DNA from: Eubacterium sp.
GTDB taxonomy: Bacteria; Bacillota; Clostridia; Lachnospirales; Lachnospiraceae
Direction of reading: 5' to 3'
NCBI GenBank assembly: GCA_024697845.1
Contig: JAILRZ010000050.1
Coordinates: 1 to 51,869 of the forward strand
DNA: 51,869 nucleotides
The position numbers and the translations under genes were made by a program. Below, piece after piece: positions 1 to 51,869 of this stretch. Numbering within the stretch: the first letter of the stretch is position 1; the number at the start of each line of letters is the position of its first letter. The notes beneath the pieces were generated by a model. That model was not told where the DNA came from and searched no databases. It saw only the letters and a program-made list of their open reading frames with translations.

Positions 1-2
1 AG

Positions 3-149
3 GGAAAAACTTCTGCAGCAAGTATCGGAATCATTGCAAAGCGTCCGGAACAGTTCGGTAAGGCAATGCTTTTCCCGGCTATGGTAGAAACTTATGCAAT
101 TTTAGCACTTTTGATTTCATTCCTTTCAATCAACGGAATTAAATTTTAA
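3..149 (+). CDS. V-type ATP synthase subunit K (proteolipid), C-terminal fragment cut by window edge
   Basis: Frame 3 reads GKTSAASIGIIAKRPEQFGKAMLFPAMVETYAILALLISFLSINGIKF*, typical of the proteolipid C-terminus; directly upstream of the other V-ATPase genes. Confidence 0.85.
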   Translation, partial: GKTSAASIGIIAKRPEQFGKAMLFPAMVETYAILALLISFLSINGIKF

Positions 150-193
150 GTAATTATTGTAAATAAATCAGTGAATAGAGATAGGAAAAATTT

Positions 194-787
194 ATGAGCG
201 GATTAGAAAATATCATCAAAGAAATTGATCATAAAGCAGAACTCGAGGCTGGTCAGATTCTTGCGGAAGCCAAGGAATATTGCGATGATTATTTGGAACA
301 GCAGAAAGTGGCAGTGGCAAATGAAGTGGCAGAATATGAAAAAAAAGCTGAAAAGGAAAGAGAACTATTTGTCAGTAAGTCAAACTCCGGTGGGGAGTTT
401 GAAGAAAGAAATGCTGTTTTAAAAGCAAAACAAAAAAATATTGATTTGGCTTTGAAAAATGCTTATCAGAAAATGGCAGAACTTTCCGATCAGGAGTATT
501 TCGAGATGCTGTTAAAAATTTTAAAATCCAATGTGGTAGATAAAGATGGAGAACTTCTTCTGGGAGAAAAAGATGCCAAGAGATTGCCACAGGATTTTGC
601 AAATAAAGTGAATCAGATTGCCAAGGAGTGTGGAGGAAGTCTGACAATCTCCAGTGAAAAGGCAGATATTGCCAACGGATTTATTTTACGTTATGGCATG
701 ATTGAAGAAAACTGCACATTACAGGCATTGATGGATACAAAAATGGAACAATTGAAGGATATTGCTTCAAGGCAATTATTTGGCTAG
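194..787 (+). CDS. V-type ATP synthase subunit E
   Basis: 197 aa, charged coiled-coil N-terminus, position in V-ATPase operon. Confidence 0.85.
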   Translation: MSGLENIIKEIDHKAELEAGQILAEAKEYCDDYLEQQKVAVANEVAEYEKKAEKERELFVSKSNSGGEFEERNAVLKAKQKNIDLALKNAYQKMAELSDQEYFEMLLKILKSNVVDKDGELLLGEKDAKRLPQDFANKVNQIAKECGGSLTISSEKADIANGFILRYGMIEENCTLQALMDTKMEQLKDIASRQLFG

Positions 788-798
788 GAGGTGGTCGG

Positions 799-1767
799 AT
801 GCAAAAGGAATACACATATGGTGTTGCCCGAATTCGAGCACTGGAGACTACACTGCTAAGTGATGAGGCAATCGGACAATTGCTTTCTGTTAAATCAGTG
901 GAGGAAGGAATTACCTTTTTGAAAGACAGAGGGTGGGGAAATTCCAATGAATCAGAAACCATTGATGAAATGATGGATAGCGAAAAAAGAAAAACATTAC
1001 AGATTCTTGATGAAGTGGTGGACACTTCAAAAGAATATGAAATTTTGACCATTCAGGATGAATATCATAATTTGAAGGCGGCCATTAAGCAGGTGTGCAC
1101 AAATCAGGAGATGGCGCATGTATTTATTGAAAACACTGCGTTGGAACCGGAATTTTTAAAGACCTGTATTAGGGAAGGAAAGTTTGAAAGCCTGCCGGAA
1201 ACAATGGGAAAGGTTGCGAAGGAAGCAACAGACACGCTACTTCGTACAGGAGATGGACAGTTGTGTGATTTGATTGTGGACCGTGCCACAATGGAAGCTT
1301 TGTTACAGGCAGGAAAGGAATCAGAGAATGAACTGGTTCAAAGATATGCTGAAATTCTGGTGGCAATTGCCAACATTAAGATTGCTTTCCGAGGAGCACG
1401 CTCTGGTAAAGAGGAACAGTTTTTGGAAAACTCTATGGTTCCTTGTAAGGAAGTTAGTGTTTCAGAACTTAGAAATGCTTCTTCCGGTGGGATTGAAGGA
1501 ATTTACAGTTATCTGGAAGGAGCCGGCTTTGAAGGGGGCGTTCAGGCAATGAAACAGTCGCCTTCCGTATTTGAGTGTTGGTGTGATAATCAGATTATTA
1601 ATGAGATTAAAGGACAGAAATATTTATCCTTTAGTATCGGACCGATTATTGCTTATGCCATTGCTCGTTTTAACGAAATCAAAACGGCAAAGATTATTCT
1701 TCTTGGAAAACAGAATGGATTTGATGAAGATTTTATTAGAGAAAGGGTAAGGCGAATGTATGCATAA
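799..1767 (+). CDS. V-type ATP synthase subunit C
   Basis: 322 aa, YGVARIRALETTLLS N-terminus typical of the V-ATPase C/AC39 family; operon position. Confidence 0.9.
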   Translation: MQKEYTYGVARIRALETTLLSDEAIGQLLSVKSVEEGITFLKDRGWGNSNESETIDEMMDSEKRKTLQILDEVVDTSKEYEILTIQDEYHNLKAAIKQVCTNQEMAHVFIENTALEPEFLKTCIREGKFESLPETMGKVAKEATDTLLRTGDGQLCDLIVDRATMEALLQAGKESENELVQRYAEILVAIANIKIAFRGARSGKEEQFLENSMVPCKEVSVSELRNASSGGIEGIYSYLEGAGFEGGVQAMKQSPSVFECWCDNQIINEIKGQKYLSFSIGPIIAYAIARFNEIKTAKIILLGKQNGFDEDFIRERVRRMYA

Positions 1768-2080
1768 GGCAGTAGTAATTGGAGATTACGATAGTATTTA
1801 TGGATTTGGTGCATTAGGTCTGGATATCTTTCCGGTTGATGAAAAAACAGAGGCCATTCATCAGATTCGCAGACTGGTTAAAGGAGATTATGCCATTATC
1901 TATATTACGGAATCTCTGGCAGAACTCATTAAAGAAGAAATTGAAAAATATAAGGAACTGATTACACCGGCAATTATTCTGATTCCGGGTGTTTCCATGA
2001 ATACCGGTGCAGGGATTCAGGGCGTTAAGGATAGTGTGGAACAGGCAATCGGTTCAGATATTCTTTTTGGAAATGAATAA
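1760..2080 (+). CDS. V-type ATP synthase subunit F
   Basis: 106 aa, overlaps end of subunit C; small subunit F pattern (VIGDYDSIYGFGALGLDIFPV). Confidence 0.88.
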   Translation: MHKAVVIGDYDSIYGFGALGLDIFPVDEKTEAIHQIRRLVKGDYAIIYITESLAELIKEEIEKYKELITPAIILIPGVSMNTGAGIQGVKDSVEQAIGSDILFGNE

Positions 2081-2116
2081 ACAGGTTCAATATATTGAAG
2101 CAGGAAGGAAAGAAAC

Positions 2117-3889
2117 ATGGAAAATAGTAAAGGCACAATTAAAAAGGTGGCAGGACCTTTGGTAATTGCTGAAGGAATGCGAGATGCAAACATGTTCGAC
2201 GTGGTTCGTGTAAGTAATCAGAACCTCATCGGTGAAATCATTGAGATGCATGATGACCGTGCTTCCATTCAGGTTTATGAAGAAACCGCTGGATTGGGAC
2301 CGGGAGAACCGGTTGTTTCTACGGGAGCACCGATGTCGGTTGAATTGGGACCGGGATTAATTGGTAGTATTTATGACGGAATTCAAAGACCGTTGGATGA
2401 TATTATGAAGGTTTCAGGAAACTTATTAAAGAGAGGAGTTTCAGTACCTTCATTAAAGAGAGAATTAAAATGGGATTTTGTTCCAACTGCAAAGGTTGGC
2501 GATCATGTAGTGGCAGGTGATGTAATCGGAACCGTCAAAGAAACTGCAGTGGTAACCCAGAAAATTATGGTGCCTTATGGAATCGAAGGAGAAATCGTTC
2601 GAATTACCGAAGGAACTTATGATGTAACAGAAACTGTTGCTGTTATAAAGACAGAAAAGGGAGAAGAAGAACTGACATTGATGCAGAAATGGCCGGTTCG
2701 TAAAGGAAGACCTTATAAGGAAAAGAAAGCTCCAAACAAGCCATTGATTACGGGACAACGTGTTGTTGATACATTGTTCCCGATTGCCAGAGGTGGTGTG
2801 GCATCTGTTCCGGGACCTTTCGGAAGCGGAAAAACAGTTATTCAGCATCAGTTGGCAAAGTGGGCAGAGGCAGATATCGTTGTCTATATTGGTTGTGGAG
2901 AACGTGGAAACGAAATGACAGATGTTTTAAACGAATTCCCGGAATTAAAGGATCCAAAAACCGGAGAATCTTTAATGGAAAGAACTGTTCTGATTGCCAA
3001 TACATCTGATATGCCGGTGGCGGCTCGAGAAGCATCAATTTATACCGGAATCACGATCGCAGAATACTTCAGAGATATGGGATATTCCGTAGCATTAATG
3101 GCGGACTCGACTTCCCGTTGGGCAGAGGCACTTCGAGAAATGTCAGGACGTTTGGAAGAAATGCCGGGTGAAGAAGGATATCCGGCTTATCTTGGAAGTC
3201 GTCTGGCACAGTTCTATGAGCGTGCCGGTGATGTGGTTACGTTAGGTAGTGAAGGTAGAGACGGAGCACTTTCCGTAATCGGAGCTGTATCACCTCCGGG
3301 TGGTGATATTTCCGAACCGGTATCTCAGGCAACTCTTCGTATTGTAAAAGTATTCTGGGGATTGGATTCTGCATTGGCATACAAGAGACATTTCCCTGCA
3401 ATTAACTGGTTGACCAGTTATTCCCTCTATGTGGATAATATTGGTTCATGGTTCACGGAAAATGTTGATGACCAGTGGTTAGAGCTTCGCCAGAAGTTAA
3501 TGAGTCTCCTTCAGGAAGAAGCAGAATTGGAAGAAATCGTAAAGATGGTAGGTATGGATGCATTATCCGCACCGGACCGTTTGAAAATGGAAGCCAGTCG
3601 CTCTATTCGTGAGGATTACCTGCATCAGAACTCATTCCACGAAGTAGATACTTACACATCTTTGAAAAAACAGGCAATGATGATGAAGCTGGTACTTGGT
3701 TATTATGATGAAGCAAGAGCAGCATTGGATGAAGGTGCAAAGATTGAAGAATTGGTAAAATTGCCGGTGCGCGAAGCAATCGGACGTTTTAAATATACCC
3801 ATGAAAATGATTTGGATCGTGAATATGAACGAATCACAGATCAGTTGTCCAAGGAAATTGGAAATACGTTGAGAAAGGAGGAATACTAA
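2117..3889 (+). CDS. V-type ATP synthase subunit A (catalytic)
   Basis: 590 aa, Walker [10 protein letters not shown], catalytic subunit motifs ([25 protein letters not shown]). Confidence 0.98.
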
Positions 3890-3890
3890 A

Positions 3891-5264
3891 ATGCCAAGAG
3901 AGTATAGAACGATTCAGGAAGTGGCAGGACCATTGATGATGGTGGAAGATGTTGAAAATGTCAGCTACGATGAATTAGGAGAAATTGAATTGGCCAATGG
4001 CGAAGTACGTCGTTGTAAAGTATTGGAAGTAAATGGTAGCAATGCTTTAGTTCAGTTGTTCGAAGATTCTACAGGAATTAACCTTTCCAACAGTAAAGTA
4101 CGTTTTCTGGGACGAAGCATGGAATTAGGTGTTTCTGAAGATATGTTGGGACGTGTTTTTGATGGATTAGGAAATCCGATTGACAATGGTGTGGATATTC
4201 TTCCGGAAGAACGAAGAGATATCAATGGAGTAGCAATGAATCCTGCTGCAAGAAATTACCCATCGGAGTTTATTCAGACCGGTATTTCAGCGATTGACGG
4301 ATTAAACACGTTGGTACGTGGACAGAAACTACCAATCTTCTCAGCGTCCGGTCTTCCACATGCCCAGTTGGCTGCTCAGATTGCAAAGCAGGCAAAGGTT
4401 CGTGGAAAAGATGAACAATTTGCGGTAGTGTTTGCAGCTGTGGGCATTACCTTTGAAGAATCAAACTTCTTTATTAATTCCTTTAAGGAAACAGGAGCGA
4501 TTGATAGAACAGTATTGTTTATTAACCTTGCGAATGACCCGGCGGTAGAACGTATAGCTACACCGCGTATGGCATTGACAGCAGCTGAATATCTTGCTTT
4601 TGAAAAAGGAATGCATGTCCTTGTTATTATTACAGATATTACGAACTATGCGGATGCTTTGCGAGAAGTATCAGCGGCGAGAAAGGAAGTTCCGGGACGT
4701 CGTGGATATCCGGGATATATGTATACTGACCTTGCAACATTATACGAGCGTGCAGGAAGGCAGAGAGGAAAAGATGGTAGTATTACAATGATTCCGATTT
4801 TAACGATGCCGGAAGATGATAAGACCCATCCAATTCCTGACCTTACAGGCTACATTACCGAAGGACAGATTATCTTAAGCCGTGAGTTGTACCGAAAAGG
4901 TGTTACTCCACCGATTGATGTATTACCTTCATTGTCTCGTTTGAAAGATAAAGGTATTGGTGAAGGAAAAACACGTGCAGACCACAGCAATGTAATGAAC
5001 CAGCTGTTCTCTGCATATGCAAGAGGTAAAGATGCAAAAGAATTAATGACAATTTTGGGAGAGGCGGCTCTTTCAGATATTGACTTGATTTATGCAAAAT
5101 TTGCCGATGAATTTGAAAAAGAATATGTTTCTCAGGGATACGATGCAAACCGTTCTATTGAGGAAACGATGGAGATTGGATGGAAATTGTTATCAATTCT
5201 TCCAAAATCAGAATTAAAGAGAATTGATGATAAGTTCTTAGAACAGTATTATCAGGGAGAGTAA
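3891..5264 (+). CDS. V-type ATP synthase subunit B
   Basis: 457 aa, [21 protein letters not shown] and [16 protein letters not shown] motifs. Confidence 0.98.
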
Positions 5265-5268
5265 AGTT

Positions 5269-5919
5269 ATGGTAAATCCAACCCGAATGGAACTGACGAA
5301 ACAAAAGAAAAAGTTAGTATCCGCATCCAGGGGACATAAGCTGTTAAAGGATAAGCGTGACGAACTGGTAAGACAGTTTATGGAACTGGTTGTTGAGAAT
5401 ATGAATTTGAGAAAAAAAGTAGAGCAGGGTTTGAAAGCTGCAAACATGGAATTTGCTCTTGCCAGAGCCGGAATGAGCCGAGAAGTTTTGAATACGGCAA
5501 TGATGGCAAGTAACAAATCTCTGGATATTCAAGTGTCAACAAAAAATGTTATGAGTGTTGAAATCCCGCAGTTCTCCACCAGGGCAGAAGTGAGTGGGAA
5601 TGATATTTATTCTTATGGATATGCATTTACGACAGGAGATTTGGATGAGGCGGTTTATTCTCTTTCTACCGTTTTTGAAGATATGCTGAAGCTGGCAGAA
5701 ATTGAAAAATCCTGCCAACTGATGGCAGCAGAAATTGAAAAAACAAGACGTCGTGTAAATGCTCTGGAACATGTAATTATTCCGGAGGCGCAGGCAAATA
5801 TCAAGTATATTACAATGAAACTGGATGAGAACGAGAGAAGTACTCAGATTCGTTTAATGAAAGTAAAAAATATGGTTGCTGAAAAAGCAATTCAGGAAAA
5901 GAAAAAGCAGGAACAGTAA
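5269..5919 (+). CDS. V-type ATP synthase subunit D
   Basis: 216 aa, NPTRMELTKQKKKL N-terminus characteristic of subunit D. Confidence 0.95.
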   Translation: MVNPTRMELTKQKKKLVSASRGHKLLKDKRDELVRQFMELVVENMNLRKKVEQGLKAANMEFALARAGMSREVLNTAMMASNKSLDIQVSTKNVMSVEIPQFSTRAEVSGNDIYSYGYAFTTGDLDEAVYSLSTVFEDMLKLAEIEKSCQLMAAEIEKTRRRVNALEHVIIPEAQANIKYITMKLDENERSTQIRLMKVKNMVAEKAIQEKKKQEQ

Positions 5920-5968
5920 AGAGATTATTCTACAATGGAAATGACAAAATAGGAACGGAGGAATCGTC

Positions 5969-6958
5969 ATGAAAATATTATTATATGATGCAAAGAAATA
6001 TGACAGGGAATCTTTTGAAAGAATCACACCGAAATATGAAGACGATATCCATGTCGAGTATATGGAAGATGACCTGCAATTAGAAACAGCACAGTATGCC
6101 AAAGGTTATGATGCGGTGTGTGCATTTGTAAGTTCGGATTTAAGTAAACCGGTATTGGAAATATTGAGCAATGTTGGTGTGAAGTTGATTCTTCTTCGAT
6201 GTGCCGGATTTAACAATGTGGACCTGGATAGCGCAAAGGAATTTGGAATGACTGTTTTACGTGTGCCGGGATATTCTCCGGAAGCAGTTGCAGAAATGGC
6301 AATTACATTGGCAATGGCGGGAAACAGACATGTCCATAAGGCGTACATCCGTGTTCGTGAAAATAACTTTAGTTTAAATGGATTAACCGGACTGAACCTT
6401 TTTGGAAAAACAGCCGGAATTGTTGGAACCGGAAAAATTGGTGCAGCGATGTGCAAAATTTGTCATGGTTTTGGGATGAAGGTTCTGGGATACGATTTGT
6501 ATCCGAATAAAAATTTGGATTTTGTGGAATATGTGGATTTGGATACCTTGCTTCAGCAAAGTGATTTGATTTCACTACATTGTCCGTTGACGGATGATTC
6601 TTACCATATGATTAATGAAGAAACGATTGGAAAGATGAAGGATGGTGTGATTCTGGTCAATACTTCCAGAGGGGCATTGATTAATACAGAAGATTTGATT
6701 AAAGGAATTCGTGCAAAGAAGTTCCAAAGTGTCGGATTGGATGTATATGAGGAAGAAACCAGAAATGTATTTGAAAACAGGGAAGATGATATTATGGAGA
6801 GTTCCATTACATCTAGATTACTTTCCTTCCCAAATGTTATTGTGACATCTCATCAGGCATTCCTGACAGCAGAAGCATTGGAAGCCATTAGTGAGATTAC
6901 AATGGAAAATGCAAAGGGGTATCTTACAGGAAACATTGACGAAGCAAATCGAGTATAG
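5969..6958 (+). CDS. 2-hydroxyacid / D-lactate dehydrogenase
   Basis: 329 aa, NAD-binding GTGKIGAAMCKICHGFGMKVLGYD and catalytic-region motifs (ILVNTSRGALINTEDL). Confidence 0.92.
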   Translation: MKILLYDAKKYDRESFERITPKYEDDIHVEYMEDDLQLETAQYAKGYDAVCAFVSSDLSKPVLEILSNVGVKLILLRCAGFNNVDLDSAKEFGMTVLRVPGYSPEAVAEMAITLAMAGNRHVHKAYIRVRENNFSLNGLTGLNLFGKTAGIVGTGKIGAAMCKICHGFGMKVLGYDLYPNKNLDFVEYVDLDTLLQQSDLISLHCPLTDDSYHMINEETIGKMKDGVILVNTSRGALINTEDLIKGIRAKKFQSVGLDVYEEETRNVFENREDDIMESSITSRLLSFPNVIVTSHQAFLTAEALEAISEITMENAKGYLTGNIDEANRV

Positions 6959-6969
6959 AATATGAGTTA

Positions 6970-6996
6970 AAAACCCTTCCATTGTGGAGGGGTTTT
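6970..6996 (+). terminator. Intrinsic terminator
   Basis: aaaacccttcc-attgt-ggaggggtttt, after the dehydrogenase gene. Confidence 0.75.
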
Positions 6997-7123
6997 AATG
7001 CCTTCTGCGAAGGTGCACAAAATTTAGTGAGTACATATTTTTTAGAATCGATTGTGAAATAACAAGTTCTTATGCTAATATCGAAAAAAGTGTGTAAATG
7101 CTTGAAAAAAGAGGAGGGTTTAT

Positions 7124-8281
7124 ATGAGAAAAATTATTATGTTGGCAGCTACGTTAGTTGCATCATTTTGTGTGACGATTCCGGCAATGGGAGCAATCCC
7201 GGATAACTTTGTAGAATCAAAGCACAAGGTTCAGTGGTCTGATGAATTTACCGGAACAACACTGAACAGTAACTATTGGACACCGCAATTGGGAAATGGT
7301 GAACCAAATATTTGGGAATGGGGAAATAGTGAAAAGGAATGGTATAAGGCAGAAAATCTTCGTGTTTCAAATGGTACATTGAAGATAGATTCTAAGTACG
7401 AACCAAATGCCGGAAAAAGCCGTGATAAAAGTGTTACTTACAACTTCTCATCCGGAAGAATGAATTCCAGCGGAAAGGTTGAAGTTGGATACGGTTATGT
7501 GGAAGCAAAAATAAAAGTGCCTTCAGCAAAAGGAATCTGGCCGGCTTTCTGGATGCTTGGAACCAACGGAAAGACATGGCCTGCCTGTGGTGAAATTGAT
7601 ATTCTGGAAGCTTTTAATACAAACAAAATAATCCAGAGCACAATTCATTATCCAAAGTTAAATGGTGCGGATCAGTATATGTTCCGTCAGAAAACATTAG
7701 ATGATAAAACACAGTGGCATACTTATGGATGCTATCGTGATGGAGAAAGAATCGGATTCTATATTGACAGACAGCTGTTTGCTTCCTGGTCAACAGCAGA
7801 TGATGCATCAGGAAAGTGTTCTGTATTAAATGATAAGTACTACATTTTATTAAATGTAGCTTGTGGTGGAAACCTTGCAGGTGGTATGCCGGATACTTCT
7901 TTGAATTCTACAATGGAAGTAGATTATGTCAGATACTACGTAGATAAACCGGATGAACCTACTACCAAAAGTACAGTAACGAAGGCTCAGACAGTCAAGA
8001 AGCCGGCAAAAGTAAAAATCAAAAAAGCGAAGAATGTTAAAAAGAGAAAAATCAAATTAACGTTTGCAAAAGTAAAAGGTGCAAAAGGCTACAAGATTCG
8101 CTGGTGTGATCAAAAGAATTTTGATGGTTATGAAGAAAAGACTACAACAAAAAGAACTTATACTTTAAAAGGTTTAACAAAAGGAAAATGGTACATCAAG
8201 GTTCGTGCTTATGCAAAAGATGGAAAAAGCAAAAAATGGGGACCATGGTCTAAGGTTAAAAAAGTAACAGTGAAAAAATAA
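7124..8281 (+). CDS. Secreted GH16 family beta-glucanase with Lys-rich fibronectin III-like C-terminal domain
   Basis: Signal peptide; WSDEFTG N-terminus; GH16 catalytic signature GEIDILEAFN; basic C-terminus ending WSKVKKVTVKK. Confidence 0.92.
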   Translation: MRKIIMLAATLVASFCVTIPAMGAIPDNFVESKHKVQWSDEFTGTTLNSNYWTPQLGNGEPNIWEWGNSEKEWYKAENLRVSNGTLKIDSKYEPNAGKSRDKSVTYNFSSGRMNSSGKVEVGYGYVEAKIKVPSAKGIWPAFWMLGTNGKTWPACGEIDILEAFNTNKIIQSTIHYPKLNGADQYMFRQKTLDDKTQWHTYGCYRDGERIGFYIDRQLFASWSTADDASGKCSVLNDKYYILLNVACGGNLAGGMPDTSLNSTMEVDYVRYYVDKPDEPTTKSTVTKAQTVKKPAKVKIKKAKNVKKRKIKLTFAKVKGAKGYKIRWCDQKNFDGYEEKTTTKRTYTLKGLTKGKWYIKVRAYAKDGKSKKWGPWSKVKKVTVKK

Positions 8282-8289
8282 AGGTGGTT

Positions 8290-8318
8290 AAAAAGGCTTG
8301 CGAATGCAGGCCTTTTTT
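8290..8318 (+). terminator. Intrinsic terminator
   Basis: aaaaggcttgcgaatgcaggcctttttt hairpin with T-tract. Confidence 0.75.
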
Positions 8319-8431
8319 CTATGAGGCTGAAGGGGAAAAATTGGGTTTTTTGATTGCGAAAAGATTTCGTATCAAGTATACTATTAAGTGATGATTTTAA
8401 ATAAAAAATAATAAATGAATCGGAGACAGAT

Positions 8432-10318
8432 ATGGAAGAAAAGAAAAGTGAAGAAATCTTAGAAAATGGGAATACAGAAGATCATTCTGTTGAACAGCAG
8501 ACAAAAGAAGAAACGCTGGAAAATTCTGAAGTAGAGCAAAAAGATACAGGCCGTTATGAAACATTGCTGGAGTTGCCACCAAACCTTTGGACTTACGGAA
8601 GTCCTGTATTGTTTACGAGTGGAGTATTGGAAAAAGATACAATCAGTAAGAAAAATCGTTTGACATTAGGCTTTGTAAATATTTATGAAACGGATATCAG
8701 AGATTTATATATTTCGATTATTCTTGGTGAGGATGAAGAAGCAGAAGTTGTAGAGCATCGTTATCTTGCCTTGGGACAAAAATACTTGGCAGAAAAAGGA
8801 AAAACCGCAAAGATTCCAATTCCGGATGAAGAGGAAAGAATCTTTAAAATTCGAATTGACAGAGTCTTATTTGAAGATGGAAGCATCTGGAATAAAGAGG
8901 ATGCCGTTCTGGAAAGTGCCGGTGTAATGGACGATGTGGAAATCTTTGCCGAAGCGAAACTGAAAGATTACGAAGATAATTATCTGACCGCAGTGGAAAA
9001 TATTGAAAAGGATGAATCCGAAAGCATTGGAAACGGAATGGAGATTTTGAAAAGAATTCCGTGGTATAAAGACAGCGCAGAATTATATCAGGATGCAAAA
9101 AGAAAGTATGGAATTTTAAAGCAGACGGAAGAACGAAGAAAAGCAACAGAAGATAAAAAAGCAAAGCGAAAGAAGGCGATGCGAATACAATATCTGAAAA
9201 TTGCACTTCTAATTGCGTGTTGTATTGTAATTGCAATTACCGTGTATATCGCTTATATTGTTCCAAACAGATACTATTCAAACGCAAAAAAGCAGTTGGA
9301 AAAAGAGAATTACAGCAATGCTGTAAAAGATTTTGAAAAGATGCATGGATTTAAGGACAGCGAAAAATATTTGGCTGTTTCCTACTACAGTCTTGCAAAA
9401 GAAGCTTATGCAAAAGATGATAAGGATACTGCAAAGGACTATTTTGAAAAGAGTTATGAAGCAGATCCGGAATCAGATGAGGGACAATGGTCCAAAGCAT
9501 TTTTGGATTACTACGATGGTGTAGAAGCCATGGATAAAAAAGACTATGCAAATGCTCAGAAACTTTTGCAGGGCAGCAAGGACAGCATTGGAGACTATAA
9601 TCTTGTGAATGATATTGATGTGCGTTTGGCTGAATTATATTATCTTCAGAAGGATTATGAATCAGCATGGAACAGTATCACAAATCTTTATGCGAAAAAT
9701 ACCAATAATGAAGAAATTGCAAAAATGTACTGCACTTATGGTGAAACCTACGCCAAGGCTTTGTTAGCTCAGAAAAAGCGTGCGGAAGGAATGGAGGTTT
9801 ACGGAAAGGTTAAGTCCGATAAACATTATTCCGGTGCGAAACTGACAACAGATTTCTATAAAGAAGCAGTTTCTTTGGCTGAAAAAGGAAAAGTAGATGA
9901 TGCCCTGAAGATATTAAAGGATATTAAGGAACAGTCTCCGGAAGCTAAGAAACTGTATAATGATATTACTGCATTTCAGGAAAAAACACAGTATTGGGTT
10001 GGCGGTTGGAAACACCGCGTAAAAGGTAGTGATAAGAAGAAATACTATACAATAGATATTTCCATTGTTCTTTATAAAGGTGAGATGTGCCTGAAAATTA
10101 AGGATAAGAATAATGCGAAGTTAAGTTTTGATACTGTAATCAGCTCTAAAAACCGTGTGACGCAGATTAGTGTTGGTCAGTATATGCTTAAGTTTAAGTT
10201 AAAGAAGTTCTATGATCAGAAGTTTACATATACCTTAATGGAAGGTGGAAAGATGGAACGAAAACTGCGATACGCAGGGGAAACGTTTAAGACCAAATAT
10301 AAGAGAAAAAAGAAGTAA
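8432..10318 (+). CDS. Membrane-anchored TPR-repeat protein of unknown function
   Basis: 628 aa, one central TM segment (IALLIACCIVIAITVYIAYIV), repeated YxxAxxxxxxxxxY TPR-like units after it. Confidence 0.7.
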   Translation: MEEKKSEEILENGNTEDHSVEQQTKEETLENSEVEQKDTGRYETLLELPPNLWTYGSPVLFTSGVLEKDTISKKNRLTLGFVNIYETDIRDLYISIILGEDEEAEVVEHRYLALGQKYLAEKGKTAKIPIPDEEERIFKIRIDRVLFEDGSIWNKEDAVLESAGVMDDVEIFAEAKLKDYEDNYLTAVENIEKDESESIGNGMEILKRIPWYKDSAELYQDAKRKYGILKQTEERRKATEDKKAKRKKAMRIQYLKIALLIACCIVIAITVYIAYIVPNRYYSNAKKQLEKENYSNAVKDFEKMHGFKDSEKYLAVSYYSLAKEAYAKDDKDTAKDYFEKSYEADPESDEGQWSKAFLDYYDGVEAMDKKDYANAQKLLQGSKDSIGDYNLVNDIDVRLAELYYLQKDYESAWNSITNLYAKNTNNEEIAKMYCTYGETYAKALLAQKKRAEGMEVYGKVKSDKHYSGAKLTTDFYKEAVSLAEKGKVDDALKILKDIKEQSPEAKKLYNDITAFQEKTQYWVGGWKHRVKGSDKKKYYTIDISIVLYKGEMCLKIKDKNNAKLSFDTVISSKNRVTQISVGQYMLKFKLKKFYDQKFTYTLMEGGKMERKLRYAGETFKTKYKRKKK

Positions 10319-10339
10319 TAAGATAAGAGATAATAATTG

Positions 10340-10388
10340 AAACAGGTTTTTATAGGTAAAAAAAATGCTTATAAGAGCCTGTTTTTTT
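10340..10388 (+). terminator. Probable intrinsic terminator
   Basis: aaacagg...cctgttttttt pairing downstream of the TPR gene. Confidence 0.55.
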
Positions 10389-10662
10389 AGTGGAAACTGA
10401 CGATATTCACTAAAATAAAAAAACGTTTTTCTTTGTAAATAAAGGGAAAAACATAAAAACAGGTGAAAAAACAAATAAAAATAAAAATACTTTTATAAAA
10501 AAATGCACCAGATATAAAAAAATGATACTGTAACGAAAAAACTCTATAGAGTAAAATAGTTCTTAGATTATGGGTATGTGACCGAAAAAAGTGAGCGGGG
10601 AAGGATGAATTACTCATAAAATCTAATACACTTTTATTAAACATAAGAAAGGAGATTTTGAA

Positions 10663-13107
10663 ATGAGAAAGAGTTTCAAAAAAGCAGTTGCAGTTGTGAG
10701 TGCGATTGCAATGGTAGTAGCCGGAATCTCGTACAAACCAGCAACAGCGAGTGCGGAAGCATTGGGAAAATGGTCAAATATTTACACAATGAATGAATGC
10801 ACGGTAGCAGACACATCAACAGATGACACATATGGTGTTTCATTTGAAGGATACTCAACAGATACAACTTGGGGCGGAGATTCAAAGTGGCAGGGTCAGG
10901 CACAGATAGCAGGATATCCCGTTACTAATGGAGGAAATTATAAAATTTCTTTTGATGTAACTGCTTCTGCTGAAAAGCAGTTTATTGTCCAGACTTTAAC
11001 TGGTGGTGTTTACACAGAAAATACTTATAGTTCCGCAGATGGTCATGTTGATATGCTGTTTACTGCTAAGGGTGCGGATGTTCAGGTCACAGTCGCTTTT
11101 GGTGCACTTTCAGCAACTGACGCAGGTACATTTGACATTGCGTTCTCAAACTTAACAATTACCGAAACACAGGAAGAAATCACAACAGAAGAAGTGACTA
11201 CAGCTACTGCTGATGATGATGGATTTACATCTGTAACGGCAGAACAAAAGATTAATGATTGGACACTTTTCGCTGGTGCTAATGTTAATTGGGGTGGCGG
11301 AAAGATTTCTGAAAAAGGAACAAGAGTAGGCATGGATTTGGCTGTCAGAGTCGATAATGCTACAACAGAATGGTGGGGCATTCAGGCTAAGTATCATGGT
11401 TTAGAAGGTTCGTTAGACGCATCCAAGACATATGATGTAACACTCAAGTTCGATGCTTCTAAAGCAGGAAAACTTGCAGTTAAATTAGACGGATATGATA
11501 ATAATGATGGAACACAGTATGATATTGTTTCTGGAACAAACACAATTACAAGAAATGATATTACTGGTGTAACAACAATTACTCCTGTATTTGCATTAAT
11601 TGGAACAGAAGCAGGAACAATTATTGATTTTACAGAAATTTCTATTGCTGAAAAGTCAGAAGAAACAACAGTAGAAGAGACAACAGTAGAAGAAACAACA
11701 GTAGAAGAGACAACAGTAGAAGAGACAACAGTAGAAGAAACAACAGAAGCTCCTACAGAAGTAGCAGGTTATGATTGGGTTAAGTTAGGAAATGGCTCCG
11801 GAGAAGCAGCTGGTGATGCAGTATATTATGATGACAATTCTGATGTAAATGTATCATTTGTAAATATTCAGAAGAGTTTCGGAACAGAAGCTGGTATTTA
11901 TACAACATATGCAGCTGGAATTTCCAGTGTAGTTGTTAATGGAGTTCAGCAGCCTTCAAGTTGTATCCAGGGTGCTGGAGCATTAATTTACCTTTCAAGC
12001 CTTACACAGGAAATTAATGAAGTAACAGTTGATTATGCTGGAGAAACAGCTTCATTCTTAATCAAGACTGAAAATCCGGCTACTCCATCTGATGAAACAA
12101 CAGAAGCACCAACAGAAGAACCAACAGAAGCGTCAACAGAAGCGCCAACAGAAGAACCTACAGAAAAGCAGCCTGGTGAGTTCGTTGTAATCCAAGACGA
12201 TGGAGGACAGGATACAGAATACTCTTATGATAATTCAACAGGTGCTACAATTGTAAATATTCAGTCACCAGGATTTACAACTGAAAGAGGTATTTACACA
12301 AATGTACCATCAGGAATTAGCAGTGTTACTGTTAACGGAACTGCAGTTGATGCACAGAACATCCAGGGTGCTGGTGCAATCATTCCATTAGCTTCATTAG
12401 TTGAAGGAGAAAATACAGTTGTAATTGTCCATGCACTTGGAACAGAAACAGTTATCGTTAAGTATGAACCTGCAGCAACAACAACATACGCTGTATCAGT
12501 AGATGGAACAAAAGTTGCTGATGTTGAAGCAGGAGATACATATACACTTCCTACAACTGCTCAGTATGGTTACTTTGCAGGAGATGATCTTTACAAAGCC
12601 GGCGCACAGGTTGTTGTAAACGGTGATATTGATTTTACATCATTAAATAGTGTTGCAGTAGAAATGGCAAACGGTGCTGTAGTTAAGAATGCAGCTCCAA
12701 CTGGTATTGCTTTCCAGGCAACAGTTACTGTAAACGAAAATGAAGAAGCAGTTGATGCAGCATTCCTTTCAACAGGTATGTTAATTACAGCAAATGACTT
12801 ATTCGTTGAAAAAGGTGGAAGTGAACTTACATTAGATAGTGATTACACATTTAAGGATGTTGCAAACACAGGTTGGTTTGCTGGAAATACCGGAACATAC
12901 CGTGCAGGTATCACAGGTGTTACATCAGAAAACTATATCAGAAAATTCATTGCAAGAGGATATGCTAAGTTAACATATACTGATGGAACAGATACAGTAG
13001 TTTATTCAGGAATGTCACCAGTAAGAAGCATTCAGCAGGTTGCTCAGGCAGCAATTAATGCAGGTTACGGAAATGACTTCCTTGCAGAGTGTGCAGCAGC
13101 GAAATAA
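10663..13107 (+). CDS. Secreted multidomain surface protein with CBM-like N-terminal domains, Thr/Glu linkers and paralogous C-terminal domain
   Basis: 814 aa; signal peptide; two jelly-roll-like segments; EETTV and EAPTE linkers; two copies of a ~100-aa WV-IYT-GISSV-V-IQGAGA module; C-terminal ~200 aa near-identical to that of the next protein. Confidence 0.75.
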   Translation: MRKSFKKAVAVVSAIAMVVAGISYKPATASAEALGKWSNIYTMNECTVADTSTDDTYGVSFEGYSTDTTWGGDSKWQGQAQIAGYPVTNGGNYKISFDVTASAEKQFIVQTLTGGVYTENTYSSADGHVDMLFTAKGADVQVTVAFGALSATDAGTFDIAFSNLTITETQEEITTEEVTTATADDDGFTSVTAEQKINDWTLFAGANVNWGGGKISEKGTRVGMDLAVRVDNATTEWWGIQAKYHGLEGSLDASKTYDVTLKFDASKAGKLAVKLDGYDNNDGTQYDIVSGTNTITRNDITGVTTITPVFALIGTEAGTIIDFTEISIAEKSEETTVEETTVEETTVEETTVEETTVEETTEAPTEVAGYDWVKLGNGSGEAAGDAVYYDDNSDVNVSFVNIQKSFGTEAGIYTTYAAGISSVVVNGVQQPSSCIQGAGALIYLSSLTQEINEVTVDYAGETASFLIKTENPATPSDETTEAPTEEPTEASTEAPTEEPTEKQPGEFVVIQDDGGQDTEYSYDNSTGATIVNIQSPGFTTERGIYTNVPSGISSVTVNGTAVDAQNIQGAGAIIPLASLVEGENTVVIVHALGTETVIVKYEPAATTTYAVSVDGTKVADVEAGDTYTLPTTAQYGYFAGDDLYKAGAQVVVNGDIDFTSLNSVAVEMANGAVVKNAAPTGIAFQATVTVNENEEAVDAAFLSTGMLITANDLFVEKGGSELTLDSDYTFKDVANTGWFAGNTGTYRAGITGVTSENYIRKFIARGYAKLTYTDGTDTVVYSGMSPVRSIQQVAQAAINAGYGNDFLAECAAAK
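11671..11745 (+). repeat. 15-bp tandem repeat (5 units) encoding VEETT linker
   Basis: gtagaaga(g/a)acaaca repeated five times in frame. Confidence 0.95.
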
Positions 13108-13121
13108 GGAGGAGTGAAAGA

Positions 13122-13259
13122 ATGAAAGAATTATACACAAGCCCAAAGGCGGAAGTAGTAGAATTTGATGCTAAAGATGTCATTACAACAAGCGGTATTC
13201 TTGACAACTTCAATGGAGTTACTGCAAATGAAGAAGCTGGTTGGACAGGTCTTTACTAA
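13122..13259 (+). CDS. 45-aa peptide (copy 1), MKELYTSPKAEVVEFDAKDVITTSGILDNFNGVTANEEAGWTGLY
   Basis: Intact short ORF 14 nt after the upstream stop with strong SD (aaggaggag); conserved with only synonymous changes in copy 2; followed by a terminator. Confidence 0.82.
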   Translation: MKELYTSPKAEVVEFDAKDVITTSGILDNFNGVTANEEAGWTGLY

Positions 13260-13282
13260 AAAATAAACTAAAAGTATATTGG

Positions 13283-13313
13283 CTCCCGAGCGGAAACGCT
13301 CGGGAGTTTTTTT
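13283..13313 (+). terminator. Intrinsic terminator of module copy 1
   Basis: ctcccgagcg-gaaa-cgctcgggag followed by ttttttt. Confidence 0.95.
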
Positions 13314-13500
13314 GTTTAAGTGAAGGACAAAAGAGTTGACATAAATCAATTTCAAAATGAGATTTTAAGGTGAATAAAAAAGGTTTTATAACTTAAAAGT
13401 TAGAAAATGAGTAGCATTTGTCGGGGGTTAGGCAAAAAATAAACGAATAATTATGCAAAAAATAGATAAAAAATAAAAATCTTTTTGAGTTTCGTAACTG

Positions 13501-13529
13501 TTGAAAAAGGAAAAAAGCTTTGTTATAGT
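13501..13529 (+). promoter_or_regulatory. Sigma-A-like promoter of module copy 2
   Basis: TTGAAA - 17 nt - TATAGT upstream of the ORF at 13562. Confidence 0.65.
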
Positions 13530-13561
13530 TGTAGTATGAAAAATATAAGGAGGATTTTGCA

Positions 13562-15589
13562 ATGACAAAAGCAATGAAAAAAGTCCTTTCTGTTGTTCTT
13601 AGTATTGCTATGATTGCTACTTCGATCACAGTATATAACACAACAGTTAAGGCAGCGGAAACTTTTGGAAATGTTGAAGGTGTTGCTGAAACTGATGGAA
13701 CAATCACAGTAAACATCGGATCAAAGCCAGATGGTTGGACAATGATTGAAGCGTATATTCTTGAAGGTGCGCAAGATGCAAATGCAACAGTAACAGACAA
13801 TGATGCGGCAGTTAATGGTGACGCAAATTGGAACTGGAACGTAGCCGGACGTGTTTACGGCGGTGTAAATGGAAATCAGGCTGATAAGATTGCTAAAAAT
13901 GCAGCAGGAACAGCACTTAAAGGAAATACTCTTTACACTGTTATTTTAATTGCATACACAGGTGAAAATCTTGGTGATTCCACAACTGAAATTGACAGAG
14001 TAGCAGTTCAGGTTACAACAGCTGAAAAAGAAGAAATTGTTGAAGTTGAAGATGCAAAAGAGACAGTTAATCAGGCTGTTCAGACTGTGCCTGCAGATGA
14101 TTCTGCAGATTGGGTTAGAATCAACGGAACATCAACTGATGGATCCATTGGTTGGGTATACCCAAATGTTAATGGAAATGCTGGATTATGGGGATTCTAT
14201 GATACAGCTAGCCAGGGAGCAAACTGGAATGGTGTTGGAAATACAGTAATTTACAACAAACCTGTATTTGCATTTGTTAAACAGCATGGAGATTCAGTAA
14301 CAATTGGTGAAAACAATGGAACTGCTACAAAGTACACAAACCCTAAGAATGTGGCAAATCAGTTAGTATGGGTTGGTGGTGGAGACTGTGTATATATTAA
14401 TCAGAGTCTTTTAACAGCACCAGCAGGACAGACAAAGATTTATTCTGTAACTTTAGGAACAGGTGATTCTTTCTTGATTAAAATTCAGGGACCAACTGAT
14501 CCAGAAGAAGAAACAGCACCAGATCAGACTTTGACAGGTTTTGATTGGGTACAGTTCCCAGGTGGAATTGGAGAAGCAAATTCAATCTATGATCAGGATG
14601 GAAATGATGTGTTTATTTCTAATAATGCTGTAGATGGAGATAATGCTTTCTTCAAAAAAACAGATATTTATGGTTTATACACAGATGCAACAAACGTACC
14701 ATATATTCCTGGTACGAACACAGTAACAGGAGCAACACTTTCATTTGCTACTACAAGAACAGAAAATATTGGTGCTATGCAGAGTGTTTGGGTAGATGGA
14801 ACAAGATATGCAAACAAGAGTGCTGATGTATTTATGGATGGTGACCAGATTCACATTTCACAGAATTTGATTGCTCTTCCAGCTAATCAGGATGAAAAAG
14901 TATTCTACATCACAATTCGTGGTACTGTAGATGATACATTTGCAATTAAGGTTGCAAAGAGAGCTACACATACCGTTTCAATTGATGGAACAGTTGTTGA
15001 TACTGTGACAGAAGGAGATACATACACACTTCCTACAACTGCTCAGTATGGTTATTTTGTAGGAGATGATCTTTACAAAGCCGGAGCACAGGTTGTAGTA
15101 AATGATGATATTGAATTTACATCATTGACAAGTGTTTCTGTAACAATGGCAGAAGGTGCTGTAGTTAAAAATGCAGCTCCAGCTGGTATTGCTTTCCAGG
15201 CAACAGTTACTGTAAACGAAAATGAAGAAGCAGTTGATGCAGCATTCCTTTCAACAGGTATGTTAATTACAGCAAATGACTTATTTGTTGAAAAAGGTGG
15301 AAGCGAACTTGCATTAGATAGTGACTATACATTTAAAAATGTTGAAAACACAGGATGGTTTGCTGGAAATACCGGAACATACCGTGCAGGTATCTCAGGT
15401 GTTACATCAGAAAACTATATCAGAAAATTCATCGCAAGAGGATATGCTAAGTTAACATATACTGATGGAACAGATACAGTAGTTTATTCAGGAATGTCAC
15501 CAGTAAGAAGCATTCAGCAGGTTGCTCAGGCAGCAATTAATGCAGGTTACGGAAATGACTTCCTTGAAGAGAGTGCAGGAGCGAAATAA
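13562..15589 (+). CDS. Secreted multidomain surface protein, paralogous in C-terminus to 10663-13107
   Basis: 675 aa; signal peptide; two [A/F]DWV modules; C-terminal ~200 aa aligned gap-free with the upstream paralogue. Confidence 0.75.
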   Translation: MTKAMKKVLSVVLSIAMIATSITVYNTTVKAAETFGNVEGVAETDGTITVNIGSKPDGWTMIEAYILEGAQDANATVTDNDAAVNGDANWNWNVAGRVYGGVNGNQADKIAKNAAGTALKGNTLYTVILIAYTGENLGDSTTEIDRVAVQVTTAEKEEIVEVEDAKETVNQAVQTVPADDSADWVRINGTSTDGSIGWVYPNVNGNAGLWGFYDTASQGANWNGVGNTVIYNKPVFAFVKQHGDSVTIGENNGTATKYTNPKNVANQLVWVGGGDCVYINQSLLTAPAGQTKIYSVTLGTGDSFLIKIQGPTDPEEETAPDQTLTGFDWVQFPGGIGEANSIYDQDGNDVFISNNAVDGDNAFFKKTDIYGLYTDATNVPYIPGTNTVTGATLSFATTRTENIGAMQSVWVDGTRYANKSADVFMDGDQIHISQNLIALPANQDEKVFYITIRGTVDDTFAIKVAKRATHTVSIDGTVVDTVTEGDTYTLPTTAQYGYFVGDDLYKAGAQVVVNDDIEFTSLTSVSVTMAEGAVVKNAAPAGIAFQATVTVNENEEAVDAAFLSTGMLITANDLFVEKGGSELALDSDYTFKNVENTGWFAGNTGTYRAGISGVTSENYIRKFIARGYAKLTYTDGTDTVVYSGMSPVRSIQQVAQAAINAGYGNDFLEESAGAK

Positions 15590-15603
15590 GGAGGAGTGAA
15601 AGA

Positions 15604-15741
15604 ATGAAAGAATTATACACAAGCCCAAAGGCAGAAGTAGTAGAATTTGATGCTAAAGATGTTATTACAACAAGTGGTATTCTTGACAACTTCAATGGAG
15701 TTACTGCAAATGAAGAAGCTGGTTGGACAGGTCTTTACTAA
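15604..15741 (+). CDS. 45-aa peptide (copy 2), amino-acid identical to copy 1
   Basis: Same SD spacing; three nucleotide differences, all synonymous (gcg/gca, gtc/gtt, agc/agt). Confidence 0.82.
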   Translation: MKELYTSPKAEVVEFDAKDVITTSGILDNFNGVTANEEAGWTGLY

Positions 15742-15763
15742 AAAATAAATTAAACATTTTCAA

Positions 15764-15794
15764 CTCCCGAGTGGAAACACTCGGGAGTTTTTTT
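15764..15794 (+). terminator. Intrinsic terminator of module copy 2
   Basis: ctcccgagtg-gaaa-cactcgggag followed by ttttttt; compensatory change relative to copy 1. Confidence 0.95.
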
Positions 15795-15818
15795 CTTCTA
15801 TCTGTGCATACTAAAAGT

Positions 15819-16691
15819 ATGAATAAAAGTGAATGGGTAAAAAAATATAGTACGATTACCGTTGCGGCAGTGGTTTATTCGCTTGGAATTAGTTTTTTCT
15901 TGAATCCGAATCAGTTGGCACCGGGTGGTGTGTCCGGTTTGTCAATGATTATAAAAGCGATTGTTCCAATGGACATATCTTTGGGAACTTGGATTTTATT
16001 ACTGAACATTCCGATATTGATTTTAGGGGGGAGTGTGTTTGGATTTCGATTTCTGCTTTCCACATTATATGCTCTGATCTTGTCCTCTTTTTTGATAGAT
16101 TTTTTTCCGAAATTGATGAATGCTTCAAAAATCTCTGAGGATTTGATGCTGAATGCAGTTATTGGAGGTGCTATGATGGGTGGAGCAATGGGAATAATGT
16201 TTCGAATGGAGGCAACAACAGGTGGTTCTGATGTGTTGGTGAAAGTAATCAGACAATATAAACCGGAAATAAAATCAGGACAGATTTTTCTTGTGATTGA
16301 TGGAATGGTGCTGACATTGTCTGGAATTGTATTCAAAAAAATAGAAATCACACTTTTTTCCGGTGTGGCAATTTATATTTCATCTGTATTGCTTAATAAA
16401 ACATTATACGGTTCGGATGAGTCGGTTGCTTTTTTTATTGTGAGTCAGAAGGCTGGAAAAATTTTACAAGAACTGGTTGAGAAAGAAAATGTTGGAGCGA
16501 CGGTTATAGAAGCAAAAGGGGCATATTGGGGAAAAAAGACGGAAATGATATTGTGCGTGGTGAGAAAAACGCATTTTGCAAAAGTGAAACAGATGATGAA
16601 GAAGTTAGACCCGAAAGCTTTTGTGATTGTAACAAAAGCAGAGCAGGTATTTGGGGAGGGCTTTCTAGACCCTTTAAAACCCGAAAAATAA
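15819..16691 (+). CDS. YitT family (DUF161/DUF2179) membrane protein
   Basis: Hydrophobic protein with SLGISFFLNPNQLAPGGVSGLSMI and C-terminal DUF2179-like domain; start moved to the ATG at 15819 because the track start lies in the upstream peptide gene. Confidence 0.85.
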   Translation: MNKSEWVKKYSTITVAAVVYSLGISFFLNPNQLAPGGVSGLSMIIKAIVPMDISLGTWILLLNIPILILGGSVFGFRFLLSTLYALILSSFLIDFFPKLMNASKISEDLMLNAVIGGAMMGGAMGIMFRMEATTGGSDVLVKVIRQYKPEIKSGQIFLVIDGMVLTLSGIVFKKIEITLFSGVAIYISSVLLNKTLYGSDESVAFFIVSQKAGKILQELVEKENVGATVIEAKGAYWGKKTEMILCVVRKTHFAKVKQMMKKLDPKAFVIVTKAEQVFGEGFLDPLKPEK

Positions 16692-16786
16692 AGGGGAAAA
16701 TGGAAAGAAATAGGGTGGTTTTATTGAAAAAAAAGCAATTTTGCATTATGATATAAAGAACGACAGATGAAAAAGAGGAATCAAAA

Positions 16787-17572
16787 ATGGCAGTATTAAA
16801 AGATGTAAAAAGAATTGTAATAAAAGTTGGAACATCCACATTGGCATATCCAACAGGAAAAGCGAACATTCGCCAGATGAAGAAACTTGTAACAGTAATC
16901 TCTGATCTGGTAAATTCAGGATTAGAGGTTGCACTGGTAACTTCCGGAGCGATTGGCGTTGGTGTGGGAAAATTAGGACTGAAGGAAAAACCTACGGACA
17001 CCGCCGGAAAACAGGCTGCAGCTACTGTTGGTCAGTGTGAGTTGATGTTTATGTATGATAAACTATTTGGTGAGTTTGGACATGTGGTTGGACAGTTCTT
17101 GTTAACGAAGCGTGATGTGGATAATGAAGAATGTCGAAAAAACATTGTGAATGCCTTCGAAAAGAATTTTGAGTTTGGAGCGATTCCTGTTATAAATGAG
17201 AATGATTCCATTGCAATTGATGAAATTGTTTATGGTGATAATGATAATTTATCTGCAATTGTTGCAAAATTGATTCATGCAGATGCATTGATTATCTTAA
17301 CGGATATTGATGGCCTGTATGATAGTAATCCGAAGGAAAATGAATATGCTAGAATTATTCCTGTTGTAGAAGAGATTACGGAAGAGTTATATCAGATTGC
17401 CGGCGGTAGAGGATCTACTTTAGGAACAGGTGGTATGGCGACAAAGATTCAAGCGGCAGAAAATGCAACAAAGGCAGGAATTCCTACGATTGTTATGCAT
17501 GGTGAAAATCCGGAAAATATTTATAAAGCTTTGGATGGACATCAGATTGGAACTTTTTTTGTGGCAAAATAG
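16787..17572 (+). CDS. proB: Glutamate 5-kinase (short form without PUA domain)
   Basis: RIVIKVGTSTLAYP N-terminus, PVINENDSIA and RGSTLGTGGMATKIQAA motifs. Confidence 0.93.
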   Translation: MAVLKDVKRIVIKVGTSTLAYPTGKANIRQMKKLVTVISDLVNSGLEVALVTSGAIGVGVGKLGLKEKPTDTAGKQAAATVGQCELMFMYDKLFGEFGHVVGQFLLTKRDVDNEECRKNIVNAFEKNFEFGAIPVINENDSIAIDEIVYGDNDNLSAIVAKLIHADALIILTDIDGLYDSNPKENEYARIIPVVEEITEELYQIAGGRGSTLGTGGMATKIQAAENATKAGIPTIVMHGENPENIYKALDGHQIGTFFVAK

Positions 17573-17584
17573 AACGACTAGAAG

Positions 17585-18475
17585 GTGAGGGATTTGATGA
17601 AAAAATTACTCTTTGTCATAAACCCTAAAGCGGGGCAGAAGAAAAGAAAAAACTATATTCGTGAAGTGATTGAAATATTTGAAAATGGCGGTTACCAGGT
17701 TGGTGTTAAGTACACAAAAAAACGCGGTGACGGAACGGAAATTTCAGCGAAATACGGGAACCGGGTTGATTTGATCGTATGTATGGGCGGTGACGGTACA
17801 CTAAACGAAGTGATTGAAGGGATGTTAAAGGATAATGTGCAGACACCGTTGGGATATATTCCTGCAGGGTCTACTAATGATTTTGCACACAGCTTGGGGC
17901 TAAGCACAAATCCAGTGGAACAGGCGAAACGGATTATTTCAAAGCCCGGAAGAATGCTGGATATGGGATGTTTTAACGGAAGATATTTCGTCTACACTGC
18001 GTCAGCTGGTGTTTTTGTAAAGACTTCTTATGCAACACCACAGAGATTAAAAAATCGATTGGGACATACGGCTTATATCCTTGCAGGGGCGAAAGAAGTT
18101 TTTCATTTAAAGCCATTACGATTAAAAATTGAAACAGAAAATGAATCCATTGAAGGAACTTATGTCTTTGCTGCAATTAATAATTCTACAAAAGTTGGAG
18201 GGATTATGAAATTGGACAAAGATCTGGTAAAGTTTAATGACGGGTTTTTTGAATTATTGTTGGTGGATTTTCCGAAAAATCCATTAGAGTTTTTGAAATT
18301 AGTAAATAAATTATTCCACCAGGACTTTTCCGGAAAAATTCGCTTGAAGCAAGTGAAGAAAGTGAAGATTACCGGTTGTGCCGGAATAGACTGGTCCCTG
18401 GATGGTGAAGAAGAAAAAGGGAAGGAACAAGTGAACTTCAAAGTGGTTCCGAATGCAATAAACTTTATTTATTAA
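17585..18475 (+). CDS. Diacylglycerol kinase / YegS-family lipid kinase
   Basis: FVINPKAGQKKRK, CMGGDGTLNEVIEGM and GYIPAGSTNDFA motifs. Confidence 0.93.
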   Translation: MRDLMKKLLFVINPKAGQKKRKNYIREVIEIFENGGYQVGVKYTKKRGDGTEISAKYGNRVDLIVCMGGDGTLNEVIEGMLKDNVQTPLGYIPAGSTNDFAHSLGLSTNPVEQAKRIISKPGRMLDMGCFNGRYFVYTASAGVFVKTSYATPQRLKNRLGHTAYILAGAKEVFHLKPLRLKIETENESIEGTYVFAAINNSTKVGGIMKLDKDLVKFNDGFFELLLVDFPKNPLEFLKLVNKLFHQDFSGKIRLKQVKKVKITGCAGIDWSLDGEEEKGKEQVNFKVVPNAINFIY

Positions 18476-18495
18476 AGATATAAGAGGGGTGCTGG

Positions 18496-19857
18496 ATGAC
18501 TGTTACGAAAAATGAGCTTATACAATCGATTGAAAAGTATTCTACCAAATGTAAGATGAGTGGAAAAGTGGAAAAAGAACTCTTCGCACAGTACGGAGTG
18601 AAACGTGGTTTAAGGGATCTTAACGGAAAAGGGGTATTAACGGGAATTACAAATATTTCTAGAATTGAATCCTCAAAAATTATTAATGGAGAATCTGTTC
18701 CGTGTAAGGGAGAATTATATTATCGTGGATACCGGATTGAGGATTTGGTAGATGGGTTTAAGAATAGTGGACGCTTTGGTTTCGAAGAAACTGCATACTT
18801 GCTTTTGTTTGGTGAGTTGCCAAAGGAAGAGGAACTGGAAGAGTTTTCCGAGATTCTGTCTGCATATCGTAGATTACCAAAGAATTTTGTTCGTGACGTT
18901 ATTATGAAGGCACCGAGTACGGATATTATGAATTCCCTGACAAGAAGTGTTCTGACATTGGCTTCTTATGATAAGGATGTCAGTGATACCTCAGTAGAAA
19001 ATGTCATTCGCCAGTCGATTGAATTGATTGGAGTATTTCCGTTGTTGTCTGTTTACGGATATCATGCATGCAATCATTATATTAAAGGGAATAGTTTTTA
19101 TATTCACAGACCGAAGCCGGGATTATCTGCTAGTGAGAATTTCTTACGCATATTAAGACCGGATAAGAAATATACTGCATTAGAAGCGAAAGTGTTAGAC
19201 ATTTCCTTAGTGTTACATATGGAACATGGTGGGGGAAATAATTCGACTTTTACAACGAGAGTGGTAACTTCGTCTGGTTCAGATACGTATTCGACGATTG
19301 CTGCAGCTCTTTCTTCCTTGAAAGGACCGAGACATGGTGGGGCCAATATTATGGTTGTCCGAATGTTTAAGGATATTAAGAAGAATGTCAAGAATCTCAC
19401 CGATGAAAAGGAAGTCAAAGAATACTTAAGAAAAATATTGAATAAGCAGGCCTTTGACCAGAAGGGATTGATTTACGGTATGGGACATGCAGTTTATTCA
19501 ATCTCTGATCCGCGAGCTGAAATCTTCAAAGGATTTGTTGAAGAACTGGCGAAGGAAAAAGGCAGGGAAAAAGACTTTGCTCTTTATAGCATGATAGAAC
19601 GACTGGCACCAGAAGTGATTAGTGAAGAACGTCATATTTACAAAGGTGTGAGTGCCAACGTAGATTTCTACAGTGGTTTGGTATACAGTATGTTGGACAT
19701 TCCGGAAGAACTCTATACGCCAATGTTTGCAATTGCAAGAATTGTTGGATGGAGTGCGCATCGATTGGAAGAAATAATTAATGCAGAAAAAATCATGAGA
19801 CCAGCATATATCAGTTCCTGTGGAATAAATAAATATGTTGATATTACAGAACGATAA
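18496..19857 (+). CDS. Citrate synthase family protein
   Basis: 453 aa; LYYRGYRIEDL, LHMEHGGGNNSTF, LKGPRHGGAN, YGMGHAVYSISDPRA motifs. Confidence 0.94.
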   Translation: MTVTKNELIQSIEKYSTKCKMSGKVEKELFAQYGVKRGLRDLNGKGVLTGITNISRIESSKIINGESVPCKGELYYRGYRIEDLVDGFKNSGRFGFEETAYLLLFGELPKEEELEEFSEILSAYRRLPKNFVRDVIMKAPSTDIMNSLTRSVLTLASYDKDVSDTSVENVIRQSIELIGVFPLLSVYGYHACNHYIKGNSFYIHRPKPGLSASENFLRILRPDKKYTALEAKVLDISLVLHMEHGGGNNSTFTTRVVTSSGSDTYSTIAAALSSLKGPRHGGANIMVVRMFKDIKKNVKNLTDEKEVKEYLRKILNKQAFDQKGLIYGMGHAVYSISDPRAEIFKGFVEELAKEKGREKDFALYSMIERLAPEVISEERHIYKGVSANVDFYSGLVYSMLDIPEELYTPMFAIARIVGWSAHRLEEIINAEKIMRPAYISSCGINKYVDITER

Positions 19858-19866
19858 ATGAAAGAG

Positions 19867-19896
19867 AAATCCAGTGCAGTCTTTGTGCTGGATTTT
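19867..19896 (+). terminator. Probable intrinsic terminator
   Basis: aaatccag...ctggattttc after citrate synthase. Confidence 0.6.
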
Positions 19897-19923
19897 CATA
19901 TATGGAAAAGAAAGGGGTAGAAA

Positions 19924-20421
19924 ATGAGATTAACACAAAGTGATGTAGAAAAAATCAAAGAAGAAATTGACCATCGTAAGTTGGTGCTTCGTCCAAGAAT
20001 ATTGGAAGACGTAAAAGAAGCAAGAGCCCAGGGGGATTTGAGTGAAAATTTTGAATACAAAGCTGCAAAAAAAGAAAAGAACCAGAATGATGGCCGGATT
20101 CGATATTTGGAAAGGGTTTTAAAGACCGCCACGATTATTGAAGATCATTCGGCTGAGGATGAGGTAGGACTCAATAAAAAGGTTGAAGTATATTTTGAAG
20201 AAGATGATGAATTGGAGACCTTTAAAATTGTTAGTACTATGCGTGGGGATACTGTCCAGGGAAGGATCAGTAATGAATCACCGATGGGCAAGGCTTTGAT
20301 GGGGCATAAAGTTGGAGACCGCATTGAAATTAAAGTCAACGAGGACTACAGTTATTTTGTAGAAATTCGTTCTATTGAAAATATTGGAGAAGAAGATACG
20401 GATACGATACGGACATACTAA
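19924..20421 (+). CDS. GreA/GreB family transcription elongation factor
   Basis: 165 aa; ARAQGDLSENFEYKAAK coiled-coil tip motif and C-terminal ISNESPMGKALMGHKVGD. Confidence 0.9.
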   Translation: MRLTQSDVEKIKEEIDHRKLVLRPRILEDVKEARAQGDLSENFEYKAAKKEKNQNDGRIRYLERVLKTATIIEDHSAEDEVGLNKKVEVYFEEDDELETFKIVSTMRGDTVQGRISNESPMGKALMGHKVGDRIEIKVNEDYSYFVEIRSIENIGEEDTDTIRTY

Positions 20422-20445
20422 AGAAGAGTATAGGAGGGAGAGACA

Positions 20446-21432
20446 ATGGCAAAGTCAGAAAAACAAAAACTCAAATTAATTGCGTTGCTGGAAATTCTAA
20501 GAGAGTATACGGATGAAGAACATGGAATTACAATGAATGAAATCATTGAGCAATTGGATCAGAGAGAGATAAAGGCAGAACGAAAGTCCATTTATTCTGA
20601 CTTCGCATTGCTGAATGAAAACGGCTATGAAATCGCAAAAAACAAGGAAAAAGGAAATGTGACTTATTGCCTTTTGAACAGAGAGTTTGAATTGCCGGAA
20701 TTGAAATTGTTGGTGGATGCGGTGCAGGCGTCAAAGTTTATATCTGAGAAAAAGTCCAATGATTTGATTCGAAAGATAGAATCTCTTTCCAGTAAATATC
20801 AGGCAACGGCATTACAGCGTCAGGTATATGTGGCAAATCGAGTGAAAACGAATTATGAGAGCGTATATTACAATATAGATGATATAAACCAAGCTGTTAA
20901 CCAGAACAGCCCGATATCCTTTGATTATTATGAGTGGACGCTACAAAAGGAAATGAAGTTACGCGAAAACGGCCAGAAGAAAAATATCAGCCCATGGGCA
21001 TTGATGTGGGATGATGAAAATTACTATATGGTGGCTTATGATAAAGAGAGTGAACAAATTAAACATTACCGCGTGGATAAGATGAGAAAGATTCGGGTAA
21101 TGGATGGAAGCCGTGATGGAAAAGAACAGTTTGAAAAGTTTGATATGGCAATTTATGCAAAGAAGGTTTTCAATATGTTTACCGGTAATGAACAAAACGT
21201 CAAGCTGGAATTTCATAACCGTCTGATTGGTGTTGTAATGGACAGGTTTGGAAAAGATGTCATGATTATTCCGAATAGCGAGGAAACTTTTACGATTCAT
21301 GTGAAAGTGAATGTTAGTAATATGTTTTATGGATGGATTATCGGTTTGGGGGATGGCGTGAAAATTCTTGGACCGGAACCGGTAGTAGATGATTTTAAAG
21401 CGGTACTGGAAAGAACAAAAAAGAAGTACTAA
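20446..21432 (+). CDS. WYL-domain transcriptional regulator
   Basis: 328 aa; N-terminal HTH, central ISPWALMWDDENYYMVAYDKESEQIKHYRVDKM typical of WYL. Confidence 0.9.
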   Translation: MAKSEKQKLKLIALLEILREYTDEEHGITMNEIIEQLDQREIKAERKSIYSDFALLNENGYEIAKNKEKGNVTYCLLNREFELPELKLLVDAVQASKFISEKKSNDLIRKIESLSSKYQATALQRQVYVANRVKTNYESVYYNIDDINQAVNQNSPISFDYYEWTLQKEMKLRENGQKKNISPWALMWDDENYYMVAYDKESEQIKHYRVDKMRKIRVMDGSRDGKEQFEKFDMAIYAKKVFNMFTGNEQNVKLEFHNRLIGVVMDRFGKDVMIIPNSEETFTIHVKVNVSNMFYGWIIGLGDGVKILGPEPVVDDFKAVLERTKKKY

Positions 21433-21445
21433 ATGGAGAAAAGGA

Positions 21446-22090
21446 ATGGATAAAGAAAGAGGAAATCTGTATATATTTACCGGCTATGCACCTGGGGTAG
21501 GCAAGAGTTATCAGATGGTAAAAAAAGCTGTAGAACAAATGGAAACAAAAAAAGTGATTATTGGATTTTTAAATTCAGAACATCGGGATATTGCGCAAAT
21601 GCGTAAAGATTATGGAATCAAGAAAATGTTTCGCCGAAAATATTCTATCAGTCGAATTATGGAAGAACATCCGGATATTGTAGTGATGGATGAATTGGGA
21701 ATGTATTTATTAAACAAGGAACGAAAAAGTTTTGTGTATGAAGATGTGGAAGAATTATTGGATTTGGGCGTAGATGTGTATGCCTCTGCAAATCTGAAGA
21801 AGTTCACTTCACTGAATCCGTTGTTTAAAGAAATAACCGGTATTGGAATTCGAAAAACAATCCCGGATCAGTTTCTTGAAGATGCAAAAAAGATTTACTT
21901 TGTTGATCGGGATCCGATGCTGTTAAGAGTGGACTTTGAAAAGGGGCTGCTATTTGAAAAGGAAAAAATGAATTCCAGAATTATGCAGAAGAATTTTAAA
22001 CCGGACAATTTGAAAGCGTATCGGGAATTAAGTCTGAAGGTTCTTCAGGAGAAGTATCCGGAACAATTAGAAATCATAGAGAGAAATTAA
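21446..22090 (+). CDS. Stand-alone KdpD-like N-terminal P-loop (sensor) domain protein
   Basis: GYAPGVGKSYQM Walker A, IVVMDELG, EELLDLGVDVYASANLKKFTSLN, GIGIRKTIPDQFLEDA align with the KdpD N-terminal domain; no histidine kinase part. Start set to the ATG at 21446. Confidence 0.85.
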   Translation: MDKERGNLYIFTGYAPGVGKSYQMVKKAVEQMETKKVIIGFLNSEHRDIAQMRKDYGIKKMFRRKYSISRIMEEHPDIVVMDELGMYLLNKERKSFVYEDVEELLDLGVDVYASANLKKFTSLNPLFKEITGIGIRKTIPDQFLEDAKKIYFVDRDPMLLRVDFEKGLLFEKEKMNSRIMQKNFKPDNLKAYRELSLKVLQEKYPEQLEIIERN

Positions 22091-22094
22091 AAAT

Positions 22095-22125
22095 GTCATA
22101 AGTTGTTCTTGCTTTGCGTATAATA
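22095..22125 (+). promoter_or_regulatory. Possible sporulation sigma (SigE-like) promoter of spoIIID
   Basis: gtcataa...cgtataata upstream of spoIIID; loose consensus match. Confidence 0.25.
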
Positions 22126-22154
22126 ATGTAACGAAGACTAACTTGGAACAATGA

Positions 22155-22448
22155 GTGAAAGAATATATTGAAAAAAGAGTGATGGAAAACGCGAAGTATA
22201 TTGTGAACAATCATGCCACGGTAAGAGAGTGCGCAAAGAAAATGGGGAAGAGCAAAAGTACTGTGCATAAAGATGTTTCGGATCGAATTTGGGAGATTGA
22301 CCGGGAACTGGCAAAAAAGGTTCGGAAAATTTTAAATATTAATAAGGCGGAACGTCACATTCGTGGGGGACTGGCTACCAAGAAAAATAAAGAAGAACAA
22401 AAGAAAAGCCTTGCTAAATTAGCAAGGCATTGTAATCGGGGGACCTAG
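22155..22448 (+). CDS. spoIIID: Stage III sporulation transcriptional regulator SpoIIID
   Basis: 97 aa, GTG start; YIEKRVMENAKYIVNNHATVRECAKKMGKSKSTVHKDVSDR; followed by mbl-like gene as in Bacillus. Confidence 0.95.
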   Translation: MKEYIEKRVMENAKYIVNNHATVRECAKKMGKSKSTVHKDVSDRIWEIDRELAKKVRKILNINKAERHIRGGLATKKNKEEQKKSLAKLARHCNRGT

Positions 22449-22753
22449 AGGGAATTTCACCCTCTAGGTTGAGTATGAAAAACTTAAAATACGCCAATAG
22501 GGTATGACGTATTCAACTATGTGCACCACCTAAGTGGTACTTTTAGATAGTAATATAAAGATGTTAAGAAACTATGAACAAATAGTTAACAAAAAGTTAA
22601 ATGTGATGGAAAATGTAGGAAAAACAGTTTTCTACGTTTTTTACTAATTAGCAATGTACAGAATTACAAAAAATTGTTATACTTTATAATGGTATGGATA
22701 TGATAATAACATACGAGAAAAGATAAGCGATTGTGTGTGAAGGAGTCAGATTG

Positions 22754-23746
22754 ATGTTTAATACAGATATTGGAATAGATTTAGGAACAGCCAGTATTTT
22801 GGTATATATAAAGGGAAAAGGCGTGGTGTTGAAGGAACCTGCTGTTGTTGCTGTAGACCGTGACAGTGAGAAAATTAAAGCTGTGGGTGAGGAAGCACGT
22901 TTGATGATTGGAAGAACACCGGGAAATATTTTGGCGATTCGTCCAATGAAACAGGGAGTTATTTCGAATTATTCTATTACAGAGCAGATGATTCGATATT
23001 TTATCCAGAAAGCGATTGGGAAACGTTCTTATAAGAAACCACGAATTTGTATTTGCATTCCGAGTGAAGCAACAGAAGTTGAAAAGAAAGCAGTAGAGGA
23101 TGCTGCATATCAGGCAGGTGCAAGACAGGTATTTACTGTAGAAGAACCATTGGCGGCAGCCATCGGTTCCGGAATTGAAATCCAAAAAGCATGTGGAAAT
23201 ATGATTGTGGATATTGGTGGTGGAACAACGGACATTGCAGTCATTTCATTAGGAGGTACGGTAGTAAGTACTTCTGTTAAAGTTGCCGGTGATGATTTTG
23301 ATGAGGCGATTATTCGTCATATGAGAAAGAAACACAATTTACTGATTGGTGAAAGAACGGCGGAAGAAATCAAGATTGGTATTGGAACCTGTTACAAAAA
23401 GGCTGAAACAGAAAAGATGGAAGTTAGGGGCAGAAACCTTGTTACCGGACTCCCAAAAACTGTAGAAGTGACTTCTGATGAAACAGAAGAAGCATTAAGA
23501 GATGCAACTAGCAGTATTGTAGAAGCCATTCACAGAGTGTTGGAACAGACACCACCGGAACTTGCAGCAGATATAGCAGTGCGTGGAATTGTTCTGACTG
23601 GAGGCGGTTGCCTGCTTCGTGGTTTGGATGAACTGATTGAGTCCAAAACAGGGATTAATGTTATGACTGCGGAAGATCCGATGACAGCAGTTGCAATTGG
23701 AACAGGTCAGTATATCGATGTGATTGATGAACAAAACAAAGAATAA
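22754..23746 (+). CDS. mbl: Rod-shape determining MreB-family protein (Mbl by position)
   Basis: MFNTDIGIDLGTASILVYIKGKGVVLKEPAVVAVD; MIVDIGGGTTDIAVISLGG; adjacent to spoIIID. Confidence 0.88.
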   Translation: MFNTDIGIDLGTASILVYIKGKGVVLKEPAVVAVDRDSEKIKAVGEEARLMIGRTPGNILAIRPMKQGVISNYSITEQMIRYFIQKAIGKRSYKKPRICICIPSEATEVEKKAVEDAAYQAGARQVFTVEEPLAAAIGSGIEIQKACGNMIVDIGGGTTDIAVISLGGTVVSTSVKVAGDDFDEAIIRHMRKKHNLLIGERTAEEIKIGIGTCYKKAETEKMEVRGRNLVTGLPKTVEVTSDETEEALRDATSSIVEAIHRVLEQTPPELAADIAVRGIVLTGGGCLLRGLDELIESKTGINVMTAEDPMTAVAIGTGQYIDVIDEQNKE

Positions 23747-23753
23747 GATATTA

Positions 23754-23786
23754 CAAGATAGTCGTCCGTGCAGGATGGCTTTCTTG
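23754..23786 (+). terminator. Probable intrinsic terminator
   Basis: caagatagtcgtcc-gtgca-ggatggctttcttg hairpin. Confidence 0.65.
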
Positions 23787-23805
23787 TTCTATTAGGGAAT
23801 TTGCG

Positions 23806-26049
23806 ATGAAGATAGTTAGTGGATATGTAGAAAATATAACCTTCCGAAATGAAGATAATGGATTTACGGTATTAACGTTGTTAAGCGGTAAGAAAAATAT
23901 AACCTGTACCGGAACTTTCGGGTACATCGGACAGGGGGAATATGTGGAAATTGAAGGAGACGAAGTTTTTCACGAGATTTATGGAGAACAGATTAGGGTT
24001 GTTTCTTACAAAATCGTTCCTGCATCTGATGAACATTCCATTCGAAGATATTTAGGCTCTGGTGCAATAAAAGGTATCGGCGCAGTGCTGGCAGATCGGA
24101 TTGTAGATAAGTTCGGAGAAGATACTTTACGGGTAATTGAGGAAGAACCGGAGCTGTTAGCAGATATTCGGGGAATCACGATTCGTAAAGCAATGGATAT
24201 TTGCGAACAGGTAGAAGAAAAGAAAGATATGCGAGATGCTATGATGTTTTTACAGGGGTATAATATTACTCCCGCTTTAGCATCGAAATTATTTACTTTA
24301 TACGGTGGAAAAATCTATGATATTATTCAGAAAAATCCGTATCAGTTGGCGGATGATGTATCTGGAATTGGGTTTAAGACAGCAGATGAAATTGCAAGAC
24401 ATGCAGGAGTCGCAGTGGATGCATCGATTCGAATTAAGAGCGGAATGTGTTATGCATTAACGGAAGCTTCTACCGGAGGACATACATATTTGCCAAAGGC
24501 GCAATTAGTGGAGCGTTCTGTAAATCTTTTAGGGCTGCGAGACCAATACATGAATCCGGATGGAACTTACAACATGGATCTTCTGGATCAGTGTTTTCTG
24601 GAACTGGTTTTGGAAAAGAAACTGATTGTCAAGGAAATCGAAGAACAGGAAGCGGTATTCTTGTCCTCATTTTATTATACAGAATTGAATATAGCTCGGA
24701 TGCTTCTGGAACTTAATATTTCCACTCCGGAAGATGATTACATTATGGGAGTAAAATTAGAAACTATTGAAAATAAGACCGGAGTTCAATTAGATGAATT
24801 ACAAAAAAGTGCGGTGATTCAGACTCAGAATCAAGGGATTTCTATTATTACCGGTGGACCGGGAACAGGAAAGACGACTACGATTAATGCAATCATTCAG
24901 ATGTTTGAAGCGGATGGATTAAAGGTGAGTCTGGCAGCACCGACAGGACGAGCTGCCAAACGAATGACGGAAGCAACGGGACATGAAGCGCGGACAATTC
25001 ATCGATTGCTGGAAATCAGTGGTGGTGCGGAGAGTGAACAGGCGGATGCAAGATTTGGAAGAAATGAAGAAAATCCGTTAGAGACTGACGTAGTAATTGT
25101 GGATGAAATGTCTATGGTGGACACGTTTTTGATGCATGCATTGCTTCGTGCAACAGAGGTGGGAACTCGCTTGGTTTTTGTTGGAGACGTGAACCAGCTG
25201 GCCAGCGTGGGACCTGGAAACATATTGCGTGATATGATTGATTCCGGTGTGTTTCAAGTGGTTCGATTGACGAAGGTATTCCGACAGGCAGGAGAAAGCG
25301 GCATTGTAATTAATGCTCATAAAATCAATGCCGGAGAGGAAGTAGCGTTAGATAACAGTACTAAGGATTTTCTATACATTGAAAGAGAGACACCACAGGC
25401 AGCCCAAAATGCCACTGTAGGACTTTTAATGAGCAAACTGCCGGATTATGTGAAGGCGGATGCTATGGACATTCAGGTGCTGACACCAATGCGAAACGGA
25501 ATCCTGGGGGTGAATTCCCTAAATCCATATTTGCAACAGTATTTGAATCCGAAGTCGCCGGAAAAGAAAGAAAAGGATATTGCAGGTGTGACCTTCCGTG
25601 AAGGGGACAAGGTGATGCAAATTAAGAATAATTACCAGCTGGATTGGGAACAGCGTACATCTACCGGAAGATATGTGGACTCCGGCACCGGTGTTTTCAA
25701 CGGAGACATGGGAGTGATTACATTAATCAATAATACAACCAATTATATTGAAGTGCGATTTGATGATAATCGATACGTGACTTATGATACAAAGCAGGCA
25801 GAAGAACTGGAATTGGCTTATGCGGTTACCATACATAAATCTCAGGGGAGTGAATATCCTGCGGTAATCATTCCGTTAGTGTCGGGAACGCCGATGTTAA
25901 TGACGCGAAATCTGCTTTATACAGGAGTGACCAGAGCAAAGTCCTGCGTATGCATTGTCGGTCGTAAGGAAATGTTCCAGAGCATGATTCACAATGAGGA
26001 TCAGCACAAGCGTTATTCCGGATTGAAGTGGCAGTTAGAAAATTATTAG
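23806..26049 (+). CDS. recD2: RecD2-type ATP-dependent DNA helicase
   Basis: 747 aa; long N-terminal extension with helix-hairpin-helix region, Walker A GGPGTGKTTTINAI, VIVDEMSMVD, YAVTIHKSQGSEYPAVIIP. Confidence 0.95.
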   Translation: MKIVSGYVENITFRNEDNGFTVLTLLSGKKNITCTGTFGYIGQGEYVEIEGDEVFHEIYGEQIRVVSYKIVPASDEHSIRRYLGSGAIKGIGAVLADRIVDKFGEDTLRVIEEEPELLADIRGITIRKAMDICEQVEEKKDMRDAMMFLQGYNITPALASKLFTLYGGKIYDIIQKNPYQLADDVSGIGFKTADEIARHAGVAVDASIRIKSGMCYALTEASTGGHTYLPKAQLVERSVNLLGLRDQYMNPDGTYNMDLLDQCFLELVLEKKLIVKEIEEQEAVFLSSFYYTELNIARMLLELNISTPEDDYIMGVKLETIENKTGVQLDELQKSAVIQTQNQGISIITGGPGTGKTTTINAIIQMFEADGLKVSLAAPTGRAAKRMTEATGHEARTIHRLLEISGGAESEQADARFGRNEENPLETDVVIVDEMSMVDTFLMHALLRATEVGTRLVFVGDVNQLASVGPGNILRDMIDSGVFQVVRLTKVFRQAGESGIVINAHKINAGEEVALDNSTKDFLYIERETPQAAQNATVGLLMSKLPDYVKADAMDIQVLTPMRNGILGVNSLNPYLQQYLNPKSPEKKEKDIAGVTFREGDKVMQIKNNYQLDWEQRTSTGRYVDSGTGVFNGDMGVITLINNTTNYIEVRFDDNRYVTYDTKQAEELELAYAVTIHKSQGSEYPAVIIPLVSGTPMLMTRNLLYTGVTRAKSCVCIVGRKEMFQSMIHNEDQHKRYSGLKWQLENY

Positions 26050-26063
26050 ATAGTAGGGGGCTT

Positions 26064-26786
26064 ATGAAGAAAGTTAAAGACTACTTGCTGAGTTTCTTTT
26101 TCCCGAAGGTTTGTCCATTGTGTGGAAAAATCATTCTGGCAACGGAGGAACTTTGCGGCGAATGTAAAAAGGAACAATGGATGATTCAAGAGCCAAGATG
26201 CCAGAAGTGTGGGAAGGCATTACGGAATGAGGGGAATATCTATTGTAAAGATTGTAAAATAAGGAGACATCTCTTTGATCAGGGGAGAGATGTCTTTTTG
26301 TATCGGGGAAAGGTTAGAGATTCCATTCATCGGTTTAAGTATAAAAATGTTCGGCAGTTTGCGGAGTATTATGGGGAAGTTGCTTGCAGAGAGTTTGCGG
26401 GAACTTTGAAGGAATGGAAAGTAGAATGTATTATTCCGGTGCCGATGTATCATAAAAAAGAAATAAAGCGTGGTTATAATCAGGCTGAGGTTTTTGGAAA
26501 AGTTCTCTCAAAGAAAACAGGAATTCCGATTAGGAAGAATTTATTGATTCGAAAGAAGGATACAAAACCACAAAAGGAACTGACAGGGCAGAAGAGATAT
26601 GAGAATTTAAAGGGGGCGTTTGCTGTTTCTGCTGAGGGTGTAAAAGGGCTTCAGGCTGTGTTGCTGGTGGATGATATTTATACTACAGGAAGTACCTTGG
26701 ATGCCTGTGCCGGATTACTGAAAAAAGCAGGGGTAAAACGGGTGTATTTTTTGAATATTGCAGCGGGGATGGACGAGGAGGAGTGA
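26064..26786 (+). CDS. comFC: ComF family phosphoribosyltransferase-like protein
   Basis: CPLCGKII/C..CGKAL zinc-ribbon N-terminus; VLLVDDIYTTGSTLDAC PRTase motif. Confidence 0.93.
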   Translation: MKKVKDYLLSFFFPKVCPLCGKIILATEELCGECKKEQWMIQEPRCQKCGKALRNEGNIYCKDCKIRRHLFDQGRDVFLYRGKVRDSIHRFKYKNVRQFAEYYGEVACREFAGTLKEWKVECIIPVPMYHKKEIKRGYNQAEVFGKVLSKKTGIPIRKNLLIRKKDTKPQKELTGQKRYENLKGAFAVSAEGVKGLQAVLLVDDIYTTGSTLDACAGLLKKAGVKRVYFLNIAAGMDEEE

Positions 26787-26795
26787 GGAGCAACA

Positions 26796-26924
26796 ATGAT
26801 TTATATTCAAAGCATTGAAAGTGTAGAAGTAGAACGGTTCGATGAGGTTTGGGCAATTGTCAGAAAACTGGGAGAAAATCCAAAACAATTAAAACAAGTT
26901 CAGGAATCGTTGCGGAAATGCTAA
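26796..26924 (+). CDS. Possible 42-aa small protein MIYIQSIESVEVERFDEVWAIVRKLGENPKQLKQVQESLRKC
   Basis: Intact short ORF with SD-like gaggaggagtgaggag, immediately after comFC and ending before a terminator hairpin. Confidence 0.45.
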   Translation: MIYIQSIESVEVERFDEVWAIVRKLGENPKQLKQVQESLRKC

Positions 26925-26928
26925 AAAA

Positions 26929-26955
26929 GATGGGAGCTAATGTGAGGCTCCCATC
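26929..26955. terminator. Bidirectional terminator between convergent genes
   Basis: gatgggagc-taatgtgag-gctcccatc between convergent genes, A-tract on one side. Confidence 0.8.
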
Positions 26956-26973
26956 GTATCATTATTTATAGTA

Positions 26974-28065
26974 TTATTCCAACATATAGTTTTTTGCAAA
27001 ACTGGAAAATTTGCTATCCACTACATAGCAGTTTTTCTCTGAAATCAGTGCCTCCTCCTTTAACAAAAGCAGAGCCTTAATACGCTCGTAGGAAGACAAC
27101 TTCACTCGGGTGAGACTGAGAATACTGTCTTCATTAAAAATGTAGACATCCTCTTTTTCGTGAGAGAGTGTTCCGGAAAGTTTGTCCATCAGAGTTCGAA
27201 CTTCCGGATGAAGTTCTGCAAGTCTTTCCACAGTGGAAACAGGAACACAAAATTCATTGACCGGAGGTTTTAATAATCCAGGAACAAATTTTTCCATTTC
27301 CGGAGAAAGTGGATGGCTAAAGAGCAAAAAGTTTTGAGAGACCATCGTTCCGGAATGAAGGGATGCACCGGTGATAGCCAATCCTTGGCGAAATTGGAGA
27401 CCGTCATTGCTTCGATATTCCTGAAAACCAAAGGACAAGAAGTAGAACTCTCCTTTAGCCTGTTTGTCTGTTAAAAAGATAAGAACAGCCTGATAGGCTT
27501 TAGAATAATATGGAATACCTTCATACTTAAAACAAGAGTCTCCATTTTTAGAAGAACGGATCAATTTTGCATGAGCCACACCGTTATCATCTTTATACAA
27601 AGTCAAATCAAATTTTTCGATGGAATTAGATTTGGTAGGTGCCACAACATATCCCTTGAAAGATTGCATATATCCATCATCCCGAAGTACGGAGAATTTT
27701 TTGTTGACAGCTTGTATACTCTCAAGAAATGGTTCGATGTTGGAAAAATCTCCTGAGTGTGCGGAAGATTTTGTCGTTTTGTGTGAGGGACTGTCTGTAG
27801 CCTTCAATAACTTTGGCTGCAACAATTTATTAAAATCCAAACCAAAGAAATCACAGGTGGTCACCAGACAGGCATAGTTCAAACTATTACTATCTGGATT
27901 AAATAAATCCTGGAGCGTACCTTTGTTGATATTAAAACCATAGCGTTCTTCTAAAATCGCCTGAAGTTGTGTATAAGAATATCGGCTCTCAAAAAAGGCG
28001 GTTCTTAATTGGGCTTTGATTCGTTTCAGATATTCAGTTTGAATATTAGGAATTTTAGAACTCAT
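26974..28065 (-). CDS. HTH-type transcriptional regulator with uncharacterised C-terminal domain
   Basis: 363 aa; N-terminal YTQLQAILEERYGFNINKGTLQDLFNPDSNSLNYACLVTTCDFFGLDFNKLL resembles an XRE-like HTH; divergent from the cluster at 28.3-33.5 kb. Confidence 0.55.
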   Translation of the reverse strand: MSSKIPNIQTEYLKRIKAQLRTAFFESRYSYTQLQAILEERYGFNINKGTLQDLFNPDSNSLNYACLVTTCDFFGLDFNKLLQPKLLKATDSPSHKTTKSSAHSGDFSNIEPFLESIQAVNKKFSVLRDDGYMQSFKGYVVAPTKSNSIEKFDLTLYKDDNGVAHAKLIRSSKNGDSCFKYEGIPYYSKAYQAVLIFLTDKQAKGEFYFLSFGFQEYRSNDGLQFRQGLAITGASLHSGTMVSQNFLLFSHPLSPEMEKFVPGLLKPPVNEFCVPVSTVERLAELHPEVRTLMDKLSGTLSHEKEDVYIFNEDSILSLTRVKLSSYERIKALLLLKEEALISEKNCYVVDSKFSSFAKNYMLE

Positions 28066-28316
28066 GGGAACTACCTCCTTAAAACCGTGATTCCTATCTT
28101 TCTTTATCAGTTAAGAATCATTATATCACACTGGATAAATATCGTCCAACTTGAATGAAAATCGTTCGACAAAAAATATGATAATCATTCAATAAGAAAC
28201 AAATAGTGTCGTGATTATTTGTTTTTTTCTTGATAAAATTATATGCGTGAAAGGTTTCGAAAAAAATATTTTCGGAATAGGAAAAAGGGTGACCGTAGGA
28301 AAGGAGACTCAGGAAA

Positions 28317-28397
28317 ATGAAGTTCATTAGAATTATTCTGAACCTTGAAAATCGAACATTATCCGGAAATCTCAACACTACGATGAACCAAAGATGA
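28317..28397 (+). CDS. Possible 26-aa leader peptide MKFIRIILNLENRTLSGNLNTTMNQR
   Basis: Short ORF with upstream ggaaaggagactc SD, located just before a strong terminator hairpin. Confidence 0.35.
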   Translation: MKFIRIILNLENRTLSGNLNTTMNQR

Positions 28398-28436
28398 TAC
28401 CCTCTGTTTTCTTATAGAGGATGATTTTGAAAGATT

Positions 28437-28482
28437 GCACGTGTTGGGGTTTCTTAAAGAGACCCTAAAACGTGCTTTTTTT
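28437..28482 (+). terminator. Strong intrinsic terminator / possible attenuator upstream of 28521 ORF
   Basis: gcacgt...ggggtttctt aaagagaccct...acgtgc followed by tttttttat. Confidence 0.85.
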
Positions 28483-28520
28483 ATGGGAAAAGTCAAAAAG
28501 AAGAAATTTAAGGGAGGAGC

Positions 28521-28868
28521 GTGAAAAACATGAAAGGATTAATTTATTCGCCAAAGAAGGGTATTCCGTTGTTTCGATTACTTTATGATAGAACCGGGAA
28601 CCGTATGGTGGAATATCGCAATATGCGAAATGGACAAACAGAACTTTTACCAATTGAAACGATGATAGTTTATTTGATAGATTGGGAGACAAAGTCTGAA
28701 AATCAGATGCTATATTCGCCGCAGAATCGGATTCCACTAGGAATTGTGGGGCGAGACGTACAAGGTTCCTATTATATTGAAGTGAAATACAAGAAAGTAA
28801 AGGAATGTATTCGATTTAGTACTTATATTGGCTTGTTTTTTGAGGAAGGAATTAAAAACGTAGGATAG
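28521..28868 (+). CDS. Hypothetical protein, 115 aa
   Basis: ORF with SD (gggaggagcg); no family recognised. Confidence 0.7.
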   Translation: MKNMKGLIYSPKKGIPLFRLLYDRTGNRMVEYRNMRNGQTELLPIETMIVYLIDWETKSENQMLYSPQNRIPLGIVGRDVQGSYYIEVKYKKVKECIRFSTYIGLFFEEGIKNVG

Positions 28869-28971
28869 TATAGAGAAAGGTAGAGGGACACGAGATGTTT
28901 TTGTAGTCTGTCACCGGAGAAAAAGAAAATAAACATTACATTAGATTGAGCTGAATCAACAGAATTCTAGG

Positions 28972-29030
28972 CCACTATGTAAACATTTGCCAATAACGGA
29001 TATTGGGTGTTTTCATAGTGGCTTTTTGTT
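28972..29030 (+). terminator. Long intrinsic terminator / possible attenuator upstream of the ClpX-like gene
   Basis: gccactatg/catagtggc outer stem, aaaca/tgttt and ccaata/tattgg inner stems, then tttttgtttt. Confidence 0.8.
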
Positions 29031-29075
29031 TTGGAACGATGGGTACGTAATTTGTTGTATGAGGAGGAGTGAAAA

Positions 29076-30590
29076 ATGCAAGTATTGAAAATAGGCAATG
29101 TGGAACGGTTTCTTAGTGATTTGTTTGAAATTGAAGAAGAAATGCAAGAGGACAGTTATTGGGATACAGATAGCGAAAAATTAAGAATGTATTCTCAGTA
29201 TGCTCACATTTTTATTCGTAAAATTGTGACATATCTGAAAGAAAATTTTCGAGAGGAACGATGCAATGTTCTGGTAATTATGCAGGAGTTGTATCGTGTA
29301 GGTGTAACCGGGGAATACGGTTATTTACAAAAACTAGAGAAGATGGACGAGGAGTCCGAGTTTCAATATCTTCGTGGCTCAGATGGCTGTAGGCTGTTAC
29401 GTTATACAGTGTGCCTGTTGCGATATTACTTTCTTGCAAACACAAACTTCAAATATTATGACAAGGAGCGTGGCGAAGTCGATGATCTTTACAAAAAGGT
29501 TTCTAAACTTAAAAGTATTGAAAAAAGACAGCAAAAACAGGAGGAAGATGAAGAGGAAGAGACCTATGAAGTAGAGGAAGAAAATTTTATGCTGGAACTT
29601 CGCAAACATATGGACACGAATATGGTGGGGCAGGATGTTTTGAAAAAGAAACTTTGCTCGATTATTTATCAGTGGAAATATCAGGATGTAAGAACAAACT
29701 TTTTGATGGTTGGTCCCAGCGGTTCCGGAAAGAATCATATGATTGATACAATCAAATCGTTTCCGGGGTTGGAGATATCTGTTGTGATTTATGATTGTTC
29801 TTCTTTGACACCTACAGGTTTTAAAGGGAATGAAGTGACGGATATCTTTAAAAGAATCAGAGAAGTTTTGAGAAAGAATACTCTCAATAACCTGACAGGG
29901 AGGGGAAATAAGTCTTCAAAACGTTGTATTGTCTATTTGGATGAAATTGATAAAATCATTAACTTTAATCATGACAGCAGAGGTGAATCCGTGAATGCAA
30001 TGGTGCAACAACAGCTACTTTCAGCTTTAGCCGGAACAGAGGAGATTGAAGGAGTAGACACAAAGAATCTTCTTTTTATTTTGGGGGGAGCTTTCCCTAG
30101 AATTGATGAATTGGAAAAAGAGGAAAAGAAACCGGTTGGATTTTCCAGAGAAAAGGAATGTGCAATCGATTACAAAAATTCATTGCGGGAGCAGATTCAT
30201 GCAATTGGTGGAGAAGTAGAATTTATCGGTCGTATAGAAGACATTATGAAAATGCCTAAGTTAACTCGAAGTGACTTGAAGGCAATTATGTTAGACCCAA
30301 ATAGCGGAGCGTTTTACGAGAGACAGAAAGTATTTCAGAATGCCGGATTAAATCTTGAAATGGAAGAAGATGTGGTAGAGGAAATTTTGAATCGAGTTGA
30401 AGGTCAGGCTGCCGGTGCAAGATATGTGAAAAATTTTATTACACAACTTGCTGGCAATGAATATTTTTATGATTTGAAAACAGGAAACTATGATACCCTC
30501 AGAATTCACAAAGGAATGCTTGAGGGGGAACAGCCTGTTTTGTTGAGAGGAGGGAAAAGAGCGGATGAAAGCTGTAAAGAGTATGCTTAA
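29076..30590 (+). CDS. ClpX-like AAA+ ATPase with novel N-terminal domain and no zinc-binding domain
   Basis: 504 aa; GPSGSGKNHM (Walker A position), CIVYLDEIDKI (Walker B), SLTPTGFKGNEVTDIFKRI (pore-loop region), LFILGGAFPRIDELEKEEKKPVGF (sensor 1 to IGF-loop region), EFIGR (box VII), GARYVKNFI (sensor 2). Confidence 0.88.
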   Translation: MQVLKIGNVERFLSDLFEIEEEMQEDSYWDTDSEKLRMYSQYAHIFIRKIVTYLKENFREERCNVLVIMQELYRVGVTGEYGYLQKLEKMDEESEFQYLRGSDGCRLLRYTVCLLRYYFLANTNFKYYDKERGEVDDLYKKVSKLKSIEKRQQKQEEDEEEETYEVEEENFMLELRKHMDTNMVGQDVLKKKLCSIIYQWKYQDVRTNFLMVGPSGSGKNHMIDTIKSFPGLEISVVIYDCSSLTPTGFKGNEVTDIFKRIREVLRKNTLNNLTGRGNKSSKRCIVYLDEIDKIINFNHDSRGESVNAMVQQQLLSALAGTEEIEGVDTKNLLFILGGAFPRIDELEKEEKKPVGFSREKECAIDYKNSLREQIHAIGGEVEFIGRIEDIMKMPKLTRSDLKAIMLDPNSGAFYERQKVFQNAGLNLEMEEDVVEEILNRVEGQAAGARYVKNFITQLAGNEYFYDLKTGNYDTLRIHKGMLEGEQPVLLRGGKRADESCKEYA

Positions 30591-31179
30591 GGAGTATCAA
30601 ATCCATGAACACGAGGATCGAACGGAATCTGTTTTGAAGTGGGGACAATTGTTAAGTAGGGGATATGATACATCAGAGGAAGAAGTCATTGAAGATAATT
30701 ATGAAACCGGAGGAGATGCAAGACCGGATTTTCGTAAACTCCCTAAAGTGTATGCTTGGTTTATGTTGATGGATTTACATATTCCTCCGGATTTGTACCG
30801 GTGTTTTCGAAGAAAAAAACAACTTCGAAAAGAACTGGAAGAAATGAAATTGGTGCATTATCAAAAAGTCCTTGAGGACGGAATGAAAATAATTGTAGAA
30901 AGAAATTCGTCTAACCCCAATTATCCCATTGTCTACGTAAGGGACCAGTCCGGAGAACGATACGATTTTATTGATTTGGATTGTTCGGAGTTACTCTGCA
31001 TGGATATTTATATAAAAGATTCAGCGTTTCAAAGTCCCATGAGAACACTTGCAGTGTTAATATTTTATATGGAGTATCCGTTACGTACTAGAAGGATTCA
31101 AAAAGCGGTTTTAAGAGCAGCTATTCGAGGAATTTTGATGAAGCATAAAACCGAGATGATGGAAGAAGAATACAGTTAA
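30565..31179 (+). CDS. Hypothetical protein, 204 aa
   Basis: Overlaps end of the ClpX-like ORF, suggesting translational coupling; no family recognised. Confidence 0.75.
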   Translation: MKAVKSMLKEYQIHEHEDRTESVLKWGQLLSRGYDTSEEEVIEDNYETGGDARPDFRKLPKVYAWFMLMDLHIPPDLYRCFRRKKQLRKELEEMKLVHYQKVLEDGMKIIVERNSSNPNYPIVYVRDQSGERYDFIDLDCSELLCMDIYIKDSAFQSPMRTLAVLIFYMEYPLRTRRIQKAVLRAAIRGILMKHKTEMMEEEYS

Positions 31180-31193
31180 GAGAGGATGAAATT

Positions 31194-32030
31194 ATGTGGA
31201 AAATAGCAAAAAGATTTTTGTGGGGACTAACAATTTTAGTGATTTGGATGTTTAGTTTCAGTGCTGTATATAAAGCGACATTTTATCGGATTTTAGTAAA
31301 GGGAAAATGGAACCTACGGGTGTTCCATGTGCCCCTTGTTTTTCTTGGAGCAGTGCTTCTAGTTGTAGTGGCAGCACATTTTTTAAAGGGAAAGAAAAAG
31401 AAAATTCTTCAGTATGGATTAGCAGGAGTAACTATCGTATATCTGATTGTTTTTGAATTGCTTACTACATTCCCATATTACAAAACGGATGGATTTTGTT
31501 TGAAGCCGGAAAGCCGTTTAATGGATCAAATAGAATATGTTCATCCACAGAGAGACTCACGTTTTTTTGAAATCGTTTGGAACAATAACCAGCCGATCGA
31601 TATGAAAAAAGCTGAGGTTTTTGTTTCGGTTTTTTCTGATGATGATATCAGAACTTTACATACTAGCAAAATTCAACCGGAACAGATTTATGAGCCGGAA
31701 CAAAATTATGAAGGGAAATCAGCTACCGTTCTCAATGCTTATTCAGCAATGAAACCATTGGATTATTACTATCAGTACCACATCTATTTGACTCTGAATT
31801 ATGGAAATCAGTCAGAGACAGAATCAGTGGCAGATTTTAATCAACTCGACGGACTTAATTATATCTTCAGTAGAGGAGAATTTACAAAGGAGTATTATTC
31901 CTTTGTTTCATATCGGATGTTGCAGATTTATCTTATTATGTTGATAATCTTTTTAGAATTTCTTTATAGTGATTGGCTAGAAGATATAATGAGAACGGAT
32001 GAATATGATGAGTATGATTTAGATGTGTAA
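31194..32030 (+). CDS. Hypothetical membrane protein, 278 aa
   Basis: Predicted TM segments near N-terminus and one at C-terminus (MLQIYLIMLIIFLEFLY), extracytoplasmic-type central domain. Confidence 0.75.
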   Translation: MWKIAKRFLWGLTILVIWMFSFSAVYKATFYRILVKGKWNLRVFHVPLVFLGAVLLVVVAAHFLKGKKKKILQYGLAGVTIVYLIVFELLTTFPYYKTDGFCLKPESRLMDQIEYVHPQRDSRFFEIVWNNNQPIDMKKAEVFVSVFSDDDIRTLHTSKIQPEQIYEPEQNYEGKSATVLNAYSAMKPLDYYYQYHIYLTLNYGNQSETESVADFNQLDGLNYIFSRGEFTKEYYSFVSYRMLQIYLIMLIIFLEFLYSDWLEDIMRTDEYDEYDLDV

Positions 32031-32042
32031 AGGAGGAGTATT

Positions 32043-33482
32043 ATGAACTCGGGCTTTTTTTCTTTTTTCGAAACAGGAATATTTCATTGTCCGGTGCTAA
32101 ATGCGAAAGAAACAGAGAATAACTATCCGATAATAGAAGAGGACATCCTCAAGGTTATGGAAGATGAATTTCTTCAGGAACCGGAACGAATTCTCTTTGT
32201 TCCATTTCTAAGAAAAAGAAATACGGAGATCTATGTTGATTTATACTTTTTTGACGCAATAATCGAGGGAACAATTGTCCGAATTGTGTATAAACCGGGG
32301 TACTGTTTGGAAGAGGAGATGGAGAGAAAACTTATTTCATACCTCCATGATAAACCACTGAAAATTCTCTCAAAGCAGTTCCGGGAATTTATTAAACGGG
32401 TAAAAAATGCATTTCCGCAGTGTGATTTTCATGATTATGAAGACCATTTGACTTACAAAAAAAATACGAAAATCATAGGACGATTTATGGAGTATTTATA
32501 TTTTTCCTCACATCCTTCAATCAAAGAAAAATTGTATAAGGCAGGGCTTCATACTCTTGCTTACAATTTGGAAGATTTATATGTGGATAATTTATTGGCG
32601 ACTTCTTTGGAAGAAATGTTTCAGATGCCAATGAAACTTCTTAGAATATTGAATCGTGAAAGGATGTATCAGCGAATTGGTTCCTATGAAGATTCTAAAC
32701 GGGTAAAAGAAGTTTATCGACATTTTGCAAATCGAATAGAGGAAACAATAACAGCTGCTCAATGGGATTATATTGAGCAATTATATGTACGGGAAGGGTC
32801 TGCTAAAAGTTTTAGCAAAAGGCTTTTCAGGTATTATGAAAAAAATGCTTTGAATCATTATACATATGATGAGTATCGAGAATTTGAAAAGAATCAAAAG
32901 AGGATTGCTGACTACTATCCTGTGCGTAGACCAATGCCGGAAAGTGTTTGGTTAACTGTGAGAAATCAAAAAGAGATTATTAGTTGTTTGAAATTTGAGG
33001 AAAAACTGAACGCGGGAATTGAAAAGCATCAGAATGATTATGACTTCTTCTGGGAGGATTCCAAATGGATTGTAACACATCCCAAAAATATTCGAGAGGT
33101 TACGAAAGAAGCAGCGGCACAAAAAAACTGCCTGATTTATTATTTGTTTCGAATTGCAATGGGAGATACACATATCCTCTTTGTCCGCCATAGTGACAAT
33201 CCGGGAAAATCCTTCATCACTATGGAAATCACTCCACAGGGGAAAATTGTTCAAGCATATAAAGCTTGTAATAGAAAACTTGATGGCGAAAATATGCGCT
33301 TCATTGAAAAGTATGCTGAGATTAAAGGCTTTGAATTTAACCCAACGGAATTATATGGAGATGTTGGGGTAGATAATACTGGAGTCAGTGAGTATTTTAG
33401 AGATTACCTAAAAAGACATGACAGAATAGAGCCAATTAAAGAACAGGGGATTCAAATGGAATTGGCAGATTACCTTTATTAA
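32043..33482 (+). CDS. PcfJ-like protein
   Basis: 479 aa; C-terminal AAAQKNCLIYYLFRIAMGDTHILFVRHSDNPGKSFITMEITPQGKIVQAYKACNRKL resembles the PcfJ-like domain. Confidence 0.65.
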   Translation: MNSGFFSFFETGIFHCPVLNAKETENNYPIIEEDILKVMEDEFLQEPERILFVPFLRKRNTEIYVDLYFFDAIIEGTIVRIVYKPGYCLEEEMERKLISYLHDKPLKILSKQFREFIKRVKNAFPQCDFHDYEDHLTYKKNTKIIGRFMEYLYFSSHPSIKEKLYKAGLHTLAYNLEDLYVDNLLATSLEEMFQMPMKLLRILNRERMYQRIGSYEDSKRVKEVYRHFANRIEETITAAQWDYIEQLYVREGSAKSFSKRLFRYYEKNALNHYTYDEYREFEKNQKRIADYYPVRRPMPESVWLTVRNQKEIISCLKFEEKLNAGIEKHQNDYDFFWEDSKWIVTHPKNIREVTKEAAAQKNCLIYYLFRIAMGDTHILFVRHSDNPGKSFITMEITPQGKIVQAYKACNRKLDGENMRFIEKYAEIKGFEFNPTELYGDVGVDNTGVSEYFRDYLKRHDRIEPIKEQGIQMELADYLY

Positions 33483-33531
33483 TTACGATACTTCTTATAT
33501 TCATGGTTGAACAAGGTCTTATTATAGATAT

Positions 33532-33846
33532 TAGTAGCAAATGTTCTTATATCGTTAAACCGCTACTATTGATTGTCAGGGGATTTAGTAGCGGAAATGA
33601 AGATATTGCAAAACCGCTACTATTAATTCGACTCAGACCTAGTAGTGGAAATGAAGATATTGCAAAACCGCTACTATTAATTCAACTCAGAACTAGTAGT
33701 GGAAATGAAGATATTGCAAAACCGCTACTATTAATTCGACTTAGAACTAGTAGCGGAAATGAAGATATTGCAAAACAGCTACTATTAATTCGACTCAGAC
33801 CTAGTAGCGGAAATGAAGATATTGCAAAACCGCTACTATTTTTTTG
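33532..33846 (+). repeat. 54-bp tandem repeat array with inverted-repeat arms
   Basis: ccgctacta starts recur at 33560, 33614, 33668, 33722, 33776 (as cagctacta) and 33830, exactly 54 nt apart; each unit also carries tagtag(c/t)gg. Confidence 0.95.
33806..33845 (+). terminator. Terminal repeat hairpin functioning as intrinsic terminator
   Basis: tagtagcgg-aaatgaagatattgcaaaa-ccgctacta followed by ttttttt, only at the array end. Confidence 0.7.
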
Positions 33847-33971
33847 AGAACGTCCAGGTAAAATGGAAGTGATATTATGCCACATCTGTATGAAGTACTT
33901 TTTAATGCCAAAAGGAAAGTTTTATGGTAAGATATAAACAGTATTTGGAGCGTAAAAAAGGAGATATAGGA

Positions 33972-35099
33972 ATGGAAAAAAGAAAAATTAATAAGCTAGG
34001 AATCGAAACTTCACTATTAGGTTTCGGATGTATGCGTTTTCCGATGAAGGATGGAAAAATCGAGGAAGTGGAAGCAACGAAAATGCTGGAGAGGGCATAT
34101 GAAAGTGGCGTAAATTATTTTGATACTGCATATGTTTATCACGGTGGAGAAAGTGAAATTTTTACAGGAAAAGTCCTGGAGAAATTCCCGAGAGATTCCT
34201 ATTATCTGGCAACGAAACTTCCGGTTTGGGAGGTTCATAAAAAGGAAGATGTGGAACGTCTGCTGAATGAACAGTTGGAAAAATTGCAGAAGGACTATAT
34301 TGATTTTTATCTGCTTCATGCCTTAAATGGAGAACGATGGGACGAAATGGAGCGTTTGGAAGTTTTTGAAGCTTGCGAAGAATTAAGAGCAAAAGGGAAA
34401 ATCAAATATATTGGATTTTCGTTCCATGATGATTATCCAGCATTTGAAAAGATTATTAAAGCCAAGGATTGGGATTTCTGTCAGATTCAATTAAATTATA
34501 TGGATACAGAAATTCAGGCAGGATTAAAAGGGTATCGATTAGCAGAAGAAATGGGAATTCCATTGGTGATTATGGAACCAATTAAAGGTGGAAACCTGGC
34601 AACTCTGCCGGAAGAAATTGAATCGATGTTTAAGAAACAAAGACCAGATGATTCTGTGGCAAGTTGGGCACTTCGCTGGGTAGCCTCATTCCCGAATATC
34701 ATGACGGTGTTGAGCGGAATGTCAAATATGGAACAGACGAATGACAATATAAAAACATTCACTAATTTTGAAACCATGAATGACGAAGAAAAAAAACTGG
34801 TAAAGACAGTTGCCGAGACTATTCGTAGCCGTGTTGCCAATGGATGTACCGGTTGTGGATATTGTATGCCATGCCCTGCAGGAGTAGATATTCCAAAGAA
34901 TTTCCATATTTGGAACCAGTATCATATGTATATGAATTTGGGAGGACTGGGATGGATGTGGAACAATGAAATTGGAGAAGAACAGAAGGCCCATCATTGT
35001 GTTCAGTGTGGTGCCTGCGAGAAGGTGTGCCCACAGAAATTGAAGATTCGGGAAAATCTAAAGGAAATGGAAGCAGAGATTGATGCGGCTTTAAAATAA
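33972..35099 (+). CDS. Aldo/keto reductase with C-terminal 4Fe-4S domain
   Basis: LGFGCMRFP N-terminus, Cys clusters CTGCGYCMPCP and CVQCGACEKVCP; start set to ATG 33972 with SD ggagatatagg. Confidence 0.93.
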   Translation: MEKRKINKLGIETSLLGFGCMRFPMKDGKIEEVEATKMLERAYESGVNYFDTAYVYHGGESEIFTGKVLEKFPRDSYYLATKLPVWEVHKKEDVERLLNEQLEKLQKDYIDFYLLHALNGERWDEMERLEVFEACEELRAKGKIKYIGFSFHDDYPAFEKIIKAKDWDFCQIQLNYMDTEIQAGLKGYRLAEEMGIPLVIMEPIKGGNLATLPEEIESMFKKQRPDDSVASWALRWVASFPNIMTVLSGMSNMEQTNDNIKTFTNFETMNDEEKKLVKTVAETIRSRVANGCTGCGYCMPCPAGVDIPKNFHIWNQYHMYMNLGGLGWMWNNEIGEEQKAHHCVQCGACEKVCPQKLKIRENLKEMEAEIDAALK

Positions 35100-35128
35100 A
35101 AAATGAGAATTGAAAGGAAAATAAAAAA

Positions 35129-37390
35129 ATGAAACGAGGATTGGCAATTCTTTTGGTGTTTAGTTTACTCATCGGAAGTGGAGTGTGGTTTGGGAAAAAC
35201 ACACCTGCACAGGAAATGGTGGTACATACGTTGAAAGCGGGAGAGAGTTTTGAAGACAATCCGTTGAAAGGATTTGTACCATTTGAGGAGAGGACTTCTA
35301 GCTTTCCTCATAGTCTGGAATGGTTTTATTTGCCGGTGAGTGCTGTGCAGAAAGGAATGAATTCCTTTGATTGGACAGCGTTAGAAAATAGATTAAATAC
35401 CATTGCGGGAAGAGGACATCAGGCAGTATTTCGATTTTATTATGATTATCCGGGAGAGTCCACAGGGGTACCGCAGTTTCTGATTGACCAGGGTCTGCAA
35501 ATGAAATATTACAATGAACCGAATGATTTAGGTGGGGATGGATATTGCCCCAATTATGAAGATAGAAACTTTAGAAACTCTATGATTCAATTCATTCAGG
35601 AATTTGGAAGACAATATGACGGTGATGGACGAATTGGATTTGTTACGGTTGGTTTACTTGGATTTTGGGGGGAGTGGCATAACTGGCCTTATGATGAAGA
35701 TACTTCAGACGGAAAACCGGATTGGAGTATTTCTACCGCTGTATACAAAGAAGTATTGGATGCATTCGATGGTGCGTTCAATCAAACACCAATCTGTGTC
35801 AGGGAACCTAAAAGTGGAATTGATTTTTCAAAATATGATGTAGGATTTCATGATGATTCATTTGGGTATGCAACATTATCTCAGCGGAACGGTGGACAGG
35901 ACTGGAGTTTTATTCAGAAGCTAATCAACTTCCATATGGAAAATCGCTGGAAAACGAATTGCATCGGTGGAGAAGTATACCCTCCTAGTCAGCAGGATAT
36001 TTTTACCGGAAAATCACCGGATGGTAGTTTCCAAAGCTGGGATCTTTGTATGGAAGAAGCACATGCAACATGGATGCTTTGTGAACAGATGAAATATTAT
36101 CAGGGGACAACGAAAGAAAATGCTAAAAGAGCTGCAAAACAACTGGGGTATGATTTCCGTGTAACAACGGCTTCTTTCCCAAACCAGTGTAATAATGAAA
36201 TTCCACTTCAGATTGCAATGAAAAATATTGGAAGTGCACCGTTTTATTATGATCATCGCTTGTGGCCTGTAGCAATTGGAATGAAACAGAATGGAACTGT
36301 TGTAAAACAGTGGAATACAGAATGGGATTTGTGTGATATTCCGGCGGATCAGTCCATAAAGAATTTAGAAACAACGCTGGATACTCAGGGCGTGTCAGAA
36401 GGTACTTATGAGCTTTGTATGAAGGTAATGAATCCATTGCCGAACGGAAAACCACTGGGATTTGCAAATGAAGGACAGGGAAGTGATGGATGGTTAAATT
36501 TAGGTTCTGTGGCAATTACGAAACAACAAGAAACTACTACTTTAAAAACAGAGACAGAATCAAAAACAGAAGGCACAACTGTAGTAGATGGAACAAGTTT
36601 TACAGCGATAGATACTTCAGAAAAAATTGTATGCCAGCTTACAACGTCAATGAATTTTGCACACTTGCAGGTGTATATTGATCAGGATGGTAATTCAGGG
36701 ACCGGTTTTTTGAACAGCTCTGATGGACTAAGCAGCAATGCCGGTTTTGAATATTTGGTAGAAGATCAGGCAATTCATAAACATCAGGGAAATCAGGGCG
36801 AATGGAGTTGGAATCAAGTTGGAACCGTAGAAAAAAGTTCTGCAGGTCAGACTACGACGATAGAAATTCCAAAATCCCTTTTAGAAAATCCAACAAGTCA
36901 GATAAAATTACAATTACGTTTGATTGATTCTCAATGGACCGGAATTTATGTATCTGAGTTGATTGAACCGCAACAGCAGGAAAGTGATTCTGATATCACA
37001 GAGGATTTGGAAATTAACGGATTTCAGATTAATCAGTTGTATCAGGGAGTGCGTACTCTCTATTCTTCGACAAACAGAGTGGGAGGAGAAGAAGTTCAGG
37101 AATTAGGATTGATTTATGGAATTGATTTTCCGGGATTCGACCAGAAAGATATGACTGCTGAAAGCATCAGTTCCTGGGTGGTCACAGTGGCAAAGGATGA
37201 CAGATTGGGAGCGTATTCCAAGGTTCTTAGTAAGGACAAAACCTATGCCATTACAATGCGACATGCTTCAGGAACGAAAAAGGAATTTGAAACCCGATAT
37301 TATGTCCGGGCTTATGCAAAGTTAAAAAGCGGAAAAATTGTTTATTCGACTATCAGTAGTTATACAGTAAATGAAATTATTGGAAAGTGA
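35129..37390 (+). CDS. Secreted DUF4832-like protein with C-terminal surface domain
   Basis: 753 aa; signal peptide; NPLKGFVPF, FRFYYDYPG, GLLGFWGEWHNWP segments typical of DUF4832/DUF4874 proteins. Confidence 0.7.
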   Translation: MKRGLAILLVFSLLIGSGVWFGKNTPAQEMVVHTLKAGESFEDNPLKGFVPFEERTSSFPHSLEWFYLPVSAVQKGMNSFDWTALENRLNTIAGRGHQAVFRFYYDYPGESTGVPQFLIDQGLQMKYYNEPNDLGGDGYCPNYEDRNFRNSMIQFIQEFGRQYDGDGRIGFVTVGLLGFWGEWHNWPYDEDTSDGKPDWSISTAVYKEVLDAFDGAFNQTPICVREPKSGIDFSKYDVGFHDDSFGYATLSQRNGGQDWSFIQKLINFHMENRWKTNCIGGEVYPPSQQDIFTGKSPDGSFQSWDLCMEEAHATWMLCEQMKYYQGTTKENAKRAAKQLGYDFRVTTASFPNQCNNEIPLQIAMKNIGSAPFYYDHRLWPVAIGMKQNGTVVKQWNTEWDLCDIPADQSIKNLETTLDTQGVSEGTYELCMKVMNPLPNGKPLGFANEGQGSDGWLNLGSVAITKQQETTTLKTETESKTEGTTVVDGTSFTAIDTSEKIVCQLTTSMNFAHLQVYIDQDGNSGTGFLNSSDGLSSNAGFEYLVEDQAIHKHQGNQGEWSWNQVGTVEKSSAGQTTTIEIPKSLLENPTSQIKLQLRLIDSQWTGIYVSELIEPQQQESDSDITEDLEINGFQINQLYQGVRTLYSSTNRVGGEEVQELGLIYGIDFPGFDQKDMTAESISSWVVTVAKDDRLGAYSKVLSKDKTYAITMRHASGTKKEFETRYYVRAYAKLKSGKIVYSTISSYTVNEIIGK

Positions 37391-38277
37391 GAGAAATGAA
37401 AAAAAAGGTCTTTTTATTATTGACGGGATTGCTTCTAATCCTTTATAGCGTGGGACAAAAATCAGTGCAGGCAGATACTGGACCCAAGCCATCAGTAGTG
37501 GTAGATATTAAAGGATTGGAAGGTCAGGAATATTGGGTAACTTTATTGGCAAAAGAAGAAAGTACCGGACCTTATAGTGTTGATGGAATTCAAGAGAGAA
37601 TGGAATACCAGGAAAAAGACGTCAATACTATTTTTGAGAAGATTATAAAATTGACGAGAACTCAAGACTATCATTTTCTAGGATTTACTCAGAATTGTAC
37701 GGAAACCCACCGATTTGAATGGGTATATTATCCGCCGGAGGAGTTTAAAATATTTATTTATCTTCCAAAGCTGAATAAATATTTTATTAGTGAAGATGAA
37801 TGTAGCAAATATGCTTTTGATAGTTACTATACGTTGAAAGTGGATCAGAATGAGTTGAATCATGAAAAGAATTGTATAGTAATTAAAAAGGGAGCAGTCA
37901 AGAGAAGTTATGATTATCAGGAAGAAACAGGAAACCTTCTAGCTCGAATGTTGTTTACTCTTGCAGTGGAAATACTTCTGGCAATGCTAATGGGATTTAG
38001 GAAGAAAAAGGAACTGTTTATTATATTGATGGTCAATGTTCTGACACAGGTATTTCTTAATGTGGTGTTGAATGAAATGGTATTCCTAAAGAATTGGCAA
38101 ACTCTGGGATATCTTCTGGTGGAAGTAGGAATTGTTTGTTTGGAAGGAATTGCCTTTGTGAAAACAATTGGATCAGATAATTCACAGAGAAAAATCTGGA
38201 CCTATGCATTTTTGGCCAATCTCTTGTCTTTCGGCAGCGGATTAATGATGGCTGAACTACTTCCATGGTTATTTTAG
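37387..38277 (+). CDS. Hypothetical exported/membrane protein
   Basis: 296 aa; signal peptide, four C-terminal TM helices; overlaps upstream stop (GTG start) or starts at ATG 37396. Confidence 0.75.
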   Translation: MREMKKKVFLLLTGLLLILYSVGQKSVQADTGPKPSVVVDIKGLEGQEYWVTLLAKEESTGPYSVDGIQERMEYQEKDVNTIFEKIIKLTRTQDYHFLGFTQNCTETHRFEWVYYPPEEFKIFIYLPKLNKYFISEDECSKYAFDSYYTLKVDQNELNHEKNCIVIKKGAVKRSYDYQEETGNLLARMLFTLAVEILLAMLMGFRKKKELFIILMVNVLTQVFLNVVLNEMVFLKNWQTLGYLLVEVGIVCLEGIAFVKTIGSDNSQRKIWTYAFLANLLSFGSGLMMAELLPWLF

Positions 38278-38304
38278 AAAAAAGCGAGGGTTCTCGCTTT
38301 TTTT
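38278..38304 (+). terminator. Intrinsic terminator
   Basis: aaaaaagcgag-ggt-tctcgctttttttc. Confidence 0.85.
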
Positions 38305-38390
38305 CTATGTGCAGTTTTTTTAGAAAACTACCATTCATGGAAATAGTGTGTTAAAATAAGTGGGTTGGAAACAGACTCAAGGAGAACAAA

Positions 38391-39323
38391 ATGAAAATTA
38401 TAAACTTAGTAGAAAACACAGAAGGGAATATGGCCTGCTCCGTGGAACACGGACTGAGTTTTTATATTGAGACTGAAAAACATAAAATTCTGATGGACAC
38501 CGGAGCTTCGGATTTGTTTTTGAAGAATGCAGAAAAACTAGGGATTGATTTAACACAAGTGGATATCGTGATTCTGAGCCATGGACATTACGACCATGGA
38601 GGTGGATTGCGAACATTTCTTGAAATGAATTCTTCCGCAAAGATTTATTTACAAAAGAGTGCTTTCGAAAAGTACTATTCCTGTAAAGAAGAAACAGGAG
38701 AAATGCGATATATAGGAATTGACCGGAAATTGAAAGGGCATCCGCAAATTGTTGAATTGGATGGGAATTGGAAAATTGACGATGAAATTTATTTATTTTC
38801 CGGAATTCAGTCCAATTACCCCATTCCAGAGACAAACAATCGACTAAAAAAAGAGAGTAATTCCGAAATTGTACAGGATGACTTTCTTCATGAACAATGT
38901 TTGGTACTTCAGGATGGCAAAAATCATATACTGTTTTCTGGATGTGCACACCATGGAATTCTAAATATCATGGAAACTTATATGAAACTGTTTGGTAGAG
39001 AGCCGGATGTAGCAATTAGTGGTTTTCATTTCATGCGAAAGCATCGATATTCCAGAAGTGATGTGAGAGCAATTATTGATACGGCAAAAGAATTAATCCG
39101 TTATCAGACACAGTTCTACACATGTCATTGCACAGGAGAAAAACCTTATGAAGTAATGAAAAAAATTATGGGATATCAGATAAAATATATTCATTGCGGT
39201 GAAGAACTATACTTGAGCAATAAGAAAAATAAAGCCAATAATATTCTTTGGAAAGGACTCCTTGCAGGGATTGGAACTGTAGGAGTAATGGCGTTAATCG
39301 CCAAAGAATATAAGAAAAAATAA
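38391..39323 (+). CDS. Metallo-beta-lactamase fold hydrolase (MBL fold)
   Basis: ILSHGHYDHGGGL and LFSGCAHHGILNI motifs. Confidence 0.88.
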   Translation: MKIINLVENTEGNMACSVEHGLSFYIETEKHKILMDTGASDLFLKNAEKLGIDLTQVDIVILSHGHYDHGGGLRTFLEMNSSAKIYLQKSAFEKYYSCKEETGEMRYIGIDRKLKGHPQIVELDGNWKIDDEIYLFSGIQSNYPIPETNNRLKKESNSEIVQDDFLHEQCLVLQDGKNHILFSGCAHHGILNIMETYMKLFGREPDVAISGFHFMRKHRYSRSDVRAIIDTAKELIRYQTQFYTCHCTGEKPYEVMKKIMGYQIKYIHCGEELYLSNKKNKANNILWKGLLAGIGTVGVMALIAKEYKKK

Positions 39324-39329
39324 CTGAGA

Positions 39330-40217
39330 ATGAAAAGGGAGAATGATATGAGAAAAATAGTTTATGGAGTAGCAGTAAGTTTGGCAATGAGTCTGATGGC
39401 AGTTGCACCGGTTCTGGCAGAGGAAATTACAACAGAACAGGATACAGAAACTGTGACAGAAGTAGTGGTAAGAAGCCTGGAGAACTGTTCTTATTCGAAT
39501 GTTAAAGATTTAGTCTATGCGGGAAAAAGAACGCTTTTAAAGCCGGAAATAAAAGACGGAGAAATCACTTTAGTTGAAGGACAGGATTATGAGTGCTCGT
39601 ATCAAAATGAAACAAAAGTGGGAGAAGCGACTTTGACGGTTACAGGAATCGGAAATTATTCCGGAACAATGACTTTCAATTACAATATTACGCCGAAAAA
39701 AATCAAAGCAAAAGTAGTAGTAAAGAAGAAATCATTTCCTTATGCAAAAAAGAAAAAGTATAAACCGGAAATTGTGGTAAAAGACGGAAAGACGGTGATT
39801 CCAAAATCGAACTATAAGGTGACTTATCCAAAGACAAAAGGAATCGGAACTTATACCATTAAGGTTCGGTTAAAGAACAATTACCGGGGAACCGGCAAGG
39901 GAAAATTCCAATTGGTTCCTTATAATACGTCCATTGCGAAATTAACAGGAACAAAGAAAGGCTTTACGATTCTGTGGAAGGCAATGATAGGTGAAAAATT
40001 TAATAATTTCACAGGATACGAAGTGGTGTGCTCTACGGAAAAAAACTTTAAGCACAAAAAGAGCTACAAGTGTTCCAAGAGTTTCCGACTGATTCACGCC
40101 GGAAAATTAAAATCTAAGAAAAAGTATTATGTTAAAATGAGAACTTTCAAAATTGAAGGAAAGAAGAAGTATTACTTCTCTTCATGGTCCAAAGTGAAAA
40201 CGGTAAAAACAAAATAA
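39330..40217 (+). CDS. Secreted protein with Ig-like and Lys-rich fibronectin III-like domains
   Basis: Start probably ATG 39348; signal peptide; VGEATLTVTGIGNYSGTMTFNYNITPKKI module; ends SSWSKVKTVKTK. Confidence 0.75.
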   Translation: MKRENDMRKIVYGVAVSLAMSLMAVAPVLAEEITTEQDTETVTEVVVRSLENCSYSNVKDLVYAGKRTLLKPEIKDGEITLVEGQDYECSYQNETKVGEATLTVTGIGNYSGTMTFNYNITPKKIKAKVVVKKKSFPYAKKKKYKPEIVVKDGKTVIPKSNYKVTYPKTKGIGTYTIKVRLKNNYRGTGKGKFQLVPYNTSIAKLTGTKKGFTILWKAMIGEKFNNFTGYEVVCSTEKNFKHKKSYKCSKSFRLIHAGKLKSKKKYYVKMRTFKIEGKKKYYFSSWSKVKTVKTK

Positions 40218-40276
40218 TATAGGTGTCAAAAAAAATGACATTTCTAATTGAGAGTGAAATCATCATATGATAAAAT

Positions 40277-40314
40277 AATGGTAGTTATTGTGAACGGATA
40301 ATTACCATTTTTTT
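40277..40314 (+). terminator. Intrinsic terminator
   Basis: aatggtagttat-tgtgaacgg-ataattaccatt followed by ttttt. Confidence 0.85.
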
Positions 40315-40331
40315 ATTACGGAGGTGGAAAT

Positions 40332-42143
40332 ATGAAGAGAAAGAAGGGACTGGCGGTATTGTGCTCTGCAGCAATGGTGGTGACTACTGTGCTGTCCGGA
40401 TTTAGTACCAAAGCTGAGGAAACTGAAAAGTTTCCGTTTAAACTGCAGGCACCGAAATATACGTCTATTGCATTGCTTGGAACAGATTCGAATACCTCGA
40501 TGAGTTATTCCTACAGTATGGAAGAAGATATGTGTTCGTTTCTGGCAAAAAAAGAAACAGATAGAGAAGAATATGATGCAACGCTGAAAGAATATGGCTA
40601 TGATGAACTTTGGGTAAATGTTCAGATGGACTGGGCAATTGATGACCCGACAGATTGGAAATATACTTCATATTGGGATAACGATGGAATGGATGAGGAA
40701 TACCGAATGCGTGTGGATCCATGGTCTGTGCTCAGTGAAACTCCGGGAGTGCAATCAGTCAATCAATTTTGGTGTTTGAGAGGGTTTAATTCTTCTGAAT
40801 GGAGTGGTTATGATGTGACCCCGGGACTGAGCTCTGTTTTAAAGCCGGGACAATATGAGGTTCTCGGATATGATGAAGGTGTTGTGAATGAAATTAATAT
40901 TGACTGGAGTAAACATACGCTATATGCAAGATCACGATATCGGGTTACAACGAGAGCAGAGGGACGGGATGATGAGGTGACGTTTTCATCATGGTCCGGA
41001 GTTGCATCTTATGGAAAGGATGGAGAATCTATTCCGATTTACACGAAGAATAATGTAAGTCCACCGGATGTATCCAATTTAAGAATTGCCGGAGATGAAG
41101 AATATAATGGAGCACCGGTTGCCTATGTGACTTTATCGGTTCCGGATGCTTTGCGAAAAACGATGACTCATCTGCAAATTCATGGCGGAGGAGCCAGACT
41201 GGAAATGGAAGGTCGAGTTCAGGGAACCAGCGAATGGAAAACAATCAGCGGTGAATTTGAAGTAAAATCCGGAGATATGTGGATTCCGTTAAGCTACCTG
41301 CAAGGAGAAAAAACAATTAATGCAGGTACTCCAATTGAACTTCGATTCCGTTATTGGGTGAATCAAAACCGATTTTGGAATGGCGAGGAAATATCAAATT
41401 TCTATACCAATTACTCAAAAATACTAAAAATTAACACTCCGGAAATTCCGGCAGTCAATCATGGTACGGGAAATGATACAGCACCATCAGAACCGGCTAT
41501 TTCATCCGCAAGCGCTGGAGCATCTCAGAACCAGGTAAGAAAATTTGTCACCGGACTTAAGAACGATAATGATCCGAAAGGAACCAAGTTCAGTTTTCTT
41601 CTTGGAAAGCAGAAAAAAGTGAAAAAAAATTCTATTTCATTGACCTGGAAGAAAGCGAAAAATGCATCTACGTATGTGATTTATGGTGCAAAGTGTGGCA
41701 AGAAAAACCATTATCAGCCAATTAAGACAGTGAAAACGAATTCATTTACGCAAACCGGTCTTGCAAAGGGAACATATTATAAATATTTAGTTGCTGCGTT
41801 TGACAAGAACAACAAGCTTCTTGGAATGTCCAACACCATTCATATTGCCACAAAGGGTGGAAAGGTATGTAACTTTAAAAAAGTAACCAGTGCTGCAAAA
41901 AAGAGCAAAGTTACCTTAAAGAAAAAAGGTGCAACGTTTAAACTGAAAGGAAAAGGCGTTAAGGAATCCAAGAAACTGAAAGTGAATGTACATCGCAAGA
42001 TTCGGTATGAATCAGAAAACAGTAAAATTGCAACGGTAGATAAGTCAGGAAAAATCAAGGCAAAGAAAAAAGGAAAATGTATCATTTATGTCTATGCTCA
42101 AAATGGTGTATTTCAGAAGGTTACGGTAACTGTAAAAAAATAG
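40332..42143 (+). CDS. Secreted protein with fibronectin III-like and Big_2-like C-terminal domains
   Basis: 603 aa; signal peptide; C-terminal RYESENSKIATVDKSGKIKAKKKGKCIIYVYAQNG is Big_2-like. Confidence 0.8.
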   Translation: MKRKKGLAVLCSAAMVVTTVLSGFSTKAEETEKFPFKLQAPKYTSIALLGTDSNTSMSYSYSMEEDMCSFLAKKETDREEYDATLKEYGYDELWVNVQMDWAIDDPTDWKYTSYWDNDGMDEEYRMRVDPWSVLSETPGVQSVNQFWCLRGFNSSEWSGYDVTPGLSSVLKPGQYEVLGYDEGVVNEINIDWSKHTLYARSRYRVTTRAEGRDDEVTFSSWSGVASYGKDGESIPIYTKNNVSPPDVSNLRIAGDEEYNGAPVAYVTLSVPDALRKTMTHLQIHGGGARLEMEGRVQGTSEWKTISGEFEVKSGDMWIPLSYLQGEKTINAGTPIELRFRYWVNQNRFWNGEEISNFYTNYSKILKINTPEIPAVNHGTGNDTAPSEPAISSASAGASQNQVRKFVTGLKNDNDPKGTKFSFLLGKQKKVKKNSISLTWKKAKNASTYVIYGAKCGKKNHYQPIKTVKTNSFTQTGLAKGTYYKYLVAAFDKNNKLLGMSNTIHIATKGGKVCNFKKVTSAAKKSKVTLKKKGATFKLKGKGVKESKKLKVNVHRKIRYESENSKIATVDKSGKIKAKKKGKCIIYVYAQNGVFQKVTVTVKK

Positions 42144-42151
42144 GATGATTG

Positions 42152-42192
42152 AATACGGGTGGAATTGCTTTGGAAATTCTGCCCGTATTTTT
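42152..42192 (+). terminator. Intrinsic terminator
   Basis: aatacgggtggaatt...aaattctgcccgtattttt. Confidence 0.75.
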
Positions 42193-42197
42193 GGTGA

Positions 42198-42863
42198 ATG
42201 GAGAGAATAATGAAATATAATAGTACAATTCGAGGAAAATTTCATAGTAGGCCAAACCGTTTTATTGCCAAGGTTTGGATTGATGGAAAATTGGAAACAG
42301 TTCATGTAAAAAATACCGGACGTTGCAAGGAGTTGCTTCTTCCGGATAGTGATGTGATTTTGGAAATCAGTGACAATCCAAATCGAAAGACGAAATATGA
42401 TTTGATTGCTGTTTATAAGGAAGGATTCGGTCTAATCAATATGGATAGTCAGGCTCCGAATAAAGTGGCGTTGGAATGGCTGAAAAAACAGTCTTACGAT
42501 TATGTCAAACCGGAATATACATATGGGGATTCCAGAATTGATTTTTACATGGAAAAGGGTGAGGAAAAGTATCTCATGGAAGTGAAAGGCTGCACCTTGG
42601 AAATTGATGGAGTGGGCTATTTTCCGGATGCTCCAACAGAGCGAGGGGTAAAACATCTGCGGGAACTGACAAAGGCAGTAGAGCAGGGATTTCATTGTAT
42701 GATTGCTTTTGTAATTCAGATGGAAGGAATTGATCGTGTGCTTCCAAATGTGGATACTCATCCGGAATTTGGAACTGCAATGGAAGAAGCGGTGGCCGCA
42801 GGCGTTCAGGTGTTATTCCTGTGTTGTAAAGTGGAGGAAGATTCTTTGGAAATTCTTTCTTGA
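42198..42863 (+). CDS. sfsA: Sugar fermentation stimulation protein homologue
   Basis: 221 aa; FIAKVWIDGKLETVHVKNTGRCKELLLP, ESR/D...YLMEVKGCTL, FPDAPTERGVKHLREL motifs. Confidence 0.95.
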   Translation: MERIMKYNSTIRGKFHSRPNRFIAKVWIDGKLETVHVKNTGRCKELLLPDSDVILEISDNPNRKTKYDLIAVYKEGFGLINMDSQAPNKVALEWLKKQSYDYVKPEYTYGDSRIDFYMEKGEEKYLMEVKGCTLEIDGVGYFPDAPTERGVKHLRELTKAVEQGFHCMIAFVIQMEGIDRVLPNVDTHPEFGTAMEEAVAAGVQVLFLCCKVEEDSLEILS

Positions 42864-42944
42864 ATGAGGGTGTGAAAGAGAACAAAGGTGTGATAAAATT
42901 GTGGAAGAGAGAAAAAAGACATTTGTTGAAAGAGGAGAGAAAAA

Positions 42945-43364
42945 ATGAAGATTGTTAAAAAATTACTAGTAGCTTTTATTTTGATTCTTGTGGTTTCACT
43001 AGGATGGGTAGGATATGTTTCAAGTGCATCCTATAGATATCTAAAAGAGTATGGTTATGGTACTGGGGAGATTCCAAAAGTTTTAGCGGTATATTTTCAT
43101 CTCAGTGATGGATACACAGTAAAAAAAGAAAAGGATGGACAGAGCTTGTTTATTGGAAATGCAGATTCATCCTATTACGAAGAATCCTGGAACCCAAAGT
43201 GCTATCAGTGTGTTGATCGTGAAGGTCAGGATCTATTCTTTGAAACAAAAGTCGGTGCGCCAAAACCGGAAAAGTTTGAAATTAGTAGCACAGAAAAATC
43301 TTGTCATTGGTTTGGAATATATTTGATGACTAACGGACAGACAGTAGAGAATGCCAAGGAATAA
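42945..43364 (+). CDS. Hypothetical exported/membrane-anchored protein, 139 aa
   Basis: N-terminal TM/signal sequence, no family recognised. Confidence 0.7.
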   Translation: MKIVKKLLVAFILILVVSLGWVGYVSSASYRYLKEYGYGTGEIPKVLAVYFHLSDGYTVKKEKDGQSLFIGNADSSYYEESWNPKCYQCVDREGQDLFFETKVGAPKPEKFEISSTEKSCHWFGIYLMTNGQTVENAKE

Positions 43365-43385
43365 TCATGTTAGGAGAAATCAAAA

Positions 43386-44318
43386 ATGAATGAGAGTAAG
43401 TGGGAAAAATTGCCAATGATGATTTTCGGAGCAATGATTTGTTGCTTCCTTTGGGGATCGGCTTTTCCTTGTATTAAGACAGGATATCAGTTGTTTCACA
43501 TTCTGGGAGGCGACACTGCTTCACAGATTTTGTTTGCAGGATGTCGGTTTACGCTTGCGGGAATGATGGTGATTCTTTTTTCCAGTATTACCAATCGTCA
43601 ATTTACGAAACCAAAACATCCGAGAAGAATTGCTACCCTGAGTGCGTTTCAGACTGTAACACAGTATATCTTTTTCTATATTGGTTTGGCACATACGACA
43701 GGGGTGAAATCTTCAATTATCACAGGATCAGGAACATTTTTGACGATACTTGTCTGTTGTTGGGGCTTTAAGCAGGAAGAACTGACTATGAGAAAAATCA
43801 TTGGTAGTGTTCTTGGATTCGCGGGAATTATTTTGGTTAATTTAAATGGAAGTACCATTGATTTTGACTTTTCCATTCAGGGAGAAGGATTTGTTTTTAT
43901 TGCCGCTTTTTGTACTGCTATGGCATCCGGATATATTAAAAAGTTTTCCGCGGATTCCGATGTGGTAATGCTTAGTGGCTATCAGTTTTTCTTTGGTGGA
44001 CTGGTTATGGCAATCGTAGGCTTTTTCATAGGAGGACGTTTACATGGATTCTCCCTTGCAGGAATGTGCCTATTGTTATATATGGGATTTATTTCAGCAA
44101 TGGCGTATACCCTTTGGGGAATTTTATTGAAATATAATGATGTATCAAAAGTATCTACATGTAAGTTTATGAATCCAGTGTTCGGCGTGATTTTATCCTT
44201 CTGGATTCTGGGGGAAAATAATCAATTGGGCTGGCAGGTTGTTGCTGCATTAGTCCTAGTATGTTTTGGAATATTTATTGTGAACCATCAAAGTAAAACA
44301 GAGGTAACGAATAGTTAG
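43386..44318 (+). CDS. EamA/DMT family transporter
   Basis: 310 aa hydrophobic; CCFLWGSAFPCIKTGYQ N-terminus, two EamA repeats. Confidence 0.9.
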   Translation: MNESKWEKLPMMIFGAMICCFLWGSAFPCIKTGYQLFHILGGDTASQILFAGCRFTLAGMMVILFSSITNRQFTKPKHPRRIATLSAFQTVTQYIFFYIGLAHTTGVKSSIITGSGTFLTILVCCWGFKQEELTMRKIIGSVLGFAGIILVNLNGSTIDFDFSIQGEGFVFIAAFCTAMASGYIKKFSADSDVVMLSGYQFFFGGLVMAIVGFFIGGRLHGFSLAGMCLLLYMGFISAMAYTLWGILLKYNDVSKVSTCKFMNPVFGVILSFWILGENNQLGWQVVAALVLVCFGIFIVNHQSKTEVTNS

Positions 44319-44329
44319 GAGGTAGTTTT

Positions 44330-44803
44330 ATGGCAAAAACAATTGTAACTTATTTTTCAGCAAGCGGTGTTACCGAAAAAGTAGCGAAGGAACTGGCAAA
44401 AATCGCCGATGCAGATTTGTTTGAAATCAAGCCACAGATTCCATACAGCAATGCAGATTTGAAATGGATGAATCCTTTGGCACGATGCAACAAAGAAAAA
44501 TTTGGAAAGAAGGATGTACCGGTAGAAGGTTGTGTGGAACATATGGAGGAATATGACCTGATTTTAATTGGATTTCCAATCTGGTATTATGGAGCACCGA
44601 ATGTTGTAAATACATTTGTGAAGGACTATGATTTTTCGGGAAAGAAGATTGCCTTGTTTGCAACTTCCGGAGGAAGTGATATCGGAAAGTCTGCTGAGAA
44701 ACTGAAACCGTACCTTAGTGATACGGCAGAAATTATTTCATCCAAACTGTTTCGCGCATCTGACGGAGAAGATGTGTTGAAAGAATGGATTGACAGTTTA
44801 TAA
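44330..44803 (+). CDS. Flavodoxin family protein
   Basis: TIVTYFSASGVTEKVAKELA, LILIGFPIWYYGAPNVVNTF motifs. Confidence 0.92.
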   Translation: MAKTIVTYFSASGVTEKVAKELAKIADADLFEIKPQIPYSNADLKWMNPLARCNKEKFGKKDVPVEGCVEHMEEYDLILIGFPIWYYGAPNVVNTFVKDYDFSGKKIALFATSGGSDIGKSAEKLKPYLSDTAEIISSKLFRASDGEDVLKEWIDSL

Positions 44804-44817
44804 ACAAGAGAGGGTAT

Positions 44818-46242
44818 ATGGGAAAAGAAATATTAAACTTATTGAATTCGGTTGACGAGGTAATGTATTACCCAATTCTGATTATTGTCATGGCTATTGC
44901 AGGTGTTTATTTCACCGTCCTTACAAGAGGAGTTCAAATCAGAATGTTTTTAGAATCCTGTCGGTTGATTATGGAACCGTCAGGAGATGGAAAGGTATCA
45001 TCCTTTCAGGCATTAATGGTTTCTACAGCATCTCGTGTAGGAACGGGAAATATTATCGGGGTTTCTACGGCAATTTGTTTGGGGGGACCGGGAGCATGTT
45101 TTTGGATGTGGGTGATGTGTATTATCGGAGCAGCCTCAGCTTTTATGGAAAGTACCCTGGCACAGATTTATAAACGAAAAGATAAGAACGGAGCCTGTTA
45201 TGGTGGACCAGCTTATTATATTGAAAAGGCACTTCATGCACACTGGTTAGCTGCAATGTTTTGTGTTTTCCTAATTGCAACTTATGCAATTGGATTTAAT
45301 TTGCTTTGCTCCTATAATCTGCAATCAACTTTTGAAGTGTATTCTTTTTATGATAAATCCACAACACCGATGGTGATTGGACTGATTTTGGCTGTATTGG
45401 TAGGATATTGCCTGCTGGGAGGCGGAAAGAGGATTGTTAAGTTGACAAGTATTATTGTTCCGTTGATGGGAGTGTCCTATGTAATCATTTCCCTGATTGT
45501 CATTGTTTTTCATATCAAGCATGTTCCGGCTATGTTTATGGAAATCATCAGAGATGCTTTTGATTTTAAAGCAATTTTCGGAGGAGTGGCAGGTTCCTGC
45601 CTGATTTATGGTATTAAAAGGGGCTTGTATTCCAATGAAGCCGGTGTGGGTTCTGCACCCAATGCGTCAGCATCCGCACACGTCAGTCATCCGGCAAAGC
45701 AGGGACTGGTCCAGACGCTTTCGGTTTATATGGATACGTTGTTACTTTGTACCGCAACTGCATTGATGTGTTTGGCCAGTGGTGTGCCACATACGAAAGA
45801 AGTATCCGGAGCAATGTATGTGCAAAATGCAATTTCTACAGTGTTTGGAAAAATAGGACCGTTGTTTATTACTGTAGCAATGATTTTATTTGCTTTTACC
45901 ACTTTGCTTGGAAACCTGTATTATGTTGACAATGCAATTATCTTTTTAAATCACAAAAAGGAACCATCAAACCGGTTTAAAGTAATTTTTAAAATTGTCT
46001 GTGTGGGAGTAATCTTCTTTGGAACAATGATTCCAATGGATGCAGCCTGGGCTATGGCAGATATTACTATGGGAGGGATGACACTAATTAACCTTCCTGC
46101 ATGTATGCTTTTAGGAAAGGTTGCCATTGATGCATTAAGAGATTATGAAAAACAAAAGAAGGAAGGAAAGAATCCGACCTTTAGAGGAGCTAATATCGGC
46201 TTGGATGAAAATGAATTGGAATATTGGAATTTTGATGAATAA
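44818..46242 (+). CDS. Sodium:alanine symporter family (AGCS) transporter
   Basis: 474 aa; SRVGTGNIIGVSTAICLGGPGACFWMW and GIKRGLYSNEAGVGSAPNASA. Confidence 0.95.
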   Translation: MGKEILNLLNSVDEVMYYPILIIVMAIAGVYFTVLTRGVQIRMFLESCRLIMEPSGDGKVSSFQALMVSTASRVGTGNIIGVSTAICLGGPGACFWMWVMCIIGAASAFMESTLAQIYKRKDKNGACYGGPAYYIEKALHAHWLAAMFCVFLIATYAIGFNLLCSYNLQSTFEVYSFYDKSTTPMVIGLILAVLVGYCLLGGGKRIVKLTSIIVPLMGVSYVIISLIVIVFHIKHVPAMFMEIIRDAFDFKAIFGGVAGSCLIYGIKRGLYSNEAGVGSAPNASASAHVSHPAKQGLVQTLSVYMDTLLLCTATALMCLASGVPHTKEVSGAMYVQNAISTVFGKIGPLFITVAMILFAFTTLLGNLYYVDNAIIFLNHKKEPSNRFKVIFKIVCVGVIFFGTMIPMDAAWAMADITMGGMTLINLPACMLLGKVAIDALRDYEKQKKEGKNPTFRGANIGLDENELEYWNFDE

Positions 46243-46246
46243 AGTC

Positions 46247-46276
46247 AAAGAGTAAGCACATTGTTGCTTACTCTTT
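46247..46276. terminator. Bidirectional terminator between convergent genes
   Basis: aaagagtaagca-cattgt-tgcttactcttt. Confidence 0.85.
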
Positions 46277-47185
46277 TGGATTTACATGAATCATAATATG
46301 TTTCACTTTAGGAAAGGTAGTTTCAATTTCAGAATGAACATTTTCAGCAATGTTGTGAGCTTCTTTTAATGAGAGGGAAGCGTCCAGACTGATTTCTAAA
46401 TCTACATAAATTTTATTCCCAAAGATTCGCGTCTGAATTAAATCAATTCCCAAAACGTCCGGATGACTTAGGATACAATCCCGTAAAGCATTTTCCGTTG
46501 CTTCATCGCAGCTGTGATCGACTAATTTGTCCATAGCATCTTCAAAAATTTCCACCGATGCTTTGACAATAAATAAGAAAATTACGATACTTGCAATAGG
46601 GTCTGCAATCGGAAAACCAATCCTTGCGCCAAGAATTCCAAGAAAGGCTCCCACGGATGACAATGCATCGGAACGATGATGCCATGCATCAGCCATCAGG
46701 GCACTGGAGTCTATTTTTTTTGCATAGACTTTGGTGTACTGAAACATCAACTCTTTGGAAAAAATGGAAAACACTGCTACAACCAAGGCAAAGGTCCCAG
46801 GGGTTTTCAGGCTGGAATATTCTCCGCCGATAATGGTGTTGATTGCACGAACGCCAATGGATAAGCCGGTTAAAAATAAAATGATGGACAGTACAATGGC
46901 AGCCACACATTCCATTCGTTCATGACCATATGGATGATCTTTGTCAGATTCTTTTGCTGCCATTTTCACACCGATAATAACCACAATCGAACTGAATACA
47001 TCGGAAGCCGAATGAACAGCATCACTTACCATGGCGGAAGAATGTGCAAATAAACCGGCAATGAGTTTTAACAAAGAGAGTAGTGTGTTTCCAAAGATGG
47101 AAACAAGGGAGACACGCTTCGCAATTCGGGTAAATTCCGGCGTGGAAGTTGCTCCGGTTGAGGTGATTTCAAGTTTGTGATTCAT
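46268..47185 (-). CDS. Cation diffusion facilitator (CDF) family transporter
   Basis: 305 aa; SAMVSDAVHSASDVFSS and ALMADAWHHRSDALSS metal-binding motifs. Confidence 0.95.
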   Translation of the reverse strand: MNHKLEITSTGATSTPEFTRIAKRVSLVSIFGNTLLSLLKLIAGLFAHSSAMVSDAVHSASDVFSSIVVIIGVKMAAKESDKDHPYGHERMECVAAIVLSIILFLTGLSIGVRAINTIIGGEYSSLKTPGTFALVVAVFSIFSKELMFQYTKVYAKKIDSSALMADAWHHRSDALSSVGAFLGILGARIGFPIADPIASIVIFLFIVKASVEIFEDAMDKLVDHSCDEATENALRDCILSHPDVLGIDLIQTRIFGNKIYVDLEISLDASLSLKEAHNIAENVHSEIETTFPKVKHIMIHVNPKE

Positions 47186-47206
47186 AGTAATTCCCTCCTA
47201 AGGATA

Positions 47207-48412
47207 TTATTGCTTGATAGTTGTTTCTTTCCGGCGAAGGTTTGGAAGAAGGAAAATCAGGATTCCAATCAAGCCAACGCCTAACATTATCATTCGTGCC
47301 AAAAGTGAATGGTTTCCACGCATTCCGTAATTAACCGGTAAAATCCACTTGATGTAACGGTTCGGCGGAAATGCAGATTGTACGTTAATAAATACCGGAC
47401 AAAGAATCATATTTACTACGATAAATAATGGTAGGATTGCTACAAACTGATTCAGGTTTCGGAATAATTTCTGAATCAGTGCAATGAAACCGACAACCAT
47501 CAATACGTATAAAATGGTATTGTAGATTTCCATGGCAATGCTGTCCGTGGTCCCTGAAATCAGAATGCCGAAGAAACCTACGATTCCGGAAATTCCGGTA
47601 GGAATCAGAAGGTATAAGTAAGATAGGACACTTCTTTGCCTAAGTGGAATAGAACCAAAGACACCGGACTCAATGTCACGAAACAGTAGGATTGCTCCGG
47701 TCATTGCAGCCAGGAGAATTAGCACGTATACCAATCCGCGAACCGGAAGGGTTAAATAGGAAGAAGAACTATCCTTTCCCACTAATGTGTTTTCAGTCCC
47801 ATCAGCATAATAAAATTTAAAGAAGTCAATGGAAAGATTATCGTATTGATTCCGATAGCCTAATAATTCTTCCCAATCACTTTCGGAAAAATCTTTTACA
47901 AAGTTACTGGTCTCCATAAAATGTTTCTCTGCAATTAAAATAAAATCATTATAAATTTCAGAGAATATAATCTCATTGGCAAGCTTTACAAAGGCTCGAT
48001 CTTCCAGAAAACAGCATTCTACAATGGAGTGACCGTGCGGAAGCCCTTTGTATTGGTGTTTTACATAGTTGGTCAAATGAGTTTTGAAATCTGCAGGAAA
48101 ATAATAGCCGCAGAATGCGTTTCCGTTTTGCACTTCCCGTTCCATCATTTCCCGAGAGGAAACTTCGTAAAACTGAATGGCATTGCTTTTTCGTTTACAA
48201 AGGGAAGCAATTGCTTCATCCGCAATAGGATTGGCGCCCTTCTGATCTTCAAAAAGCACTACCTGCATCATTCGTTCATCTTCCCCGGACATGTTTTTTA
48301 AAGCCAGAGAGAAGAATGGAATCGAGAGAATGGTCAGTACAAATAATGGTTTTTTAAAATAGCGTTTGGTTAGCAAGAGTAGCCAGACCAAATAGTTTTT
48401 CAATTGGTTCAT
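47207..48412 (-). CDS. ABC-2 type transporter permease
   Basis: 401 aa; N-terminal TM, large soluble loop, C-terminal TM bundle; operon with permease and ATPase. Confidence 0.8.
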   Translation of the reverse strand: MNQLKNYLVWLLLLTKRYFKKPLFVLTILSIPFFSLALKNMSGEDERMMQVVLFEDQKGANPIADEAIASLCKRKSNAIQFYEVSSREMMEREVQNGNAFCGYYFPADFKTHLTNYVKHQYKGLPHGHSIVECCFLEDRAFVKLANEIIFSEIYNDFILIAEKHFMETSNFVKDFSESDWEELLGYRNQYDNLSIDFFKFYYADGTENTLVGKDSSSSYLTLPVRGLVYVLILLAAMTGAILLFRDIESGVFGSIPLRQRSVLSYLYLLIPTGISGIVGFFGILISGTTDSIAMEIYNTILYVLMVVGFIALIQKLFRNLNQFVAILPLFIVVNMILCPVFINVQSAFPPNRYIKWILPVNYGMRGNHSLLARMIMLGVGLIGILIFLLPNLRRKETTIKQ

Positions 48413-48427
48413 AAATATCTCCTTATC

Positions 48428-49618
48428 CTATCTTCGGAAACGGTAGTTTCGAATGCAAACAGTGCCAATAATCAGTACAAGAGTATGGGCAAGAATTAAT
48501 AAAAACTGTAGGATGTTGAAATGATGAATCATACAGTTTTGTGCGTATTCCAGCATAATTCTTGTAATCAAACCTTTCGAAAGAGAAAGGAAAGAATGTG
48601 GAAGCATTGACAATGGGAAGAAAAATCCGGAAAGGAATCCCATAGATGCTATAAGAACAAACAGCGCCAAAATTGCATTCGCTGTATTTTCAATCAGTTC
48701 ATAAACAAAAATTAACAATCCACAGATTGGAAGAAGAACAATGTAGGAGCAAAGAGTTCCAATAAAATATTCCGGTTTAAACAGGAGTACGCCCAAAGAA
48801 ATCAGTAAGTACAGGAAACTGTAGCAGGTTAATAATGCTCCGAATCTTGCAAGAATCTGATAGGTTGCGGAAACACCGGAAGCCTTCAATTTCTTTTCCA
48901 AATCTAATTGATGTTTTGATAAGAAACCGGAACTTTGTAATCCCAGTAGCAAGAATATAAGTATAATTCCAACACACAAGTAGTAGGTGACAAAAGGAAT
49001 GTTATCTGTTGGAGTCAACATCTTGTTATAGTATATGTTGCTTCGTTGCATCAAATGATTAAGAAACGGAAGGGAAAGAGCTACATCCTGCTCGGTTCCC
49101 TGAACAATGTTTCTGTTTTGCAGATATTCCCGCATAGAGTAGAAACAACGCTCGGAAAGCTCCACATAATTGGTTGCCACCTTGGTCATATCGGTTACAA
49201 CAAAACTGATTACAGTGGCGGGAGCAGAACCGTATCGGATATCGATTTTGGTATCTTCTCCGTTAATCATTTTTTCAATAAAATCATCCGGGACAACAAA
49301 GGCGATATCATAACGACCTTGATTGAGTCCGTCAAGGGCTGTATCAAAATCGACTTCATCCAAATGTAAACGAGTTTTCCCGTTGGTGACTTCCTCTAAG
49401 GTTTGTAGAACCAATCCGGTGTAATTGTTTTTTTCTGGCTCAACTACAGCAACCCGATAACTGCTTGGATCATTATTAAATTGTTTCTGGATTCCGAAAG
49501 AAATCACCGACAGGCCAATAATAACACCGATGAAAATAGCCATTCCAATCAGCATGGAAGGAATGGATGAAATGGCCCGTTTCAGTTCTAATCGAAATAA
49601 TATTTTTCTTTTATCCAT
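48428..49618 (-). CDS. ABC-2 type transporter permease
   Basis: 396 aa; ABC-2 architecture; overlaps ATPase gene. Confidence 0.85.
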   Translation of the reverse strand: MDKRKILFRLELKRAISSIPSMLIGMAIFIGVIIGLSVISFGIQKQFNNDPSSYRVAVVEPEKNNYTGLVLQTLEEVTNGKTRLHLDEVDFDTALDGLNQGRYDIAFVVPDDFIEKMINGEDTKIDIRYGSAPATVISFVVTDMTKVATNYVELSERCFYSMREYLQNRNIVQGTEQDVALSLPFLNHLMQRSNIYYNKMLTPTDNIPFVTYYLCVGIILIFLLLGLQSSGFLSKHQLDLEKKLKASGVSATYQILARFGALLTCYSFLYLLISLGVLLFKPEYFIGTLCSYIVLLPICGLLIFVYELIENTANAILALFVLIASMGFLSGFFFPLSMLPHSFLSLSKGLITRIMLEYAQNCMIHHFNILQFLLILAHTLVLIIGTVCIRNYRFRR

Positions 49619-50375
49619 TTTTGCGTTCCTTTAAATCTTTGGTTAGAGTATGAATATTTTCGTATTCATATGGATGAAGGGTTCCGTCGGTTAATATATT
49701 GATTCGGTCACAAAGTGCAATCTCCCCTTCTTCATGGGTTGCGAGAAGGACAATTCCTCCCTTTGCCGTAAAACTCTTGATATAAGAAGCAATGATTTCT
49801 TTACAGTCAATATCCAAACTGGCAGATGGTTCATCCAATAAAAGAATCGATGGTTCGTTGGCCATGGAACAACCGATGCTGAGACGTTTTTTCATTCCGC
49901 CGGAAAGATTGGATACTTTTTTGTCTATAAACTCATGAATGCCTAATAGTTTCAGAATACCGTGATTTAATTCTTCTTCCATATCGAGTTTTGCTCCGGT
50001 GTACCAGAGGCGAAGGTTATCTCTTACAGTCAAATCTTCCATTAAAGGGTTGCTTTGCGGTACATAACCGATAATACTCTCTGGATGGCGGACTTCAAAC
50101 AGATTTGTATTATCAGCAAAAAACGAACCGGAATCCGGGATAACAAGACCGGCAAGGCAACTCAGTAAGGTGGTTTTTCCGCAACCATTCAATCCAAGAA
50201 TGCCAACACATTCACCGGAATTCGCGGAAAAAGAGATATTTTTCAAAATTTCCGTTCCTTTTCGAGAGTACTTTTTTTTGACTTCTTTAACTTCTATTTT
50301 TTTTATCATATTTCTCTCCGATTGTATAAATTTTAATAAAAAAATTATATCATACAATTGTGAGAGAACCAACAA
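49611..50375 (-). CDS. ABC transporter ATP-binding protein
   Basis: LGLNGCGKTTLLSCL, NLSGGMKKRLSIG, ILLLDEPSASLD; start probably ATG 50309 (MIKKIEVKEVKKKYSRKG). Confidence 0.95.
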   Translation of the reverse strand: MLVLSQLYDIIFLLKFIQSERNMIKKIEVKEVKKKYSRKGTEILKNISFSANSGECVGILGLNGCGKTTLLSCLAGLVIPDSGSFFADNTNLFEVRHPESIIGYVPQSNPLMEDLTVRDNLRLWYTGAKLDMEEELNHGILKLLGIHEFIDKKVSNLSGGMKKRLSIGCSMANEPSILLLDEPSASLDIDCKEIIASYIKSFTAKGGIVLLATHEEGEIALCDRINILTDGTLHPYEYENIHTLTKDLKERKNG

Positions 50376-50442
50376 AATAGTAGTAGGATTCTGACAAAGG
50401 CTGTGATAAACTATTAAAAGAAAAATACAGACGAGGTGTAAA

Positions 50443-51630
50443 ATGAATTATTTTGAAACGGCAGATATTTTATTGCCAAAGAAAGATTTTGAAAAGTGGG
50501 CTGTCATTGCATGTGATCAGCATACATCAGAACCGGAATACTGGAATGATGTAAAAGAAATTGTTGGGGACACGCCGTCCTCTCTGAACATTATGTTACC
50601 GGAGGTATGGCTGAAGGAGGATAATGAGGAAAGCATCAAAAAGATTAATGCGACAATGGTTCAGTATTTGAATGAAGATGTTTTCGAGGAACATAAAAAT
50701 TCTATGATTTATGTGGAACGAAAAATCGGAGATCAGATTCGAAAAGGTCTGGTGGGGGTCATTGATTTGGAAGATTATGATTATCACAAAAACAGCAAGA
50801 CATTGATTCGTGCTACGGAAGAAACGGTAGAAGACCGATTACCGCCAAGAATCAAAATTCGGAAGGATGCTGTATTGGAAATGCCTCACATTTTATTGCT
50901 GTTTGATGATCCGACTCGTTCCGTTGTAAAACCATTGGAAGTGAAAAAGGAAGAATTACCTGTGGCATATGATTTTGAACTCATGAAAGATGGTGGACAT
51001 ATTCAGGGATGGTTCTTGGATGAAGAAACAGTTCAGAGTGTTCAGCTGGCTTTGGGAGAATTACTAAAGAAGAATGAAGATTTGTTATTTGTTGTGGGAG
51101 ATGGAAATCATTCGCTGGCTGCGGCAAAAGAAAGTTATAATCTCACGAAAAATCCAAAGGCCAGATATGCGTTGGTTGAACTGGAAAATGTCCATGACCA
51201 AAGTATAGAATTTGAACCGATTTACCGTGTGTTGTTTCAGGTGGATGCTGCAGACTTTATTGAAAAGTTTGTGGATTACACAGAGAAAAATGGAGGAGAA
51301 GAACAGCAGTATTTTGAATGTATTACCAAGGAAGAAACAGGGACAATTCAGGTGAAGGCTACTGCAAAACTTCCGATTGGAACACTTCAGAAATTTATTG
51401 ATCTTTATATGAAGGATCATCCGGAAGTGTCGATTGATTATATTCATGGAGAAGAAACTGTTCGCAATCTTTGTCAGCAGGAAAAAGTATTGGGGCTCCT
51501 GTTTGAAGGAATGAAAAAGGAAGATTTATTCCCAGCAGTAAGAGCAGACGGATCCTTGCCTAGAAAGACTTTTTCTATGGGACATGCGGATGAAAAAAGA
51601 TTTTATATTGAAACAAGAAGAATTCAGTAG
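50443..51630 (+). CDS. DUF1015 family protein
   Basis: 395 aa; WAVIACDQHTSEPEYW, VVGDGNHSLAAAKESY motifs. Confidence 0.9.
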   Translation: MNYFETADILLPKKDFEKWAVIACDQHTSEPEYWNDVKEIVGDTPSSLNIMLPEVWLKEDNEESIKKINATMVQYLNEDVFEEHKNSMIYVERKIGDQIRKGLVGVIDLEDYDYHKNSKTLIRATEETVEDRLPPRIKIRKDAVLEMPHILLLFDDPTRSVVKPLEVKKEELPVAYDFELMKDGGHIQGWFLDEETVQSVQLALGELLKKNEDLLFVVGDGNHSLAAAKESYNLTKNPKARYALVELENVHDQSIEFEPIYRVLFQVDAADFIEKFVDYTEKNGGEEQQYFECITKEETGTIQVKATAKLPIGTLQKFIDLYMKDHPEVSIDYIHGEETVRNLCQQEKVLGLLFEGMKKEDLFPAVRADGSLPRKTFSMGHADEKRFYIETRRIQ

Positions 51631-51720
51631 TCCGTTTGTGAAATTGTAACTGTATTTTCCAAATTTTTCCAAATTTTTCCAAAGAAAAATGTTGTTAAAA
51701 AAATATCAATGTGCTAGTAT

Positions 51721-51747
51721 AAAAAGTGGCGGGTTCGCCACTTTTTT
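51721..51747 (+). terminator. Intrinsic terminator
   Basis: aaaagtggcg-ggtt-cgccacttttttt. Confidence 0.85.
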
Positions 51748-51869
51748 ATTTCATAGGAAAGTTCTTTGAACTTCCCCATGAAATAAAAATGCTCCGCAAG
51801 GATGCGCAGCTCGCGGAGATGTATTTATGCTGACGCATCCGCTCGCGCGCGAAGTGTCGCAAGCGACAC
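51744..51869. repeat. Structured GC-rich intergenic element, truncated by window end
   Basis: Series of inverted repeats: ttttatttcat/atgaaataaaa, ggaaagttc/gaacttcc, ctccgc/gcggag, ggatgcg/cgcatcc, gtgtcgc/gcgacac. Confidence 0.55.

Follow-up and report, generated by a model that had tools for sequence, protein, structure and literature searches.

The window, that is, the whole stretch of 51,869 nucleotides that was analysed, carries two copies of a short gene, and the question raised by this locus is what a 45-residue peptide, encoded each time behind a large secreted protein of this rumen bacterium, is made for. Both genes lie on the + strand (copy 1 at 13122..13259, copy 2 at 15604..15741), and translation and comparison agree with the earlier note that they give the same product, since the differences amount to 3 of 138 bases and are all synonymous. 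The peptide is without a signal peptide and found no match in the Pfam and NCBIfam scans; alignment divides it into a leader-like part (residues 1-24, MKELYTSPKAEVVEFDAKDVITTS, 13122..13193) and a core or tail (residues 25-45, 13194..13256) in which a variable acidic middle is followed by GWTGLY. As to the signals around the gene, the ATG lies 14 nt 3' of the stop of the secreted protein encoded upstream. The Shine-Dalgarno sequence AAGGAGGAG (13106..13114 for copy 1 and 15588..15596 for copy 2, with an identical spacer) overlaps that stop, and each copy ends shortly before the hairpin of a strong Rho-independent terminator (13281..13308 and 15762..15789), all of these on the + strand. The stems of the two terminators differ by paired, i.e. 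compensated, changes (GAGCG/CGCTC versus GAGTG/CACTC).

Within the duplicated block the identity of the two copies is 100% in the spacer, 97.8% in the peptide gene and 96.5% over the last 134 codons of the C-terminal domain (CTD) of the upstream protein, and the likeness drops 3' of the terminator. The CTD has 14 changed codons in this block, 7 of them non-synonymous, and the chance of all three differences in the peptide gene being silent was about 0.01. Spacer, peptide gene and upstream CTD are evidently one block, recently duplicated or converted, and for this reason the three silent changes by themselves carry little weight. Duplication alone, tried as the cause of the identity of the copies, is partly true, and the argument from within the window was therefore replaced by one from cross-species data.

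A match to the peptide (E≤1) was found in 21 of the 23 genomes of the genus, and the pooled pN/pS over 19 genus genes was 0.25, with values by segment of 0.15 for residues 1-24, 0.44 for the middle and 0.11 for the last five residues (the WTGLY tail). The homology and this ratio rule out a chance open reading frame and uphold the proposal of a real gene, which by these comparisons is clearly under purifying selection across the genus; frequent frameshifts or non-synonymous changes were looked for in the relatives and were not found. The homologues extend well beyond the duplicated pair, into the genus, the family and the class. The suggested bipartite build, a leader-like N-terminus with a separate tail, is apparent both in the alignments and in the segment values. 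Outside the genus conservation is limited to the first 25 residues: an alignment of 35 diverse relatives shows no variation at Tyr5 and Asp19 and a conservation of at least 90% at Pro8 and Ser24, the latter being the only near-invariant serine. The N-terminus of the wider clostridial family is near-fixed as YxxPxxE[VI]xxFxxxD[VI]ITTS, and the tails are variable.

A profile of the leader module was positive in 25 of 397 genomes of the family and in 37 of 340 genomes of the class. Matches per genome reached 14, 15 and 22 in G433, G434 and G628, where the precursors are scattered; many of the genomes surveyed are MAGs in fragments, the assemblies of several relatives are interrupted at these repeats, and copy numbers in MAGs are probably underestimates because the peptide repeat seems to break the assembly. 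The peptide gene lies at the end of three contigs in the MAG Tb.RUG.99 (L035 14-151, L036 14-148 and L049 8001-8048). The window's own genome holds at least two further peptides, one on C158 (MKEYRKPEIEIIEIDLKDVITTSNEEQ...) and a more divergent one on C20; the C20 reading frame (L271 2312-2494) has 60 residues, is YxxP-like without DVITTS and lies between two large secreted proteins. The named relatives are mostly Eubacterium and Lachnospiraceae MAGs, and the isolate names of several of them (RUG, RUI, goat duodenum) suggest rumen or gut. To judge from these matches the family, which is unnamed and widespread, extends well past a single genus. A literature search, which took in few subscription papers, gave no earlier account of YxxP peptides from Clostridia, so that priority is uncertain.

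The two upstream proteins, both on the + strand and both in the list of open reading frames, are protein 1 (814 residues, 10663..13107) and protein 2 (675 residues, 13562..15589). Protein 1 is made up of a signal peptide, a CBM_4_9-like region (its match to PF02018 CBM_4_9 being barely above the cut-off), acidic Thr-rich linkers and a conserved CTD (12475..13104, outlined by alignment and neighbourhoods), and by alignment protein 2 has the same CTD (14957..15586). The AlphaFold2 model of the latter domain, with a mean pLDDT of 82, is mostly beta; in the PDB Foldseek found no match to the fold at E≤0.001 and came closest with weak matches to Ig-like folds, and a comparison of the CTD sequence with the PDB gave nothing beyond antibody domains, those at E>0.1. 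At the GWTGL[YF]-type peptide loci examined in the genus, all upstream proteins that are intact have a CTD of this one family. More widely, of 56 distinct peptides 44 begin 10-48 nt (one with an overlap) 3' of a same-strand reading frame of at least 200 residues, and the N-terminus of that frame was signal- or TM-like, as called by a crude regular expression, in 13 of the 14 cases with a visible 5' end. The idea that the peptide is a partner of the upstream secreted protein gains support from the occurrence of the same arrangement in many clostridial families.

YxxP is the motif bound by discrete lasso-type RREs, and the N-terminus of the peptide looks like an RRE-binding YxxP leader of a RiPP. 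A gene for a PqqD-type RRE was present in 24 of 25 leader-positive genomes versus 128 of 397 in the family (Fisher p=5.9e-12, and still 5e-11 without the own genus) and in 35 of 37 leader-positive genomes versus 124 of 340 in the class (Fisher p=4.8e-15), p-values that are optimistic because the counts, which cover the listed genomes, take no account of relatedness. Three PqqD-family genes are present in the own genome, on C25, C94 and C196, away from the window peptides, and each adjoins a gene for an HprK-like kinase and one for a signal-peptidase-I-like protein (SpI); one of these sets further includes an NTP_transf_5 gene, and one includes an ABC exporter. The matches in the own sets were PF05402, TIGR02228-like, TIGR04249-like, PF14907 and ABC, with SpI and HprK below the curated cut-offs. 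The likely machinery for the peptide is thus predicted to be encoded elsewhere in its own genome, and the window peptides would be served in trans, as the three enzyme sets lie away from them; no RRE set of the own genome adjoins a GWTGLY-type peptide, and the RRE-linked peptides of the genus are of a divergent type without DVITTSG, so that service in trans is an assumption. The RRE-binding kind of the leader, the distant machinery and the reach of the family had not been foreseen by the earlier note.

In relatives the peptide gene is found inside HprK/RRE/SpI operons (L087, L089, L094, L138-L143, L268 and L275-L278), and ABC and NTP-transferase genes also occur in several peptide operons, the fuller ones being L268, L276, L277 and L278. 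The RREs can be aligned to crystal structures of RREs that bind YxxP/WxxP, among them LppB 9x8z and PbaB1 9x90; the RRE profile matched LppB 9x8z at E=1.8e-5, other lasso-type RREs being matched better. Asn35 is invariant in the 13 RREs collected and the corresponding Asp is present in most, and in the C25 RRE Asn35/Asp72/Phe76 are spaced as Asn33/Asp70/Phe74 of LppB. Some features of the neighbourhoods were recorded besides. In several genus members (L139-L143) an operon of secreted protein, YxxP peptide, lipoprotein, HprK, RRE and SpI lies beside an S10-type ribosomal protein operon. At L084 1-550 (G000:C94) a stalked membrane protein 5' of the HprK gene seems frameshifted, either through an assembly error or as a pseudogene, its later frame ending in ..NDDGYISLPDDY. 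Cas9-like large proteins are encoded near YxxP or RRE-set loci in three genus genomes (L044 3497-7567, L045 10006-13005 and L153 727-4791), probably a coincidence of neighbourhood.

Linear polyphosphorylated peptides (LPP) of Bacillota, published in 2026 without a known role, are encoded in P. alginolyticus by lppAKBSDN (PMC13381572, Nat Commun 2026). Their precursors have the consensus YxxPxVLxHQxIxFETxxS and their enzymes are the HprK-like LppK, the RRE LppB, the SpI-like LppS, the exporter LppD and the NTP transferase LppN; LppK introduces several phosphorylations at core Ser3, LppS cuts after FET, and YxxP is held by Asn33 and Asp70 of LppB (PMC13381572). The window family shares with LPP a leader that starts with YxxP and has a conserved terminal Ser, a constant N-terminus with a variable C-terminus, a discrete PqqD-type RRE with the Asn and Asp that fix YxxP (a putative binding, by these residues), an HprK-like kinase, an archaeal-type signal peptidase I, an MsbA-like exporter and an NTP transferase, and a frequent position beside capsule or exopolysaccharide genes, as on C196 of the own genome with its CpsD/Wzz-type genes; the complete LPP-type gene set is present in none of the three own sets singly. 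The two leaders differ, being E[VI]xxFxxxD[VI]ITTS in the window family and VLxHQxIxFETxxS in LPP: only Y, P and the final Ser of the LPP consensus match, HQ and FET are absent, and the spacing from Y to S is longer by one. Unlike those of LPP, the precursors of the window family are dispersed, with as many as 22 in a genome, and lie at a distance from the enzymes behind large secreted proteins, although many relatives of the window peptides do have the precursor clustered with the enzymes, and many operons of the family contain lipoproteins or TM proteins with copies of the tail motif. The words or stems Clostridi-, Lachnospir-, secreted and lipoprotein do not occur in the main text of the LPP paper (PMC13381572), and neither scattered precursors behind secreted proteins nor tail-sharing anchored proteins were found in that paper. 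Since the leader consensus differs from that of LPP, the window family is called LPP-like and is not filed as a member. The 45-residue product is probably the precursor of such an LPP-like, RRE-dependent RiPP, whose mature tail would act at the surface together with the secreted protein encoded next to it.

The leader signature of lasso peptides is YxxP together with a penultimate Thr, and the window leader has both, so that a lasso precursor with Thr at -2 (T-T-S before the cut, G after it), Gly1 at the start of the core and its lasso enzymes encoded elsewhere had to be considered, the more so as the RREs are nearest to the lasso PqqD models in NCBIfam (below cut-off) and align to lasso RRE structures. 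Paeninodin-type and other lasso systems are indeed similar in the YxxP/WxxP leader, the discrete RRE, the HprK-like kinase and the nucleotidyltransferase, but they differ from the window system in B2, in the fixed Gly1 and in the ring acid at core position 7-9. The own genome has no match over cut-off to Transglut_core3 (B2; PF13471), and in the linked gene sets that were seen SpI is present but neither B2 nor cyclase; no Asn-synthetase-like macrolactam cyclase was recognised in the flanks read. The residue after Ser24 varies in the relatives (G, P, S, N, A or D), leaving no fixed Gly1, and the ring acid is missing from the window peptide, which has Asp at core position 4 and its next acid at 13. 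Lasso membership was ruled out by the absence of B2 over cut-off and by these core features, and a lasso precursor is highly improbable. An unmodified small chaperone or assembly partner, which would not be a RiPP and would bind the nascent CTD in the cytosol or at the membrane, fits the tight coupling to the stops of the secreted proteins, a peptide devoid of signal peptide and a tail type that appears to follow the CTD type within the genus. It leaves unexplained, however, the near-exclusive co-occurrence with PqqD genes and the operons with kinase and peptidase, and the N-terminal module is constant although the secreted proteins and their C-terminal domains differ; we consider this explanation unlikely.

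A leader with a variable core and exporter genes is also the plan of a signalling peptide, and a signalling product had been one of the earlier suggestions, but this reading found no specific support. Neither a receptor kinase nor a regulator was recurrent in the neighbourhoods examined. Since, moreover, up to 22 copies with different tails per genome suit a partner of many proteins better than a single signal, it seems very improbable that the YxxP precursor releases a quorum or signalling peptide. RiPP machinery with an exporter would serve an antibacterial, bacteriocin-like peptide equally well; the peptide is acidic, not cationic, its genes are placed behind secreted proteins, the same peptide is kept in two adjacent operons and no recurrent immunity gene was seen, which makes such an activity extremely improbable. 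In prochlorosin-type RiPP systems few enzymes serve many scattered precursors with a constant leader, and the window family is like them in this plan; these systems have other enzymes (LanM) and another leader, and are not tied to secreted proteins.

For the LPP-like RiPP preferred here, further indications come from the proteins encoded next to the peptides. The peptide gene is followed in many operons by one for a lipoprotein or single-TM protein that has a long stalk of low complexity, and the tail of the peptide recurs at the C-terminus or in an internal segment of that anchored protein. Such tail pairs are GFGPLI/GFGPLI, DGDDINDLIN/NGDDVNDLVN, DEYELPFIP/EEYELPFIP, ESGWSGYY/DDGWTGYY, IDWF/IDWF and DDGNYGDLIG/DDSDYGELFG, and in two-peptide operons (G001, G004, G016, G018 and probably G152) there are two such segments in the anchored protein. 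Over 13 loci the cognate pairs of peptide and anchored protein outscored shuffled pairs (permutation p=2e-5; reduced set 1.2e-4), in a test that is exploratory and has fewer than 13 independent cases, as the pairs were picked by ourselves from the loci examined and some loci are related. A convincing tail match was absent at 5 of the 13 tested loci (G100, G047, G346, G288 and G142). Within the genus no lipoprotein, nor any other intact protein examined, ends in WTGL[YF], so that the argument of tail mimicry rests on the relatives. These pairs suggest that the tail may be a recognition motif common to the peptide and the anchored protein. Speculatively, the most likely receptor for the tail would be the CTD of the secreted protein, and by hypothesis the lipoproteins would compete for or share the tail-binding site on it. 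It was also observed that LP[FL][VI]P-like ends (ELPFIPVG, QLPLVPVQ, QLPFVPYEE and ELPFVPFD) are common on anchored proteins beside YxxP peptides (L093, L095, L104 and L262), even where the peptide has no such end.

In the pathway which we infer, the peptide would be made jointly with the secreted protein, and the RRE, acting in trans, would dock the YxxP leader and offer Ser24 to the kinase and the end of the leader to the protease. Ser24 would be the phosphorylation site, its position resembling that of the core Ser which is phosphorylated in the Paenibacillus LPP. With the leader removed, an acidic product of about 21-24 residues ending in GWTGLY would be exported, and this acidic, aromatic-ended core would act on the cell surface jointly with the secreted protein encoded beside it. 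The steps that follow synthesis, namely modification, cleavage, export and binding, are all predicted from homology and gene linkage. A wider scheme, put forward tentatively and itself rather doubtful, is a RiPP-based surface assembly in which one set of RRE, kinase and protease would control the display of many surface proteins through scattered companion peptides whose cores share tail motifs with lipoproteins; the motifs would be shared because the cores and the lipoproteins both bind the CTD of the secreted proteins.

If the peptide is such a precursor, a recently described peptide pathway would gain a concrete link to the cell surface, and the LPP gene set would be tied, in many gut and rumen clostridia, to small genes behind large secreted proteins that are not recognised by the family libraries. 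RiPP precursors can then be encoded at a distance from their enzymes, where mining based on gene clusters would overlook them. The question of the role of LPP would turn into direct tests, namely of the binding of the tail to the CTD and of the effect of loss of the RRE on surface display.
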